A stretch of DNA of 64,000 bases, taken from the NCBI RefSeq assembly GCF_004570875.1, contig NZ_SPQK01000001.1, positions 186,001 through 250,000 of the forward strand. The letters run 5' to 3'. Origin of the DNA: Blastococcus sp. CT_GayMR16 (GTDB lineage Bacteria; Actinomycetota; Actinomycetes; Mycobacteriales; Geodermatophilaceae). Of the stretch, positions 1 through 64,000 are shown piece after piece (position 1 is the stretch's first letter; each line of letters opens with the position of its first letter). The notes below the pieces were generated by a model that had not been told where the DNA came from, searched no databases, and saw only the letters and a program-made list of their open reading frames with translations. The position numbers and the translations under genes are program-made.

Positions 1-468
1 GTCGGGATCGACACGCTGCTCGTGACTGAGAACAAGCTGAGCGCTGAGACCGCACCTCACCATCCCGCGCAGCTCGTACTGTGGGGCTCAGGTAACGAGG
101 CCAGTTCGGTGCTGGCGGCTCTGCCCTGGCTGCACAAGGTCCGCGTTCGCTACTGGGGTGACGTCGACACGCACGGACTGGCAATCCTGGGCCGTGTCCG
201 GCAGGTCGCGCCGCACGTCGAGCCGGTCCTGATGGACCTGGCGACGTTGCACGCCCATCAGGAGCACTGGGTCGTCGAGACGACACCGACGCGCAGCGAG
301 CAGCTGCCCGGACTGACCGCTGCTGAAGCCGAGCTGTACCGGCTGCTGCGAGACAACGTGTTCGGCGACCGGGTCCGTCTAGAGCAGGAATTCATCCGCT
401 TCGACCGCGTCGTCACAGCGCTTGCGACTGGACCCCCGCTGTCCCGGCCGGTCCCCGATCGCCCGTGA
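1..468 (+). CDS. jetD: Wadjet JetD-like nuclease subunit, C-terminal part (DUF2220)
   Basis: The frame is open from the first base, so the 5' part of the gene is outside the window. What remains (155 residues) resembles the C-terminal toprim-like half of DUF2220 proteins. The glutamate motif VTENKL and the acidic motif YWGDVDTHG are the expected metal-binding positions of a topoisomerase VI A-like toprim fold. The tail LEQEFIRFDRVVTAL is also typical of the family. JetD is known as the DNA-cleaving subunit of the Wadjet (JetABCD) system, which acts against plasmids, with JetABC forming an SMC-like complex. jetABC would lie to the left of the window and cannot be checked. A strong hairpin follows the stop codon, so this is probably the last gene of its operon. 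The family call is firm; membership of a complete Wadjet operon is inference. Confidence 0.82.
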   Translation, partial: VGIDTLLVTENKLSAETAPHHPAQLVLWGSGNEASSVLAALPWLHKVRVRYWGDVDTHGLAILGRVRQVAPHVEPVLMDLATLHAHQEHWVVETTPTRSEQLPGLTAAEAELYRLLRDNVFGDRVRLEQEFIRFDRVVTALATGPPLSRPVPDRP

Positions 469-490
469 AGCCGTTGCCGATCTACGGCGC

Positions 491-522
491 GACGGGCCGT
501 CCTGTCATTCGGACGGCCCGTC
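491..522 (+). terminator. Hairpin terminator after jetD
   Basis: Perfect 12-bp inverted repeat GACGGGCCGTCC / GGACGGCCCGTC with an 8-base loop, starting 22 bases after the JetD stop and followed by a T-containing stretch. It probably ends the jetD transcript. The rest of 523-844 shows no convincing gene. Confidence 0.75.
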
Positions 523-844
523 GCGAGCTTTGCTTTCTCAGCCAAGCCGGACATGGCAGGACGCGACTCACCGACCAACACGCTCATCTGCCGCGGAGCC
601 CACGTCTGCGGCTGTCCTTGAAGCCGATCCCCAAGGGACGGTGACGTCAGGATCACCGATCCTCAATCGGCGGTTCGCTGACCCTCGCCCTCCGCCCGCA
701 GGTCGGTGGACGTCCGCGCTGCCTACCCGACTCGATTTGGTCGCCAGAAGCTCCTCGACCTTGAGACTCGGCTGTCATCGGCCACGGCGGCGACGTCCGG
801 GCGCCGAGCGTCGCGCGGCCGGAGCGCTTGTCCACCAGCTGCGC

Positions 845-1139
845 TTACCGAAGACGATGCACCCTGACGGCTTTGGCCATGCCGTCGACCTGCATCCTGC
901 CTCCGCTAATTATTGCCAAAGGGCGATGCTTGTACTGATAGCGGTAGTAGTACTCCGCCTGCTGCCATACCGACCCATTCTCGAGCGTAACGACGGTGCT
1001 GCCATCCCAGCCCGTCCATGCGCCAGCTATCCGCGATCTCAACGCCTACTCCACCTCCAGTCCTTTTAGCGCCGTTCGGCGCATCTTGCAGCACATCTCT
1101 GCCGGTTTCGCGTGCCCTCCGAGGTTTTCTTCCAGTCAA
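845..1139 (-). pseudogene. Frameshifted remnant of a small conserved protein
   Basis: The minus-strand frame 1042-845 encodes RIAGAWTGWDGSTVVTLENG followed by GSVWQQAEYYYRYQYKHRP, then a short region ending at a TAA. This resembles a small module I have seen at the C-terminus of many bacterial hypothetical proteins (W-G-x-G-T-hydrophobic ... NG..W.Q..Y.Y.Y.Y..P). I cannot name it. In this frame a TAG stands just upstream at 1046-1048 and only a TTG start is available. The upstream sequence continues sensibly in another frame (1139 to about 1036, ending GGVGVEI), so a single frameshift near 1036-1045 would join the two. It lies 56 bases downstream of the DUF6527 gene on the same strand. Local base composition is lower in GC than the surroundings. 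It could instead be an intact short gene with a TTG start. Confidence 0.5.
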
Positions 1140-1195
1140 ACCACGTCACTGCCGTGCTCGGGGCAAGGCCCTCGTAGACCTCGTGACCGCCGGCG

Positions 1196-1630
1196 TCATG
1201 AGCGCCCCAGGAACCCGCGCAGCCAGCGGCTCAGCTTCGTCAGCACGCCGGCACGGGGAACGTCGCTGTGGGTCTGTGCGCGCTGCGCGGTGTCGAGCTT
1301 GTGTGTCGCTAGTGCAGCACCTCGCGTCATGGGTCGGCGCCAGACGACGCAGTTTTGCCGGATCAGGTAGTGCGACCCGCACTCGAACTGTCCGTTGCCC
1401 ACCGACGGAGACAGGGTCACCCGCCCGTCGAAGGTCAGGATCCAGTCTGCAGGGCCCAACGGCGTCACGACCCTGACGCCACAGCCGCACGCGCATCGGT
1501 GGGAGGCGGTCGCGTACTCCATCGAGACGTACAGGATTCCGTCGTCCAGGTCTGTCGGCACATATTCGACGAAGACGGGTTCGAGTTCTTCACTCCTCAC
1601 CGGTCGTATCCGCCTCCGTCGGGCCGTCAT
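1196..1630 (-). CDS. DUF6527 family protein of a ubiquitin-like operon
   Basis: The product is 144 residues. It has the DUF6527 pattern: a Cys-rich motif HRCACGCGVRVV (C46, C48, C50), a SPSVG motif near residue 74, and CGSHYLIRQNCVVW (C84, H87, C94). The cysteines and histidine suggest a metal-binding fold. The family is repeatedly found beside multiubiquitin and ThiF proteins. I recall it being proposed as a peptidase or deconjugase of bacterial ubiquitin-like pathways, but I cannot verify this here. The start at 1630 overlaps the end of the ThiF gene by 41 bases, and an upstream frame extension has no homology-like content. Third gene of the Ubl operon. Confidence 0.75.
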   Translation of the reverse strand: MTARRRRIRPVRSEELEPVFVEYVPTDLDDGILYVSMEYATASHRCACGCGVRVVTPLGPADWILTFDGRVTLSPSVGNGQFECGSHYLIRQNCVVWRRPMTRGAALATHKLDTAQRAQTHSDVPRAGVLTKLSRWLRGFLGRS

Positions 1631-2822
1631 CCTCGGCTTCGTCGTTGCCGTACTGGTTGATGATTTCGTTGGTGTCGATTCGATACAGAGAGTGCAGTTC
1701 ACTTTGGCTGTCGCTGTAGAACCCGTAACGCTTCTTGAACGCGATGACGGCCAGGATGGCGGTGAGCGCGTTGAGCTCGGCCACTTGGATGTTCGATTCG
1801 TACTCGTCGCCATCGCCGAGCTCGTAGGAGATCAGCTGGTGGTCCCGGATGTGGCCCTGCTGCTCGGGCAGGCTGGTAGTGACGCGGAGAAGCCCGGCCA
1901 GGCCACTGGCGTCGTGCCGCACACCCAGCCCGGTGTCGATGAACGGCACACCCGCGTTGGTCAGCGCGTCGATGATGACCTTCTTGTCCTCGTTCGCGTC
2001 CATGGCGAGGAACACGAAGCTCATCTCGAGCAGCTCGTCGACGTTGTCCGCTGTCACGTACTGCGGGTGCGGCACGACGCCCCACCGCAGTCGCCCGTAC
2101 CGGGCTGCGTGGTAGTCCACCTTGAGCGGGGCGGCGTTGAGTTCCTCGATGCTGGCCGCGCCCGGTGACCGGTAGGAGTTGTGAGTGGAGAAGACGTCGC
2201 CGTCGTGGATGTGCAGCTCACGGATCGGCGTCTTGGCGAGCAGATCGAGCAGGTACGCGCCGGTGCCTCCAAGACCGACGATCGCGACCTTGGGCAGCGA
2301 GATCTTCTCCGCCAGGGCGGTGATGCCGGCGCGGCTGGAGTTCGTGTCCAGGTACTTGAACACGCTGTCGGTCTCGTCCGACACGACCGGCTTGAACGTG
2401 GTGGGGATCGCCGTGGGGTCGATGGCCTGGGCGTGGCCGACGATCAGCCCGGCGTATGCGACCACCTTGTCGTAGTAGTTGGTGTAGCCGCGGCTGTCCG
2501 CCTTCATCGAGGAACTGCACGCCGCCACCAGGCCGTCGGCGAGCTGCATCGGTCCGCGCTGGTGGATCAGAGCCTGGAGCTCCATCCCCTCCTTGCTGTG
2601 CGGGATCTCGGTGAACCACATCACGTGGGTCTGTGGCGGAGTAGTGGTGTCGCCCTGGATGTCCAGGGGGCAGACGAGACTGCCGCGGACGACGGTGCCC
2701 GCGGCGGTCACGAACGGGATGTCGTCGATGGCCAGGTGGCCGGCGCAGATGCGGACGGCGTACCCCTCGTTGACGAGCCGCGACAGATCCGGGCTGTCAC
2801 GAACGAGTCGTGGCAGTGACAT
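1590..2822 (-). CDS. DUF6791-ThiF E1-like adenylyltransferase
   Basis: The product is 410 residues. Residues 1-145 match the DUF6791 domain as I recall it (SPDLSRLVNEGY, AGHLAIDDIPFV, THVMWF, GYTNYYDKVVAYAGLI, AQAIDP). Residues 165-380 are a ThiF/E1-type Rossmann adenylation domain with the nucleotide loop GLGGTG at 183-188, the acidic motif HDGDVFSTHN and MDANEDKK near 274-281. E1-like enzymes activate the C-terminus of a ubiquitin-like protein as an acyl-adenylate. The only cysteines are C26, C51 and C102, all in the DUF6791 half, so the E1 half has no catalytic cysteine. No separate E2 gene is visible, and DUF6791 may supply the transfer function (inference). The start overlaps the Ubl gene by 26 bases, indicating translational coupling. 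Confidence 0.85.
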   Translation of the reverse strand: MSLPRLVRDSPDLSRLVNEGYAVRICAGHLAIDDIPFVTAAGTVVRGSLVCPLDIQGDTTTPPQTHVMWFTEIPHSKEGMELQALIHQRGPMQLADGLVAACSSSMKADSRGYTNYYDKVVAYAGLIVGHAQAIDPTAIPTTFKPVVSDETDSVFKYLDTNSSRAGITALAEKISLPKVAIVGLGGTGAYLLDLLAKTPIRELHIHDGDVFSTHNSYRSPGAASIEELNAAPLKVDYHAARYGRLRWGVVPHPQYVTADNVDELLEMSFVFLAMDANEDKKVIIDALTNAGVPFIDTGLGVRHDASGLAGLLRVTTSLPEQQGHIRDHQLISYELGDGDEYESNIQVAELNALTAILAVIAFKKRYGFYSDSQSELHSLYRIDTNEIINQYGNDEAEDDGPTEADTTGEE

Positions 2823-3075
2823 CGAAGCTCGTCCCCTTCTTCTTCACGGCAACCGAGGTTCCGGGCACCAGGGTGCCGCTACCCCCGTGCCCGCCCTTGG
2901 CCTTGCGATAGGCCACCGAGTAGATGACGTTGGGGTCCACGTTGGGGAATCCCAGGTCGACCACCTGCTCGTACGTGACCGTCTCGGCGTCGACCTCGAA
3001 GCGCGACCCGTTGATCGCGATCTCGTAGTCCTTGTCCTTGGTCGGGTTCTTGGCCGACAGCTCGACTTCGGTCAT
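2797..3075 (-). CDS. Multiubiquitin-type ubiquitin-like protein (single domain)
   Basis: A 92-residue protein with one beta-grasp-like repeat of the multiubiquitin family. It shows YEIAINGSRFEV, VTYEQVVDLGF, VIYSVAYRKA, a glycine-rich turn GGHGGSGTL and the C-terminal strand SFDVTATTRS. It ends in Thr-Arg-Ser with no terminal di-glycine. Because it sits directly before a ThiF-type E1-like gene, it is the probable conjugated modifier. The ATG at 3075 is preceded by a GGGAG element; an in-frame start 42 bases upstream would add 14 residues without family character. It is the first gene of the minus-strand operon, and a 19-bp palindrome lies 65-83 bases upstream. Confidence 0.82.
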   Translation of the reverse strand: MTEVELSAKNPTKDKDYEIAINGSRFEVDAETVTYEQVVDLGFPNVDPNVIYSVAYRKAKGGHGGSGTLVPGTSVAVKKKGTSFDVTATTRS

Positions 3076-3139
3076 CACGCGCTCACTCCCTTGGTCCGTG
3101 CCTGGCTCCCCAAGCAACGTGATTGAGACGGTAGCAGTG

Positions 3140-3158
3140 CATCACCCTTAGGGTGATG
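3140..3158. promoter_or_regulatory. 19-bp palindromic operator candidate
   Basis: Perfect arms CATCACCC and GGGTGATG around a TTA centre. The site lies between the divergent Ubl operon (start 3075) and the toxin-antitoxin operon (start 3252). HigA-type antitoxins usually bind palindromes upstream of their own operon, so this is probably the HigA operator. Its position could also let it act on the Ubl promoter. Regulation is inferred. Confidence 0.6.
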
Positions 3159-3251
3159 ACATGATGACGACCGGCGTGTCGGGGGCGAAGCGGCGTCGGC
3201 GGCCGGACTCCCCGATACGTTGTGCCGCGTCACCCGAAGAGTGAAGGGCCG

Positions 3252-3560
3252 ATGGAGATCGAGTACCTCGATCGCGGAGCGCGTGATGCCGCGACGCCGC
3301 CAGGTGTGCGGCCGCCGGACTGGAGCCATGCCGAGGTCAGCCGCCTGCGCCTCGTCGTTCAATGCATCCGAGCCGGGCGGATTCCCAGCGACGTGCTGTC
3401 GCTGCGCTCCCTGCGCCTGCGCACCGATCCCGACGATCCCGGACGGGTCAGGACCGAACTGAGCTACGACCGCACCCTCACCCTCGCCTTCAAGGCAGAC
3501 AGCAGTCCCATTACAGCGATGCTGGATATCGCGCCCACCAGAACGGACTCAGGACGATGA
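3252..3560 (+). CDS. HigB-like toxin (RelE superfamily), divergent
   Basis: A 102-residue protein with MEIEYLDRGARDA at the N-terminus, an Arg-rich helix HAEVSRLRLVVQCIRAGR, the motif LRSLRLR and a C-terminal strand TLTLAFKADSS. This layout fits HigB/RelE-type ribosome-dependent mRNA interferases, although sequence similarity is weak. The main support is position: its stop overlaps the start of a HigA-ImmA antitoxin gene by four bases (ATGA). The ATG at 3252 follows an AAGGG element closely. Confidence 0.6.
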   Translation: MEIEYLDRGARDAATPPGVRPPDWSHAEVSRLRLVVQCIRAGRIPSDVLSLRSLRLRTDPDDPGRVRTELSYDRTLTLAFKADSSPITAMLDIAPTRTDSGR

Positions 3561-4633
3561 GCGATCGCGTGCCCGACCCGGTGCCACTCGGCCAATTCCT
3601 CGCTGAGGAGATCGAGGCCCACGGGTGGACCCAGGCGGAATTCGCTGCCGTGCTCGGACGACCGGTGCAATTCGTCTCCGAGATTGTGAACGGCAAGAAG
3701 GAAGTGACTCGCGAGTCAGCGGCACAGATCGGTGCAGCCCTGGGTCAGACGCCGGAGTTCTGGCTCAGTTTTCAGGACGAATACTTGCTGAGCGAGCAGG
3801 CGAAGAACACCAGGACGCAGCAGGAGCTGTCAGAAGTGCGACGCCGCGCGCGCCTTAACCGATTGGTGCCAGTCGCGACGCTGCGCAAACGCGGTGTATT
3901 AGCTGGAGAAGATCTAGACGAACTTGAAGAAGAGGTGGCCGAACTCTTAGAGCTGGACAGCATCAACGACGACCCCGCCTTTCACATCGCCGCCCGACGG
4001 AGTAACCACGACGAGCCCGTCTCGCCTGTGCAAGTCGCCTGGGTGGCATGTGTTAGGCGCGCGGCTCGCAAACGCACAGACGTGAAGCCGTTCTCGAAAT
4101 TCAAGCTCGAGAGACTGGCAGCGCAACTGCCCACACTGCTCAGTAACCCCGTCGGCTTCCGTGGCTTGCCCGAAAGCTTCGCGGAAACCGGCGTCGTCCT
4201 CGTTTACGTCGAGGCACTACCAGGGGCAAAGATTGACGGCTGCGCGTTCATGCTCGATAAGACCCCGACCATTGCGCTCTCAGGGCGAGGTAAGCGCTTG
4301 GACAAAGTGTTGTGGACGCTATTGCACGAGGTGGCCCACGTCATTCTCGGCCATGTCTCGTCCGAGGTGTTAGTGGAGACGCTAGACGACCATGACGAGA
4401 CCGACGACACGGAGAACGAGGCCGACAGGCGAGCAGGCGGATGGCTCTTGCCTACACCGCTCCCGACACCGCCGGCGCGTATCGGCGCGGGGTGGGTTGA
4501 AAGCGTGGCGAGCGAGCGCCGCCTAGCGCCAATCGTGATCGTCGGCCAACTTCAGCAGAATCAGGTGCTGGACTGGCGCACGACGCTCGCGCGCAACGCC
4601 CCGACCGTTACCGGAGTCCTTGAGACTTGGTGA
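3557..4633 (+). CDS. HigA-type XRE antitoxin fused to ImmA/IrrE metallopeptidase
   Basis: The product is 358 residues. Residues 10-75 form a HigA-like XRE helix-turn-helix (FLAEEIEAHGWTQAEFAAVL, FVSEIVNGKKEVT, AAQIGAALGQTPEFWLSFQ). Residues 200-330 form an ImmA/IrrE zinc peptidase domain with HEVAH at 257-261 and a downstream ENEADRRAGGWLLP motif giving the third ligand. An acidic and arginine-rich linker joins them (88-135). The protein should bind the toxin and repress the operon; the peptidase half may trigger release or degradation of a repressor, as ImmA does for ImmR (family knowledge, inferred here). Codon use is clearly less GC-rich than in neighbouring genes, which suggests recent transfer. 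Confidence 0.83.
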   Translation: MSDRVPDPVPLGQFLAEEIEAHGWTQAEFAAVLGRPVQFVSEIVNGKKEVTRESAAQIGAALGQTPEFWLSFQDEYLLSEQAKNTRTQQELSEVRRRARLNRLVPVATLRKRGVLAGEDLDELEEEVAELLELDSINDDPAFHIAARRSNHDEPVSPVQVAWVACVRRAARKRTDVKPFSKFKLERLAAQLPTLLSNPVGFRGLPESFAETGVVLVYVEALPGAKIDGCAFMLDKTPTIALSGRGKRLDKVLWTLLHEVAHVILGHVSSEVLVETLDDHDETDDTENEADRRAGGWLLPTPLPTPPARIGAGWVESVASERRLAPIVIVGQLQQNQVLDWRTTLARNAPTVTGVLETW

Positions 4634-5033
4634 CCCTGTGCGCCGGCAGTACCTTGGCTGGCCGCTGATGGCAGGGGTGGCGCCATTTTCGGCGTGAAGC
4701 CACAGTGCCGCACGTTGCGAGGCGCGCACTCACAGGCATGCCCCGTCGTCTTCCGTGAGGCCAAGCCGCTGCGTTATGCGCGAGGGCTTCGGCGTCTAGA
4801 GTCATCGCGCGCCGCAAGGAGAGCGGTCAACGGCGCAGCCGATAGCGCAGGAAGCCCCAGACGCCCTGAATTATAACGTCAGGATCCCCTAACGGCCACC
4901 GTGCGTGGGGCGGTGGGCCCGGGGCACGGCGGTGGGGCTGGTGCTCACCCTCGACGGTCACTCGCGGCGGTATGACGCATCGGAAAGGCCAGAGGGCGGC
5001 GCCAGTTCTGCATCCGCCCGGACCGGCGTTATG
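4634..5033. other. Intergenic region without a recognised gene
   Basis: A 400-base convergent gap between the antitoxin gene and the PHP-ATPase gene. Short open frames exist on both strands but none has a ribosome site or family-like sequence. I see no clear terminator. Confidence 0.5.
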
Positions 5034-7646
5034 TCAGAAGCCGTATAGGTGCTGGCGGGCGTTGAAGGCGTCGGGGCCACCTTCGAGGATGTTCTCGGCA
5101 TGCGCCCGGATCTTCCTGTCGTCGAGCGAGCCGATGCCATCCGCAGCCGGCTTGCCATGCTGCCCATCGCCTTCGAGCGTCACGATCAACTCTGCGTCGC
5201 CGAGAACGGGGACGTTGGCGTTGTGCGTGCTGACGATGACCTGGCGACGGCCCTTGAGCTTCCGGAGGTTCGCCACGATGCCATTGAAGACGAAGCGGTT
5301 ATCGAGGTCATCCTCAGGCTGGTCGATCACCAGCGGTGCGTCGGATCCACTTAACAGCAAGAGCAAGAGCGCCGTCGCCTTTTGACCCTTCGACAGCTGA
5401 CCCATGCTCTTGAGTTCCTTCGAGCCGGTACCGAAACCGACATCGAGCTTGACGTCGACCGCAAGCCGGACGCTGAGCTCCTCCATCTCCCTAAGCAGCG
5501 GCTCACCGGCAGCCAGCAAGTTGGCAGCCTGGGCCCCCCTGATGCCGTAGGCGGCGAGGCCATCTGTCCCCTTCCGCGCGGCTTCTACGAAGGCGCGCGT
5601 CGAGAATGTCTCGGCGTCAATCGCGGCCGTGATGGTGTTCTTGGCGCCTGTAAGGCTGTCGATCACCAGTTGCTTGATGTGCGTCCGGTCAGGGTCGGGA
5701 ACGGGCTGCACCACAACGACCCCGTTAGTCGCGCTGTTCGCGGCACGGATGGCTTCGTGGAGCTTCTCCGTCTGTTCTTTCTCACGGTCACGGAGCTTGC
5801 CGAGAAGGTCGCCACGAACCTTCTTGAGGCTGGCGGTGTCCTGGTCCAGCTTCTTGCGGCGCGGCAGCTTCGCCTTCAGCGCCTCCAGCGCTCGCTTCGT
5901 GTCGACGTACCTGTCGGGCTGTAGTCCCTCCTCATGCAGGGCGCGCAGCACGTTGTTGTACTCCTCGCGCTGCTCTCTGACTGCGGTCGTCCAGTCGGCC
6001 CGAGCGGAATCCACGGTCTGCTCAGCAGCATCGAGCGCCGCGCGGACCTGGGCGGCAATGTCGGCGAGCTTCGTGGCCAGTTCTGACGTGGCGGCGGTCG
6101 CCCGCTTGAGCAGTTCGTTCTGCGGCGAGTCTTCGACGCTCTCGTAGGCGGCAGTTAGGTTGGTGCTGAGCTGCGGGTCGGTCAGGTCGGCAAGCGCGGT
6201 CCGCGTCTCGCCGATGCGAGCGGCCGCTTCTTTGAGAACGGCCTGATCTAGCTCCAGCCGCTGCTGCGCGGCCAACTTCCCCGGTACGTCGGTCGTGTCG
6301 TACTGCTTGATCTGTTCTTCTAGACGTGGGATATCGGCAAGCTCGCCTTCGAGCGTCTCCTTCGCCGCCTCCTGCTTTTGCAGATGCGCCCGGTTCTCGG
6401 CGAGCTGGGCCAACGTGTCGTGGTGTTCCCGATCAGGACCGTCGGAGCCGGTGAATCGCTGCAGCATTATGGCAACCCGCGCGGGGTCGTTCGCGAGCTC
6501 TGCAAGCTCGTGCTGGCCGAAGATTTCAACGCGCGGGACTATGTCCTCGGGCTTCAGGTTGGTGGGCGAGCCGCTGGCGTCCCGAACGATCGGGACATCG
6601 TTGACGAGGCGCTCGATCGTGTAGGTGTGCGGCGTGGGCTTGGCCGTCTCGACGGTGACCTTCACGATCGTGCCCGTCTTGAGGACATCCTTAACGATCG
6701 CGCGGTGGTCGGCGAGCGCGCCCGCTCCGATCGGCTCGATGCCGAGCGCGTATCGCAGGCTTTCGATAGCCGTCGACTTGCCGGTGCCCGGTCCCCCGAT
6801 GAACGCCGTGAGCTCCTCCGACAGCGGGATCGCGACCTCGTCGAGGAATCCGCCCGTCCATGACAGTTCTCGAATCAGTGCACGCGGGGTGCCTGTCGGA
6901 TCAGCCACGGACACACGTGTCGTCGGCGTACGCACAGCCAGCATGAGGCTCTCGAGGCGCTCGGTACTGACCTTGAACCACGACGACGCGCCTGGCTTCG
7001 CCAGGTCGTCCGGCGCCATGACGTCATCGGCGTAGATCACGGCGAGCGGGTGCTGCCGCTCGAACGGCTTGCGGTTTCTCAGCACGGAAGCCTGGTCCTT
7101 GGCGTCGGCCACGCTCGGCGTGATGCCAAGCGCGTTGACCAACGGGTGTTGGATCATCCGCTCAAGGGGCTGGCCGCTCTCACGAGCCAAGAGGCCGCTC
7201 GGTGAGACATTGACGTGCGCCGGGATCACGAGGGCGCCGCGCTCGGTCACCTTGTCTACGACGTCGCCGTAGCCGCAAGTGCCGGTTCCGCTGCTGCCAG
7301 GTGTTCCGCCACAGATGCCGATGGCCGCGTTGATCTCGGCGAACGGGGTGCCCACTTCGAAGATAACGAGCAGGTGCACGCCCTCCGATGTGTTCGCTTC
7401 GAAGCCGGGCAGCGCGACGACGCCCCGTGCTTCGGCGGCGGCGATCAGGCCTGCAGCGGTGTCGACGGACCAGTGGTCGGTGATGGCAATCATGCGGATG
7501 CCCATCGCCTCGCACCGGTCGAGCAGCGCCTGGTTGTAGTCATCCTCGGAGGCGTACTTCTTGGACGGCTCGTTCGGCCCCTTGTACGCGTACGGGTTGA
7601 CCTGCAGCGCGGCACGGATCCAGTGCGCGCCTACGTAGTCAGCCAT
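5034..7646 (-). CDS. PHP domain - SMC-like ATPase (TrlF-type)
   Basis: The product is 870 residues from the ATG at 7646, which has GGGAG six bases upstream. An ATG at 7664 and a GTG at 7673 are alternative starts. Residues 10-250 form a PHP-like domain: TDH at 56-58, a GFEANTSEGVHLLV segment (E83, H91) and IPAHVN (H144). The usual first His-x-His motif is replaced by QVN at 15-17. An ABC/SMC-type ATPase follows, with Walker A GGPGTGKST at 284-292, a long coiled coil (about 400-700) and near the end a Walker B region LVIDQPEDDLDNRF followed by VIVSTHNANVPV. This architecture matches TrlF-family AAA-like ATPases. The gene stands alone, next to defence genes, so a nucleic-acid-directed defence role is plausible but unproven. 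Confidence 0.8.
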   Translation of the reverse strand: MADYVGAHWIRAALQVNPYAYKGPNEPSKKYASEDDYNQALLDRCEAMGIRMIAITDHWSVDTAAGLIAAAEARGVVALPGFEANTSEGVHLLVIFEVGTPFAEINAAIGICGGTPGSSGTGTCGYGDVVDKVTERGALVIPAHVNVSPSGLLARESGQPLERMIQHPLVNALGITPSVADAKDQASVLRNRKPFERQHPLAVIYADDVMAPDDLAKPGASSWFKVSTERLESLMLAVRTPTTRVSVADPTGTPRALIRELSWTGGFLDEVAIPLSEELTAFIGGPGTGKSTAIESLRYALGIEPIGAGALADHRAIVKDVLKTGTIVKVTVETAKPTPHTYTIERLVNDVPIVRDASGSPTNLKPEDIVPRVEIFGQHELAELANDPARVAIMLQRFTGSDGPDREHHDTLAQLAENRAHLQKQEAAKETLEGELADIPRLEEQIKQYDTTDVPGKLAAQQRLELDQAVLKEAAARIGETRTALADLTDPQLSTNLTAAYESVEDSPQNELLKRATAATSELATKLADIAAQVRAALDAAEQTVDSARADWTTAVREQREEYNNVLRALHEEGLQPDRYVDTKRALEALKAKLPRRKKLDQDTASLKKVRGDLLGKLRDREKEQTEKLHEAIRAANSATNGVVVVQPVPDPDRTHIKQLVIDSLTGAKNTITAAIDAETFSTRAFVEAARKGTDGLAAYGIRGAQAANLLAAGEPLLREMEELSVRLAVDVKLDVGFGTGSKELKSMGQLSKGQKATALLLLLLSGSDAPLVIDQPEDDLDNRFVFNGIVANLRKLKGRRQVIVSTHNANVPVLGDAELIVTLEGDGQHGKPAADGIGSLDDRKIRAHAENILEGGPDAFNARQHLYGF

Positions 7647-8180
7647 TGGGTGCTCCCGCTTCATGGGAGCCACCTCGAACGTCCGGGCTCCAACAGACAG
7701 TCACCGTAGGCGGGCGCGCCGACAGTTCCTGATCGAACGACACCAACAGTCGTCTCACGCACCCGGCCTCGGATTCTGGCGATCGCCACCGCTTCACGTA
7801 GGTGTCGGGGTCGGCTGGCTGCGCGGTGCGAGTCACTCGGGACCGAAGGCAGCAAAGTCTCTGATTGCCTGCGGAGGAGCCTTCCGTACGAGAAACCCCA
7901 ATCGGGAACGCCGCAGGTCAGATCTAGTGCGCCGGAGTCGGTCTCCCGTAAGAACCGCCCGAAAGATTGCCCGGTGAAGGGGGACTATGCGGGACACGTG
8001 CTCTGGTACCGCGGGGTTGGGACAGTTCAGCTGGCGCTGGCGCTGCCGAACGGCTCTGGCCGTCCCTCGCGCGCAGGAACTTGATCCGCCATCCGCCCCG
8101 CCGTACGGCTACTCGAAGTTGTGCAGGTGTTCGCCGGTCCATCCGTAGCGGTCCGCACCTCCGACCACCTACGTCGTTGG
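7647..8180. other. Intergenic region without a recognised gene
   Basis: A 534-base stretch upstream of the PHP-ATPase gene and downstream of the LysM/BTAD gene. Open frames here overlap each other on both strands and none looks protein-like. It must contain the PHP-ATPase promoter, but I cannot point to it. Confidence 0.5.
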
Positions 8181-11100
8181 TCAGCTGGCCCTGTTGATCC
8201 ACTGTCGGCGGAAGAGGATCTCGGCGGTTCTGGGTGGCAGGTCTTCCTCCACCTCGGCGTCGTGGTTGGCCAGAATGCGGGCGATGTAGGCGTCGGCCTC
8301 GGCCCGGTTGTCCTGGGCGTCGCAGGCGGCGACCAGGTCGAGCAGTGGGACGTCCTCGTAGCTGCCGGCTTTCAGCGCCACGTGAGCGGCGGCCTCGGCA
8401 AGCTCGGGCTCGCCGGCGGCGAGGTGGTGCGTCGCGACGATGTGCGCGACGTCGACGATCATGGCGGCGTACTCGTGGTCCAGACGGGAGCTCTCCTCGA
8501 CCAGCCAGCTGTAGCCGCCGGGCGCACCCTGCCGAGACGGGGGCAGGTCGAACGGTCGCCCGGTGACCAGGTCGAGGGCGGCCTGCAGGTCGGCCATCCC
8601 ATCGACACCGCGGGCCAGCCCGCGGACTCGCAGTCGGCGGAACAGCTCTGCGTCGATGAGGACGTCGTCGATGCGGTACCGGCCGACCCCGCCGGCGGTG
8701 ACCCCGGACGGTAGGTGGTCCGAGCCGGTCGCCGGGTTGGTGCCCAGCCAGGCGCGCACGATCGAGATCGACTGCCTCACCTTTGTCTTGCCGACGACAT
8801 CGGGCTCGTTGGGCCAGATCGCGGTGGCGTAGCGCTCGCTGGTCACGCCACCTGGCCGGGTGGCCAGGTAGGCGACGATCTCGGTGTAGAACTGCCGCCG
8901 CGGGTTGCGCTCGGGCAGCGTGCCTTGCGCCCGCACTTCGACTGGGCCCAGCAGGGTCAACTTCGGCCGCGGGCAGGACGGGTCGGCCCAGTCGGCGAGG
9001 TCGGCGTCTAGGGCCGGGTCGGCGACCTCGACCTGGTCGCGAATGTCTTCGTCGGTGGCCGGAGCAAGTGCCTGCAGGTCCTGCTCGGTGGTCGCAGCCC
9101 GGTCCAGGTAGGTCAGCGCGGACAGCGGTAGCACCGAGTTGCTGAGCTTAGCTGCGGCGCATCTCTGGTGGGTCACCGGCACGTCGTCCGCCTCGGCCGG
9201 CGCTGGTGGCTGCCGCCGGCCAGCGCGGGACGGGTCGACGCGGAGGCCCCCGCAGGCGTCGGCGTGCTCGTCCCAGGGCTCGTCGCCGCGAGAGGGTGGG
9301 ATCGGGCGGTCGTCGGTGACGGTAGCCAGCGCGAGCACCCGGGCCAGCTGCGCGGCCTCCCCGGCCGGGATCTGCTGCGCGATCAGCTCGACTCCCAGGA
9401 CTGGGATGTTGAGCGTGCCGGCCTCGTCGACAGTCAGCTGCCAGGAGGCGGCGTCCGCGTGGTCCGGGTCGTCGATGAGCACCAGCGCGGCCGCGCCGCG
9501 TCCGCGCTGCTGCTTCATGGCGGTCATCAGCCGTACCAGCCCGGCGCTGTCCTTGGCGACATCCGGGGCAATGAGCAGCACGTGCGGCGCCCACGCGTCG
9601 CCGGCCACGTCGCGCAACCGGCCGGACAGCACGTCGACGTCGGCGATATGCATGGCCTCGGTGACCGATTCGAACTGGCCGTCGAGCGCCGCGATCGCCT
9701 TCTCGACGTCGTCGGTGTACTTCAGCCGGTCGGGGTTGATCTGGGCCAACTCCTTGCCGAAGCCGACCACGGTCACCTGCAGCATCTCCGACCACGTGTT
9801 GTGCGCCAGCTCGGCAGCCAGGAACCGGGCCAGGTTCAGGCAGCGTTCGGCGTCCCCGGACAGGGACAGGGTCGCAACCCGTTCCAGGTCGAGCAGCCAG
9901 TGCTCGCCCTCGGCCGTGTAGCCCACCGACGCGAGCATGGGGAACGGTGCGAAGAAGTAGGCCCGCTGCTGCTCGTCATAGGCCAGTCGGTCGCCGCGTC
10001 GAATCGACCAGCGGGTGCCGGCCGCGTCCACCGTCCACGGCTCCGGGGCCTCCGTGGCCGGCTCGGTGAGTACCAAGGTCAGGACGTCGTCGGTCATGCA
10101 GGCCGCCACCACGTCGGGCAGGCGAGCAGCGTCGACGCTCGCCAGGGCCTGCACCAGGGCGCGCAGCGCCTGGTCCAGCCAGGTGACGTCGGCACCGCCG
10201 ACGCTGCCAGCCTCCTGCAGTGCTCGTTCGACGTGCAGCAGCTCTGGAGGTGTGCTGCCGATCGAGCGGCCAGGACGTCGCTGCCGGAACTGCCTGCGGC
10301 GGTAACGCAGCAGCGCGGTCAGCGAGACCCCGGCTAGCAGCAGCCCACCGCCGGCGGCGAAGGCGATCATCGGCAGCTCCGATGTGCTACCCGTCGAGGT
10401 CTCGTCAGGCCTCGCGGCCGACGGCTCGACGCTGGTCGGTGCAGCCGTGGGAGACGAGGTCGGGGCGTTGGGGGCCGGGCCGGGAGCGGCTGGAGGCGGC
10501 GCATGGGTGCCTGGCGTGGTCGGGTCTAGTGGAGGGACGGTGCTCGGGGATGGCGGGGTCGGCTCGGTCGTGGGCGGTGCCGGCTCGCCTGCAGGGGGCG
10601 CCGGTGCGCTGGGCGCGGGCGTCGCGGGACTGGCCGGGTCCGGGATGCTCAGCGTCCAGCCCGGTCGGATCAGCGACGGGTCGGTGAAAGTGGCGCCTCC
10701 GGGTTGCTTGCGTCCCCGGTTAAGCTCCCAGGCTTGGTGCCAGTTGTGCCCATTGCCGGTGATCTCCTCTGTGAGGTCCCACAGGGTGTCACCGGGTTCC
10801 ACCGTGACGTCCTCGACGGTCGTCGCGGCGTTGGGGGCTGAGCCCATCGGCGGCAGGCCGACCGCGTCGGGCGGCAGGACCAGCACTGTGCCCGCGAAGA
10901 TCTCGTTGTCCGGACCGACCGTGGTCGGGTTGAGCCTGGCAATCTCTGGATACCGCAGCGGGTCCCCGAGATGCCGCTCGGCCAGTGCCCACAGGGTGTC
11001 CCGGCGCTGCACCTGGTAAGTCGTGGTCGTGGCCGGAGGCGCCTGCTCGTCCGGCATCGAGTGCGCGACCGCTGTCTGCGCTGCGACCAGCGCGCTGGCG

Positions 11101-11543
11101 TACTGCACCGAGGCCGGGACGGCGGTAGATGTGGCCGCGACCGGCAGCGGCGGCGCCGTTGCAGTGGATGCGGGGCCGCCGGCGGCCAGTGGAGCGACGG
11201 TGAAGCCGACGGCGACGGCGGTAACCAGGGCTGCGGCCGGCCGCTGGAAGAGTCCCAGCCCGGGGAGGGCTGGAACCGGCCGTGCACGGGCGAACGCCAC
11301 GATCTCCGCCACTGTCGCGGCGGCGAACAGTGCCCAGCACACCCACACGCCGGCGGCGAGGACGAGCCCGGTGAGCTGCCCGTTGTCGCGGGACGTCAGG
11401 ACGGCGCCGACCTCGTCCAGCGACGGCAGGCTGTCCGGAACCATCTGCAGCACCGCCATCAGCACCGGTACACCGACGACGACGGCGAGCAGCGCCACGA
11501 GGGCGCCCACGGCCTTGAGCAGGCGGGCGGCGTGGCCGGTCAC
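8181..11543 (-). CDS. Membrane LysM protein with C-terminal BTAD regulatory domain
   Basis: The product is 1120 residues. Three hydrophobic segments (about 10-32, 57-83, 102-121) are followed by two LysM domains: YQVQRRDTLWALAERHL at about 176-225, and VEPGDTLWDLTEEITG to WTLSIPDP at about 247-305. A Pro/Thr-rich linker and a further membrane segment (LPMIAFAAGGGLLLAGVSLT) come next, then a long cytoplasmic part. The last 270 residues look like a BTAD (bacterial transcriptional activation) module: PKLTLLGPVEVRAQG, TKVRQSISIVRAWLG, DAELFRRLR, SRLDHEYAAMIVDVAH. The protein could bind peptidoglycan outside and carry a SARP-like module inside. It is the last gene of the tad operon and its GTG start overlaps the TadG-like stop. 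A link between wall state and pilus expression is inference; a structural role is the alternative. Confidence 0.8.
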   Translation of the reverse strand: MTGHAARLLKAVGALVALLAVVVGVPVLMAVLQMVPDSLPSLDEVGAVLTSRDNGQLTGLVLAAGVWVCWALFAAATVAEIVAFARARPVPALPGLGLFQRPAAALVTAVAVGFTVAPLAAGGPASTATAPPLPVAATSTAVPASVQYASALVAAQTAVAHSMPDEQAPPATTTTYQVQRRDTLWALAERHLGDPLRYPEIARLNPTTVGPDNEIFAGTVLVLPPDAVGLPPMGSAPNAATTVEDVTVEPGDTLWDLTEEITGNGHNWHQAWELNRGRKQPGGATFTDPSLIRPGWTLSIPDPASPATPAPSAPAPPAGEPAPPTTEPTPPSPSTVPPLDPTTPGTHAPPPAAPGPAPNAPTSSPTAAPTSVEPSAARPDETSTGSTSELPMIAFAAGGGLLLAGVSLTALLRYRRRQFRQRRPGRSIGSTPPELLHVERALQEAGSVGGADVTWLDQALRALVQALASVDAARLPDVVAACMTDDVLTLVLTEPATEAPEPWTVDAAGTRWSIRRGDRLAYDEQQRAYFFAPFPMLASVGYTAEGEHWLLDLERVATLSLSGDAERCLNLARFLAAELAHNTWSEMLQVTVVGFGKELAQINPDRLKYTDDVEKAIAALDGQFESVTEAMHIADVDVLSGRLRDVAGDAWAPHVLLIAPDVAKDSAGLVRLMTAMKQQRGRGAAALVLIDDPDHADAASWQLTVDEAGTLNIPVLGVELIAQQIPAGEAAQLARVLALATVTDDRPIPPSRGDEPWDEHADACGGLRVDPSRAGRRQPPAPAEADDVPVTHQRCAAAKLSNSVLPLSALTYLDRAATTEQDLQALAPATDEDIRDQVEVADPALDADLADWADPSCPRPKLTLLGPVEVRAQGTLPERNPRRQFYTEIVAYLATRPGGVTSERYATAIWPNEPDVVGKTKVRQSISIVRAWLGTNPATGSDHLPSGVTAGGVGRYRIDDVLIDAELFRRLRVRGLARGVDGMADLQAALDLVTGRPFDLPPSRQGAPGGYSWLVEESSRLDHEYAAMIVDVAHIVATHHLAAGEPELAEAAAHVALKAGSYEDVPLLDLVAACDAQDNRAEADAYIARILANHDAEVEEDLPPRTAEILFRRQWINRAS

Positions 11544-11968
11544 GACAGGCCCTCACCGGAGGTGACCCCGACCAGCAGCTGGGCGGTGTGCACGCGGGTC
11601 TGGCTGACCGCGATCCCGAGCACCGGAGTTGAGGTGGTAACGGTCACACTGACCTCCACCACGCCGGGGCCGAGGACGCTCACCGTTCCGACCGCACCGG
11701 CCTGCTCCAGGTAGCCGCGGGCCGCGGTCACGGCCAGCTCGGCGTCCGCGCTCCCGCCGGTGGGGACCGGACCGACCGCGATGCTGGCCGCCCGGGCCGC
11801 CTCGGCGGAGTACGTGTCGGCGCGGTTAGCCGCCTGGATCGCCGTAGCGGCGTCCACGACGCCGGTCACCAGGACGCCGGCGATGAGGACGATGAAGCAG
11901 AAGAGGACGGCCACCGACCCGCGCTCGTCCTCGCGGAGCCCGAAGCGGGTGCGCACCGGGTGGGTCAC
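11540..11968 (-). CDS. TadG-like pilus assembly protein
   Basis: A 142-residue protein with an N-terminal processing-like motif DERG/SVAVLFC followed by a hydrophobic helix (about 18-40) and a small extracytoplasmic domain. TadE/TadG-type minor pilins have a similar layout. Unlike the two TadE proteins encoded just upstream, position +5 after the glycine is Leu, not Glu, so cleavage by the prepilin peptidase is doubtful. GTG start; GTGA overlap with the preceding TadE gene. Confidence 0.75.
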   Translation of the reverse strand: MTHPVRTRFGLREDERGSVAVLFCFIVLIAGVLVTGVVDAATAIQAANRADTYSAEAARAASIAVGPVPTGGSADAELAVTAARGYLEQAGAVGTVSVLGPGVVEVSVTVTTSTPVLGIAVSQTRVHTAQLLVGVTSGEGLS

Positions 11969-12426
11969 GACAGGTCCCGGGCCGGGTCGAGGGGGCTGGT
12001 GGCGGTGTCGCGCAGGGTTCGCGAGCCGGGCAGCCCGGTCACGCCGATGTCGGACAGGTCGACCGTGCAGGCCACGGCCACGGTGACCGACGCCGGAACG
12101 CCCGGTGCGCTGTCGAACCCGGACGTGTCGACGCTCACCTGGACGTCGGCGCAATGCAGGTTCCGGTCGGCCAGCGCCTCGGTGGCACTGGCGGTGGCCG
12201 CCTGCTGGGCGGCGGCCGCTGAGCGGGCGAGAGAGGCGTCCCGAGCGGCGATGCCGGCGACGCCGCTGACGCGGTCGCCGGCCAGCGCGATCCGAGCTCC
12301 GATCACCAACATCGCCAGGACCAGAATTCCGACCGGCAGCAGAATGGCCAGCTCGACCGACTCGGAGCCGCGGTCGTCTCTCCACTGCTGGCCAGCCCGA
12401 GCGGCGGCGCGCTTCGTGCGGCTCAT
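11965..12426 (-). CDS. TadE-like minor pilin 1
   Basis: A 153-residue protein with a short basic leader, the class III prepilin motif DDRG/SESVELAILLPVGIL (Glu at +5) and one membrane helix, then an extracytoplasmic domain with two cysteines that may form a disulfide. Part of the Tad/Flp pilus. The ATG overlaps the stop of the upstream TadE gene by four bases, and its stop overlaps the TadG-like start. Confidence 0.83.
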   Translation of the reverse strand: MSRTKRAAARAGQQWRDDRGSESVELAILLPVGILVLAMLVIGARIALAGDRVSGVAGIAARDASLARSAAAAQQAATASATEALADRNLHCADVQVSVDTSGFDSAPGVPASVTVAVACTVDLSDIGVTGLPGSRTLRDTATSPLDPARDLS

Positions 12427-12890
12427 GGCGAGTCCGGCGTGGTGAAGCGCTCTTTGCCGCGCGTCACCGTGACGTCGACGGTCGGGGCGAAGCCGGGTAG
12501 CGGGATCACGTTGGGCACCTCGGCCGTGACGTGGACCGTGACCGTGGTGGCCGCGTCCTGCTCAGCCACCGAGTAGCGAGTGATCGCGCCGGTGCCGAGT
12601 CGGGCAAGGTACTGGTCGGCCGCTTCCTGTCCCGCTCCCCCGGCCGCGCCGCTGACGCTGGCTGCCCGTGCTCCTGCGTGCGCCGCGGCGTCGGCGGCTT
12701 CGCGGGCGAAGTACCAGAGGGCGAGCTGGGGGCCGGCGAACAGCAGGATGACGATGATCGGAAACAGGATCGCGAACTCGACGCTCGATGAGCCCCGGTC
12801 GCTCTCGCCACGGCGGCTCGGCATGCCCGGGCGCGCGGCCGGACCGCACGGCGGCACCGCCGTGCGTCTCCGAACACGGGCTCCTGGCAT
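12423..12890 (-). CDS. TadE-like minor pilin 2
   Basis: A 155-residue protein with the prepilin motif SDRG/SSSVEFAILFPIIVI (Glu at +5) and one membrane helix, followed by a domain ending VDVTVTRGKERFTTPDSP. The ATG at 12890 has a GAGGAA element rather far upstream; an ATG at 12824 would give a shorter leader of usual TadE length but has no ribosome site. It lies 17 bases after the pilin gene. Confidence 0.8.
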   Translation of the reverse strand: MPGARVRRRTAVPPCGPAARPGMPSRRGESDRGSSSVEFAILFPIIVILLFAGPQLALWYFAREAADAAAHAGARAASVSGAAGGAGQEAADQYLARLGTGAITRYSVAEQDAATTVTVHVTAEVPNVIPLPGFAPTVDVTVTRGKERFTTPDSP

Positions 12891-12907
12891 GGTGCGGCTG
12901 GCTTCCT

Positions 12908-13144
12908 CTACTGGAACAACGACGTCTTGCTGGCCACGAAGGCCACCGCGGCGACGGTGACCGCGCCACCGAGAGTGATGGCGAGGATGACCATGAAGGC
13001 CTTCTCGGAGGAATCCGAGCCGCGGTCGTCGCCGACCTTCTCGGCGCGCAACCACGCGAGAGCGGACAGAACCGCGGCGTACAGCGCCGCCCGGGTGGCC
13101 GTGACCGCCCGGGGGCCTCGGCGACGGATCGTCGATCGGAACAC
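12908..13144 (-). CDS. Small Flp-type pilin candidate
   Basis: A 78-residue protein with GTG start and an excellent AGGAGGT ribosome site. The leader ends GDDRG/SDSSEKAF, placing Glu at +5 as required by TadV/CpaA-type peptidases. A hydrophobic helix MVILAITLGGAVTVAAVAFV forms the pilin core and only eight residues follow it. Size, motif and position between tadC and the tadE genes mark it as the major Flp pilin. The leader is long (about 42 residues) for an Flp pilin. Confidence 0.75.
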   Translation of the reverse strand: MFRSTIRRRGPRAVTATRAALYAAVLSALAWLRAEKVGDDRGSDSSEKAFMVILAITLGGAVTVAAVAFVASKTSLFQ

Positions 13145-13170
13145 GGAGTACCTCCTGGTTGGGAATGTGC

Positions 13171-14079
13171 TCAGGCGCTGACGGCGAACATGCGGATCAG
13201 GAACGGGACGAGGACGAACAGCGTCAGTCCGGTGACCAGCAGCGCCAGCGGGCGCGACATGCGCTCGCTGACCTCGTTGGCCCGGCTGCGGGCGTCGGAC
13301 AGCTCGGCGTGCCGGAGCGTGCGGGCGCTCGCCAGCAGGGTGTTGTAGACCGACGCCCCGTCGGCGGCCACCGCCGCGATGTCGGCGAGGTTGCGCAGCT
13401 CCGGAACCGCGAGTTCGTCGCCGAGGTCGCGCAGGTCGCTCCATGGCTTGCGACCGGACAGCGCCGCCCGCCGAATCGCGCGGCGCATGCGGACGAACGG
13501 CGCGCTACCGGAGATCTCCGCAGCTTCCTCGAGGGCCTGCTCCACCGAGCCGCGTGCCCGGCGCTCGCCGGCTACCAGGGTGAGGAAGGACTCCAGGTTG
13601 CTGCGGAACTCTGTCCGCGCCTTCCCCGCCGCCTCCCGGGCCTCGGCCGACGGGAGGAGCCAGCCGACACTTGCGAGCGCCAGTCCGACGGCGGTGGGCA
13701 CCACGAACGGCACCGGGACGTCGAGCAACACGCACAGCAGGCCGAGCACCGCAGGGGTGAGCAATCCGGCGAGGGCCAGGGCCACCTTGCGGGCGGCGAG
13801 CTCCCTGCGCGTCTGGCCGAGGATCGCCAGATCGGCGTCGGAGACCCCCAGACGTCCCTCGACCGGACGGACCACAGCGGGCGGCAGCCAGGTCCTCCGG
13901 TCCCCCGCCGAGCTCGGCGGCGTTCCTGGCGGCGGAAGGGTTCCGGCCGTGGGGCCGGCCGAGAGCTGCTCGAGCGCCGCGGCCAGCGACGGCGGCGCGG
14001 GACGCACCGCGCGGACGGCGAGGACGAGACCGAGTCCCACGACCATGCCAGCGAGAGTGGCCATCTGCAGTCCGGTCAC
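13171..14079 (-). CDS. tadC: TadC-type pilus assembly membrane protein (T2SF domain)
   Basis: A 302-residue protein with a type II secretion F domain. Membrane helices lie near 5-22, 115-160 (LALAGLLTPAVLGLLCVLL) and the C-terminus (ALLVTGLTLFVLVPFLIRMF). The cytoplasmic core contains RTEFRSNLESFLTLVAGERR, GSVEQALEEAAE and LRDLGDELAVPELRNLADI. TadB and TadC form the inner-membrane platform for the TadA motor. GTG start in a GTGA overlap with tadB. Confidence 0.85.
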   Translation of the reverse strand: MTGLQMATLAGMVVGLGLVLAVRAVRPAPPSLAAALEQLSAGPTAGTLPPPGTPPSSAGDRRTWLPPAVVRPVEGRLGVSDADLAILGQTRRELAARKVALALAGLLTPAVLGLLCVLLDVPVPFVVPTAVGLALASVGWLLPSAEAREAAGKARTEFRSNLESFLTLVAGERRARGSVEQALEEAAEISGSAPFVRMRRAIRRAALSGRKPWSDLRDLGDELAVPELRNLADIAAVAADGASVYNTLLASARTLRHAELSDARSRANEVSERMSRPLALLVTGLTLFVLVPFLIRMFAVSA

Positions 14080-14942
14080 CGGTCCACCGTGGCCAGGCCG
14101 GGGTCTGTCAGCACACGCGGCGGCCGTGGCGGGTCGGACAGGCGCCGCATCCACCGCAGCGCCGTCCCGAAGATCGCGACGTCCACGAGTAACGCGACCT
14201 GCCCGAGCGGTGTCGAGTAGCCGGACAGGAAGGTCCGGGCGAACAGGGTCATCCCGACGACCAGGACCAGGGTGACGACGACAATGGTGCGCATGTTCGC
14301 CCGCGGCTTGGCGCGCTCGGCCTCGATCTCACGGACCATCCGCGAGCGGTCGTCGAGGTCCGCGGCCAGGGCGGTGAGCACCTCGGCCAGGCCTGGTCCG
14401 CCGTTGCGCTCCCGCAGGATGAGCACCATGGCGATCTTGTCGGCGGCGGGGTCGTCGACCTCCCGGGCGAACTGCCGCAGCGCCGGCTCCACCCCCTGCG
14501 GCCCCATCCGGGTCACCAGGTTGGTGACCGCCGGAGTGATCGGCTCCGGCGCCGAGGTCAGCGAGCGGCGCAGCGCGTCCCGGGTCGACCCGGCGGCGCC
14601 GGAGCTGATCAGGTCGGCCAGCCGCCGGGTCCAGTCAGCCAGCGCCTCGGAGGTCGCGATCAGCTGCCTGGACGCCTTGCCGCCGCCGAGCACCTTGGGG
14701 ACGAACACGACGCCGCCGGCCGCGGCCAGCGCGGCGACCGGCCAGCCGGTGATCAGTAGCACCAGTACCGCGGTGCCCAGCGCGCCGAGGTAGAGGGGCG
14801 AGAAGAGCTGCCGGTGACGGCGGCGCGCTGACCGCGGGCCTCCGGGCCACAGGGCGACCCCTCGGGCGGCTGCGACGGCGGCGACGAGACCGGCTGAGAT
14901 CACCAACCCGGCCAGCGTGAGCAGGAGCAGCCCAGCGGTCAC
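14076..14942 (-). CDS. tadB: TadB-type pilus assembly membrane protein (T2SF domain)
   Basis: A 288-residue protein. It has an N-terminal hydrophobic helix and a paired helix (ALGTAVLVLLITGWPVAALA) before a T2SF domain with ALADWTRRLADLISSGAAG, DPAADKIAMVLILRERNGG and LAEVLTALAADLDDRSRM. C-terminal helices follow (IVVVTLVLVVGMTLFARTF and PLGQVALLVDVAIFGTA). GTG start overlapping the tadA stop (GTGA). Membrane platform partner of TadC. Confidence 0.85.
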   Translation of the reverse strand: MTAGLLLLTLAGLVISAGLVAAVAAARGVALWPGGPRSARRRHRQLFSPLYLGALGTAVLVLLITGWPVAALAAAGGVVFVPKVLGGGKASRQLIATSEALADWTRRLADLISSGAAGSTRDALRRSLTSAPEPITPAVTNLVTRMGPQGVEPALRQFAREVDDPAADKIAMVLILRERNGGPGLAEVLTALAADLDDRSRMVREIEAERAKPRANMRTIVVVTLVLVVGMTLFARTFLSGYSTPLGQVALLVDVAIFGTALRWMRRLSDPPRPPRVLTDPGLATVDR

Positions 14943-16468
14943 GACGCTCGCTCCTGACGGCGAAGGCCGGTGGGCCAGTCCGAGGCGTCCGGGTGCAGCC
15001 AGTTGAGGTCGAAGCCGATGGCGGTCAGCCGTGCGGCGAGCGAGTCGCTGAGCATCCCCGCCCCGGTCGCCTGAGCGCGGCCGTCCTCGGGGCGAGGCGC
15101 GAAGATGGGCTTGAGGTCGGGCCGCCCGGAGTCGCCGACCGCGCCGAGTTCGTAGATGCCCGACACGAACCGGGAGTAGCCCCGGTCGCGGTGCACGTGG
15201 ACGACCAGACCGAGAGCAGCCAGCGACCGCAGGACCAGCTCCGGTGACGGGGGCGGGTGCGCCTTGAGCGCGTTGATCAGGACCTTGTCGAAGACGCCGT
15301 CGGCCGACGGTGAGTGGATCGTGCACATCACCGACGCGATGCCGCTGGTCGCGGCCTCCAGCAGGGAGGTGACGTAGGCGCCGCGCACCTCGCCGACCAG
15401 CACCCAGGTCGGGGAGGCCCGCAGCGCCAGGTGCAGGGCGTCTCCCATGTCGAATCCGCCTCGACCCTCGGCGTTGGGCAGCCGGGACTCGAAGGGCCGG
15501 CAGACGGCGTGCCGCTTTACCAGTCGCTGCTGGTCGGGATCCCACCGCGGCAGGTGCAGACCGAGTTCCCGCTCGTCCTCGACGGTGATGACGACGTTGT
15601 TCCACGGGATGGCGTTGCCCAGCGCACGCAGCAGCGTGGTCTTGCCGACGCCCGGCGCTCCGGTCACCAGCGGCGATACGCCGGCCTCGATAGCCGCGTG
15701 CAGAAACGCCCGCACGGGCGAGTCGACCATGTTCAGCCGGTGCAGGTCGTTCAGGCTCGGGTCGGAGAACCGGTGGACGCGGATGACCCCGGCCGGGCGG
15801 GGCAGCACGTCCATCGCGGCCTGCAGGCGGGCTCCGAGCTCGGTGACGCCCTTCAGCCGCACGTTGAGGATCGGGCTGGCCGAGGAGAACTCGCGGCTGG
15901 TCTGCCCGCCGTCCGAGCGTGACCCGATCGACCGAAGCAGCTGCTCAAGTTCCTCGTCGCTGGAGGCGATCGGCGGGCCGGCCACCAGCTGGCCGTCCAC
16001 CGTGCGCAGCATGGTCGGGTCACAGCCCTCGAAGTGGATGTCCTCGACGTCGTCACGAGCCAACAGCGGAGCCAACCGCCCCAGCCCGTCGAGCTCCGCC
16101 AGCACGGCGGAGAAGATCGTCTCTTCGGTGGTCACCGTCGGGGCAGCGCGGCCGCGGTTGGCCTCGTGCAGCAGCCACTGGTCGTACTCGTCGCGGATGA
16201 GCTTCTTGGTCAGTTCCCGTCGCGGTCCGGCTGCGTAATTCTTGTCCTCCGCCGTCAGCCGGGTCGACACCCGGTCGCGCAGCTCCCCGACGACGCGGTA
16301 TTCGGCCTCGGTGAGCTCCGCGGCCTCGGACGGCGGGGCGTCGGCCGACTGCGCCTCCACCGCTGACTCGGCGCTCGGCAAGGGCAGCCGCTGTGGGCGC
16401 GTCCGGGCCTGCGGAAGCCCCAGGTCCGAGGAGGGAACCCACGGCTGGGGGGCGTCGTGGGGGCTCAT
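14939..16468 (-). CDS. tadA: TadA/CpaF secretion ATPase
   Basis: A 509-residue hexameric motor ATPase for pilus extension. The Walker A motif is PLVTGAPGVGKTTLLRALG, followed by an acidic box VVITVEDERELGL, a Walker B-like WVLVGEVRGAYVTSLLEAA and the histidine box CTIHSPSADGVFDKVL. The N-terminal about 70 residues are low-complexity, and an N1/N2 domain (about 75-260) precedes the motor core. The C-terminal tail after about 440 is specific to this lineage. Overlaps the next upstream gene by ATGA. Confidence 0.92.
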   Translation of the reverse strand: MSPHDAPQPWVPSSDLGLPQARTRPQRLPLPSAESAVEAQSADAPPSEAAELTEAEYRVVGELRDRVSTRLTAEDKNYAAGPRRELTKKLIRDEYDQWLLHEANRGRAAPTVTTEETIFSAVLAELDGLGRLAPLLARDDVEDIHFEGCDPTMLRTVDGQLVAGPPIASSDEELEQLLRSIGSRSDGGQTSREFSSASPILNVRLKGVTELGARLQAAMDVLPRPAGVIRVHRFSDPSLNDLHRLNMVDSPVRAFLHAAIEAGVSPLVTGAPGVGKTTLLRALGNAIPWNNVVITVEDERELGLHLPRWDPDQQRLVKRHAVCRPFESRLPNAEGRGGFDMGDALHLALRASPTWVLVGEVRGAYVTSLLEAATSGIASVMCTIHSPSADGVFDKVLINALKAHPPPSPELVLRSLAALGLVVHVHRDRGYSRFVSGIYELGAVGDSGRPDLKPIFAPRPEDGRAQATGAGMLSDSLAARLTAIGFDLNWLHPDASDWPTGLRRQERAS

Positions 16469-17229
16469 CCGGCGACCGCCTCGGCGGTGTCCGCCAGTTC
16501 GGCGGCCAGGCCCGACGCTGCCCGCATGAGCGCCGACCGCCGCAGCGTCTTCATGCTCGACATCGCGCCGTCGGAGAGAACCGCCGCTGCGGTCCGGTCG
16601 TAGGGCAGGGAGCCGGCGAGCGGCAGCTGCAGCGCCTTGGCCACCTCGCCCGCCGGGTACGGCCCGTTCCCGATCACCAGCGCGGCCACCCTCGCCAGGT
16701 CACCGAGCTCCTGACGCACCCGCTGCACGGCGTCCTGCGCCGCGTGCACCGACCGCACGCTGGGCCGCACCGGGAGGAGCACCTGGTCGGCGGCTCGCAG
16801 CACCGGCCAGCAGCCGCGATCGGTGACCAGGCGCCCGGCGTCCACCAAGGCGTCCCGGCCGATCGCGGACATCGACTCTTGCAGCGCGAGTGCGAGCCGC
16901 TGCCAGGTCTCGGAGGTGAACGACGTGCCCTGGGTGGCCGTCGCGAAGCCGGGGATCAGCGCCAGCGGCGGGTGCTCCGGCACCTGGACGGCGTGCTCGG
17001 CGAGCAGGGCGGCGGCCGCCGTCGCCGGCAACCCCCCACGTGCTGCTGTCGACCAGGACAGCAGACCGCGGTCGCCGCCGACCCGTCCGGCCAGCAGTCC
17101 CGGCGCCATGTCCCCGCCGGCCTGATCACAGTCGGCGAGCAATAGCGGTCGTGGCCAGCACAAGGCGAGCGCCCACGTGGACGTGGTCACGCCGGGAGCT
17201 GCCTTGCCTGAGGCCACGACGGTGAGCAC
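16465..17229 (-). CDS. TadZ/CpaE-like P-loop localisation protein
   Basis: A 254-residue MinD/ParA-superfamily protein. The deviant Walker A is VVASGKAAPGVTTSTWALAL, followed by the switch-like LLLADCDQAGGD. TadZ/CpaE proteins position the pilus machine at the pole. The N-terminal receiver-like domain common in longer TadZ/CpaE proteins is absent. GTG start. It lies between the cpaB-like gene and tadA. Confidence 0.75.
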   Translation of the reverse strand: MLTVVASGKAAPGVTTSTWALALCWPRPLLLADCDQAGGDMAPGLLAGRVGGDRGLLSWSTAARGGLPATAAAALLAEHAVQVPEHPPLALIPGFATATQGTSFTSETWQRLALALQESMSAIGRDALVDAGRLVTDRGCWPVLRAADQVLLPVRPSVRSVHAAQDAVQRVRQELGDLARVAALVIGNGPYPAGEVAKALQLPLAGSLPYDRTAAAVLSDGAMSSMKTLRRSALMRAASGLAAELADTAEAVAG

Positions 17230-17233
17230 CCGG

Positions 17234-17956
17234 TCACCGCCCGGTCGGCAGCAGGATCAGCGCCAGGCTGCCGGTGGAGGCGAGCCTGGCGACGGCCGGC
17301 CCGTCGGCGTCGCGGACCCGCACGTCGACGACCGTGACCTGGGTGGTCGGGTTCACCGGCCCGACCTCGGCGACGCTCGCCTCGGTCGGCCGATCGGGCG
17401 TCGCGCCTGAAGCGCCGGTCTCGCCAGTGGAGCCAGTGGTGCCGGGAGTCGGGACGATCAGCACCTGCTGTCCCGGGGCCAGCCCTCGAGCGGGGAACTG
17501 CCCTTCCTTCAACGGCAGGGCGACCAGCATCTCCCCGGCCGCGAGTCCGGTGCCTGCGCCGACCTGGGCGCGGGTCAGCATCTCGCCGCCGGTCAACGGG
17601 ACCTGCGCCACCATTCCGACGACCTGGGACTGCTCCGCCGCCGGGATGGGCGAGAGGTTGGGGTCCATGGGAACGTTCGCGACCGTCAGGTCATCGGCTG
17701 TGATCGTCGAGCCCACCTGCACGTCCCGGGCGACGGCGAGCACCTCGGCGTGCGAGGTCAGCATTCGGCCGGCGGCGAAGGCGAGAAGGCCACCCAGCAG
17801 CACGACGAGCACGCTGAGGATCAGTGCCCTGCGGCTCGAGCGCCGTCTCGACGCAGCACTGCGCAGTGGGGGTGCCGGCGGCGTCGGAGCGGTGTGGGGC
17901 GCGGAAGCCACCGGCGGCCCGGCCGGCATCGGCGCACCATCGACGCGCGCGGTCAC
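17234..17956 (-). CDS. CpaB/RcpC-type SAF domain protein
   Basis: A 240-residue protein with a Pro-rich cytoplasmic N-terminus, one membrane helix (ALILSVLVVLLGGLLAFAAG, about 44-63) and an extracytoplasmic SAF domain (VLAVARDVQVGSTITADDLT, VPLTGGEMLTRAQVG). A second part starts LVALPLKEGQFPARGLAPGQ. CpaB/RcpC proteins support assembly of Flp pili across the envelope. GTG start overlapping the preceding stop by four bases. Confidence 0.82.
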   Translation of the reverse strand: MTARVDGAPMPAGPPVASAPHTAPTPPAPPLRSAASRRRSSRRALILSVLVVLLGGLLAFAAGRMLTSHAEVLAVARDVQVGSTITADDLTVANVPMDPNLSPIPAAEQSQVVGMVAQVPLTGGEMLTRAQVGAGTGLAAGEMLVALPLKEGQFPARGLAPGQQVLIVPTPGTTGSTGETGASGATPDRPTEASVAEVGPVNPTTQVTVVDVRVRDADGPAVARLASTGSLALILLPTGR

Positions 17957-18903
17957 CTAGTCACCACCGCTTGCACCTCCGCAACCGCGAACGTCGCGTT
18001 CGACGACGTCGTCAGGTCCGGCAGGGTGCCGCTCGCTCCTGTCGACGACGTCCAGGCGACCGACCAACTGATGCCGTACGTGGCCGTCGCCTGCTCATCG
18101 GGCTGGCGGATCGACGAGTGCGGATACCGGTAGTGGCAGCCCGCCGGGGAGGGCGCCCACACGCCGTCGCCTGGCTGCCAGGCCACCCCGGGGCCGGGAC
18201 AGGAGACAGCGTCCGCGCCGTCGCCGGGTGTGAATCTCAAGGCGGTCGGCGTCACGGTCACCTGCGCCCAGACACCGCCGGCGTCCGCCCGTGCGGTCAG
18301 CGCCCGGAACGAATCGGAGTCGGTCCAGAACCACGTGTAGGCGTTGACCACCGTGAAGGGCCGGCCGTCCCGCATGGTCCCGCCCGGGTAGCGGCCGGTC
18401 GTCGGCGCGGGGATCGTCAGCGTCCGCAGCGCCTGCTCAGCGAGCACCGCGGGGTCGACTGCTGCCGGGCCAGCCGGCGCGGTCCCAGACCAGAACGAGA
18501 ATCCGTTCGTGCCGGGGAAGGACCCACCGTTCGTGTAGAAGGTGCACAGGTAGATGGCGCCGTCGGTGTGGCCGCCCCAGATGGGCGAGTCCTTGGGAGG
18601 CTGCACGGGTATCGGCTGCGCGTAGCACTGCAGGCTCTGCACCCACCATGACGGGCCTTCTCGGCACGGGATGGCGGCGCCGGTGGCGTCCAGCGTGCAG
18701 GCGGCCTCGCCACTCCGGCCATCGCTACTGGAGCCCGCCGCGACCGGCCGAGTTGCCGGCTGCTGGGCGGACTCGGCCTCCACCACGCAGATGCCGTGCG
18801 AGTTGTACTGCTGGCAGGCGACCGGGTCAGCCGCAGCCGGGACCCCGCTCTGGCCACAGAGGCCAAGCAGCACCCCGAGAAGCGCGACCGTCACCCGTCG
18901 CAT
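17953..18903 (-). CDS. Secreted protein of the tad locus, unknown function
   Basis: A 316-residue protein with a clear signal peptide (MRRVTVALLGVLLGLCGQSG, cleavage near AAADP). The mature part is rich in Trp, Gly and Pro, with at least eight cysteines that may pair outside the cell (CQQYNSHGIC, CTLDATGAAIPC, LQCYAQP, LCTFY). I do not recognise a domain. It is translationally linked to its neighbours: its ATG overlaps the lipoprotein stop by 13 bases and its own stop overlaps the CpaB start. A surface or pilus-associated role is likely from context. Confidence 0.7.
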   Translation of the reverse strand: MRRVTVALLGVLLGLCGQSGVPAAADPVACQQYNSHGICVVEAESAQQPATRPVAAGSSSDGRSGEAACTLDATGAAIPCREGPSWWVQSLQCYAQPIPVQPPKDSPIWGGHTDGAIYLCTFYTNGGSFPGTNGFSFWSGTAPAGPAAVDPAVLAEQALRTLTIPAPTTGRYPGGTMRDGRPFTVVNAYTWFWTDSDSFRALTARADAGGVWAQVTVTPTALRFTPGDGADAVSCPGPGVAWQPGDGVWAPSPAGCHYRYPHSSIRQPDEQATATYGISWSVAWTSSTGASGTLPDLTTSSNATFAVAEVQAVVTR

Positions 18904-19499
18904 GACTGCGCCTGCCTGTTCGGAGCCTCGCTGACCCGCCACGAGGAGGCGCCCGGGTAGTCCGGGTTGACCACCGTCAACCGTGCGACGAGGTATCTCG
19001 GGCGGTCGGCGGGGATGACCGAGGTCCCGGAAGCATCGGTCGCCTGCACCTGGCTCACGTCGACACATGCGGTGACCACGACAGTCGGGAGCGTTGGTGA
19101 TGGCGAGGCCGCTGGATCGGTCGTGAGGTCGACGCTGTCTGCGGTCGCCGTCACCAGCTGGGACCGCCCGATCTGCTGAAATCCCTGGGAACGGAACGTC
19201 CCGATAGCCGTGGCCTGGGCGGTGGCCTCCGGCGCGACCGCCACCTCGTAGAGGTCGTCGAGAGGTCGCGACGGGTCCAAATAGAGGTCGTCAATCGTCC
19301 CGAGGTAGGTCGGGACGAAGGCGACCGCCTGTGCTTCCGCGTCGCTGGACGGATCGGTCGTGGATGGTGCCGCGCTCGAGGATGGCCCCGACGTCGTGGA
19401 GGTCGGCGCAGCCGAGGAACCGTCGCCGGACGACGAGCACCCCGAGACCGTGAGCACGGCAGCCACCGCTGCCGTGACCGCCGCCCGCGTCACCCGCAC
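18891..19499 (-). CDS. Lipoprotein of the tad locus
   Basis: A 202-residue protein starting at GTG 19499 with a GGAGGTG ribosome site. The N-terminus RVTRAAVTAAVAAVLTVSGC ends in a lipobox (VSGC), followed by a Ser/Thr/Pro linker and a domain of about 130 residues with two cysteines. The linker composition is typical of actinobacterial lipoproteins. No enzyme signature is seen. It is the first gene of the pilus operon and divergent from the prepilin peptidase gene. Confidence 0.72.
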   Translation of the reverse strand: MRVTRAAVTAAVAAVLTVSGCSSSGDGSSAAPTSTTSGPSSSAAPSTTDPSSDAEAQAVAFVPTYLGTIDDLYLDPSRPLDDLYEVAVAPEATAQATAIGTFRSQGFQQIGRSQLVTATADSVDLTTDPAASPSPTLPTVVVTACVDVSQVQATDASGTSVIPADRPRYLVARLTVVNPDYPGASSWRVSEAPNRQAQSCDG

Positions 19500-19771
19500 G
19501 CGTGAGCACCTCCGCTTCCGGTTCGCCCGTTCGTGTATCGAGACTTCCTGTTCCACGGGAACACGGTGTGACGTCCAGCACCATGCCACCCGTTCGAGTG
19601 ACCCAGAGTCACGATCGTTCCGCCTCCCGTCCCCCAGATGGGTGTATCGCAGGGCCCCGTCAGGCTTCGGCGTCGCACACTCGCAGCCCACTCCCCCACG
19701 CCCCGGCGGGTGAGGTGTCAGCACGCGGGAGCAGTCGTTCGCGGTCCGGCCGAGGAGGCATCTGGCGGCGC

Positions 19772-20410
19772 ATGATCAGTCTGTGGCTGGGTGCCGCGGT
19801 TGCGGCCGCCGTCGCCGGGGCCATGGCCACACGCGTGCTGGCCGCACGTGGGCTCGCGCAGTTGGCGCGACCGGACGCCATGAGCAGAGGTGTGAGCCTG
19901 GCGAGTGCTCTCGGCGGGATCGCGGCCGGGGCGGCCGCGATGGCGGCGACACATCGGACCGGAATATGGTGGCTCCCGCCGGCCCTGCTGGTCTGGGGAT
20001 GCGCGCTCGTCGCGGCGGCTTGCTGCGACGCGGTCACCCAGCGCGTCCCGACCGCACTCGTCCGGCAGGCCGGCGTCCTGACCTGCGCTCTGCTGACGGT
20101 CGCACTGGCCGTGCACGGCGACTGGCCGGGACTGGCGCTCAGCGGGGTCGCTGCGGTGGCGTCCGGGCTGGTGATGCTCCTGTGCTGGCGCTTCGCGGGC
20201 GCAGGCTTCGGTGACGTCCGCCTAGCGACGCTCGGCGGACTGGGCCTGGGGCACGCCACGGCTCGCGGCCTCCTGTTGGCCCTCGCCGCGTTCACGTTGA
20301 TCACCGTGACGCAGGCCGTAGTGACCTTGATGCGTGGTGGGGACCGTCGGAGCGCGATCCCCTACGGCCCTGCCCTCGCGGTGGGCTTCTTGCTCGCGGC
20401 CGCTCTCTGA
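19772..20410 (+). CDS. Prepilin peptidase, A24 family (TadV/CpaA type)
   Basis: A 212-residue polytopic membrane protein with the two aspartates of A24 aspartic peptidases: CCDAVTQRVP in the first cytoplasmic loop and GAGFGDVRLATLGG (GxGD) further on. It should cleave the leaders of the pilin and TadE proteins encoded divergently. It lacks the N-terminal methylase domain of PilD, as TadV/CpaA enzymes do. The ATG at 19772 has GAGGAGG 13 bases upstream. Confidence 0.85.
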   Translation: MISLWLGAAVAAAVAGAMATRVLAARGLAQLARPDAMSRGVSLASALGGIAAGAAAMAATHRTGIWWLPPALLVWGCALVAAACCDAVTQRVPTALVRQAGVLTCALLTVALAVHGDWPGLALSGVAAVASGLVMLLCWRFAGAGFGDVRLATLGGLGLGHATARGLLLALAAFTLITVTQAVVTLMRGGDRRSAIPYGPALAVGFLLAAAL

Positions 20411-20519
20411 CACCATCCGGAAGCCTGGCGCTCGATTTCCCGAAGCAAGATCTGCGGCACGCCGGCAGGGCGACGGTCCCATAAGCCGGTTCGGTGCCCC
20501 CCGCCCCGCCTCCTCGACA

Positions 20520-21728
20520 TCAGGCGCCGGTCTCGTCGGGTCCCGGGTTCGTGCTCTCGCCTTGGCGCCGTCCACGCCCTGGGGGCGACTGGGGACGCCG
20601 GGTCTTGTGTGCGATGGCGGCGCTGTCGAGTCTGGCTTCGGCTCGATCGGCCCTGCTGCGCTGCACGCTGGCATCCTCGCGCGCGGCGCTGAGATCACCG
20701 CGCAGCTCGACGGACTCCGCCCGGAGTCGGCGGTTCTCCTCCTCGTGACGGGCACGCAGATCGTCGACCCGCTGCTGGCCGTGGGCCTTCTCGCGCTCGG
20801 CGTCGTGAACGGAGGCGTCGCGCTGGGCGGTCATCGTCGCCAGCTTCCCGCGCAGATCGCCGACCTCCTCACGGAGGTCCGTCGCTCGCCGTTCGGCTTG
20901 AACCAGGTCCCGGCGTAGCGGCTCGACCGCGTCCTCCGCCCGGGCGGCGCGCTGCGACTCGGCGTCGATCCGCTCGACAGCATTGCGGGATCGTTCCTCG
21001 GCCTCGGACTGCGCGACGAGGGCGGCTTCGGCTCGTTGCGTCGCGGCATCCCGGTCGGCGTGTGCCTCGACCAGCCGCGCTTCGGTGACGGTCAGTTTCT
21101 CGGCGAGATCGACCAGCCTCGCTGAGGACTGCTCCCGCTCCGCCTCGACGATCGCGCGCGCGCCAGCCAGTTCGGCGATCACCCTGTCCCGCTCTGCGTT
21201 TGCCTCCGCCAGCCGCTGGCCAGACTCGTCCAGCCCGGCACGAAGCTGCTCGCTCAGCGAAGATGCCTCCTCAGCAGCGGCGTCGGCCTCGGCGCGCTCG
21301 GCCTCGGCACGGCGTTGCGCTTGCTCAGCCCGACTGGCGCGAGCCTCGGCCGTCGCCACCTGCTCGGCCGCCTGACTCGTCACGGCTTCGATCTGTAGCT
21401 CGGCGGCTTCCGGATCGGCCACGGTCCGCAGCTCCTCGAGCAACCCCTGCAGTTGCTGACCCAGGTGCTCGACCATGCCGGCGACCTGACCGTGCAACTC
21501 GCTGGCCCGCTGCCGCGCGGCGTCCACCGGCCGCTGCTCGACCCCGGCCGCGTGCCCGGACTGCTCTGTGCGCAGCCGGCGGCGGGCGTGCCAGGCGGCG
21601 GTCCGGTTGTGTCCGCTGTTGTCGCAGTACTCCGGCGGCCGGCCGGCCCCTGCCTGCGATGCCGCAGCCGGCCGTTGGCAGCCGGGAAATCGACAGATCC
21701 GACGTTCCGTTTCCGTGGGCTCGCTCAT
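20520..21728 (-). CDS. Coiled-coil protein with N-terminal Cys/His motif
   Basis: A 402-residue protein. Residues 12-45 carry CRFPGCQRP, EYCDNSGHNRTAAWHARRR, a possible zinc-binding treble-clef-like motif. The rest (about 70-385) is almost entirely an Ala/Glu/Arg-rich coiled coil, and the C-terminus is basic and disordered. Such proteins are often labelled KfrA-like or chromosome segregation ATPase, but there is no ATPase motif here. A DNA-binding or partition accessory function is possible. The start at 21728 was chosen because the sequence before it has no protein character. Confidence 0.7.
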   Translation of the reverse strand: MSEPTETERRICRFPGCQRPAAASQAGAGRPPEYCDNSGHNRTAAWHARRRLRTEQSGHAAGVEQRPVDAARQRASELHGQVAGMVEHLGQQLQGLLEELRTVADPEAAELQIEAVTSQAAEQVATAEARASRAEQAQRRAEAERAEADAAAEEASSLSEQLRAGLDESGQRLAEANAERDRVIAELAGARAIVEAEREQSSARLVDLAEKLTVTEARLVEAHADRDAATQRAEAALVAQSEAEERSRNAVERIDAESQRAARAEDAVEPLRRDLVQAERRATDLREEVGDLRGKLATMTAQRDASVHDAEREKAHGQQRVDDLRARHEEENRRLRAESVELRGDLSAAREDASVQRSRADRAEARLDSAAIAHKTRRPQSPPGRGRRQGESTNPGPDETGA

Positions 21729-22025
21729 AACGTAAAGCTGCACCGACGTAATGACGCCGGAACGCTTCTCGAGCAGTCCTGTGGACAGTGAGTCCGCGTC
21801 CACATCCACCACGCGCTGTCCGGCGGCCTTCGCCAGTTCACGCGTGCGGTGTGACTCGCAGGGGGGCCTGCCGTGCGGCATGGTGGCCATGGGGTCCGCG
21901 AGCGCGCTGCTGCACAAGTCCCGCGCTGGGAGTCGCCTACGAATTGCGCGCTTGAACGTGCTCACGCACCGTCCGACCTTCCCCGGACGGACGGCGCCGT
22001 CTTTGGGACTTCAGGCGCGCGAACC

Positions 22026-23276
22026 TCAGAGTTGCCCGGCGGCTCGCAGCCGGCTGTGGGCACCGCGCTCCTGGATGCCGCCGGTAGCCAGCAGCGTGGC
22101 GACGTCGGCGGCGGAATGCCAGGCGCTCTTCGGTCGGGCGCTCTCGGCGTCCAGCAGCGCGTACAGCCACCAGTCGTTTGTTCGGCGCGCCGCGACGTCA
22201 CGCGCCGCCTGGGCCTGGGACGGCTGCAGGTGCACATCAGCGAGCCGCTTGCTGGTGTAGCCCTTGATCTCGATGCGCACCTCAGCGCCGGCAACGTCGA
22301 CCGCCAGCAGGTCGCAGCCTTCGCCGCCGCACAGTTGCAAGTCGTCCCGTTCGATCAGCTGCCGCGCGGCGAGCTCGGCGCGACAGGCGGCGACGGCGCG
22401 CTGCTCGTTGGCGCGGCGGCGGTTGTTCTGCAGCACGTGGTCGTAGCGGTACTCCAGCAGTTCCTTGCTGCCGGTCTTGGTTGCGCGCAGCCGGGCGATC
22501 AGGGTGGGCAGGTCGGATTCGGTGAGGGCGTCGGGGTGGATGCCGCAGACGGCGAGCAGGTCGACCGCACCGGCGCCGGGGACGGCGGAGAGGGTGCGGC
22601 CTCGACCGCCGGTGCCGTTTTGTCGCTGCGGGCGCTTCTCGAACACCCCGCCGGTGACGCGGCCGAAGCTCTTGGCGGTGGTGCGCGGCACGAGATCGGT
22701 GAACCGGGTGGCCGGAATGAGGTGCACCCGTCGCTGGCGGCGCCCCTTCGCGTCGGTCCATGCCTCCGCCGGGCCGGCGATCGCGGCGCCGACGAGCAGG
22801 CTGGTGGCGCCCCAGTCGGGCAGCCGCAGGCCCTTGTCGCCGCGGGGGTCGCTGCGCTGGACGATGACGAGGTCGCCCGGGCGGATTTCCTCGATGGCGG
22901 CGCGATTGACCGCGGTATCCTCGGTGGACAGCCAGTCGTTGCCTTCCGCGGCGGCCAACTCCGGGTTCGCCCAGGGGAAGTGCACGTCGGCGTGGACGTC
23001 GCTCCGGTACCCGCGCCAGCCCGGCGTGAACGATGCCAGCCACAGGTCACGGATCGGTGTGATCGCGGGCGGCTGCTGCGGGGGTGGCGCGTCGAGCCGG
23101 GTGGTTGGCGGCGGGTACCCGTCTGCCTGGCCGCTGTAGAAGCCGGCACGGCCGAGCGCGGTCTCCAGCTCGGCCGCCAGCGCGCTGGAGGCGGGGGCGA
23201 AGGTCTCGCTGACCTCGTCAGCGGTGATTCGGACGCCGGAGCCGAGCGCAGCGGACAGACCAGTCGGCAAGGTCAT
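22026..23276 (-). CDS. Putative PD-(D/E)XK nuclease-like protein (DUF3883-like C-terminus)
   Basis: A 416-residue protein of unknown function. The C-terminal part (about 320-385) has GCDLLAVDVAGAEVRIEIKG followed by YTSKRLADVHLQPSQAQAAR, which fits the D...ExK pattern of PD-(D/E)XK nucleases and resembles DUF3883. The N-terminal half has WGATSLLVGAAIAG and WLASFTPGWRGYRSD, without a match I know. It lies near an excisionase-type gene and integrase, so a restriction or defence role of a mobile element is plausible. Confidence 0.6.
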   Translation of the reverse strand: MTLPTGLSAALGSGVRITADEVSETFAPASSALAAELETALGRAGFYSGQADGYPPPTTRLDAPPPQQPPAITPIRDLWLASFTPGWRGYRSDVHADVHFPWANPELAAAEGNDWLSTEDTAVNRAAIEEIRPGDLVIVQRSDPRGDKGLRLPDWGATSLLVGAAIAGPAEAWTDAKGRRQRRVHLIPATRFTDLVPRTTAKSFGRVTGGVFEKRPQRQNGTGGRGRTLSAVPGAGAVDLLAVCGIHPDALTESDLPTLIARLRATKTGSKELLEYRYDHVLQNNRRRANEQRAVAACRAELAARQLIERDDLQLCGGEGCDLLAVDVAGAEVRIEIKGYTSKRLADVHLQPSQAQAARDVAARRTNDWWLYALLDAESARPKSAWHSAADVATLLATGGIQERGAHSRLRAAGQL

Positions 23277-23562
23277 GATCACCGGCGCACCGTAGCCGGG
23301 TGCCCGGCGCCCGGCCAGGGAGGCAATTTGTCTTGGAGGGTCGCCCCGGGTGCGGCTGCACGATGGGCAGGATCCGGCAGCACTCGCCGCTGCGCACCCC
23401 GCCGGCGCACAGGGAAGCGCCTCCTGCGACGACGATGGCAATACGGGCCAACTACAGGGGCTGGGTCGTGTGCTGCAGGCGCAGCCTAGCTGTCGATACC
23501 TGGCCCTACGTTGCGGTGCCGGGCCTGCTCAGGCCGCGTCACGAATGACCGAGAGGTTCGCC

Positions 23563-23766
23563 ATGGACAGCCCTGATGACCTGCTCACCACAGCCGAGGT
23601 TGCCCAGATCATGCGCTCGCCCGTGTCCACGCTGAGGTACTGGCGGCACCTCGGCACCGGCCCGCACAGCTTCCGGCTAGGGCGTCGCGTGGTCTACAGG
23701 CGCGCCGATGTGACCGCGTGGCTGCTCGAACAGTCGGAAGCGGGACGGGCCGAACGAGCGGGCTGA
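23563..23766 (+). CDS. Excisionase-type helix-turn-helix protein
   Basis: A 67-residue protein with a MerR/HTH_17-type winged helix: LLTTAEVAQIMRSPVSTLRY, WRHLGTGPHSFRLGRRVVYR, RADVTAWLLEQ. The ATG at 23563 has GAGAGG six bases upstream; an ATG 18 bases earlier is the alternative. It is convergent with the integrase gene and probably acts as recombination directionality factor for it. Confidence 0.8.
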   Translation: MDSPDDLLTTAEVAQIMRSPVSTLRYWRHLGTGPHSFRLGRRVVYRRADVTAWLLEQSEAGRAERAG

Positions 23767-23827
23767 ACGGCGAGCGGGATGCCGTGCTCTGGTGCCGTGC
23801 CAGGATTTCGCGCCGACGCCGCGCAGG

Positions 23828-25078
23828 TCAGCGGTCCAGCACCCGCGCCGCTTCGGCGCTGACCACCTGGCGACCGAAGTAGACGTCGAGCGTCATCGAC
23901 GGGTTGGCATGGCCTAGCTGGTCGGCCACCTGCCGCGGGCTGAGCCCGGCCTCGTCGAGACGTGTGGCGACGGTCTTGCGGAAGGTGTGCGAGGTGACCC
24001 ACGACCAGGGTCCCTCCTCGCAACGGATCCGTCGCCCGGCCACTTCCGTCTTGAAGGCGCCGTCCCTATTGAGCTGGTAGCCGGTGCCGGCGCAGGTCTC
24101 GCACTCAAACGAGTCGAGCAACTGGCGAAGATCTCCCGAGACGTTCGACGGATCTCGCAGGACGCCACTCAGCGGCGGGGGAAAGACGACCTCCGCGTCC
24201 GACTGCCGTCTGAACCTCCCCCGCCGGTTCTCCAGCATCCGGACGGCGAAGTGAGGGAGGGCGACCACCCGCCATCCTGCCGTGGTCTTCGGCCGCGGTT
24301 GAATCGCCAGCCCGGTGCCGGGAACGCGGACCACGGTGGCGTTCACCTCCCAGGTCCGGGCGCCGAGGTCGAGGATCGGTCTGCCGTCACCGTTGGTCCC
24401 GTACCGCAGGGCCAACGCCTCACCGATCCGGCAGCCAGTGGCGAGCATCCAGTCGACCAGGTCGGGCAGGTCGAGTTCAGCCGCGCGGTCGCTGCTCCGG
24501 AACAACTCGAGGAGCCGCGAGGTCTCGTCCACGGTCAGAGCGCGTGGCGCCCGCTTGACGGTGCTGATCTTGGCGGCGGAGTCACGAACCGGGTTGACCG
24601 CAGCGGCGCCGTCCTGGATCGCCAGCGCGAACATTCCAGAGAGGCACGCCCGCGTCGTCTTGGCCGCGCCCGGTCCACTGCTCTTGGCGATGGCGGCCAG
24701 TGCGCGGCTGACCACGCCGGGGGTCACCTCGCGGATGCACAGCCGACCGAAGGCCGGCTTGACCTGCTTGTTGATGACCGATCGGTAGGTGCGCTGCGTG
24801 CCGGTCGACCAGCCGTGGTCGGCGTCCATCCAGGCATCGGCCAAGATGACCATCCGCGTCGAGGAGGTGATCGTGCCTACGCCGCCCGGCGCCTGGCGGC
24901 TGGTCAGCTCGGCCTTCAGCGCCCGCTCGGCCGCTGCCCGCGACAGGCCCACCTTGGAAACCAGCCGGACTCGCCCGTCGTAGTCACGGAACTTGACCCG
25001 GGCCTTGACCCGACCGTTTGGCAGCGTGGCGAACAGGACCTTGCCGCTGGTGCCCAGCGGCAGCGGGGGACGGCCCAC
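23828..25078 (-). CDS. Tyrosine site-specific integrase
   Basis: A 416-residue phage-type integrase. An N-terminal arm-binding region and SAM-like core-binding domain (about 75-180) precede the catalytic domain. Catalytic residues are visible in TGCRIGEALALR, SHTFRKTVATRLD, QLGHANPSMT and DVYFGR (nucleophilic Tyr). Between the first Arg and the His-x-x-Arg box is an insertion with CETC and a later Cys, which may hold a metal. GTG start with a GGAGGTG site. The gene reads away from the adjacent tRNA-Asn, the expected attachment site. Confidence 0.9.
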   Translation of the reverse strand: MGRPPLPLGTSGKVLFATLPNGRVKARVKFRDYDGRVRLVSKVGLSRAAAERALKAELTSRQAPGGVGTITSSTRMVILADAWMDADHGWSTGTQRTYRSVINKQVKPAFGRLCIREVTPGVVSRALAAIAKSSGPGAAKTTRACLSGMFALAIQDGAAAVNPVRDSAAKISTVKRAPRALTVDETSRLLELFRSSDRAAELDLPDLVDWMLATGCRIGEALALRYGTNGDGRPILDLGARTWEVNATVVRVPGTGLAIQPRPKTTAGWRVVALPHFAVRMLENRRGRFRRQSDAEVVFPPPLSGVLRDPSNVSGDLRQLLDSFECETCAGTGYQLNRDGAFKTEVAGRRIRCEEGPWSWVTSHTFRKTVATRLDEAGLSPRQVADQLGHANPSMTLDVYFGRQVVSAEAARVLDR

Positions 25079-25145
25079 GGGGCACCTCCGGCACCGAGTA
25101 ATGAGTGCCTAAAGAGTGCCTCGAACCTCTGACAGGTACAACAGC

Positions 25146-25183
25146 AAGGCCCCTGACCGGCGTCTTCACTGGTCAGGGGCCTT
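25146..25183 (-). terminator. Terminator of tRNA-Asn
   Basis: Perfect 13-bp inverted repeat AAGGCCCCTGACC / GGTCAGGGGCCTT with a 12-base loop, beginning seven bases past the 3' end of tRNA-Asn on the minus strand. It also separates the tRNA from the integrase promoter. Confidence 0.75.
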
Positions 25184-25189
25184 ACTCTG

Positions 25190-25262
25190 CTCCCCCGAGT
25201 GGACTCGAACCACTAACCCTGCGATTAACAGTCGCATGCTCTGCCAATTGAGCTACGGGGGA
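25190..25262 (-). tRNA. tRNA-Asn(GTT)
   Basis: 73 bases on the minus strand. The 7-bp acceptor stem is TCCCCCG / CGGGGGA with discriminator G; the D arm is GCTCAATTGGCAGAGC; the anticodon loop reads CTGTTAA with anticodon GTT; the T arm is GTGGTTCGAGTCCAC. CCA is not encoded. It is flanked by the integrase gene and is the probable attB/attR site of the element to the left. Confidence 0.95.
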
Positions 25263-25402
25263 TGAGCGGGTGCGCGACCCGCTGGCCTGACGAGGGTACA
25301 TCAGGCCTGGGAGCCCTCCCGGAGCGGCTCGCCCGGCTCTCGCGCGGTCACCGCCACCGGTAGCGTGAACGCCGATCCGGTCCCCGTCCTGGAGGTTTCC
25401 CC

Positions 25403-25612
25403 GTGGCGAAGCTGTCTTTCCTCGCCGGCTTCGGCGCCGGCTACGTGCTGGGCTCCAAGGCCGGCCGCGAGCGCTACGAGCAGATCCGCCGCGCCTACGC
25501 GCAGGCGAAGGACGACCCCCGGCTGCAGAGCCTCGCCGGCATGGCGCAGGCCCGCGCGGACGACGTCCTGGCCTCCGTGCGCACCCGCATGGGCAGCGAA
25601 ACTCCCCGCTGA
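25403..25612 (+). CDS. Small YtxH-like protein
   Basis: A 69-residue protein starting at GTG with a GGAGG site. The N-terminal hydrophobic glycine-rich stretch KLSFLAGFGAGYVLGSKAGR is followed by a basic helix RYEQIRRAYAQAKDDPR. The glycine-zipper plus ERYEQIRR pattern is common in small actinobacterial YtxH-like proteins of unknown function, probably membrane-associated. Confidence 0.65.
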   Translation: MAKLSFLAGFGAGYVLGSKAGRERYEQIRRAYAQAKDDPRLQSLAGMAQARADDVLASVRTRMGSETPR

Positions 25613-25621
25613 CCTGACCGG

Positions 25622-26197
25622 TCAGTCCGGCTGGTCGGCCGCGACCAGGTCGGCGAGCTTCTGCCGGGCGGCTTCCCGTGCGCCGGGGTCGCTGCGCTGC
25701 GCATCGTCGTCGAACACGACGGTCCACTCCCGGACGGGCTCGCCGGGGATCCGCCGGGCGACGAGCAGGACCCCTCCCCCGCCGGGCAGCGGCGAGCGCT
25801 GACTGGCCACCACCGTCTGGTCCACCCGACGGCGGACCACCGCCGGCAGGTCACCGGCGTCGCTCAGCGCGTGCCGGACCTTCGGCTGCCGCGCCTGCAC
25901 CCCGGGCTCGACCTCGACCAGCGGAACCACGTCGAACCGGCCTCCGCCGTCGGCCGTGGCCAGCCAGGTGGCCGAGCCGATCTGGTGCCACGGCAGTACC
26001 TCTGCGTCGACGACCGACGTCACCTCGGGCGGCACGATCCGCAGGCCGCGGGAGGTGGCGACCAGCCAGCCCTCGCCGCGGACGAGGCTGCCCCAGGCCA
26101 GCACCCGCTCGTCGGGATCGGTCGAGGCGAGGACGGCGACCCGCACCGGCTCCGGTGGCCGCGCGAACCGCCGCTTCACGTTGTCGAGGAGGCTCAC
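25622..26197 (-). CDS. Conserved hypothetical protein downstream of dnaG
   Basis: A 191-residue protein without membrane segments or known motifs. It starts MSLLDNVKRRF, contains ERVLAWGSLVRGEGWLVATS and VLPWHQIGSATWLA, and its C-terminal part resembles a PH-like or regulatory fold. Its ATG overlaps the dnaG stop (ATGA), so it is co-translated with primase. Function unknown. Confidence 0.6.
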   Translation of the reverse strand: MSLLDNVKRRFARPPEPVRVAVLASTDPDERVLAWGSLVRGEGWLVATSRGLRIVPPEVTSVVDAEVLPWHQIGSATWLATADGGGRFDVVPLVEVEPGVQARQPKVRHALSDAGDLPAVVRRRVDQTVVASQRSPLPGGGGVLLVARRIPGEPVREWTVVFDDDAQRSDPGAREAARQKLADLVAADQPD

Positions 26198-28077
26198 GGG
26201 GTCAGCCCGCCCATCGCCCGCTCGCGCAGCGACCGGGCCTGCGCCTCGAGCGCCACGAGCTGGCCGAACACCTTCGTGTACTCGTCCGGGGCCTCGACCG
26301 GGTTCATCCGCTGCAGCTTGCCCTTGAGCGCAGTGACCCGGCGCACGGTCGCCATTTCCTGGAGCCGCGCCATCACCGCGTTGACGTAGGTGGAGTCCCC
26401 CTCACCGACCGAGCGCATGGGCTCGACAGCCAGGGCGGTCAGCATCGCCCGCGCCGACTCCCGCGAGCAGTGCGCCGCGACCTCGTCCAGCCAGGCCGGC
26501 CCGGTGACCGTTGCCGCGGCTGCGCCCCCGGCAGCGGCCACCGCCTCCGCCACCGCCGCGTACTCGGGGTCGGTGTAGGCGGCCGGTGGGACGGCGTCGA
26601 ACGAGGGCCCGGCCACCTCGGGCACCTGCAGCGCCGCCTTCACCGCCTCCCGCTCGACCTCGACCGCGGCGTCGTCCGGCGTGCGCTGGGGGCCCCGGGG
26701 CCGCGGCCGGGATCGCTCCCCGCCGTCACCGGTGAGCCGGCGGAGCCGCTCCATGACCTCGTTCTCGTCGGGCAGGCCCAGCAGCCCGGCCAGCCGGCGC
26801 GCGTAGGCGGGCCGCAGCGCGTGGTCCTTGACCTGCGCCAGCAGCGGCGCGGTCTTCTCCAGCGCATGCACCCGGCCCTCGACGGTGTCGAGGTCGTAGC
26901 CGGCCAGGGTCGTCTTCAGGACGAACTCGATCAGCGGCGTCCGTCGGGCGACCAGATCGCGGACGGCGGCGTCCCCGTGCTCCTGGCGGAGCTCGCACGG
27001 ATCGTGCCCGTTCGGCTCGACCGCGACGAACGTCTGGCCGACGAAGCGCTGGTCCTCGGCGAAGGTCTTCATCGCCGCGGCCTGGCCCGCCGCGTCGCCG
27101 TCGAACGTGTAGACCACCTCGCCGCGGAACTCGTCCTGGTCCATGAGCAGCCGCCGCAGCACGCTGATGTGCTCGCCGCCGAAGGCCGTGCCGCACGACG
27201 CGACCGCGGTGGTGACGCCGGCCAGGTGGCAGGCCATGACGTCGGTGTAGCCCTCGACGACGACGGCCTGGTGCTTGCGGGCGATGTCGCGCTTGGCCCG
27301 CTCGATCCCGTAGAGCACGGTGGACTTCTTGTAGAGCGGCGTCTCGGGGGTGTTGAGGTACTTCGGGCCCGGGTCGTCGTCCATGAGCTTGCGGGCGCCG
27401 AAACCGATGACGTCGCCGGTGATGTCGCGGATCGGCCAGACCAGCCGCCGGTGGAAGCGGTCGATGAGCGTGCCGCGCGAGGACTCCTTCGCCAGGCCGC
27501 CGGTGACGAGCTCGGCCTGGGTGAAGCCCTTCCCGCGGAGGTGCCGGGTCAGCGCGTCCCAGCCGCTGGGTGCGAAGCCGCAGCCGAAGTCGATGGCGAC
27601 CTGGCGGTCGAAGCCGCGCTCGGCGAGGAACTGCCGGGCGGGTGCCGCCTCGGGCGTGCCCAGCTGCTCGGCGAAGAACGCCGCGGCCGCGGTGTTGGCC
27701 GCGACCAGGCGGGCCCGCTGGCCGACGTTGGCCCGGTCGGGGGCGCCGGTCGCCCGACCGCTGTCGTCCTCGTAGTGCAGTTCGACGTTGGCCCGGCCGG
27801 CGAGGAGTTCGATCGACTCCGAGAACGACAGGTGGTCGATCTGCTGGATGAAAGAAATGACATCGCCGCCCATGCCGCAGCCGAAGCAATGCCACAGCCC
27901 GCGCGACGGCGTCACCTGGAAGGACGGCGACTTCTCGTCATGGAATGGGCAGAGCCCTTTCAGGCTGCCCCCACCCGCGCGCTTGAGCTGCAGGTGCTCC
28001 CCGACGATCTCGTCGATCTTCGAGTGCTCTCTCACCAACGCGATGTCCGCCGCCCGGATCCGGCCCCGCGGGGGCAT
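26194..28077 (-). CDS. dnaG: DNA primase
   Basis: A 627-residue primase that makes RNA primers at the replication fork. The N-terminal CHC2 zinc domain shows CPFHDEKSPSFQV and HCFGCGMGGDVISF. The catalytic core shows PIRDITGDVIGFGARKL, the Toprim motif VVVEGYTDVMACHLAG and YTFDGDAAGQAA. The C-terminal DnaB-binding domain occupies roughly the last 150 residues. The ATG at 28077 shares one base with the stop of the upstream gene (TGATG). No in-frame interruption. Confidence 0.96.
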   Translation of the reverse strand: MPPRGRIRAADIALVREHSKIDEIVGEHLQLKRAGGGSLKGLCPFHDEKSPSFQVTPSRGLWHCFGCGMGGDVISFIQQIDHLSFSESIELLAGRANVELHYEDDSGRATGAPDRANVGQRARLVAANTAAAAFFAEQLGTPEAAPARQFLAERGFDRQVAIDFGCGFAPSGWDALTRHLRGKGFTQAELVTGGLAKESSRGTLIDRFHRRLVWPIRDITGDVIGFGARKLMDDDPGPKYLNTPETPLYKKSTVLYGIERAKRDIARKHQAVVVEGYTDVMACHLAGVTTAVASCGTAFGGEHISVLRRLLMDQDEFRGEVVYTFDGDAAGQAAAMKTFAEDQRFVGQTFVAVEPNGHDPCELRQEHGDAAVRDLVARRTPLIEFVLKTTLAGYDLDTVEGRVHALEKTAPLLAQVKDHALRPAYARRLAGLLGLPDENEVMERLRRLTGDGGERSRPRPRGPQRTPDDAAVEVEREAVKAALQVPEVAGPSFDAVPPAAYTDPEYAAVAEAVAAAGGAAAATVTGPAWLDEVAAHCSRESARAMLTALAVEPMRSVGEGDSTYVNAVMARLQEMATVRRVTALKGKLQRMNPVEAPDEYTKVFGQLVALEAQARSLRERAMGGLTP

Positions 28078-28586
28078 CAGCTGCTGCCCCCGATGACCGC
28101 GGCGCCGGTCGCCGCGCCGACGGCTGCGGTGTTCCGGCGGCTGAGGACGAGTTCCAGCCAGAGCAGGAACACCTGCTGGTGCAGCGGCAGCGAGCCGTCG
28201 GCGTCCAGGGTCGGGCGCGGCGACCAGCCGCCGGTCGAGCCGCTCTCGGCGATCCGTTGCCCGCCGGTCAGGTAGCGGTGCGTGCCCTTCCACATCGAGG
28301 CGTTCTGCACCTCCACGGGCCGACCCTCGAGGTCGACGGTCCACGTGCCCTTCCAGAACGACGCCTGCCGGGCGCGCAGCCGCGCGACGTCCTCGGGCTC
28401 GGCGGCCCACCGCCCGGTGAGCTCGCCCTTGCGCTTGGCGAAGACCCACTCGCGGTCGCCGACGACCGCCGTGGCCTCCTCCTTCCAGTTGGCGGCGCGG
28501 AGGACGGCGACCGGCGACCCGTCGCGGAGGACGGGCAGCTCGCCCTTGCGGTACCCGGCCCCGCCGGCCTTGCCCAGTTCGAGCAT
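28077..28586 (-). CDS. Conserved hypothetical protein upstream of dnaG
   Basis: A 169-residue protein, ATG at 28586 with an AGGGGA site. It contains Trp-rich beta-strand segments (VLRAANWKEEATAVVGDREW, FWKGTWTVDLEGRP, MWKGTHRYLTGG) and ends with a hydrophobic stretch AAVGAATGAAVIGGSS. The repeated W-K pattern suggests a beta-barrel, perhaps LURP/tubby-like, but this is only an impression. It is coupled to dnaG by a stop-start overlap. Confidence 0.6.
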   Translation of the reverse strand: MLELGKAGGAGYRKGELPVLRDGSPVAVLRAANWKEEATAVVGDREWVFAKRKGELTGRWAAEPEDVARLRARQASFWKGTWTVDLEGRPVEVQNASMWKGTHRYLTGGQRIAESGSTGGWSPRPTLDADGSLPLHQQVFLLWLELVLSRRNTAAVGAATGAAVIGGSS

Positions 28587-28600
28587 CCGGTCCCCTCCCC

Positions 28601-29206
28601 TCAGCCGATCCCCGGTGCGCCGGCGACGCTCTCGCCCGTCGCGCGGTACAGCAGGTAGGCAGCAGTCTCCCGCAGGATGTAACGGAACTGGGTGCCGCGG
28701 GTCTGGACGGCGGGGCCTTGCCGAGTCGGCGAGCTCTCCGCCTCCATACCGGCATCCTCGGCCATGCGCTCCGCCCGCATCGCGTGCCACGGGTCGGTGA
28801 CCAGGACAGCGCTGGTCCAGCCGCGCTCGGTGAAGGCGGCCGACACGACGCGCATGCTCTGCAGGGTGTCCACGCCCTCGGGAACGGCGAGCAGGGCGTC
28901 GTCCGGGATGCCCGAGTTCGACAGGTAGTCGCGGCCGGCCTCGGCCTCGGTGAACTCGTCGCCGGTCGCCTTGCCGCCGACGGTCACGATCACGGGGGCG
29001 ACGCCGTCCTCGTACAGGGAGATGGCGTGCTCGAGCCGGGCCTCGAAGATCGACGACGGGACGCCGTTGTACTGCGCCGAGCCCAGCACCACGATCGCAT
29101 CGGACGCCGGGCGTGAGTCGTGCCGCGCGGTCCACCAGATCGCCAGGGCCGTCGAGCTGACGAGGAGCACGAACGCGAGGACTGCGGCCGCGAACGCCCG
29201 CGCCAT
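28601..29206 (-). CDS. YdcF family (DUF218) protein
   Basis: A 201-residue protein from the ATG at 29206; a GTG at 29230 lacks a ribosome site. An N-terminal anchor (FAAAVLAFVLLVSSTALAIW) is followed by a DUF218 domain: DAIVVLGSAQYNGVPSSIFEARLEHAISLYEDG, VTVGGKATGDEFTEA, SNSGIPDDALLAVPEG, VLVTDPWHAMRAERMA. Members such as ElyC/SanA act in envelope biology, though the biochemical role of most is unknown. It probably faces the outside. Confidence 0.82.
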   Translation of the reverse strand: MARAFAAAVLAFVLLVSSTALAIWWTARHDSRPASDAIVVLGSAQYNGVPSSIFEARLEHAISLYEDGVAPVIVTVGGKATGDEFTEAEAGRDYLSNSGIPDDALLAVPEGVDTLQSMRVVSAAFTERGWTSAVLVTDPWHAMRAERMAEDAGMEAESSPTRQGPAVQTRGTQFRYILRETAAYLLYRATGESVAGAPGIG

Positions 29207-29367
29207 CAGGCTTTCCCGCCGCACTCCCACGCGTCATGGGTACCACGTCGACCTGACGCCGTGCGGCGCCTGGGGAAACTGAGGCCGTGGGCCCCCACAC
29301 CAGCGGAGGAGGACCGGGGAGGAAGGTGCAGCCGACAATCCCGAGCAGCTCCCTGGAAGGACCGAAC

Positions 29368-29750
29368 ATGGATCATCAGGTCGTCACGGGTCCGGGTCTG
29401 CCGCCGCCCATCGGCCCCTACTCGCACGCCGTCCGCGCCGGTGGGTTCGTCTTCGTATCCGGCCAGCCCGGGGTCGATCCGGTCACCGGCGACGTGCCCG
29501 GCGACTCCTTTGGCGCGCAGGCGCGTCAGCAGTTCACCAATCTGGCGACCGTGCTCCACGCCGCCGGTAGCCGCCCCGACCTCGTCGTCAGCACGACAGT
29601 GCTGGTCGCCACCAGGCCGACTTCCCGGAGATGAACGCCCTGTTCGAGGAGTTCTTCCCCACCGCGCCACCCGCGCGGATGACCATGTAGGTGCCGCTCC
29701 CCCTGGGCCTGCTGATCTCCATCGGGTGCACCGCGGTCGAGGGCACCTGA
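29368..29750 (+). pseudogene. ridA: Broken ridA (enamine/imine deaminase family)
   Basis: The first frame (29368-29634) starts after GGAAGG and encodes a good RidA N-terminal half: GPGLPPPIGPYSHAVRAGGF, VFVSGQPGVDPVTGDVPG, QFTNLATVLHAAGS. The C-terminal half continues in another frame as DFPEMNALFEEFFPTAPPAR, then PLPLGLLISIGCTAVEGT with its TGA at 29748. A one-base deletion near 29609-29611 explains the shift. The second frame also contains a TAG at 29688-29690 where a family member would have Gln. Two independent lesions argue for true decay. The intact enzyme would hydrolyse reactive 2-aminoacrylate-type intermediates. Confidence 0.8.
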
Positions 29751-29760
29751 CCCCTCCCGC

Positions 29761-30435
29761 TCAGCGCTCGCCCAGCCGGACGAGGCCGGTCTCGTAGGCG
29801 ACGATCACCGCCTGCACCCGGTCGCGGAGCTCCAGCTTGGCCAGGATGTGGGTGACGTGCGTCTTCACCGTGGTCTCGGCCATGTACAGCTCGCGCGCGA
29901 TCTCGGCGTTGGACAGCCCGCGCGTCAGCGCCCGCAGGACCTCCAGTTCCCGTTCGGTGAGTTCCCTCAGCCTCGGCGGGAGCCCCCCGTCAGAGGGCGG
30001 GGTCGGCTGCCGGACGTAGCTCTCGACGAGCCGGCGGGTGACGGTGGGAGCGAGCAGCATCTCGCCGGCCGCGCAGGCATGGACCGATTCGACCAGTGCC
30101 CGGGCGGGGGTCGTCTTGAGCAGGAACCCAGAGGCGCCCAGGCGCAGCGCCTCGAGGACGTACTCGTCGAGATCGAACGTCGTGAGGACGAGTACCCGGG
30201 TGCCCGGGCAGCGCTCGAGGATCTCTCGGGTGGCGGTCAGGCCGTTCCCGCCGGGCATCTCGACGTCCATGAGGACGAGGTCCGGTGCCAGCGCGCGGAC
30301 CGCCGCGACGGCGGACGGCCCGCTCGAGGCCTCACCGACAACCTCGATCCCGGGGTCAGCCCCGAGGATCGCGCCCACGCCGTCGCGCAGCAGATCGTGG
30401 TCGTCGGCGATCACGATCCGCACCAGCGGACTCAT
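29761..30435 (-). CDS. NarL/LuxR-type response regulator
   Basis: A 224-residue regulator. The receiver domain (about 4-120) has DDHD, the phosphoacceptor in LVLMDVEMPGGNG, the TTF switch and LLKTTPA. The C-terminal LuxR HTH is LTERELEVLRALTRGLSNAE, IARELYMAETTVKTHVTHIL. It pairs with the histidine kinase just upstream in the operon (ATGA overlap). Confidence 0.92.
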   Translation of the reverse strand: MSPLVRIVIADDHDLLRDGVGAILGADPGIEVVGEASSGPSAVAAVRALAPDLVLMDVEMPGGNGLTATREILERCPGTRVLVLTTFDLDEYVLEALRLGASGFLLKTTPARALVESVHACAAGEMLLAPTVTRRLVESYVRQPTPPSDGGLPPRLRELTERELEVLRALTRGLSNAEIARELYMAETTVKTHVTHILAKLELRDRVQAVIVAYETGLVRLGER

Positions 30436-32033
30436 GCCGGCCGCACCACCAGCACCGGCACCCAGGCGCGCACCAGGAAGCCGCGTCCGCCGGGGCCGGG
30501 CCCGGAGGTGAACTCGCCGCCGAGGCGGCGGACCCGCTCGTCGATGCCGACCAGGCCGTAACCCCGGCGGGGATGTGCCCCCGGCCCGGGACCGTCGTCG
30601 ACGACCTCCACGCCGACCCCGGTGGGCGACATGTGGACGCGGACCGTCGCCCCGGCCCCAGGCGCGTGACGGATCACGTTGGTCAGCGCCTCCTGGACCA
30701 CCCGGTAGACCACCGCGCCCACCTCCCCGGTGAGATCGCCCTGGAGGTCGAGCCGGACGACCAGTCCGGCGCTGCGCAGCCGGTCGATCAGGGCAGGGAC
30801 ATCGTGGCCGTCGGGACCGACCGCAGGGGCGCCGAGAACGCCGTGGTCCAGCACGCCCAGCAGGCGCTCAAGTTCCTCCAGGGTTTCCGCGGCCGTCCGC
30901 CGGACGACGTCGACCGCGCGCCGGGCATTGCCCGGATCGCTGTTCCGTGTCGTCAACGCCGCCCCCGCCTGCATGACCATGACACCCACCGCGTGCGACA
31001 CCAGGTCGTGCAGCTCGCGCGCCACTGCCAGTCGCTCGCTCCGGATGGCCGTGCCGGCGGCGGCGTCGAGTTCCGCCGCTCGCTGGTCCGCCCTGGTCCG
31101 CGCCGACCGGCCCCAGAATTCGGCGATCCGCACGACCGTGCTCCCTACGGCCGCGGCCGCCAGGGTCAGCATGGCGAGGAAGAGGTTGTCCGGATCCCGC
31201 ACGGCCAGCTCGACGGCGATGCCCGCGGCGAGGACGCCGACCGCCAGCAGACCGCGGGGCCCCCGGCCGACGGCAGCCCACGTGAGGGTCCCAGGGGTGA
31301 AGAGCAACCAGAATCCACTGCTCAGGGGCTGCGTCCAGATGCCCACTGCGAACACCAGGCCGCAGGCGACCGCACCGACGTCCGGGGCGACCCGTCGGAG
31401 GACCACCGTCGCGGCTGCGCAGGCGGACAGGAGCACGGAGAAGGCGCCCGACTCGCCCGACGCGAACTCGCCCCGGGATGCGACCGTCTCGACCACGGCG
31501 AGCACGGTCGCCACGCAGGCGAGGACGACGTCCCTGCGGGAGATGCGCGTTACGGGAATGACCGGCGCCATCGCCTGTGCCGCGGCGTCGTCGTCGGCCT
31601 CGCGCAGCAGGCCCAGCAGCCGGCGGAGTTCCAGTCCGGCGCGCGCCCCGAGGTCCTGGACCGTGCGCAGGGCTGGTGCCGGGTCGTCGTCCCAGTGCCG
31701 GACGGCATCCTCGGCAGCTGCACCCATGGTGGTGGCCGCCGAACGGACGACGGCCTGGATGTCTCCCGCCAGGCGGGCGCGCTCCACGGCAACGGCGGTG
31801 CGGGTCACCTCCGCCTCCGGGATGGACGCGAGGCGGCTGGCCCGGGCCGCCTCACCAGCGGCCTGACGGCCGGACCGCAGGGCGAGCCGCCACACCGCCC
31901 CCAGGGTCAGGAGGATCACGGTGAGGAACAGGAACTCAGGCGGGCCGGCCAACTCGTCCACTGCCACCCACACCCCGACGGCGCTCACGGCGACCGCCGT
32001 GAAAAGGATGCTCAGGACGCCCGGGCGGGACAC
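30432..32033 (-). CDS. Sensor histidine kinase, HisKA_3 type, with degenerate second module
   Basis: A 533-residue kinase. The functional transmitter is C-terminal: the H-box ERLAVARELHDLVSHAVGVM with phosphoacceptor His, then VVQEALTNVIRHA, VEVVDDGPGPG and GYGLVGIDERV. Several membrane helices occupy about 165-300. Residues 80-150 look like a second H-box helix pair (ERARLAGDIQAVVRSAATTM and LELRRLLGLLREADD) in which the His is Gln. This suggests an internal duplication with a dead copy used for dimerisation or sensing. GTG start. A divergent membrane protein gene starts 174 bases away and may be a target. Confidence 0.88.
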   Translation of the reverse strand: MSRPGVLSILFTAVAVSAVGVWVAVDELAGPPEFLFLTVILLTLGAVWRLALRSGRQAAGEAARASRLASIPEAEVTRTAVAVERARLAGDIQAVVRSAATTMGAAAEDAVRHWDDDPAPALRTVQDLGARAGLELRRLLGLLREADDDAAAQAMAPVIPVTRISRRDVVLACVATVLAVVETVASRGEFASGESGAFSVLLSACAAATVVLRRVAPDVGAVACGLVFAVGIWTQPLSSGFWLLFTPGTLTWAAVGRGPRGLLAVGVLAAGIAVELAVRDPDNLFLAMLTLAAAAVGSTVVRIAEFWGRSARTRADQRAAELDAAAGTAIRSERLAVARELHDLVSHAVGVMVMQAGAALTTRNSDPGNARRAVDVVRRTAAETLEELERLLGVLDHGVLGAPAVGPDGHDVPALIDRLRSAGLVVRLDLQGDLTGEVGAVVYRVVQEALTNVIRHAPGAGATVRVHMSPTGVGVEVVDDGPGPGAHPRRGYGLVGIDERVRRLGGEFTSGPGPGGRGFLVRAWVPVLVVRPA

Positions 32034-32207
32034 GGTTCGACCGTAGCCACCCGAGGGGATTCGTGGCGTCGTCCAAAGGTCGGAGACAACTCCTCCGCAG
32101 GTCGGGAAGAGAACGACCGTTCGGACGGATCACCGGCCGGTGGAGCGTTCCTAGCGTTCGCGGTACCGCGCCGCCACGAGGACGGCGCCCGGTCCGAGGA
32201 GCAACTC

Positions 32208-32807
32208 ATGATGCAGCTGGAGCGAACGGCACTGGGCGCCGCGGTCGTGCTGTCGGTCGTGTCCATCGGCGACGCGGTTGCCCGTGCCACCAGTGACGCG
32301 GTCCCGCCGTGGGACGACGAGGCCGGCACGACCTGGGTGATCGTCGCCATCAACCTCGTGATGGTGGCAACGTTCGCGCTGCTGGCGGCCGTGCTGGTCT
32401 GCAACGCTGAGCGGATCGACGAGGGCAGCGGTGCGGTCCGCTGGATCCGCCGGTTGCTGGCCGTCGACCTGGCGATCCTCGCGACCGGCTACCTGCTGGT
32501 CAACGTGGTCGACTCCGACATCCTCGGAGCCACGGCCGGCGTCACGTTCCTCGCGATGTTCATCCTGGGCGCCGTGCTGGGCGGACTCCTCCTGCGCCGG
32601 CCGGACGTGCGGGTGCCGGCCGTCCTCATGGTGGGCGTCGTCCCGGTGATCGCCCTGAGCCTCGTCCTCGAGGCGATGGCACCGGGCTGGGGGCACCCCG
32701 GCTACGCCGAGACCGCTCTCTACATCGGCATCGCCCTGCTCGGTCTCAGTGCCGCAGCGGCCGGTTCGTCCCGGCCGGACCGGGCGATGGTCGGTACGCG
32801 CCGCTGA
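32208..32807 (+). CDS. Polytopic membrane protein, unknown function
   Basis: A 199-residue protein with GAGGA seven bases before the ATG. Six hydrophobic helices are visible (for example TWVIVAINLVMVATFALLAA, FLAMFILGAVLGGLLL, VLMVGVVPVIALSLVLEAMA). No family recognised. Transcribed divergently from the kinase gene, so regulation by that two-component system is plausible. Confidence 0.65.
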   Translation: MMQLERTALGAAVVLSVVSIGDAVARATSDAVPPWDDEAGTTWVIVAINLVMVATFALLAAVLVCNAERIDEGSGAVRWIRRLLAVDLAILATGYLLVNVVDSDILGATAGVTFLAMFILGAVLGGLLLRRPDVRVPAVLMVGVVPVIALSLVLEAMAPGWGHPGYAETALYIGIALLGLSAAAAGSSRPDRAMVGTRR

Positions 32808-32817
32808 CGCCGGACCA

Positions 32818-32845
32818 GTGCCGGACGGGACCTCCCGTCCGGCAC
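32818..32845. terminator. Bidirectional terminator
   Basis: Perfect 12-bp inverted repeat GTGCCGGACGGG / CCCGTCCGGCAC with an ACCT loop, lying between the convergent membrane protein gene and ppdK. Confidence 0.75.
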
Positions 32846-32852
32846 CGCCGCG

Positions 32853-35561
32853 TCAGGAGCCGGCCCGCTCCCCACCGAGCGCGGCGCGACCGGCCTCGAG
32901 GCGGGCCACCGGCACGCGGAACGGCGAGCAGGACACGTAGTCGAGGCCCACCTCGTGGAAGAAGTGCACCGAGTCGGGGTCACCGCCGTGCTCGCCGCAG
33001 ACACCGAGCTTCAGGTCGGCACGTGCCGAGCGGCCGGCCTCGGCGCCGATCTGCACGAGCCGGCCGACGCCCTCGCGGTCCAGCGACTCGAACGGCGAGA
33101 TACCGAAGATGCCCTTGTCGAGGTACTGGTGGAAGAACGCCGCCTCGACGTCGTCCCGGGAGAAGCCCCAGGTCATCTGCGTGAGGTCGTTGGTGCCGAA
33201 GGAGAAGAACTCGGCGTATGCGGCGATCTCCCCGGCCGTCAGCGCGGCGCGTGGCACCTCGATCATCGTGCCGATCAGTGCCTCGACCTCGACGCCCTCG
33301 GCCTCGCAGACCTCGGCCAGGACGCGCTCGGACTCCTCGCGGATGGCCTCGAGCTCCTGCACCGCGCCGACGAGCGGGATCATGATCTCCGGGTGCGGAT
33401 CTCCTCCGGCCTTGCGCCGTTCGCACGCGGCCTCACCGATCGCCCGCACCTGCATCGCGAACAGCCCGGGGACGACGAGCCCGAGCCGCACGCCGCGCAG
33501 TCCCAGCATCGGGTTCGACTCGTGCATGCCCTGGACGGCGGCCAGCAGCCGCAGGCTGCCTTCGTCGGGCTCGCCGCGCTCCTCCGCGACGGCGACGCGG
33601 ACCGAGAGCTCGGTGAGGTCGGGCAGGAACTCGTGCAGCGGCGGGTCGAGCAGACGCACCGTGACCGGGAGCCCGTCCATCTGCTCGAAGATCTCGAGGA
33701 AGTCCTGCTTCTGCAGCGGCTCGAGGGCGTCGAGCGCGGCCTGCCGCTCGTCGGCGCCGTCGGCCAGGATCAGCTTCTCGACCAGCTTCCGCCGGTCACC
33801 GAGGAACATGTGCTCGGTCCGGCAGAGTCCGATGCCCTGGGCGCCGAACCGCCGAGCGCGGGCGGAGTCCTCCGGGGTGTCGGCATTGGTCCGGACCGCC
33901 AGGCGCCGCTTCTCGTCGGCGTGGGCCAGGATCCGGTGCACACTGCGCACGATGTCGTCGGTGTCGTCGGCCTCGGGGTCGATCTCGCCCTCGAAGTAGC
34001 GGACGACGGACGACGGCTCCACCGGCACCTCGCCGACCCACACCCGGCCGGTCGAGCCGTCGATGGAGATGACGTCGCCCTCGTTCACCACGGTGCCGCC
34101 GGGCGCGGTGAACTTCTTCCCCTTGGTGTCGACCTGCAGCTCCTCGGCACCGCAGACACACGTCTTGCCCATGCCCCGGGCGACGACGGCGGCGTGCGAG
34201 GTCTTCCCGCCGCGGCTGGTGAGCACGCCCTCGGCGGCGATCATCCCGGAGAGGTCGTCGGGGTTGGTCTCCCGGCGGACCAGGACGACCTTCTCCCCGC
34301 GATCGGCCCACTGGACGGCGGTCTCCGAGGAGAACACCGCCTTGCCGACCGCAGCGCCCGGTGAGGCGTTCATGCCCTGGGTCAGCTGCGTGGCGTCCCC
34401 GCCCGAGACGAACCGCGGGAACATCAGCTGCGCCAGCTGGTCCCCGGTCACCCGGCGGACCGCCTCGTCCATGTCGATGAGGCCCTCGTCGACGAGCTGG
34501 GTGGCGATGATGAAGGCGGCGGCCGCCCCGCGCTTCCCGACGCGGGTCTGCAGCATCCACAGCTTGTTGCGCTCGACGGTGAACTCGATGTCGCACAGGT
34601 CGCGGTAGTGCGACTCCAGCGTCGACATCGTCGTCATGAGCTCGTCGTAGGCGTCCTTGTCGATGGTCTCGAGATCGGCCAGCGGCACGGTGTTGCGGAT
34701 GCCGGCGACGACGTCCTCGCCCTGGGCGTTCTGCAGGTAGTCGCCGTAGACGCCCTGGGCGCCGCTGCCCGGGTCCCGGGTGAAGGCGACGCCGGTGCCG
34801 GAGTCCAACCCGAGGTTGCCGAACACCATCGAGCAGACGTTGACGGCGGTGCCGGCGTCGCTCGGGATGCGCTCGCGGCGGCGGTAGATGATCGCGCGGT
34901 CGGAGTTCCACGAGTCGAAGACGGCGTTGATCGCCATGTCCATCTGCTCGCGGGGATCCTGCGGGAAGTCGCTGCCGGTCTGCTCCTTGACGATCGCCTT
35001 GAAGCGGCCGACGACGTCCTTCAGGTGCTCGGCGTCCAGATCGAGGTCGAGGTCGGTGCCCTGCTCGGCCTTCACCTCGTCGAGGGCGTGCTCGAACAGG
35101 TCGCCGTCGATGTCGAGCACCGTCTTGCCGAACATCTGGATCAGCCGGCGGTAGGAGTCCCAGGCGAAGCGTTCGCTGCCCGACTGCTGAGCCAGGCCCT
35201 GCACCGACTCGTCGTTGAGCCCGACGTTGAGGACGGTCTCCATCATCCCGGGCATGGACGCCGCAGCACCCGATCGCACCGAGACCAGCAGCGGGTCGGC
35301 CGGGTCGCCGAGGGTCTTGCCCATCGCCTTCTCCAGCGCGGACAGGTGCTCGGTGACCTGGGCGTCGAGCGCCTCCGGGGTGCCGCCGTGCTCCAGGTAG
35401 TAGCGGCAGGCGTCGGTGGTGATCGTGAAGCCGGGCGGTACGGGCAGGCCCAGGTTGGTCATCTCGGCCAGGTTGGCGCCCTTGCCGCCGAGCAAGTCCT
35501 TCTGGTTCTTGTTGCCCTCGCTGAAGTCGTAGATCCACTTCGTGGGCTGACCGCTGGTCAC
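32853..35561 (-). CDS. ppdK: Pyruvate, phosphate dikinase
   Basis: A 902-residue enzyme that interconverts pyruvate, ATP and phosphate with phosphoenolpyruvate, AMP and pyrophosphate. The N-terminal ATP-grasp part has LLGGKGANLAEMTNLGLPVP and VSVRSGAAASMPGMM. The swivelling domain carries the catalytic His in GGKTSHAAVVARGMGKTCVC. The C-terminal PEP barrel has GLCRTEHMFL and LKLGVCGEHGGDP. The GTG at 35561 is chosen because GGAGG precedes it by eight bases. Full length for the family. Confidence 0.95.
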   Translation of the reverse strand: MTSGQPTKWIYDFSEGNKNQKDLLGGKGANLAEMTNLGLPVPPGFTITTDACRYYLEHGGTPEALDAQVTEHLSALEKAMGKTLGDPADPLLVSVRSGAAASMPGMMETVLNVGLNDESVQGLAQQSGSERFAWDSYRRLIQMFGKTVLDIDGDLFEHALDEVKAEQGTDLDLDLDAEHLKDVVGRFKAIVKEQTGSDFPQDPREQMDMAINAVFDSWNSDRAIIYRRRERIPSDAGTAVNVCSMVFGNLGLDSGTGVAFTRDPGSGAQGVYGDYLQNAQGEDVVAGIRNTVPLADLETIDKDAYDELMTTMSTLESHYRDLCDIEFTVERNKLWMLQTRVGKRGAAAAFIIATQLVDEGLIDMDEAVRRVTGDQLAQLMFPRFVSGGDATQLTQGMNASPGAAVGKAVFSSETAVQWADRGEKVVLVRRETNPDDLSGMIAAEGVLTSRGGKTSHAAVVARGMGKTCVCGAEELQVDTKGKKFTAPGGTVVNEGDVISIDGSTGRVWVGEVPVEPSSVVRYFEGEIDPEADDTDDIVRSVHRILAHADEKRRLAVRTNADTPEDSARARRFGAQGIGLCRTEHMFLGDRRKLVEKLILADGADERQAALDALEPLQKQDFLEIFEQMDGLPVTVRLLDPPLHEFLPDLTELSVRVAVAEERGEPDEGSLRLLAAVQGMHESNPMLGLRGVRLGLVVPGLFAMQVRAIGEAACERRKAGGDPHPEIMIPLVGAVQELEAIREESERVLAEVCEAEGVEVEALIGTMIEVPRAALTAGEIAAYAEFFSFGTNDLTQMTWGFSRDDVEAAFFHQYLDKGIFGISPFESLDREGVGRLVQIGAEAGRSARADLKLGVCGEHGGDPDSVHFFHEVGLDYVSCSPFRVPVARLEAGRAALGGERAGS

Positions 35562-35718
35562 CGTTGACACCTCCGCGCTCGACAAGCCGGACCCCGTATG
35601 GCCGAGATGGTGCCGTACCGGGGCGTGCCCGGGTGCGGCACCCACCGGTCGGCCACGGTGCCGGCGACTGGGAATGATCTTGGCCCAGCGGTCGGCTCGA
35701 CGCGATTCGAGCTGCGGG

Positions 35719-36165
35719 TCAGTCCGCCAGGCCGCAGACGTGCGGGCCGTCGGAGTTGACGACGACGAACCCGGTGCTCGTGCCGTCGGCCCACTCGACG
35801 GTCACCTGGCGTACCGGCTCGCCGTCGACCTCCGCCTCCGCGACGGCGCCGACCTCGCCACCGCCCGCTGCCGCGACGTAGCGACCGGCGATCTCGTCCG
35901 GGGCCACCTGCGCGCGCTCGTCCTCGCACAGCAGTTGGTACGCGGTCTCGGTGTCGTCCTGGTCGAGCGCGGCGAGGAACACCTGGACGACCTCCCGCGA
36001 CTGCTCCTCACCGGACCCCTTGATGAGCGGCAGCAGCACGACCATGAGGACGGCGACCAGCGCGGTGGCACCGAAGATCATCACCAGCAGCCTGCCGCTG
36101 CGCCGGGGCGTACCGGTGTGCAGCGGTGCCGGGTCGTCGTCGTAGAGGAAGGGACCCTGCGTCAT
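35719..36165 (-). CDS. Single-pass membrane protein with extracytoplasmic domain
   Basis: A 148-residue protein with a short cytoplasmic N-terminus, one helix (LLVMIFGATALVAVLMVVLL, about 26-46) and an extracytoplasmic domain of NTF2/DUF4878-like type: REVVQVFLAALDQDDTETAY, LLCEDERAQVAPDE, VTVEWADGTSTGFVVV. Two cysteines probably form a disulfide. It overlaps the dusB stop by ATGA. Confidence 0.65.
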   Translation of the reverse strand: MTQGPFLYDDDPAPLHTGTPRRSGRLLVMIFGATALVAVLMVVLLPLIKGSGEEQSREVVQVFLAALDQDDTETAYQLLCEDERAQVAPDEIAGRYVAAAGGGEVGAVAEAEVDGEPVRQVTVEWADGTSTGFVVVNSDGPHVCGLAD

Positions 36166-37319
36166 CCGCCGCTGACCTCCAGCTCGGCTCCCACGGGTGG
36201 CCGCGGGTCGTCGCGGTCGGCCAGCCAGCCCTCCGGCAGCGCCACGGGGCGCGGGGTGCTGGTGCGGCCGCGGGGGGCACCGAGGACGGCGACCGGGTAA
36301 GGCTGGTCGGGGATGCCCGCGAGCAGACCGGCCAGCTCGTCGAGGCCGCTCACAATCGCCAGTGCCCGGCGGACGTCGGAGCCCACCGAGAAGCCCTTGA
36401 GGTACCAGGCCACGTGCTTGCGGAAGTCGGTGCAGCCGTGGCGCTCGCCGTGCTGCTCGCCCAGCAGCTCGGCGTGCCGGTACATGATGGCGGCGACCTC
36501 CCGCAGCGTCGGCAGCGCCCGCGTCGGCTTCCCGGCGAAGGCGGCGGCGAGGTCGCCGAACAGCCACGGGCGGCCCAGGCAGCCGCGGCCGATGACGACG
36601 CCCGCGCAACCGGTCTCGGCGACCATGCGCAGCGCGTCGTCGGCCTCCCAGATGTCCCCGTTGCCAAGGACCGGGATGTCGACGGCCTCGACCAGCCGGG
36701 CGATGGGCGACCAGTCGGCGGTGCCGCTGTAGAGCTGGTCGGCCGTGCGCCCGTGCAGGGTGATCGCGGCGGCACCCTCGTCCTGCGCCGTCCGGCCGGC
36801 GTCGAGGTAGGTGACGTGGTCGCGGTCGATGCCGATGCGGGTCTTGACGGTGACCGGCACGTCCCCGGCCGCGCGGACCGCGGCGCGCACGATGTCCCGG
36901 AACAGGACCCGCCGCCAGGGCAGCGCCGACCCCCCGCCCCTGCGGGTCACCTTGGGCACCGGGCAGCCGAAGTTCAGGTCGATGTGCGCGGGCCGGGTGC
37001 CGGCGACGCCCTCGTCGACCAGCATCTCCACGGCCCGCCCGACGGTCGCCGGGTGGACGCCGTAGAGCTGCACGGAGAAGGCGTCCTTCTCGTCAGCGGT
37101 CGCGCGGACCATGCCGAGGGTCTTCACGCTGCCCTCGACGAGGGCGCGGGTGGTGATCATCTCGCAGACGTACAGACCGGCGCCGAACTCCCGGCACAGG
37201 GTGCGGAAGGCCGGGTTGGTGATGCCGGCCATCGGCGCGAGCACCACCGCGGGGTCGACCGCCAGCGGACCAAGCTTCAACGGCGGAAGCGCCGTCGTCG
37301 GCTCGAGCGTGCTGGTCAT
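36162..37319 (-). CDS. dusB: tRNA-dihydrouridine synthase
   Basis: A 385-residue FMN enzyme reducing uridine to dihydrouridine in tRNA. Visible motifs are the barrel start VVLAPMAGITNPAFRTLCRE, the catalytic cysteine in IDLNFGCPVPKVTRRGGGSA, the phosphate-binding ITLHGRTADQLYSGTADW and VIGRGCLGRPWLFGDL. The C-terminal tail after about 345 is lineage-specific. Downstream of glyS across a palindrome. Confidence 0.92.
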   Translation of the reverse strand: MTSTLEPTTALPPLKLGPLAVDPAVVLAPMAGITNPAFRTLCREFGAGLYVCEMITTRALVEGSVKTLGMVRATADEKDAFSVQLYGVHPATVGRAVEMLVDEGVAGTRPAHIDLNFGCPVPKVTRRGGGSALPWRRVLFRDIVRAAVRAAGDVPVTVKTRIGIDRDHVTYLDAGRTAQDEGAAAITLHGRTADQLYSGTADWSPIARLVEAVDIPVLGNGDIWEADDALRMVAETGCAGVVIGRGCLGRPWLFGDLAAAFAGKPTRALPTLREVAAIMYRHAELLGEQHGERHGCTDFRKHVAWYLKGFSVGSDVRRALAIVSGLDELAGLLAGIPDQPYPVAVLGAPRGRTSTPRPVALPEGWLADRDDPRPPVGAELEVSGG

Positions 37320-37390
37320 GCCACCCAGAGTAGGCGGCGACGCAGGTCCCCCGTCCTGGCGCTACCAGCTCACCTGGCGGAAGCCGGCCT

Positions 37391-37416
37391 GATCGGCTTT
37401 TGGTACCAAAAGCCGA

Positions 37417-37418
<2 letters not shown>
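37391..37418. terminator. Perfect 28-bp palindrome at the glyS stop
   Basis: Each half is GATCGGCTTTTGGT read on either strand, with no unpaired centre. It overlaps the first two bases of the glyS stop codon on the minus strand and lies 72 bases before the dusB start. It could be a terminator-like hairpin separating glyS from dusB, or a protein-binding palindrome. Confidence 0.6.
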
Positions 37419-38853
<1,435 letters not shown>

Positions 38854-38925
38854 CCGGCTGGCGGTCGGCGGTTGACCCGTCCACGGTAGTTGCCCGTTCG
38901 GCGGTGGCTGCGGGAGCACCTCAGG

Positions 38926-39426
38926 TCAGGCGCCGCGCAGGAGCAGGAGCCACGCGATGCCCGCACCCACGATGACGAGGATCGGCAGCAGGGTGAGCAC
39001 GACCCACGGCCACCGGCGGGGACGGCGGGGCGTCCGCCCCACGCTCGGCGCGGGCCGCCCACCGGCCATCTCCGGGGAGGCGAAGGCGATCGTCCGCTCG
39101 CGGGGCGGGCCGGGGGGCGGGGGCAGTTCGTCGGTCGGCTGGTCGACCAACGGCGTCCCCCGCGGCCGGGCGGGGGTGGCGACGTGCGTGACGGACGTCT
39201 CCGGAGGGGGCGCGGAGAAGTCGGGCGTCTCCGCCGGGTCGCCGGCCGACGGACCCAGGTCGCCGGACGCCGGGGACGACGGACGTGGCTGGACCTCCGC
39301 CCACTCACGCGGCATCGCCGACGGCGGACGGCCCGGCAGCGACGGCAGGCGGATGTCGCGGGTGCGGTCCTCTCCCCCGGCTGCGGTGCCGTCCGGAGCG
39401 CGGTCGTGCTGGGGCGGATCGATCAT
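38926..39426 (-). CDS. Pro-rich protein with C-terminal membrane anchor
   Basis: A 166-residue protein. A disordered Pro/Ser-rich cytoplasmic part is followed by a single C-terminal helix WPWVVLTLLPILVIVGAGIA. Only this of the overlapping minus-strand frames has a plausible membrane segment. Function unknown. Confidence 0.5.
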   Translation of the reverse strand: MIDPPQHDRAPDGTAAGGEDRTRDIRLPSLPGRPPSAMPREWAEVQPRPSSPASGDLGPSAGDPAETPDFSAPPPETSVTHVATPARPRGTPLVDQPTDELPPPPGPPRERTIAFASPEMAGGRPAPSVGRTPRRPRRWPWVVLTLLPILVIVGAGIAWLLLLRGA

Positions 39427-39505
39427 GGCGCGGTGTGCCTCCCGTGGTGGCGCTCGCCGGCGATGGCCGGGTACGTCCCCGAGGTGGTGCCCGCGATGCG
39501 CCGCG

Positions 39506-39886
39506 CTACGCCTCGGCCGGCTCGGTGTCCCCCGGATCACGCATGAACAGATGCGTCATCGCCGTCCTGATCTCGACGTGGCGCACCAGGAACGCGCGTT
39601 CGTCGAGCCGCTTGCGCCGCAGCCAGCCGGTGACCTCGTCGTTGCACTTGCTGGCGTTGCACGAGCCGCACGCCGGAGCGATGTTGTCGAGGGTGTAGCG
39701 ACCGCCGCGGGAGATGGGGAGCACGCAGTCACGCTGCAGAGGCGCGTCGGCCGCCCCGCAGTACGCGCAACCTCCCCAGGCCGCCTTGAGCGCGGTCCAC
39801 TGCTCGGCGCTGAGATCGTGCTCGACCCGCTCCATCCGGCGCTTGCGCTTCCGCGCACTCCTCGCCCGCCGGGTTCCGCTGACCAC
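39506..39886 (-). CDS. HNH family protein with Cys in place of first His
   Basis: A 126-residue protein. The HNH core shows CAYCGAADAPLQRD, LPISRGGRYTLDNIAPACGS and CNASKCNDEV, so the zinc-binding CxxC pairs and Asn are present. The residue usually read as D-H before the P-hydrophobic-SRGG motif is D-C (RDCVLPISRGG), which may impair or alter nuclease activity. Basic N-terminus. GTG start, weak ribosome site. Confidence 0.75.
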   Translation of the reverse strand: MVSGTRRARSARKRKRRMERVEHDLSAEQWTALKAAWGGCAYCGAADAPLQRDCVLPISRGGRYTLDNIAPACGSCNASKCNDEVTGWLRRKRLDERAFLVRHVEIRTAMTHLFMRDPGDTEPAEA

Positions 39887-39941
39887 AGCCGGAGCGTATG
39901 GCCGCCACGGGCCGGATCCTGGTCGGCCACGCGGGCGCCGG

Positions 39942-40217
39942 TCAGTCCGTCACGTACACCCCGGGTTCGTCGAGCGCGTGCACCCAGACCGGAGCGCCGC
40001 TGATCTTCACCTCGGCCGCCGACAGCGCCCGCCGGTAGGACCCGACGCCGTCCCAGCGGGTGACCAGCGCCCAGAGCTCCGGGTCGTCGGCGGACCGGCC
40101 GAGTTCGCCGTCCCGGAAGCCCGGCCGGGCGCCCAGGGCGGCCAGCAGCGGCGCGACGGCGGCGGCCAGCGCCTCGGCGTCGTCCCCCGCCGCCCGAAAG
40201 CGCGTCACCGCGAACAC
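39942..40217 (-). CDS. Antibiotic biosynthesis monooxygenase-type small protein
   Basis: A 91-residue ferredoxin-like ABM-domain protein: FAVTRFRAAGDDAEALAAAV, LGARPGFRDGELGRSADDPE, LWALVTRWDGVGSYRRAL. Members are cofactor-independent monooxygenases or haem oxygenases, but many are uncharacterised. Divergent from zur. Confidence 0.7.
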   Translation of the reverse strand: MFAVTRFRAAGDDAEALAAAVAPLLAALGARPGFRDGELGRSADDPELWALVTRWDGVGSYRRALSAAEVKISGAPVWVHALDEPGVYVTD

Positions 40218-40285
40218 GGCGTCCTCCTCCTCGTCGTCCCACCCGGAGCGGAGACGTTGCCATGTGGGCCTGTCACCATGGGTAC

Positions 40286-40711
40286 ATGGCCCGCACCACC
40301 CGACAGCGCGCCGCCGTCCGAGCGGTCTTCCAGGACCTCGACGGCTTCCACAGCGCGCAGGAGGTGCATGCGCGGCTGCGCGACGCGGGCGATCCCGTCG
40401 GGTTGTCGACGGTCTACCGGGCCGTGCAGTCGCTGGCCGACGACGGCGAGCTGGACTCGATCCGCACCGACAGCGGCGAGGCCCTCTACCGTCGGTGCAG
40501 CCCCCAGCACCATCACCACCTGGTCTGCCGCGGCTGCGGGCTCACCGTCGAGGTGGCCGGACCCGCCGTCGAGCAGTGGGCCGACCGGATCGCCGGCGAC
40601 CACGGTTTCGCCGACGTCAGCCACACGCTGGAGATCTTCGGCACCTGCGTGGCCTGCCGGGCCGCCGAGCCGGCCCAGTCCGACGCGCCGCCGGAGCGCA
40701 CGTCGGCCTGA
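40286..40711 (+). CDS. zur: Fur-family repressor, probably Zur
   Basis: A 141-residue regulator. The winged-helix part is TRQRAAVRAVFQDLDGFHSA, QEVHARLRDAG and VGLSTVYRAVQSLADDGEL. The metal sites include HHHHLVCRGCG and CVACRA. Zur controls zinc uptake and alternative ribosomal proteins in actinobacteria, and zur is often close to glyS in the order, as here. An ATG at 40262 would add eight residues; the one at 40286 starts MARTTRQR as in homologues. Confidence 0.85.
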   Translation: MARTTRQRAAVRAVFQDLDGFHSAQEVHARLRDAGDPVGLSTVYRAVQSLADDGELDSIRTDSGEALYRRCSPQHHHHLVCRGCGLTVEVAGPAVEQWADRIAGDHGFADVSHTLEIFGTCVACRAAEPAQSDAPPERTSA

Positions 40712-40716
40712 GCCGG

Positions 40717-41448
40717 TCAGAGGAAGTCGCAGACCGTCCCGTCGGGCAGCACGTACACCAGGAGCAGGAACTCTTCGCCGTTGTCGAGCTGCAGGGTGAA
40801 CGACGCGATGTCGGTGTCGGACGTGTTGTCGTAATTGACGCTGTCGAAGGTCCCGTCGGTGAACCCCTGGCCGCCGAGCGTCTGCTCGAAGAAGTACGTG
40901 CCGAGCTCCCACGCGGCGTCCCCGCCGGCGGCCGCATCGGTGGCCGCCCGCTGCACCTCGGCGCACGACAGGTCGAAGGCCGTCTGGAACTCCCCCTCCG
41001 CCATCGCCTGGACCCAGGTCAGGGCGACGTCACCGGAACCCTCGAAGCGACTCTGGTCGGCGCCGGTGTCCTCCTCGGCGACCCGGGCACCGCCCGGGAG
41101 CTCCGCGCGTTCCGACGTGCTGGCCCCGGCCGAGGACGACGAGGCCGCCGGCGTGGAGTCGGACGCGACGTTCTGCGGATCGGCCGAGTCGTCCCCGCCG
41201 AGGAGGACGACCAGCAGGATCCCCAGCCCGGAGAGCAGCACCGCGCCACCGACGATGAACCAGGGCAGCAGGTTCCTCTTCGGCGGAGGCGGCGGGGGCG
41301 GTGGCCCGCCGTAGGGCCCGGGCTGCCCGTAGGGACCCGGTTGCCCGTACGGCCCTGGCTGCGGGAACGAACCGGGCGGGGGGACGGGCCGGCCGGTGGG
41401 GTCGTAGGGACCTTGCGGGCCGTAGCCGCCGAAGGGGGGCTGGGTCAT
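40717..41448 (-). CDS. Pro/Gly-rich single-pass membrane protein, paralogue A
   Basis: A 243-residue protein. A cytoplasmic repeat region rich in PGPYGQ is followed by KRNLLPWFIVGGAVLLSGLG (about 57-76) as membrane helix, an acidic/Ser linker and an extracytoplasmic domain of about 110 residues. That domain has DVALTWVQAMAEGEFQTAFD, LSCAEV and a C-terminal VLPDGTVCDFL, with two cysteines likely bridged. The fold resembles DUF4878/NTF2-like lipoprotein domains. It ends five bases from the convergent zur stop. Confidence 0.7.
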   Translation of the reverse strand: MTQPPFGGYGPQGPYDPTGRPVPPPGSFPQPGPYGQPGPYGQPGPYGGPPPPPPPPKRNLLPWFIVGGAVLLSGLGILLVVLLGGDDSADPQNVASDSTPAASSSSAGASTSERAELPGGARVAEEDTGADQSRFEGSGDVALTWVQAMAEGEFQTAFDLSCAEVQRAATDAAAGGDAAWELGTYFFEQTLGGQGFTDGTFDSVNYDNTSDTDIASFTLQLDNGEEFLLLVYVLPDGTVCDFL

Positions 41449-41589
41449 GGCGTGTCTCGGACTCTTTCCGACGGCGACGAGAGGGCGGTGCTCATCCAGG
41501 CTGGCGGCACCGTAGTGAGGATGCGCCCGACCGCGGACCGGATATGCCGCGCGAACCCCCCGGGAACCGAAATCGTGACCTGCCGGCCT

Positions 41590-42357
41590 CTAGTACCAGT
41601 TGCAGACGGTCAGGTCCGACTCGACGTCGACGTGGATCACGACCGAGGAGCCGCTCTCGAGGACGGCGGTGAACGTCGCCCGGTCGACGTCGGCCGCCGG
41701 CTCGTAGGCGATGCCGTCGAAGGTGCCGTCGGTCATGAACTCGCCGTTGGCCACGGTGTCGCGGAAGGCCTGCGCGAGCCCGTCGGCGGCCGTGCCCCCG
41801 ATGGCCGCGCCGAAGGCCACGCCCGCACCCTGCAGCGCATCGCAGCTGAGGTCGTAGGCCGCCTGGTTCTCGCGGTTGAGCAGCGCGTTCATGAAGTCGA
41901 GCGCCACCTCCTCGGACCCGGCGTACGCGGTCTCCCCCGGCGCGCCGCTGTCGGCCTCCTCGGTGTCGACCGCGCTCGCTCCGCCCGGCAGCGATCCGGC
42001 GTCCGCCGACGCGTCGTCCGGAGCCGGTTCCGACGTGGCGGAAGCGGTCACCTGGTCCCCCGCGGCGGTGGAGGTGTCGTCGTCCGGCCCGGTGAGCAGG
42101 ACGACCAGCAGGATGCCCAGCCCCGACAGGAGCACCGCACCGCCGACGATGAACCAGGGCAGCAGGTTCCTCTTCGGCGGAGGCGGCGGCCCGTAGGGCG
42201 GGACGCCGGGACCGTAGGGGCCCGGCGCGCCCTGGGGCGGGAACGGGCCGGGCGGCGGATACGAGCCGGGCTGCGGATAGGAGCCGGGGTACGGGCCTGG
42301 GCCGTACGGTCCCGGCCGGCCGAGCGGACCACCTGAAGGGGCTGGAGGCTGGCTCAT
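41590..42357 (-). CDS. Pro/Gly-rich single-pass membrane protein, paralogue B
   Basis: A 255-residue protein with the same layout as the next gene downstream. The membrane segment KRNLLPWFIVGGAVLLSGLG is identical in both proteins, and the flanking DNA is almost identical too. The outer domain has EVALDFMNALLNRENQAAYD, LSCDALQGAG and ends VESDLTVCNWY. Two paralogues in tandem indicate a duplication whose outer domains have diverged strongly. Function unknown. Confidence 0.7.
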   Translation of the reverse strand: MSQPPAPSGGPLGRPGPYGPGPYPGSYPQPGSYPPPGPFPPQGAPGPYGPGVPPYGPPPPPKRNLLPWFIVGGAVLLSGLGILLVVLLTGPDDDTSTAAGDQVTASATSEPAPDDASADAGSLPGGASAVDTEEADSGAPGETAYAGSEEVALDFMNALLNRENQAAYDLSCDALQGAGVAFGAAIGGTAADGLAQAFRDTVANGEFMTDGTFDGIAYEPAADVDRATFTAVLESGSSVVIHVDVESDLTVCNWY

Positions 42358-42483
42358 GGCGCATCCCTCGCACGACGGCGGCGGGCCGCGCCCGCCGCGG
42401 TGACCGCAACGTAGTGAGGAGAGCCGCCGACCACCACGGGATACGGCGCGTCTCGTTCCGCTGTCGATCGCGCCGCGAACGGT

Positions 42484-43248
42484 TCAGGCGGTGCCGAACC
42501 GCCGCTGCCGCGAGGCGTACTCCTCGCAGGCGGCCCAGAGGTGCCGGCGGTCGAAGTCGGGCCACAGGGTGTCCAGGAAGACCAGCTCGGCATAGGCCGA
42601 CTGCCAGAGCAGGAAGTTGCTGGTCCGGTTCTCCCCGGAGCTGCGCACGAACAGGTCCACGTCGGGCATGTCCGGCTCGTCGAGGAAGCGGGCGACGGTC
42701 GACTCGTCGACCTTGTCCGGCTTCAGCCGGCCCGCGGCCACCTCCCGGGCGATCGCCGCGGCGGCATCGGCGATCTCGGCCCGGCCGCCGTAGTTCACGC
42801 ACATCGTCAACGTGAGGACGTCGTTGTCGCGGGTCAGCTCCTCGGCGACCTCGAGCTCCTTGATCACGCTGCGCCACAGCCGGGGACGGCGGCCCGCCCA
42901 GCGCACCCGGACGCCGAGCTCGTGCATCTCGTCGCGGCGGCGGCGGATCACGTCGCGGTTGAAGCCCATGAGGAAGCGGACCTCGTCCGGGCTGCGCCGC
43001 CAGTTCTCGGTGGAGAAGGCGTAGGCGCTGATCGCGGTGATGCCCAGCTCGATGGCGCCCTCGACGCAGTCGAACAGGGAGGACTCCCCTGCCTCGTGCC
43101 CCGCCGTCCGGGGCAGTCCGCGCTGGTTCGCCCAGCGGCCGTTGCCGTCCATGACGATGGCCACGTGACCGGGCACCTTGTCGGCCGGGATCTGCGGGGG
43201 GCGCGCGCCGGAGGGGTGCGGGTTCGGCGCCTTGACCTCACGGTTCAC
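42484..43248 (-). CDS. uppS: Isoprenyl transferase (undecaprenyl diphosphate synthase type)
   Basis: A 254-residue cis-prenyltransferase making polyprenyl diphosphate for cell-wall lipid carriers. Motifs are [20 protein letters not shown] (catalytic Asp), [38 protein letters not shown] and [20 protein letters not shown], then [18 protein letters not shown] start at 43248 overlapping the recO stop. Confidence 0.94.
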
Positions 43249-43991
43249 GTGCGATCGACCAGCGCCAAGGACCGCAGGCCACGCTCCAGGTGCCACTGCA
43301 GCAGCGCTGCCACCAGGCCGCTGCCCTCACGCCGGTTGGTGCCCTGGCTGGCCTCGGCGAACTCCCAGTCGCCGGTCAGCAGGGCCTCCAGCAGCTCGAT
43401 CGTCACCGGGCTCGGCATCGAGGAACCGGTCGGCCGGCAGGCCGGGCAGACCATGCCGCCGGCCGGCACCGAGAAGTGCCGGTGCGGCCCGCCCTCGCCG
43501 CAGCGGGCGCAGCCCGACAGTGCCGGCTCCCAGCCGGCGACCGACATCGCCCGGAGCAGGAACGCGTCGAGCACCAGACCGGCCGGGTGCGTCCGATCGG
43601 CCAGGGCCCGCATGGCACCGATGACCAGCAGGAACAGCCGCAGCGACGGCTCCTTCTCCTCGGAGGTGAGGCGGTCCGCCGTCTCCAGGACCGCCGTGCC
43701 CGCGGTGTAGGACGGGTAGTCGTCGACGACGTCGTTGCCGTAGGAGCGGATGGACTCCGCCTGGCTGACGATGTCGAGGTTGCGGCCGGTGTAGAGCTGC
43801 AGGTCGACGTGGCTGAACGGCTCCAGCCGCGACCCGAACTTGCTCTTGGTGCGCCGCACACCCTTGGCGACCGCGCGGATCTTGCCGTGCTTGCGGGTGA
43901 GGACGGTGATGATGCGGTCGGCCTCCCCCAGCTTCTGGGTCCGGAGCACCACGCCCTCGTCGCGGTAGAGCGCCTTCGGCGTCGTGCTCAC
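43245..43991 (-). CDS. recO: DNA repair protein RecO
   Basis: A 248-residue recombination mediator. The OB-fold N-terminus shows [20 protein letters not shown] and [20 protein letters not shown]. The zinc motif is [11 protein letters not shown] and VCPACRPTG. It lies between era and uppS, the usual actinobacterial order. Confidence 0.94.
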
Positions 43992-44024
43992 GGCTCGACT
44001 CCTACGGCGTTCTCGGCGGCCACG

Positions 44025-44942
44025 TCAGTAGCCCAGCCGGTTGAGCTTCTTCGGGTCGTCCTGCCATTCGCCGAGCACGGTGACGTGCAGCTCCAGGTGC
44101 ACCCGGGCACCGAGCAGCGTCTCCATGCCGACCCGAGCCTCGCTGCCGATGGCCTTGATGATCTGCCCGCCCTTGCCGAGCAGCATCGGCTTCTGGCTGT
44201 TCCGCTCGACGTGCAGCAGCGCGTGCACCTCGATCAGCTCGCCGCCGGCCCGCTTCGGGTCGGGGCGGCGGACCAGCTCCTCGATCGTGACGGCCAGGGA
44301 GTGCGGCACCTCCTGGCGCACCTTCTCCAGCGCCGCCTCGCGGATCAGCTCGGCGATCTGGCGCTCGGTGTCCTCGTCGGTGGTCTGCTCCTCCGGGTAC
44401 AGCGGCGGACCCTCCGGCAGGAGGCCGATCAGCAGGTCCTCCAGGAGCTCGACCTGGTCGCCGTTGACCGCGCTGACCGGCACGACCTCGGCGGCCTCGA
44501 CCAGCCGGCTGGCGGCCATCAGCTGCTCGGCCACCTGCTTCTTCGGAGCCGCATCGGTCTTGGTGACCACCAGGACGATCGGGGCCTTCACCTCGCGCAG
44601 CTGACGGGCGATGAACGCGTCGCCGGTGCCGACGGGCTGGTCGGCGGGGATGCAGAACACGATGACGTCGACGTCGGACAGGGTGTCGCGGACGACGTCG
44701 TTGAGCCGCTTGCCCAGCAGGCTCTTCGGCTTGTGCAGCCCGGGGGTGTCGACGAGGACGATCTGGCCGCTCGGCTTGTGCACCACCCCGCGGATGGCGT
44801 GCCGGGTGGTCTGCGGACGGTTGCTGACGATGCCGACCTTCTCGCCGACCAGCGCGTTGGTCAGCGTCGTCTTCCCGGCGTTGGGGCGGCCCACCAGTGC
44901 GACGAAGCCGCTGCGGTGCGGCGGCTGCTCGGGGAGGCTCAC
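44025..44942 (-). CDS. era: GTPase Era
   Basis: A 305-residue GTPase for 16S rRNA maturation and small-subunit assembly. G motifs are GRPNAGKTTLTNALVG (G1), TTRH (G2), LVDTPGLHKPK (G3) and VTKTD (G4). The C-terminal KH domain contains KPMLLGKGGQIIKAIGSEAR. The GTG at 44942 starts SLPEQPPHRSGFVALVGRP; the longer upstream frame is not protein-like. Confidence 0.95.
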   Translation of the reverse strand: MSLPEQPPHRSGFVALVGRPNAGKTTLTNALVGEKVGIVSNRPQTTRHAIRGVVHKPSGQIVLVDTPGLHKPKSLLGKRLNDVVRDTLSDVDVIVFCIPADQPVGTGDAFIARQLREVKAPIVLVVTKTDAAPKKQVAEQLMAASRLVEAAEVVPVSAVNGDQVELLEDLLIGLLPEGPPLYPEEQTTDEDTERQIAELIREAALEKVRQEVPHSLAVTIEELVRRPDPKRAGGELIEVHALLHVERNSQKPMLLGKGGQIIKAIGSEARVGMETLLGARVHLELHVTVLGEWQDDPKKLNRLGY

Positions 44943-45002
44943 CCCGCCAGTCTCCCACCGCCGGACGACGGATCCGCCGCAACCGGCTGAGATGATCGGG
45001 AC

Positions 45003-45563
45003 ATGGCAGCACACGCGCGGGCGATCCAGGAGCGCGAGCGGCACCTCGAGCAGACGCGCGGCTATCCGTTCCTCGTCGGCCGCGGCCCGAAGGCGTCGGC
45101 GACGGTGCGTCCGGCCCCGCTGCGGTACTGGCAGTACGACGCGGCGCGGTCGACGGCGGTCATCTTCGTCGCGGTCGTCGTCACGGTCTGGCTGGGCCTG
45201 TTCGGCTGGGTCGGCGGCTCGTCGGCACTCGTCGACGAGGCGCCGCTCGCCCTCGGGCTCGGTCTCGTCGTCCTGCTGCTGAGCACCTGCCGGTTCACGG
45301 TCTCCGACCACGGCGTGTCCACCGACGTCGCGGGCAGCCGGACGTCGCCGGGCAACGTGGTGCCGCTGATGCTGGTCCGGGACGTGCGGCTCGGGGACGC
45401 CCCGGCCGACTGGCCCTCACCGACGCGGCAGGGCGGCCGGTGGCCGGGTCGTCAGCGGGTCGCCGTCCGCCATCTGGCCGAGGACGGGCAGACCGACACG
45501 GCGTTCACCCACTGGGTGCGCGACCCGGCGGCGTTCGCCGCCGCCCTGGGCCACCCGCTCTGA
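45003..45563 (+). CDS. Two-helix membrane protein, unknown function
   Basis: A 186-residue protein, divergent from era. Two helices (STAVIFVAVVVTVWLGLFGW and LALGLGLVVLLLST) sit between a charged N-terminus and a soluble C-terminal domain with FTVSDHGVSTDVAG, VRDVRLGDAPADWP and DTAFTHWVRDPAAFAAAL. It may be PH-like. No family named. Confidence 0.6.
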   Translation: MAAHARAIQERERHLEQTRGYPFLVGRGPKASATVRPAPLRYWQYDAARSTAVIFVAVVVTVWLGLFGWVGGSSALVDEAPLALGLGLVVLLLSTCRFTVSDHGVSTDVAGSRTSPGNVVPLMLVRDVRLGDAPADWPSPTRQGGRWPGRQRVAVRHLAEDGQTDTAFTHWVRDPAAFAAALGHPL

Positions 45564-45630
45564 GCTGTCCCCTACGGCCTCGTCCAGGGCACCGCCCCGA
45601 GCCTGCGAGGGGTGGGGAGGACGAGGTCCT

Positions 45631-45966
45631 TCAACACACAGTGGTGCGGTGACTCCCGTCTGGGCCGGCGAGGTGCACCGGTGCCGACGGCGTGAGGTCG
45701 TGAACGGCGGCCAGGCCGTCGGACTCGACGGCGTCGGCGGCCGAGACGATCGCCGCCGCATCCAGGCCCTCTACCCCGCTGGAGACGGCGGCGGCCACCG
45801 CGGCCTGCAGCGCCGACAGCTTCAGCGAGGGCAGGGACACCGTGGCCGCGAGGTAGGTGCGGCCGTCGGTGTCGCGCACCGCCGCACCCTCGGCGGCACC
45901 GGTGCGGCCGCGCGCCGACCGGGCGAGTGTGACGAGCTTGGCGTCCTCGGGCTGAAGTTCTGACAC
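45631..45966 (-). CDS. Cytidine-deaminase-like protein lacking the zinc site
   Basis: A 111-residue protein with deaminase-fold features: VTLARSARGRTGAAEGAAVR, DTDGRTYLAATVSLPSLKLS, ALQAAVAAAVSSGVEG. The HAE and PCxxC zinc motifs of active deaminases are absent; the only cysteine is the last residue. It lies between corC and era, where actinobacteria often carry such a gene, so it may be a conserved non-enzymatic relative. Confidence 0.7.
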   Translation of the reverse strand: MSELQPEDAKLVTLARSARGRTGAAEGAAVRDTDGRTYLAATVSLPSLKLSALQAAVAAAVSSGVEGLDAAAIVSAADAVESDGLAAVHDLTPSAPVHLAGPDGSHRTTVC

Positions 45967-45972
45967 GAGGCG

Positions 45973-47328
45973 TCAGCCTTCCACCGGGGCCGGCTCCTCG
46001 TAGCGGGTGGCCCCCCTGCCCGACGACCCGCGGGGCTCCTCGGCGGTCTCCTCGGACAGCTCCTCCACCCGGCACACCAGCAGCGTGTCGATCTGATTGC
46101 GACGCCCGCCGCGGCTCTCGGCGACCAGCTTCAACCCGCCGACCTCGGCCGACGCGCCCTCGATCGGCACCCTGCCGAGTGCGCGGGCGAGCAGTCCGCC
46201 GACGGTCTCGACGTCGTCGTCCTCAGGCAGTTCCACACCGAACAGCTCCGCCAGGTCCTCGACGGGAAGCCGCGCGGTGATCCGCATCGAGCCGTCCGGC
46301 AGCTCCTCGACGAGCGGTCGCTGGAACTGGTCGTGCTCGTCGGCGATCTCCCCGACGATCTCCTCGAGGATGTCCTCGATGGTGACCAGCCCGGCGAAGC
46401 CGCCGTACTCGTCGACCACGATCGCGATGTGGATGCGCTGAGCCTGCATGTCCCGCAGCAGCTCGTCGACCGGCTTGGACTCCGGCACGAACGTCGGCGG
46501 GCGCATGACCTCCTCGACCCGCGGGCCGCGCTGGTCGGAACCGTTCTGCGACCGGCGGACGAGGTCCTTGAGGTAGACGACGCCGACGACGTCGTCGACG
46601 TTCTCCCCGATGACCGGCAGCCGGCTGAAGCCGCTGCGCAGTGCGAGGGCGAGCGCCTGGCGCACGGTCTTGGTGCGCTCTATCCAGACGACGTCGGTGC
46701 GCGGGACCATCACCTCGCGGGCGATGGTGTCGCCCAGCTCGAACACCGAGTGGATCATCTGGCGCTCGCCGGACTCCACGACGCCGCGCTCCTCGGCCAT
46801 GTCGACCAGCTCGCGCAGCTCGACCTCGGAGGAGAACGGGCCGTCGCGGAAGCCGCGTCCCGGCGTGATCATGTTGCCGATCAGGATCAGCAGAGTCGCC
46901 ACCGGCCCGAGCACCCGGCCGAGCAGCTTCACGACACCCGCGGTGGCGAGTGCGACCCCGTAGGCGTGCTGCCGGCCGAGGGTGCGGGGACCCACGCCGA
47001 CGAGCACGTAGCTCACCACGACCATCACGCCGGCGGCGGTGAGGATCGTCTGCCAGCTGTTCCCCCACAGGTCGTAGAAGAGGACGGTGACCAGCACCGC
47101 CGCGAGCGTCTCGCACACGATCCGGAGCAGGAGCAGGAGGGCGACGTGGCGCGAGCGCTCCTGGAGGACCTCCTCCAGCGAGGCTGCGCGCTTGATCCCC
47201 TCCCGGCGCATCTCCTCGACGCGAGCCTTGGAGACCCGCTGCAACGCGGCGTCCATGGCGGCGAACAGTCCGGCCAGCGGGACCAGGAGGATCGCGATCA
47301 CGAGCAGGGTGATCGCTCCGGACGTCAT
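45973..47328 (-). CDS. corC: CNNM/CorC-type hemolysin family protein
   Basis: A 451-residue membrane protein. An N-terminal CNNM region has three or four helices ([20 protein letters not shown] to [19 protein letters not shown]). The CBS pair contains [33 protein letters not shown] and [21 protein letters not shown] CorC_HlyC domain follows, and the C-terminal tail is disordered. The family is linked to magnesium or cobalt efflux. Overlaps ybeY by ATGA. Confidence 0.9.
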
Positions 47329-47828
47329 CGGATCCCCGGCTCCCGGCCGGCCGCCTCGCCGGTCACGGGCTCGCGCGGCGCGGACCGCCAGCCCTCGATG
47401 AGCTTCTGCTGGAGACCGAACATCTCCTTCTCCTCATCGGGGTCCATGTGGTCGTACCCGAGGAGGTGCAGCACGCCGTGCGTGGCCAGGAGGACCAGTT
47501 CGTCGTCCATGGAGTGGCCTGCGGCCCGGGCCTGACGGACGGCGACGGCCGGGCAGAGGACGACGTCCCCGAGCAGGGCCGGGCCCGGATCGGGGTCGTC
47601 GGGTCGGCCGGTGTCCAGTTCGTCCATGGGGAAGGCCAGGACGTCGGTCGGCCCCTTCTCCCCCATCCAGCGCTCGTGCAGGCTGCTCATGTACTCGACG
47701 TCGACACAGAGCACGGAGAGCTCGGCCAGCGGGTTGACCTGCATCTCACCCAGCACGAAGCGGCAGATGCCGGCCAGCTCGGCCTCGTCGACGGCGATCT
47801 CGGATTCGTTGGCCACCTCGACGGGCAC
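47325..47828 (-). CDS. ybeY: Endoribonuclease YbeY
   Basis: A 167-residue metal-dependent RNase acting in 16S rRNA 3' maturation and ribosome quality control. The signature zinc motif is [20 protein letters not shown] (H3xH5xH). Also visible are [18 protein letters not shown] and [14 protein letters not shown]. Five bases after the phoH stop. Confidence 0.94.
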
Positions 47829-47833
47829 GCCGG

Positions 47834-50104
<2,271 letters not shown>

Positions 50105-50173
50105 ATCGGACCGGTCGAGTCTACCCGCGCCTGCACCCCCGAATCCCGGCTTCGCCCCATGGGGTCAGCAGGG

Positions 50174-50995
50174 TCACCGTCCCGAGTAGGTCGCCTTACC
50201 CGGGCCGTCGGTGAGGAACGACGCCACTGCGCCGCGGAGGTCGGCCGTGGCGAAGAGAGCGCCGGACACCTCGGGCACCAGTGCGTCGGCTGCCCGGGCC
50301 CCCTCGCGCACGGACGCCGCGACCAGCCGCTTGGTCGCCGCGTGGGCGACCGTGGGGCCCGCGGCCACCCGGTGGGCGTACGCGCGGGCGGCCTCGGCGA
50401 ACCCCTCGTCGGGCAGCACCCGGTTGACCACGTTCCAGCGCTCCAGCATCTCGGCCGTGTAGCGCTCGCCGGTGAAGATGAGCTCGCGCGCCCGAGCGGG
50501 GCCGGCCCGCTCGGCCAGCCGCTGCGGCCCGCCCATCGACGGCGTCAGCCCGACGACGATCTCCACCAGCCCGAAGGAGGCCTTCTCGGCGGCCAGCAGG
50601 ATGTCGCAGCACAGCGACAGCTCGAAAGCCGCGGTGAGGGTCAGCCCGTGGGCGGCGAAGACCGTCGGCACCGGCAGGTCCTCGACGGTCTGGGCGACCC
50701 GCAGCAGCTGCGCCCAGAGCTCGCCGCCGCGGGCGGTGGGCTCCGGTCCCTCGGCGATGTCGCGGAAGAAGGTGACGTCGACCCCGCCGGACACGACCTT
50801 GCCGCGCGCCTCGAACAGCACCGCCCGGGCGCGGCCGTCGCGGGCCGGGTCGGTCAGGTTCACCAGGTCCCGGACGGCGGCGTCCAGCGCCTGGAACACG
50901 GCCGGGGTGAAGAGGTTCAGGGGCGGGCTGTCCAGGACGACGACGGCGACATCGCCGTCCCGCTCGATCCGGACGGGCGCGGCGGGGTCGGTCAT
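50174..50995 (-). CDS. Enoyl-CoA hydratase/isomerase family protein
   Basis: A 273-residue crotonase-fold protein: VAVVVLDSPPLNLFTPAVFQ, VVSGGVDVTFFRD, AAHGLTLTAAFELSLCCDIL and GLTPSMGGPQRLAERAG. In the oxyanion region VSGGVDV, the usual AG(A/G)D is changed to GGVD. The position of a second acidic catalytic residue is not obvious from the sequence, so substrate and reaction cannot be assigned. The ATG at 50995 is preceded by a GGGTGG site. Confidence 0.85.
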   Translation of the reverse strand: MTDPAAPVRIERDGDVAVVVLDSPPLNLFTPAVFQALDAAVRDLVNLTDPARDGRARAVLFEARGKVVSGGVDVTFFRDIAEGPEPTARGGELWAQLLRVAQTVEDLPVPTVFAAHGLTLTAAFELSLCCDILLAAEKASFGLVEIVVGLTPSMGGPQRLAERAGPARARELIFTGERYTAEMLERWNVVNRVLPDEGFAEAARAYAHRVAAGPTVAHAATKRLVAASVREGARAADALVPEVSGALFATADLRGAVASFLTDGPGKATYSGR

Positions 50996-51027
50996 GGGAT
51001 CCACCCTGCCACCCGGGCCCGTCCGAC

Positions 51028-51387
51028 TCAGCCCGGAGGCCACTCCATCCGGCGTCCGCCGAGGACGTGGAAGTGCACGTGGTGGACCGACTGGCCCGCC
51101 TGCGGACCGGTGTTGGTGACGAGGCGGTAGCCGGGCTCGGCACCGCCGTCGGTCACCAGCCCCTCCTGGAGGGCGACCGCGTGCGCGCCGGCCACGACCT
51201 CGCCGAGCAGACCGGCGTCGTCGGCCGCGAGGGCGCCGACCGTCGCGTGGTGCTCCTTGGGGATCACCAGCACGTGCGTCGGCGCCTGCGGGTTGATGTC
51301 CCGGAACGCGAACACGCGGTCGGTCTGGAGGACGACGTCGGCGGGGATCTCACCGGCGATCATGCGGCAGAACAGGCAGTCGGACAC
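51028..51387 (-). CDS. HIT family nucleotide-binding protein
   Basis: A 119-residue histidine triad protein. CLFCRMIAGEIPADVVLQTD at the N-terminus and the triad SVHHVHFHVLGGRRM near the C-terminus are clear. HIT proteins of the HINT branch hydrolyse nucleoside phosphoramidates. It follows rsmE in the operon across a long hairpin. Confidence 0.92.
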   Translation of the reverse strand: MSDCLFCRMIAGEIPADVVLQTDRVFAFRDINPQAPTHVLVIPKEHHATVGALAADDAGLLGEVVAGAHAVALQEGLVTDGGAEPGYRLVTNTGPQAGQSVHHVHFHVLGGRRMEWPPG

Positions 51388-51410
51388 GACAGCACCCTAG
51401 AGCCGGCCGC

Positions 51411-51467
51411 CGAGTGTCGGCCTGTCGTCCTCTCGGCGCGATCGAGAGGACGGCAGACCGACACTCG
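51411..51467. terminator. Long hairpin between rsmE and the HIT gene
   Basis: Two 25-base arms (51411-51435 and 51443-51467) pair except at two positions, around a 7-base loop GCGCGAT. It probably acts as a terminator or processing site downstream of rsmE. Confidence 0.6.
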
Positions 51468-51476
51468 CTGGACGAA

Positions 51477-52238
51477 CTACCCCCAGCGGGTCTTCATCGA
51501 CAGGGCCGCAAGCGCTGCCGCGCCGGCTGTCGACGTCCGCAGGACCTCGACGCCCAGCCGGACGGCCTGCGCGCCGGCGGCACGGAAGGCGACGACCTCC
51601 CCGTCGGTGAGCCCACCCTCGGGGCCGACGATGATCACCACGGTCCCGGTCCGCGGGATGTCGAGTTCGGCGAGCGGACGGCGGGCCTGCTCGTGCAGCA
51701 CGACCGCGAGGTCGGCGTCCGCGAGGAGGCCGCACACCTCCCGGGTGGTCATGGGGTCGGTGACCTCCGGGACGCGGGGACGGCGGGACTGCTTGCTCGC
51801 GGCGTGGGCCGCGGCGCGCCACTTCGCGACGCCCTTGTCCACACGGTCCTCGCGCCAGCGTGTGACGCAGCGCGCAGCCGTCCAGGGCACGATCCGGTCG
51901 ACGCCGAGCTCGGTGGCGAGGTCGACGGTCAGCGGTCCGCGGTCGCCCTTCGGCAGTGCCTGGACGAGCACGAACTCCGGTGCCTGCGCGGGCACCTCGA
52001 ACCGCGACCGCACCGCCACTCGCAGGCCCTCGGGCCCGGCGGAGAGGACCTCGCTGTCGGCGACCGTCCCACGGCCGTCGCCCACGCGGACCCGCTCACC
52101 GGGCGTCAGCCGCAGCACCTCGACCGCGTGCCGGCCCTCGGTACCGTCCACCAGCAGCTCGTCGGACTCGGCTAGCGCCTCCACGATGAACATGGGGGCA
52201 CCGCCGAGCTCCGGGACGCCGGTGTCGGAGGCCGTCAT
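51477..52238 (-). CDS. rsmE: 16S rRNA (uracil-1498-N3)-methyltransferase
   Basis: A 253-residue SPOUT methyltransferase. An N-terminal PUA-like domain (GTEGRHAVEVLRLTPGERVR) is followed by the knot region with VQALPKGDRGPLTVDLATEL, GVDRIVPWTAARCVTRW, IIVGPEGGLTDGEVVAF and LGVEVLRTSTAGAAALA. It lies one base after the dnaJ stop, so it belongs to the hrcA-dnaJ operon. Confidence 0.93.
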   Translation of the reverse strand: MTASDTGVPELGGAPMFIVEALAESDELLVDGTEGRHAVEVLRLTPGERVRVGDGRGTVADSEVLSAGPEGLRVAVRSRFEVPAQAPEFVLVQALPKGDRGPLTVDLATELGVDRIVPWTAARCVTRWREDRVDKGVAKWRAAAHAASKQSRRPRVPEVTDPMTTREVCGLLADADLAVVLHEQARRPLAELDIPRTGTVVIIVGPEGGLTDGEVVAFRAAGAQAVRLGVEVLRTSTAGAAALAALSMKTRWG

Positions 52239-52239
52239 G

Positions 52240-53370
52240 TCAGCGTCCGTTGAACGCGTCGCGGACCCGGGAGAACAGCCCGCCCTGCGCCTCGCGGTGC
52301 GACTCCGGCTGGTCCTCGCCGCGCAGTGCGGCCAGCTCGCGCAGCAGCTTCTCCTGCTCGGGGTCGATACGGGTCGGCGTCGAGACCTCGACGTGCACCA
52401 GGAGGTTGCCCCGGCCGGTGCCGCGCAGCCGCGGCGCCCCGTGCGCGCGCAGCGTCAGGACGCTGCCGGACTGGGTGCCGGGACGGATGTCGAGGTCCTC
52501 CTCTCCGTCGAGGGTCTTGAGGCTGAGCGTCGTCCCGAGGGCGGCCGAGGTCATCGGCAGCGTGACCCGGCAGTGCAGGTCCTCGCCGTCCCGGGTGAAG
52601 ACGTCGTGCGGACGCTCGTGGATCTCCACGTAGAGGTCGCCCGCGGGGCCGCCGCCGGGGCCGACCTCGCCCTGGCCGGTCAGCCGGATGCGCATCCCGT
52701 CCTCGACACCGGCCGGCACCTTCACCGAGATGGTGCGCCGCGAGCGGATCCGCCCGTCGCCGGCGCACTCGGGGCACGGCTCGGGAATGACCTGGCCGGT
52801 GCCGGCGCAGGTCGGGCAGACCCGGCTGGAGACGACCTGGCCGAGGAAACCCCGCTGGACGCTCTGCACCTCGCCGCGGCCCGCGCAGGTCGTGCAGGTG
52901 GTCGGGTGCGTGCCGGGTGCGGTCCCGGCGCCGGTGCAGGTCGTGCAGAGGACGGCGGTGTCGACGGTGATGTCCTTGGTGACGCCGAAGACCGTCTCGT
53001 CGAGCTCGAGCTCGATCGGGATGAGCGCATCGCGCCCGGCGCGGGTGCGGCTGCGCGGCCCGCGGGTGGCCGCCCCGCCGAAGAAGGCGTCCATGATGTC
53101 GCCGAGCCCGCCGAAGCCGGCCCCACCGAAGCCACCGTTCCCGCCGCCGCCGGCGTCGAACGGGTCGCCCCCCAGGTCGACGATGCGGCGCTTCTCCGGG
53201 TCGGTCAGCGCCTCGTAGGCGCGGGTGACCTCCTGGAAGCGCTCTTTCGCGCCGGGGTCGGGGTTGACGTCCGGATGCAGGTCACGCGCCATCTTCCGAT
53301 AGGCGCGCTTGATGTCGCTGTCACTGGCACCGCGGGCAACGCCCAGCACGCCGAAGTAGTCGGTTGCCAT
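52240..53370 (-). CDS. dnaJ: Chaperone DnaJ
   Basis: A 376-residue Hsp40. The J domain contains [18 protein letters not shown] (HPD). A Gly/Phe-rich linker ([15 protein letters not shown]) precedes four CxxCxGxG zinc repeats: [32 protein letters not shown]. The C-terminal substrate-binding region ends near [13 protein letters not shown]. It works with DnaK and GrpE. Its coupling to hrcA suggests heat-shock control by HrcA. Confidence 0.95.
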
Positions 53371-53385
53371 GAAGAATTCTCAGCC

Positions 53386-54408
53386 TCAGCTCTCGGCCAG
53401 CAGGTGGCCGACGTAGCGGGCCACGGCGCGAACCGCGGCCATGTTTCCTGGGTAGTCCATGCGCGTGGGACCGACGATGCCGAGCCCACCCAGGGGGTGG
53501 TCGGCCTTGCCGTAGCCGACGGAGACGAAGGAGGCCCCGGTGAGCGCCTCGTGGGCGTTCTCCTCACCGATCCGGACCAGCACCGTGCTCGCGTCCACCT
53601 GAGCCATCAACCGCAGGACGACGACCTGTTCTTCCAACGCCTCGAGCAGCGGCCGCACCGTGCCCCGGAAGTCCAGTGCATTCCCCCGGGCGAGATTCGC
53701 CGTGCCGCCGATGACCAGGCGGTCCTCGCTCGGCTCGACGAGCGTCTCCATCAGCGTCGCGCTGACGGTGGCGACGAGCCCACGCAGATGCTGCGGGGCG
53801 TTGTCGACGAGGTCGGGCACCGTGTCGCCGGCGTCGATGAGCCGGACGCCGTTGAACGCGGAGTTGAGCAGCGTGCGCAGCTCGGCCACGGCCTCGGCGT
53901 CGACGTCCACCGGGCAGTCGACGACCCGCTGCTCGACCCGCCCGGTGTCGGTGATCAGGATCAGCATCAGCCGGGCGGCAGCCACCTGCACCACCTCGAG
54001 ATGGCGGACGGCGCTGCGCGACAGGGTCGGGTACTGGACGACCGCGACCTGGCGGGTGAGCTGGGCCAGCAGCCGCACGCTGCGGCTGAGCACGTCGTGC
54101 AGGTCGACGGCGCCGTCGAGGAACCGCTCGATCGCCTTGCGCTCGGCCATCGACAACGGCTTCACCGCCGAGAGCCGGTCGACGAAGAGGCGGTACCCCT
54201 TGTCGGTGGGCACCCGGCCGGCGCTGGTGTGCGGCTGGGTGATGTAGCCCTGCTCCTCGAGCACCGCCATGTCGTTGCGGATGGTGGCCGGGGACACCCC
54301 GAGGTCGTGCCGCTCGGCGAGGGCCTTGCTGCCGACCGGGTCGTTGCTCGACACGTAGTCCTGGACGATGGCCCGGAGGACCTCCAGGCGGCGTTCGTCG
54401 TGCGCCAC
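53386..54408 (-). CDS. hrcA: Heat-inducible repressor HrcA
   Basis: A 340-residue repressor of heat-shock genes. The N-terminal winged helix shows [40 protein letters not shown] and [20 protein letters not shown]. The GTG at 54408 is preceded by GGGGAGGTG; longer upstream reading frames lack this. A CIRCE operator lies 59-85 bases upstream of the start, consistent with autoregulation. Confidence 0.95.
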
Positions 54409-54466
54409 GGTGACACCTCCCCGTACCGGTCGACGTGCCGTGCGGCGCCGTCGGGACATGCCCGAA

Positions 54467-54493
54467 CTGGCACTCGCACGGACAGAGTGCCAG
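54467..54493. promoter_or_regulatory. CIRCE operator of hrcA-dnaJ
   Basis: CTGGCACTC - nine bases - GAGTGCCAG, a perfect inverted repeat matching the CIRCE consensus (TTAGCACTC-N9-GAGTGCTAA) except at the outer two or three bases. It sits upstream of hrcA and is the expected HrcA binding site. Confidence 0.9.
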
Positions 54494-54638
54494 GCCAGCA
54501 TACGTCTGCCGCGCCGCTCCGTCGCGGGGCTCGCAGGCGGCCTCACCCTCCCCCGGGAGGCGGGCGCACGGGGTGGGCGGCCGCTAGGGTGGGCCGGGTC
54601 GGCGCCCCGTGCCGGGCCAGAGAGCGGAGGTCGGTTCC

Positions 54639-55016
54639 CTGATCTTCAAAGCGGTACGTGACGGCCGGCCCTATCCCGATCACGGCTTGTCCACCCGGGA
54701 CTGGGCGATGATCCCGCCCCGCCAGGTGCGGATGGACACGCTGACGACGACGAAGAAGGAACTGGCGCTCGACGCGCTGCTCGCCGACGACTCCACCTTC
54801 TACGGCGACCTGTTCCCGCACGCCGTCCAGTGGCACGGCGACCTGTACCTCGAGGACGGGCTGCACCGCGCGCTCCGGGCGGCGCTCCAGCAGCGCAACG
54901 TGCTCCACGTGCGGGTGCTGGACCTCGACGCGCTCACGCCGGTGCAGGCCTCGACCGGCCCGGCCACCGCCTCGATCCCCGCGCAGCCGCCGGTTCCCAA
55001 CCCGCGTCGGGTCTAG
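54639..55016 (+). CDS. Conserved actinobacterial protein, probable CTG start
   Basis: A protein of about 125 residues: [60 protein letters not shown] and [21 protein letters not shown] recognise this as a widespread actinobacterial family, sometimes labelled VapB-type antitoxin, without proven function. Homologues begin IFK, and here the codon before ATC-TTC-AAA is CTG with GGAGG nine bases upstream. The only in-frame alternative is a GTG 30 bases earlier, which has no ribosome site. Confidence 0.75.
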
Positions 55017-55035
55017 AACCGACCCCCTCCGGTGG

Positions 55036-55500
55036 TCAGCGCTGCTTGCCGTCGCGGAAGAGCGCAACGGCCCTCTCGATCCGCCGCTGACGCGTCTCGG
55101 CGGTCTTTGCACCGTTGACGTTGTCGACGTGGAATCGCTGCAGGCTGTTCGACAGCTTCCCGAAGAAGGCGGACGAGCCCTCCTCGGCAGCGAGGGCGAC
55201 GGCGAAGTCGGCCGGGACGTCGACCTCGCGCGGAGTGTCCGCGAGCGTCAGAGTCACTCGGATCGGGTCGCCGCCCTTCAGTCCCGTGGCGGCACGGACG
55301 GCGGCACTGATGCCGATCATGTGCTTCCCGCCCATGACGGCGGCGGTGGAGCGGTACTCGTGACCGTTGACGCTGACGAGCACCGGAGGGCGCTTGCCCG
55401 CCCCGAGCGCTTCGATGACCTCGACCGGCACGACGATCCCGGTGTTGTTGCCGGTCGCGGCCACAGTCGTGTCGAACGTCGCGCTCTTCGCCTCGGTCAT
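55036..55500 (-). CDS. YdeI/OmdA-type protein (DUF1905 plus OmdA domain)
   Basis: A 154-residue protein. Residues 8-90 form a DUF1905-like barrel (NNTGIVVPVEVIEALGAGKR, VNGHEYRSTAAVMGGKHMIG). Residues 97-150 form the bacteriocin-protection OmdA-like helix bundle (AAEEGSSAFFGKLSNSLQRF, NGAKTAETRQRRIERAVALF). No biochemical role known. Confidence 0.8.
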   Translation of the reverse strand: MTEAKSATFDTTVAATGNNTGIVVPVEVIEALGAGKRPPVLVSVNGHEYRSTAAVMGGKHMIGISAAVRAATGLKGGDPIRVTLTLADTPREVDVPADFAVALAAEEGSSAFFGKLSNSLQRFHVDNVNGAKTAETRQRRIERAVALFRDGKQR

Positions 55501-55571
55501 CTTCGTCCCGTCCTCATGATCTTCTTCTGCCGATCAGGCACCCGCTTCGGCCGGGGACATCCCCCGTCACA

Positions 55572-56036
55572 TCATTCAATGCGGGTCGCCCGCCTGCCTT
55601 CGATCCGGTTCTTGAGTGCTGCGGGCATGGCGCCGACGGCCGGACCGCTGTCGCGGTTCAGGGAACGAGTCATCAGTGGTAGCAGCAGTCCCCGGAACCG
55701 CATCTCCTCCCACAGCCGCACCCCGTCGTCCTGGAGGTCGATGGTCACGGTGTGCTGGACGTCGAGAAGGCCTGGTACGCCACGCCTGGCGAACCGCAGC
55801 AGATATCGCAGCCGCCGACACTGAGTCACCTCCAGCACTGTGGCCCGCACGGTCGTCCGGAGCAGCGCGCCCATGGGCGGGAAGGTGAACGACACTCGAC
55901 CACCCAGGGCGAACGTCCCTTCTGCGCCGGTGACGAGTGGGCACCACTCCGGATAGGCGGGCAGATCGGTCAGCACCTCCCACACGAGCTCGGGTGTGGC
56001 GTCGATGTCGATGGATGTCCTGTGTTCGCCGATCAA
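55572..56036 (-). CDS. SRPBCC family protein
   Basis: A 154-residue START-like protein: TSIDIDATPELVWEVLTDLP, AYPEWCPLVTGAEG, VRLWEEMRFRGLLLPLMTRS. This is typical of polyketide-cyclase or lipid-binding SRPBCC proteins. Ligand unknown. Confidence 0.8.
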   Translation of the reverse strand: MIGEHRTSIDIDATPELVWEVLTDLPAYPEWCPLVTGAEGTFALGGRVSFTFPPMGALLRTTVRATVLEVTQCRRLRYLLRFARRGVPGLLDVQHTVTIDLQDDGVRLWEEMRFRGLLLPLMTRSLNRDSGPAVGAMPAALKNRIEGRRATRIE

Positions 56037-56163
56037 CGGAACCTCTCCTCATGGTGAGCGCTCCGGGCATGGCCACCGTAGGACGCCGCGCGGCGAGCAG
56101 GGGTCGGTTCACCCGCCCCGCCGCGACCCGCAGGCCGTCAGGGCGATGCCGGCCTGACGCGAA

Positions 56164-56769
56164 CTAGAGCCAGCCCTTGTCCGCGGCGACCCGGGCCGCC
56201 TCGACGCGGGTCCGCGCGCCGGTCTTCCCGATCGCCGACGACAGGTAGTTGCGCACCGTCCCCTCGGACAGGAACAGCCGGCCGGCGATGTCGGCCACTG
56301 TCGCGCCATCGGCTGCGGCCCTCAGGACGTCCGCCTCGCGCGCCGACAGCGGCGTCGCCCCGATGGCCAGCGCGGCGGCGGCCAGGTCACGGTCGATGAC
56401 CCGCTCCCCCGCCATCACCGCCCGGATGCCGCGTGCCAGCTCCGCCACGGGTGCGTCCTTGACCAGGAACCCGGCCGCGCCCACCTCCATCGCCCGACGC
56501 AGGAAACCCGGCCGGCCGAAGGTGGTGAGGATGACCGCGCGGCACCCGGGCACGGCCGCGGCCAGCTCGCGGGCGGCCTCGATCCCGTCGCCGCCGGGCA
56601 TCTCGATGTCCAGGAGCGCCACGTCCGGCCGGTGCTCGCGGGCGGCGTCGACGACGGCGTCCCCGCGGCCGACCTCGGCGACCACCTCGATGTCCTCCTC
56701 CAGTTCGAGGAGCGCCCGCAGCGCACCGCGGACGAGTGACTGGTCCTCGGCGATGAGCACCCGGATCAC
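56164..56769 (-). CDS. NarL/DesR-type response regulator
   Basis: A 201-residue regulator with receiver (EDQS, phosphoacceptor in VALLDIEMPGGDG, ILTTFGRPGFLRRAMEVGAA, LVKDAPV) and LuxR-type HTH (LSAREADVLRAAADGATVAD, IAGRLFLSEGTVRNYLSSAI). It overlaps the kinase gene by ATGA and probably controls the upstream exporter genes. Confidence 0.9.
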   Translation of the reverse strand: MIRVLIAEDQSLVRGALRALLELEEDIEVVAEVGRGDAVVDAAREHRPDVALLDIEMPGGDGIEAARELAAAVPGCRAVILTTFGRPGFLRRAMEVGAAGFLVKDAPVAELARGIRAVMAGERVIDRDLAAAALAIGATPLSAREADVLRAAADGATVADIAGRLFLSEGTVRNYLSSAIGKTGARTRVEAARVAADKGWL

Positions 56770-57872
56770 CGGCTGCTCACCTGTTCCTGGGCTGCCGGCG
56801 CGGTCGGCAGCACGGCGGTGAGCCGGAAACCGCCGCCCGACCCCGAGCCCGCCCGCAGCCGGCCCCCGAGCGCCGACACCCTCTCCTCCAGGCCGGCCAG
56901 CCCGTCGCCCGCCGTGCCGGCGGCGCCCTGCCCGTCGTCGGAGACCGTGAGCGTGACCTCGTCGTCGTCCGTGGTCAGCTCGACGGTCACGACGCCGGCG
57001 CCGCTGTGCCGCAGCACATTGGTCGTGGCCTCCCGCACCACCCAGCCGAGCACCGCGTCGACCGTTCCCGGCAGCGGCTCCCCCGGCGCCGGGGAGCGCA
57101 ACGTGATGCCGGCAGCCGACAGCGCCGAGCGGGCCTCGGCCAGTGCCTGCGCCAGGCTGACCTGGCGATAGCCGCTGACCGCGTCCCGGACCTCGGCCAG
57201 GGCCCGACGGGCGGCGGCCTCGACGTCGGCCATCTCCTGCCGTGCCCGGGCGGGATCGATCTCCGCCAGCCGGCCGGCGAGCTCGCTCTTCAGCGCGATC
57301 AGCGACAGGCTGTGGCCGAGCAGGTCGTGCAGGTCACGAGCGAAGCGCAGCCGCTCCTGGGCGACCGCATTGCGGGCCAGCTCGTCGCGGGCCTCCACCA
57401 GCTCGGTGTTGACCGAGATCAGGTGCCGGGTGCCCTGCAGCGCGAACGAGGTCAGCAGACACATGACCGGGAGGATGAAGACCTCGTCGAGCAGTCCGTC
57501 GGCGGCGAGCACCGCGGTGCAGACGGCCGCGGCACCCACGACGGCGGGCCAGATCCAGCGCCGGGGCAGGCTCACCGACACCGCGGCCGACACGTAGATC
57601 ATCAGGCCCGCCCACGAGGTGCCGAGCCACACGGCGAGCACCACCGCCAGCACCACCACGACCACGAGCGCACCGCGGGCGGGCTTGTTGCGGCCGAACA
57701 TGCGGCTGAAGACCACCAGGTACGCGGCGGTGAACACCACGAGCGCGACGCCCGCGACGATGCGCACCGCGGGCGGACGTGGCGTGAGGCCCAGGTCGGC
57801 GATCGGAAAGCCCTGGAACAGCAGCCAGGGCAGCGCCCAGCCCAGCGTCCGCCAGGACCTCCACCCCTCCAC
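56766..57872 (-). CDS. DesK-type sensor histidine kinase
   Basis: A 368-residue kinase. Four to five membrane helices in the first 150 residues are followed by the H-box ERLRFARDLHDLLGHSLSLI and the ATP-binding boxes VVREATTNVLRHSGAGVVTV, LTVSDDGQG and GDGLAGLEERVSALGGRL. GTG start. It is located 20 bases after the permease gene, typical for a kinase sensing drug or membrane stress and controlling an ABC exporter. Confidence 0.9.
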   Translation of the reverse strand: MEGWRSWRTLGWALPWLLFQGFPIADLGLTPRPPAVRIVAGVALVVFTAAYLVVFSRMFGRNKPARGALVVVVVLAVVLAVWLGTSWAGLMIYVSAAVSVSLPRRWIWPAVVGAAAVCTAVLAADGLLDEVFILPVMCLLTSFALQGTRHLISVNTELVEARDELARNAVAQERLRFARDLHDLLGHSLSLIALKSELAGRLAEIDPARARQEMADVEAAARRALAEVRDAVSGYRQVSLAQALAEARSALSAAGITLRSPAPGEPLPGTVDAVLGWVVREATTNVLRHSGAGVVTVELTTDDDEVTLTVSDDGQGAAGTAGDGLAGLEERVSALGGRLRAGSGSGGGFRLTAVLPTAPAAQEQVSSR

Positions 57873-57892
57873 GACCCGGACCGTAGCCCGGC

Positions 57893-58639
57893 TCAGCCGG
57901 CGACCGCGTACAGCGGACGCCGCCGCGCGACGAGGACCGCGAGTGCGGCGAACCCCGCGGTGAAGCCGGCGAGCACGAGGACGGCCTGCCCGGACGGGGC
58001 CGTCCCCGCGGCGATGTCCCGGCCCAGGTCCGCGTACCAGTAGGACGGCATGGCGTGGGCGAGGGTCACCATCGAGTCCGGGAACACCTCGACGGGCGCC
58101 CACAGGCCGCCCAGCGCCGCGAGCACGACGCCCACGAAGCCGATCGCGCCGCCGGCCGCCCGCTCGTCGAGGGCCAGGCCGATGAGCAGCCCGAGCGCGA
58201 CGAACGTGATCGAGCCCGCCCAGAGCGCGCCGACCAGCGTCAGCCAGGTGCTCAGGTCCAGCTGGACGTCGTTGACGAACCGGCCCACCAGGGCGACGAC
58301 GACGAGGCTGGGCAGGGTGAGCAGGGCGCCCACGGCGACGTCGACGCCGAACACCTCCGTCTGCGACACGGGGGTCACCCGCAGCTGACGCAGCCATCCC
58401 GACGCGCGGTCGAAGGAGATCCGGATGGTCGCGCCGAGCGCCGCGCCCAGGCCGCCGTACGCCATCATCGAGACCATGTAGCGCGCCGCTTCCTCCTGGT
58501 ACTCGGCGGGGCCCGCGGCCAGCCCACCGAAGATCTTCGTGAAGAAGACGGTGAACAGCGCCGGCAGCAGCACGGTGAACAACAGGTACTGCCGGTTGCG
58601 CCCGACGCGACGCAGCTGGAAGGCGAACAGCGGGTTCAT
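57893..58639 (-). CDS. ABC-2 type exporter permease
   Basis: A 248-residue protein with about six helices (QYLLFTVLLPALFTVFFTKI, MVSMMAYGGLGAALGATIRI, LLTLPSLVVVALVGRFVNDV, FVALGLLIGLALDE). It overlaps the ATPase stop by ATGA. The pair forms a two-component exporter of unknown substrate, probably a drug or lipid. Confidence 0.85.
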   Translation of the reverse strand: MNPLFAFQLRRVGRNRQYLLFTVLLPALFTVFFTKIFGGLAAGPAEYQEEAARYMVSMMAYGGLGAALGATIRISFDRASGWLRQLRVTPVSQTEVFGVDVAVGALLTLPSLVVVALVGRFVNDVQLDLSTWLTLVGALWAGSITFVALGLLIGLALDERAAGGAIGFVGVVLAALGGLWAPVEVFPDSMVTLAHAMPSYWYADLGRDIAAGTAPSGQAVLVLAGFTAGFAALAVLVARRRPLYAVAG

Positions 58640-59532
58640 CGGGTCGCTCCGATCGTGCTGGTGAGGGAGAGGACGGCGTCCTCGAGGCTCGCGCCGCGGA
58701 CCTCCAGGTCGGGCAGCGAACCGTCGTCGGACAGCAGCGCCCGGAGGGTGGCGTCGGCATCGGCGGTCGCGAGCGTGACCGTGTCGCCGTGCCAGGTGAC
58801 TGCGGACACCGCGGGGAGGCCGTCGAGCCGGCGTCCGGGGTCCGCGGTGAACGAGATGGTGCGGCCGGCGACACCGGACTTGACCTGGGCGGCCGAGCCG
58901 TCGGCGATCACCCGCCCGTCGGCGATCACGACCACCCGGTCGGCGACGGCGTCGGCCTCGTCGAGGTGGTGGGTGGCGAAGACGACGGTGTGCCCGCGTT
59001 CGGCGAGGCCGCGCATCGTCGTCCAGAAGGCCCGTCGGCCTTCGACGTCCATGGCGGAGGTGGGCTCGTCGAGGAGCAGCAGCGGTGGCGCCCCGGCGAG
59101 TGCGAGGGCCAGGAGCACCCGCTGGCGCTGGCCGCCGGAGAGCGCCTCGACCGGGCGGCCGAGCAACCCGTCGATGCCCGCGGTCACGAGCAGGTCGTCG
59201 AGCGCCCACTGCTGCGGGAAGCTCCGCCGGACGAGGGCCAGCACCTCGCCCACCTTCGTCTCGCTGGGCAGCCCGCCGTGCTGCAGCATCGCGCCGACGC
59301 AGCCCGCGCGGACCGCCTCGTGGGGGTCGCGGCCGAGGATCTGCACCGCTCCGGTGGCAACGGGCAGGAGACCGAGCACGGCGTTCACGATGGTGGACTT
59401 GCCGGCGCCGTTGGGGCCGAGCAGGGCCACCGTGGAACCGGCGGGGATGGTGAGGTCCAGGTCGGCGACGGCGACGATGTCGCCGTAGCGGACGGTCAGC
59501 GCGGAGATCTCCAGGGCGGGTGGTCGGGTCAC
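58636..59532 (-). CDS. ABC exporter ATPase
   Basis: A 298-residue ATPase: Walker A LLGPNGAGKSTIVNAVLGLL, signature VEALSGGQRQRVLLALALAG, Walker B PPLLLLDEPTSAMDVEGR and H-loop VVFATHHLDEADAVADRV. GTG start overlapping the SulP stop (GTGA). Drug-exporter type. Confidence 0.93.
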   Translation of the reverse strand: MTRPPALEISALTVRYGDIVAVADLDLTIPAGSTVALLGPNGAGKSTIVNAVLGLLPVATGAVQILGRDPHEAVRAGCVGAMLQHGGLPSETKVGEVLALVRRSFPQQWALDDLLVTAGIDGLLGRPVEALSGGQRQRVLLALALAGAPPLLLLDEPTSAMDVEGRRAFWTTMRGLAERGHTVVFATHHLDEADAVADRVVVIADGRVIADGSAAQVKSGVAGRTISFTADPGRRLDGLPAVSAVTWHGDTVTLATADADATLRALLSDDGSLPDLEVRGASLEDAVLSLTSTIGATR

Positions 59533-61355
59533 GCGGCAAGCGTGTTCCGCGCGACCGGGCGGAGGTAGTGCGAGACGTCGCCGACCTCGCCTGACATCCG
59601 TCGGACCGGAGTCGGTCGCCACCCATCGGGAGGGTGGCCGTGGGTGGTCGCGTACCAGTCCAGATATGCCTGGACCGCGGTGGGCAACGTCGGGAAGATC
59701 CGGTCGGCGCCCACCCGTTCGACGAGGCCCGCCGCCTCCAGCGCGACCATGAGATCGCGCTTGACCCGGGCCATCGCGAAGACGACACCCCGCCGGGCGA
59801 GCTCGGCCCGCAGCTCCTCCACCGCGTCGAGTGAGGTGAGGTCGACCTCGACGTTGGACTCGGCGTTGAGCACGAACCACTCCGTCGGCGTCGGGGCCGT
59901 CAGCGCGGCCGCGAGTGCCCGGCTGCGGAGGTCCTCCGCGTTGGCGAAGAACAGCGGGGAGTCGTAGCGGTAGACGACGAGGCCGGGCACCAGGCGCGCA
60001 CCCGGGTGGTCGTCGACGTCGTGCATTCCGGCGATCCCCTCGACGTATCCGAGGATGCCGTCATGGGGGTGGGCGACCCGGCGCAGCAGGTCGGCGATGG
60101 ACAACCCCACGGCGACCAGGATCCCGGGGAGCACGCCGAGGGCGAGCACCCCGACTGTGGTGGACAGCGCCAGCAGCAGTTCGCTGCGCCGGAATGCGGC
60201 GAACCGCCGGAACTCGGCGAGATCGATCAGCCGAAGTGCCGCGTAGACGACGATCGCGCCGAGTGCGGCGGTCGGGAAGCTGGCCAGCAGCGGCCGCAGG
60301 AACAGCAGCGCCACCACGACGGACAGGAGCGCCACGAGGGAGTGCAGCTGCGAGCGGCTGCCCAGCGCGTCGCCGATCACCGTGCGACTCCCGCTGCTGC
60401 TCACGGGGAATCCCTGGGTGCAGCCGACCGCCAGATTGGTCACCCCGAGCGCGAGCAACTCCTGGTTGGGGTCGATCCGGTAGCCGTTGCGCGTGGCGAA
60501 CGCGCGAGCGGTGAGCACGTTGTCCACGTAGGCCACGACCATCACGCCGAGGGCCGGCGCCAGCAGGTCGGAGAGGTCTGCGAGACCGACGGCGGGCAGG
60601 GTGACGGCCGGCAGTCCGCCCGGGATGTCGCCGACGAGCAGTACGCCGTGGTCGTCGAGGGAGAGGACGACGACCGCCGAGGCCGCGCCCAGCATCCCGA
60701 TCAGCGGCGCGGGCGCCCGCGGGAAGCGACGGTGGACGACGAGGAGGAGGGCCAGCACCGCGGCGGCGAGCAGTGCGGTCGCGGGCTGCAGGCGGTCGAT
60801 GCCGCGGACGAACGACGCCACCTCCGCCATCGTGCTGTCGCCCGACACCGGCACGCCGGTGACCTTGCCGAGTTGGCTCACGATCATGAGCACGGCGATG
60901 CCGGCGAGATAGCCGATCAGCACCGGCTTGGAGAGCAGTTCGGCCAGCACCCCCAGCCGGGCCACCCGCGCCAGCAGGCACAGTGCGCCGACGACGAGGG
61001 CCAGCGCGGCCGCGAGCGCCGCGTACCTCGCCGGGTCGCCGGCGGCGAGGGGGCCCACGACCGCGGCAGTCATCAGTGCCGTGGTCGACTCGGGTCCGAC
61101 CGAGAGTTGACGCGACGAGCCCGCCAGCGCGTAGCAGAGCAGCGCGACGCTGATCGCCCAGAGGCCGACGATGGCGGGCAGCCCGGCGACCTCGGCGTAG
61201 GCCATCACCTGCGGGATCAGGTAGGCGGCGACGCCCGCTCCGGCCAGGACGTCGGGCCGCAGCCAGCCGCGTTCGTAGTGCCGCAGCCGGTAGAGCCCTG
61301 GCAGGAACCGCCAGGCCCCGGGCACGTCGGCGGCCGTGCCGGTGGAACTCACCAC
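59529..61355 (-). CDS. SulP family anion transporter with STAS domain
   Basis: A 608-residue transporter. About 12 helices include the SulP start RPDVLAGAGVAAYLIPQVMA and VGPESTTALMTAAVVGPLAA. The C-terminal STAS domain begins near LVVYRYDSPLFFANAEDLRS and has VEVDLTSLDAVEELRAELAR. Sulfate or bicarbonate are typical family substrates. Its stop overlaps the ABC ATPase start, an unusual partner. Confidence 0.9.
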   Translation of the reverse strand: MVSSTGTAADVPGAWRFLPGLYRLRHYERGWLRPDVLAGAGVAAYLIPQVMAYAEVAGLPAIVGLWAISVALLCYALAGSSRQLSVGPESTTALMTAAVVGPLAAGDPARYAALAAALALVVGALCLLARVARLGVLAELLSKPVLIGYLAGIAVLMIVSQLGKVTGVPVSGDSTMAEVASFVRGIDRLQPATALLAAAVLALLLVVHRRFPRAPAPLIGMLGAASAVVVLSLDDHGVLLVGDIPGGLPAVTLPAVGLADLSDLLAPALGVMVVAYVDNVLTARAFATRNGYRIDPNQELLALGVTNLAVGCTQGFPVSSSGSRTVIGDALGSRSQLHSLVALLSVVVALLFLRPLLASFPTAALGAIVVYAALRLIDLAEFRRFAAFRRSELLLALSTTVGVLALGVLPGILVAVGLSIADLLRRVAHPHDGILGYVEGIAGMHDVDDHPGARLVPGLVVYRYDSPLFFANAEDLRSRALAAALTAPTPTEWFVLNAESNVEVDLTSLDAVEELRAELARRGVVFAMARVKRDLMVALEAAGLVERVGADRIFPTLPTAVQAYLDWYATTHGHPPDGWRPTPVRRMSGEVGDVSHYLRPVARNTLAA

Positions 61356-61414
61356 CGGCCGGCCGACGTCATCCGGTCATTCTGCCGAGCAGGCTCCCGG
61401 CTGTGGTCGATCCG

Positions 61415-61714
61415 TCAGCGCGACGGCTGGCAGGCGACGCAGGTGGGGGTGAACGGACGCAGTTCGAGCCGTTCCTCGGGGATGGCGGCCCCGCAGCCCG
61501 AACACGTGCCGTAGGTGCTGGCCTCGATGCGAACGAGGGCCGCGTCGATCTCCCCGATCGTGCGCTGCAGATCGGCGCTGCGCCGCTGCGCGACCGGGTC
61601 GGGAACGGACTGGGCGCACTCGGCGAGGGCCTCCTCGCGCTGGTGCATGCAGTCGGCCCGCTGGGTCTCCAGCAGCGTGCGGAAGCGGTTGGTGGTGTCC
61701 AGGCTGGCGGACAT
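61415..61714 (-). CDS. TraR/DksA-type zinc finger protein
   Basis: A 99-residue protein: a coiled-coil N-terminus (TLLETQRADCMHQREEALAE), then IGEIDAALVRIEASTYGTCS and the four-cysteine finger CSGCGAAIPEERLELRPFTP ending CVACQ. Actinobacterial members (RbpA-unrelated) may bind RNA polymerase. The acidic tip residues of E. coli DksA are not evident. Confidence 0.85.
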   Translation of the reverse strand: MSASLDTTNRFRTLLETQRADCMHQREEALAECAQSVPDPVAQRRSADLQRTIGEIDAALVRIEASTYGTCSGCGAAIPEERLELRPFTPTCVACQPSR

Positions 61715-62068
61715 GTGGATCTCCTTGGGGCAACGCGGGAAGACGCGGTCACCGGGGGTGGCGCGTCAGGACGGGGCGGCTGCGACTCCGGAGGAGTCAG
61801 GAGTGCTGCGGCGGGGCCCGGTCCTGGCTGCGGCGGAGGACGTCGAGTCCTCGCAGGCCGCGGGCGCGCCGGTTCATCGCCAGCGCGAGCACCATGCCTC
61901 CGGAGAGGGCAGGGCCGGCGGCTATCCGGAACCCACGGGGGGATTCGGCCGCACGCCAGGACGACGTTCCGCCCACCGCTGACCACCCCCCGTCGGGACC
62001 GGCGCCGTTGCCGGAACGCGGACTCTAGCCCCAAATTGCGGATCTGCCACGGCCCGTTCGGGTGAGCC
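61715..62068. other. Intergenic region, no firm gene
   Basis: A 354-base gap between the MpaB-like gene and the DksA-type gene. A 32-codon minus-strand frame (61797-61895, starting MVLALAMNRRARG) is the only one with a faintly protein-like start, and I do not call it a gene. Confidence 0.45.
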
Positions 62069-62977
62069 TCAGCCGGGTGCGGGAAGGCTCTCGGACTGAT
62101 CGGGCCGGGGGTGCGCCACGGGGCACCCGGGCGGGAAGGTCCCGAGCTCGGACACCGCGTAACCGTCGGGGTAGCTGCGGATCTGCGGGAGCTGCCGGGC
62201 GAAGTAGGGCTCGCTGCGTGGCCGTAGGAAGCGGACGACGCGGCCGCGCGTCTTCAGTGCACCCCGGACAAGCGCACTCGTCAGGCGCGACGGCCGCGGG
62301 AACCGGAAGGCGTCGAGCAGCGGGGTGTCCATGGTCGCGAGGGAGATGCGGCGGACCAGCACCGCCGGCAACCGGTCGTTGGGCGGGAAGGTCGCGAGCA
62401 GCGCGAGGGTCGACTCGGCCACGCGGCGGGCGCCCTCGTCGAACCCGAAGTGCGCGCGCTCGTAGACGTCCAGGCACCGGACGAAGGCCTGCCAGGTCGG
62501 TGGGACGTCGCGGATGCCCATGCGCCGGCCCAGGTCGCGGTAGTAGTTCGCGCTCGCGATCCGCTCGATCTCGGTCATCCTTCGCCAGCCGTAGGCGTCC
62601 ACCCAGCGGATCGGCGTCACGACGAAGGTGGCCAGGACGTAGCGCAGGTCGTCGTTGCCGATGTCGTAGGACCGGTGCATCTGGTTCATCCGGCGAATCG
62701 CCGTCCGGCCCTCGGGACTGTCCGTGCCGTGCTCGAGGACGGCGTCGAGGATCAGCACGGTGTCGTCGTGCCGCTTCTGAGCGCGCTCGGTGAACTCCCC
62801 GGTGCGGGCGAGCAGCCCGCCGATGCTCGGCACGGCGTAGGTGCGGAACAGCGCGAAGCTGAGCGCCTGGTTCATGTCCCAGGGGAACTCGCGGGTGCCC
62901 ATGAGCCGGTAGATCTCGGCGTGGTCGCGCGCCGGATCCAGCTGCTCGATCCGCCGGAGTACGTCGAACCGTCCCAT
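62069..62977 (-). CDS. MpaB-like oxygenase family protein (DUF2236)
   Basis: A 302-residue protein with DUF2236 features: IYRLMGTREFPWDMNQALSF, FALFRTYAVPSIGGLLARTG, ERAQKRHDDTVLILDAVLEH, RRMNQMHRSYDIGNDDLRYV, LATFVVTPIRWVDAYGWRRM. The family includes the fungal MpaB and latex clearing protein Lcp. A haem-binding role is possible; substrate unknown. Confidence 0.78.
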   Translation of the reverse strand: MGRFDVLRRIEQLDPARDHAEIYRLMGTREFPWDMNQALSFALFRTYAVPSIGGLLARTGEFTERAQKRHDDTVLILDAVLEHGTDSPEGRTAIRRMNQMHRSYDIGNDDLRYVLATFVVTPIRWVDAYGWRRMTEIERIASANYYRDLGRRMGIRDVPPTWQAFVRCLDVYERAHFGFDEGARRVAESTLALLATFPPNDRLPAVLVRRISLATMDTPLLDAFRFPRPSRLTSALVRGALKTRGRVVRFLRPRSEPYFARQLPQIRSYPDGYAVSELGTFPPGCPVAHPRPDQSESLPAPG

Positions 62978-62986
62978 GCCGGGTCC

Positions 62987-64000
62987 TTAGTCGGTGAGGT
63001 CGCGGATCACCGCGTCGGCCAGCAGCCGCCCGCGGTCGGTCAGGACGGCGCGGCCGGCGGCATGGGCGCCGGGGTCGAGCAGCCCGCGCGTCACGGAGTC
63101 GGCTGCCCGCACGCGGCCGGTTGCCGACAGCGCGTCCAGGGTCAGGCCTTCGCGCAGCCGCAGGCCGAGCATGATCGTCTCCAGTGCGCGGTCGGCGTCG
63201 TCCAGGAGTTCGGCGTCCTGTGCCGGGCTGTGACCGCCGATCAGCCGGTCGGCGTAGGCAGCCGGGTGCTTCACGTTCCACCAGCGCAGCCCGCCGACGT
63301 GGCTGTGCGCGCCCGGGCCGATGCCCCACCAGTTGGCGTTGGCCCAGTACAGCTCGTTGTGCCGGCAGCGGGCGTCGTCCGAGGTGGCCCAGTTGGACAC
63401 CTCGTACCAGTCGAACCCGGCCTTCTGGAGCGTCGCGTCGGCCGTCTCGTAGCGGTCGGCCAGGACGTCGTCGTCGGGCATGGGCAGCTCGCCGCGGGAG
63501 ATCCGGCGGGCCAGTCGCGTCCCGTCCTCCACGATCAGCGCGTAGGCACTGACGTGGTCCACCGGACTGGCCAGGACGGCGTCGAGGGAGGCGGCCCAGT
63601 CGGCGTCGGTCTCCCCCGGTGCGCCGTAGATGAGGTCGAGGTTGACGTGGTCGAAGCCGGCGGCGCGGGCCTCGTGCGCGGCCTCGACAGCCCGGCCGGG
63701 GGTGTGCCGGCGGTCCAGGACGGCGAGCACGTGCTCGGCGGCGGACTGCATGCCGAGGCTGATGCGGGTGAAGCCGGCCTCGCGCAGGCGGCTCAGCGAG
63801 GCGGGGGTGACCGACTCCGGATTGGCCTCGGTGGTGACCTCGGCGTCGTCGTCCATGGGGAACAGGTCGCGGGCGGCCGCGAGGACGGCGGCGAGGTCGT
63901 CGGCCGGCAGCAGCGTGGGGGTGCCGCCGCCGACGAAGACGGTCGAGATCGTCGGCAGGTCGGGGCCCAGGGTCTGCGCGGCTCGGCGGAGCTCGGCGAT
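62987..64000 (-). CDS. hemW: HemW (radical SAM haem chaperone), 5' end outside window
   Basis: The frame is open to the right edge, leaving 337 codons. The part seen has VFVGGGTPTLLPADDLAAVL, TTEANPESVTPASLSRLREA, GFTRISLGMQSAAEHVLAVL, DLIYGAPGETDADW and WWGIGPGAHSHVGGLRWWNV, then the C-terminal HTH-like region LRLREGLTLDALSATGR. The radical SAM CxxxCxxC motif would lie beyond the window. HemW transfers haem and is distinct from the HemN oxidase. Confidence 0.92.
   Translation of the reverse strand: MAELRRAAQTLGPDLPTISTVFVGGGTPTLLPADDLAAVLAAARDLFPMDDDAEVTTEANPESVTPASLSRLREAGFTRISLGMQSAAEHVLAVLDRRHTPGRAVEAAHEARAAGFDHVNLDLIYGAPGETDADWAASLDAVLASPVDHVSAYALIVEDGTRLARRISRGELPMPDDDVLADRYETADATLQKAGFDWYEVSNWATSDDARCRHNELYWANANWWGIGPGAHSHVGGLRWWNVKHPAAYADRLIGGHSPAQDAELLDDADRALETIMLGLRLREGLTLDALSATGRVRAADSVTRGLLDPGAHAAGRAVLTDRGRLLADAVIRDLTD

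Follow-up and report, generated by a model that had tools for sequence, protein, structure and literature searches.

A compact operon in this DNA encodes a ubiquitin-like protein (Ubl), an E1-like enzyme and a DUF6527 protein. The best explanation overall, which we favor with moderate confidence from sequence comparison, is that it is a type-6e/Bub-like operon for conjugation without a thioester, in which the DUF6791 domain of the E1 may act in E2's stead. The main question that it raises is whether DUF6791 is in fact a disguised E2. If DUF6791 does replace E2, the operon would be among the smallest known Ubl conjugation systems, with one modifier, one enzyme and one accessory protein, and would be a test bed for cysteine-free ubiquitin-like transfer and for the assembly or reduction of E1-E2-JAB in evolution.

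All positions refer to the window, that is, the whole stretch of 64,000 nucleotides that was analyzed (Table 1). Pfam and NCBIfam matches confirmed the three linked genes that an earlier note on this DNA had read. All of them lie on the minus strand. The E1 scored above the cut-off of NCBIfam PRK06153 (PRK06153.1-4), with an E-value of 5.6e-133. The stop of the Ubl gene and the start of the E1 gene overlap by 26 nt in 25 of 28 loci and by 41 nt in the remaining three. These loci had given 37 rows, of which nine from the other reading frame, in L014, L015, L016, L022, L024, L027, L028, L029 and L032, were set aside. The DUF6527 gene most likely starts at the GTG at 1600, as annotated in L014 and L019; with this start, it overlaps the E1 gene by 11 nt. 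Positions 845-1195 were considered as a portion of DUF6527, and this was ruled out: the DUF6527 stop is located at 1196, and a separate ORF of 65-66 aa is located there. At the thresholds applied, this ORF, orf66, matched nothing in Pfam, NCBIfam or PADLOC.

Table 1. Features of the operon and of the adjacent divergent genes, in positions of the window
Feature	Position	Strand	Evidence or remark
Ubl (92-aa multiubiquitin-domain protein with a single beta-grasp domain and C-terminus ..TTRS)	2797..3075	-	PF14452 Multi_ubiq, E 1.6e-17
E1-like DUF6791-ThiF protein (410 aa)	1590..2822	-	PF20590, PF00899, PRK06153; Foldseek top = Citrobacter BubCD, ThiF part
DUF6791 domain, E1 residues 11-160	2343..2792	-	PF20590 DUF6791, E 7.8e-47
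ThiF adenylation domain core, E1 residues 171-300	1923..2312	-	PF00899 ThiF, E 1.3e-11
DUF6527 protein, 134 aa (start preferably GTG, possibly ATG 1630)	1196..1600	-	PF20137, E 5.7e-21
Ubl/E1 gene overlap, 26 nt	2797..2822	-	Translational coupling inferred
orf66, small ORF 3' of DUF6527, possible accessory gene	845..1042	-	Conserved in L010, L011, L012
RelE/HigB-like small protein, divergent from operon	3222..3560	+	L013 homologue annotated as RelE/ParE toxin
HTH + ImmA/IrrE-type (M78) peptidase protein, divergent	3557..4633	+	PF01381 + PF06114; PADLOC PD-Lambda-2_B, E 4e-29

The RelE-like protein had no Pfam match at E <= 0.1. Its ORF and the HTH-M78 gene are conserved beside the operon in L010-L013, and homologues of the HTH-M78 gene are present in L017 and L026. 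According to annotation, an HTH/ImmA-type gene or pair is found in seven of the 20 plasmid loci that have both Ubl and DUF6791 (L013, L014, L017, L023, L025, L026 and L027; in L013 and L026, by annotation plus homology), and an adjacent divergent WYL gene in two of them (L015 and L019). The divergent HTH-peptidase gene is a candidate regulator, which probably controls expression of the operon.

Loci that are 94-95% identical in E1 were found on three contigs of two genomes, Modestobacter caceresii and Blastococcus sp. TF02-8, both belonging to Geodermatophilaceae (Actinomycetota). DUF6791 is present in 4 of 112 genomes of the window's family (3 of 12 genera), in 0 of the 15 other same-genus genomes listed, and in 3 of 396 genomes of a phylum sample. 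E1 relatives occur in 115 of 72,556 plasmid records and in none of 50,697 phage records. The near-identical loci in two other genomes, together with the 115 plasmid records, show that the operon is not a product of chance. Its distribution is patchy and mobile.

The absence of a separate E2 or JAB peptidase beside the operon, which had been noticed before, was confirmed with profiles of Prok-E2_E and Bub-type JAB. Neither profile had a match at E <= 0.01 among ORFs of at least 50 aa in the 64-kb window and 25 related loci. The latter are L010-L012 and 22 plasmid loci (L013-L034), which we chose from the 60 matches listed, of 115 in total. Because the Ubl, DUF6791 and DUF6527 profiles were built largely from these 26 loci, their positives (DUF6527 in 26, Ubl in 24 and DUF6791 in 24) arise mostly by construction, and the zeros for Prok-E2_E and Bub-type JAB are the informative part. 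Both Ubl and DUF6791 were not found in the decayed loci L033 and L034, and in L021 DUF6527 matches in two pieces that flank an IS256-family transposase. Eight E2-type loci (L040-L043 and L087-L090) had E2_E in 8, JAB in 8, DUF6527 in 7 and DUF6791 in 0; the E2_E profile was made from all eight of them plus L083-L086, and the JAB profile from seven of the eight. The Ubl profile matched 0 of these 8 loci, and Pfam Multi_ubiq matches L040 and L043, the two that were scanned. The whole genome of the window had no Prok-E2_E at E <= 1e-3. It has one Prok-JAB, on another contig, as well as a single DUF6791 and a single Multi_ubiq, and one DUF6527 scored above the cut-off.

The Ubl ends in Thr-Arg-Ser, as first noted from the sequence, and the Ser end is conserved in all 28 loci examined at the overlap. 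Relatives of this Ubl have one to three Ubl domains. In an alignment of 22 Ubls, the last residue, Ser, is the sole fully invariant column. We asked whether the terminal Ser might simply follow from the E1 frame that overlaps it, and this was ruled out. From the overlapping E1 codons (E1 residues 7-8 and third-base usage, with the stop kept), Ser is expected in 8.0 of 24 loci and was observed in 24 of 24; of the 28 loci, L011 (near-identical to L012) and L024, L025 and L032 (41-nt overlap) were left out. Selection thus appears to act on the Ser of the Ubl itself; the product of 10^-14.9 overstates the strength of this result because the sequences are related. A contrary case is a second Ubl-like ORF in L036, which lies on the opposite strand, away from the overlap, and ends in ..NNA (Ala). 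Conservation of the adenylation motif and of the C-terminus suggests that the ThiF domain would adenylate the carboxylate of the Ubl's own C-terminal Ser. Proteolytic maturation of the Ubl would not be needed because nothing follows this Ser.

Alignment of 24 E1s revealed that GxGGxG 183-188, D207, R218, K234 and D275 of ThiF are invariant (24/24). The earlier note had pointed out that the cysteines of the E1 all lie in the DUF6791 half. For the window protein this is exact, with C26, C51 and C102 as the only cysteines. A cysteine-free adenylation half as a family trait was ruled out, since 17 of the 24 E1s carry 1-3 cysteines there. C26 is conserved in 3, C51 in 7 and C102 in 4 of 24 rows, and the commonest cysteine column reaches 13. 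None of the three being conserved, a family-wide catalytic role for C26/C51/C102 is ruled out, and the importance for transfer that had been given to the DUF6791 cysteines was not borne out. The lack of a conserved cysteine column makes a conserved E1 thioester unlikely. The suggestion of a non-classical transfer chemistry is supported in this respect, but not for a role of the DUF6791 cysteines. The activated Ubl would be passed on without a conserved cysteine thioester, and the best candidates for this transfer step may be Y341 of the E1 and H66, S105 and the near-invariant K107 of DUF6791. Y341 is kept in 23 of 24 aligned E1s and falls on Y370 of BubCD in a profile alignment. H66, S105, K119 and Y123 are invariant in 26/26 rows of alignment A6, and K107 is present in 24/24 rows of alignment A1 and is nearly invariant in A6.

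Mutual exclusivity with E2_E suggests that DUF6791 does the job of E2, which would make the protein a one-piece E2-like/E1 enzyme; the fold of DUF6791 is only a candidate for that of an E2. The best surviving alternative, which we regard as rather unlikely, is that DUF6791 replaces JAB in a regulatory or substrate-binding role and is not an E2, so that the E1 passes the Ubl-adenylate directly to targets. Such direct hand-over is thought to occur in the archaeal SAMP systems, which are E2-less. The position of DUF6791 is consistent with this alternative: it holds the N-terminal position of JAB in BubCD-type E1s, not that of BubB, and the authors of 2006 describe a distinct domain in JAB's place (PMC1779556). 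Comparisons with profiles, Pfam and PDB also revealed no significant E2 similarity of DUF6791. The profile alignment with twelve Prok-E2_E sequences scored 16-17, which is not significant (E ~0.055). One of 60 column shuffles scored above the real alignment (16.4, E 0.056), and DUF6791 aligned with the unrelated DUF6527 scored 21.8 over 14 columns, above the E2_E score. DUF6791 and Prok-E2_E are colinear over 121 columns of a forced alignment, in which their Ser-containing motifs are close together and out of register. DUF6791 alone had no E2 match in Pfam or PDB searches. On the other hand, the predicted order of DUF6791 elements (two helices, then four strands, a further two strands and a long helix) is compatible with a UBC core, and the invariant polar residues H66, S105 and K119 suggest catalysis or tight binding. 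Furthermore, the loci are devoid of both E2_E and JAB, and E2 function would vanish entirely if DUF6791 replaced only JAB. The E1 model is of modest quality (pLDDT 71.9, pTM 0.54, from a nine-row alignment).

Besides BubCD structures, which are top by E-value, the Foldseek neighbors of the ThiF part of the E1 include PaaA and MccB. This would fit a system without protein conjugation, in which the C-terminus of the Ubl is adenylated for a small molecule or modified peptide, as with MccB/PaaA, or for sulfur carriage. However, the BubCD structures outrank PaaA and MccB by E-value, and the same Pfam Ubl and DUF6527 families accompany E2 and JAB in sister operons. We consider this explanation very unlikely.

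The conservation pattern of DUF6527 suggests a putative metal site. Its signature is C36-x3-C40-x33-C74-x2-H77, and C36, C38, C40, S66, C74, S76 and H77 are invariant in 22/22 operon DUF6527 proteins. A wider alignment, A5, has 35 rows: two are the window and L010, and the other 33 come from viral contigs, with four of them also carrying E1 (L035, L036, L037 and L049). A5 takes in 30 of 39 viral-contig DUF6527 loci; L037 and L035 stand in for L045 and L046 from the same contigs, and the other seven were left out as apparent duplicates. In A5, C36, C38 and C40 are present in 35/35 rows and H77 in 32/35, S66 is Cys in two rows and Met in one, and 14/35 rows have Tyr instead of C74, with a new His adjacent to it, and Ala instead of S76. 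DUF6527 of the E2-type locus L043 has Asp at the position of the middle cysteine. The replacement of S76 in 14 rows argues against S76 as a universal catalyst, and S66 and H77 are a possible catalytic pair. That a thioester is nevertheless formed, either on one of the non-conserved cysteines of the E1 or on a cysteine of DUF6527, is the least probable explanation, because although each of the 24 E1s has 1-6 cysteines and four DUF6527 cysteines are invariant in the operon members, no E1 cysteine column exceeds 13/24 rows, the DUF6527 cysteines form a metal-type signature (C-x3-C...C-x2-H), and the exchange of C74 for Tyr with its new His neighbor is easier to reconcile with a ligand than with a nucleophile. 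In the preferred explanation, DUF6527 would be a probably metal-binding partner common to both operon types, acting as a target adaptor or a tag remover.

The core of the DUF6527 model is confident, with mean pLDDT >90 for residues 1-90; it has eight strands there and helices after residue 92. No PDB relative was found. A viral protein in BFVD shares the fold (0.7 A over 89 residues, 55% identity). In 36 of 39 viral-contig loci, DUF6527 is present without E1 or Ubl in up to 4 kb on each side, where some contigs end before 4 kb and some loci are near-duplicates. Clear phage neighbors were found at L048 (endolysin and nuclease) and L053 (RusA resolvase and terminase small subunit), and a PHROG was assigned to 4 of 10 tested neighbor proteins from five viral DUF6527 loci. 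The viral DUF6527 genes are a lead to possible phage counter-measures. A bolder proposal, which we hold to be unlikely, is that a single E2-like/E1 fusion attaches a Ser-ended modifier, the end of which is set by the stop codon, without the use of a cysteine and without a separate E2, and that the lone DUF6527 proteins of viral contigs, of which two or more lie in clear phage neighborhoods, antagonize such systems or hijack them, perhaps by removing tags. DUF6527 would then be a widespread regulator of Ubl tagging.

DUF6527 and DUF6791 are not mentioned in the literature searched, which lacks mechanistic Bub papers; nor did it yield a description of the gene set without E2, of the selected Ser end, of the correspondence between the Tyr residues or of viral DUF6527. 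The operon type itself was predicted in 2006, with a polyUbl, an inactive E2/RWD-like domain, a JAB-E1 and a metal-binding protein; some versions of the E1 have a distinct 'domain X' in place of JAB, and type 6e polyUbl operons are listed in several proteobacteria and Frankia (PMC1779556). Such systems appear to act mainly in phage defence, according to another paper (PMC12687455). The operon of the window resembles type 6e in its adjoining Ubl gene (PF14452), in the non-JAB domain of its E1 (DUF6791) and in being mobile and patchy. It differs in that the 2006 description lists an inactive E2/RWD-like domain, whereas the 26 loci here have no Prok-E2_E. The signature of protein Y in type 6e, C-x3-C-x35-38-H-x2-C, is close but not identical to the C-x3-C-x33-C-x2-H of DUF6527. 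We infer that domain X may correspond to DUF6791 and Y to DUF6527.

Bub stands for bacterial ubiquitination-like, a recent name for a group that is now being characterized. The Bub system of Citrobacter (BubA/BubB/BubCD; PDB 9ea4, 9ea5, 9ea8, 9eae and 9eav) shares with the operon a multiubiquitin Ubl, a DUF6527 gene, a ThiF E1 with Tyr at the Y341/Y370 position and, by annotation, neighbors of the HTH+ImmA or WYL type, which have also been reported beside Bub genes. In the Citrobacter system, BubB (Prok-E2_E) is present and the E1 carries a fused JAB, whereas only DUF6791 is present here in their place. Bub enzymes reportedly lack thioester cysteines, and Bub operons are said to contain a beta-barrel serine protease. 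In the E2-type locus L040, the Ubl runs into the E2, and the solved BubA pieces end at Gly229 and BubB begins at 230. Because its Ubl is continuous with the E2, the L040 protein would need cutting, whereas the window Ubl would not. In further E2-type loci, the Ubl has a gene of its own and ends in ..GNH (L042) or ..NFG (L043), in contrast to the window Ubl, which ends with Ser at the stop. The family profile of the Ubl also matches the solved structure 9cd2 (ZDHYS365 multi-ubiquitin domain protein; E 3e-22), which belongs to the same Ubl family and has a ..TDKS-type C-terminus, but is 222 aa long with three matching stretches instead of one domain. 9cd2 may be of the DUF6791 type; its ..TDKS end suggests earlier work on this subtype in a structural laboratory. 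CBASS E1-E2 (Cap2) and Bil (BilABCD) are similar in being bacterial Ubl or E1-E2 conjugation machinery; however, these systems use catalytic cysteines, and PADLOC models of CBASS E1-E2 do not extend over both the E2 and the E1 part but align to just 41-95 residues within the ThiF part, with a best E-value of 5.5e-07. The operon type having been predicted in 2006 (PMC1779556) and structures of related Bub enzymes having been solved, the system cannot be called unrecognized. The first interpretation was right in direction, as there is no conserved thioester cysteine, but wrong in detail. In summary, the operon fits the domain-X variant of type 6e, is related to the Bub group, and is not a new kind of system.

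The left edge of the window encodes the C-terminal end of Wadjet JetD, and on that ground the Ubl/E1/DUF6527 operon seems to be located in a defence island. The PHP and SMC/AAA ATPase-like protein is probably the product of a further defence gene. A conserved small ORF follows DUF6527; a homologue in Rhizobium leguminosarum CP090551 is located at 725951-726145, and a Prok-E2_E match of that record (H97, 722630-722995) was observed about 3 kb from it.

Features in the window and at related loci
Feature	Location	Strand	Match
Wadjet JetD protein, C-terminal part	window 1-468	+	PF09983, E 1.6e-43
Conserved ORF after DUF6527, 65-66 aa	window 845-1042	-	
RelE-like and HTH-M78 pair	window 3222-4633	+	PADLOC PD-Lambda-2_B, E 4e-29
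PHP and SMC/AAA ATPase-like protein	window 5034-7673	-	PADLOC Ppl, E 3.6e-34
Second Ubl-like ORF adjoining the operon, opposite strand	L036 5519-5746	-	
DUF6527, viral contig	L048 4001-4279		
DUF6527, viral contig	L053 3989-4267		

DUF6527 was also observed in IMG/VR viral contigs, where 36 of the 39 loci (L044-L082) have it with E1 and Ubl absent within at most 4 kb per side, some contigs being shorter and some loci near-duplicates. Clear phage genes adjoin DUF6527 at two of them, L048 and L053. Viral DUF6527 is possibly a phage counter-measure to tagging like that of Bub, the related Citrobacter operons.

The second Ubl-like ORF at comparison locus L036 ends in NNA rather than NRS, and decoy, relic and alternative modifier are candidate readings of it. 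In Methylomonas sp. DH-1 (L021, 7106-9014), two pieces of DUF6527 flank an IS256-family transposase, and the Ubl and E1 reading frames remain open. On Mesorhizobium plasmid NZ_CP033363.1, a DUF6791-type E1 match at about 13.9 kb occurs together with matches of the BubCD and E2_E types at about 262-263 kb (H8, H67, H102).

The divergent RelE-like and HTH-M78 pair travels with the operon, and thus it may be an operon regulator, not an independent toxin-antitoxin. As its PADLOC match indicates, the pair resembles PD-Lambda-2-type modules.
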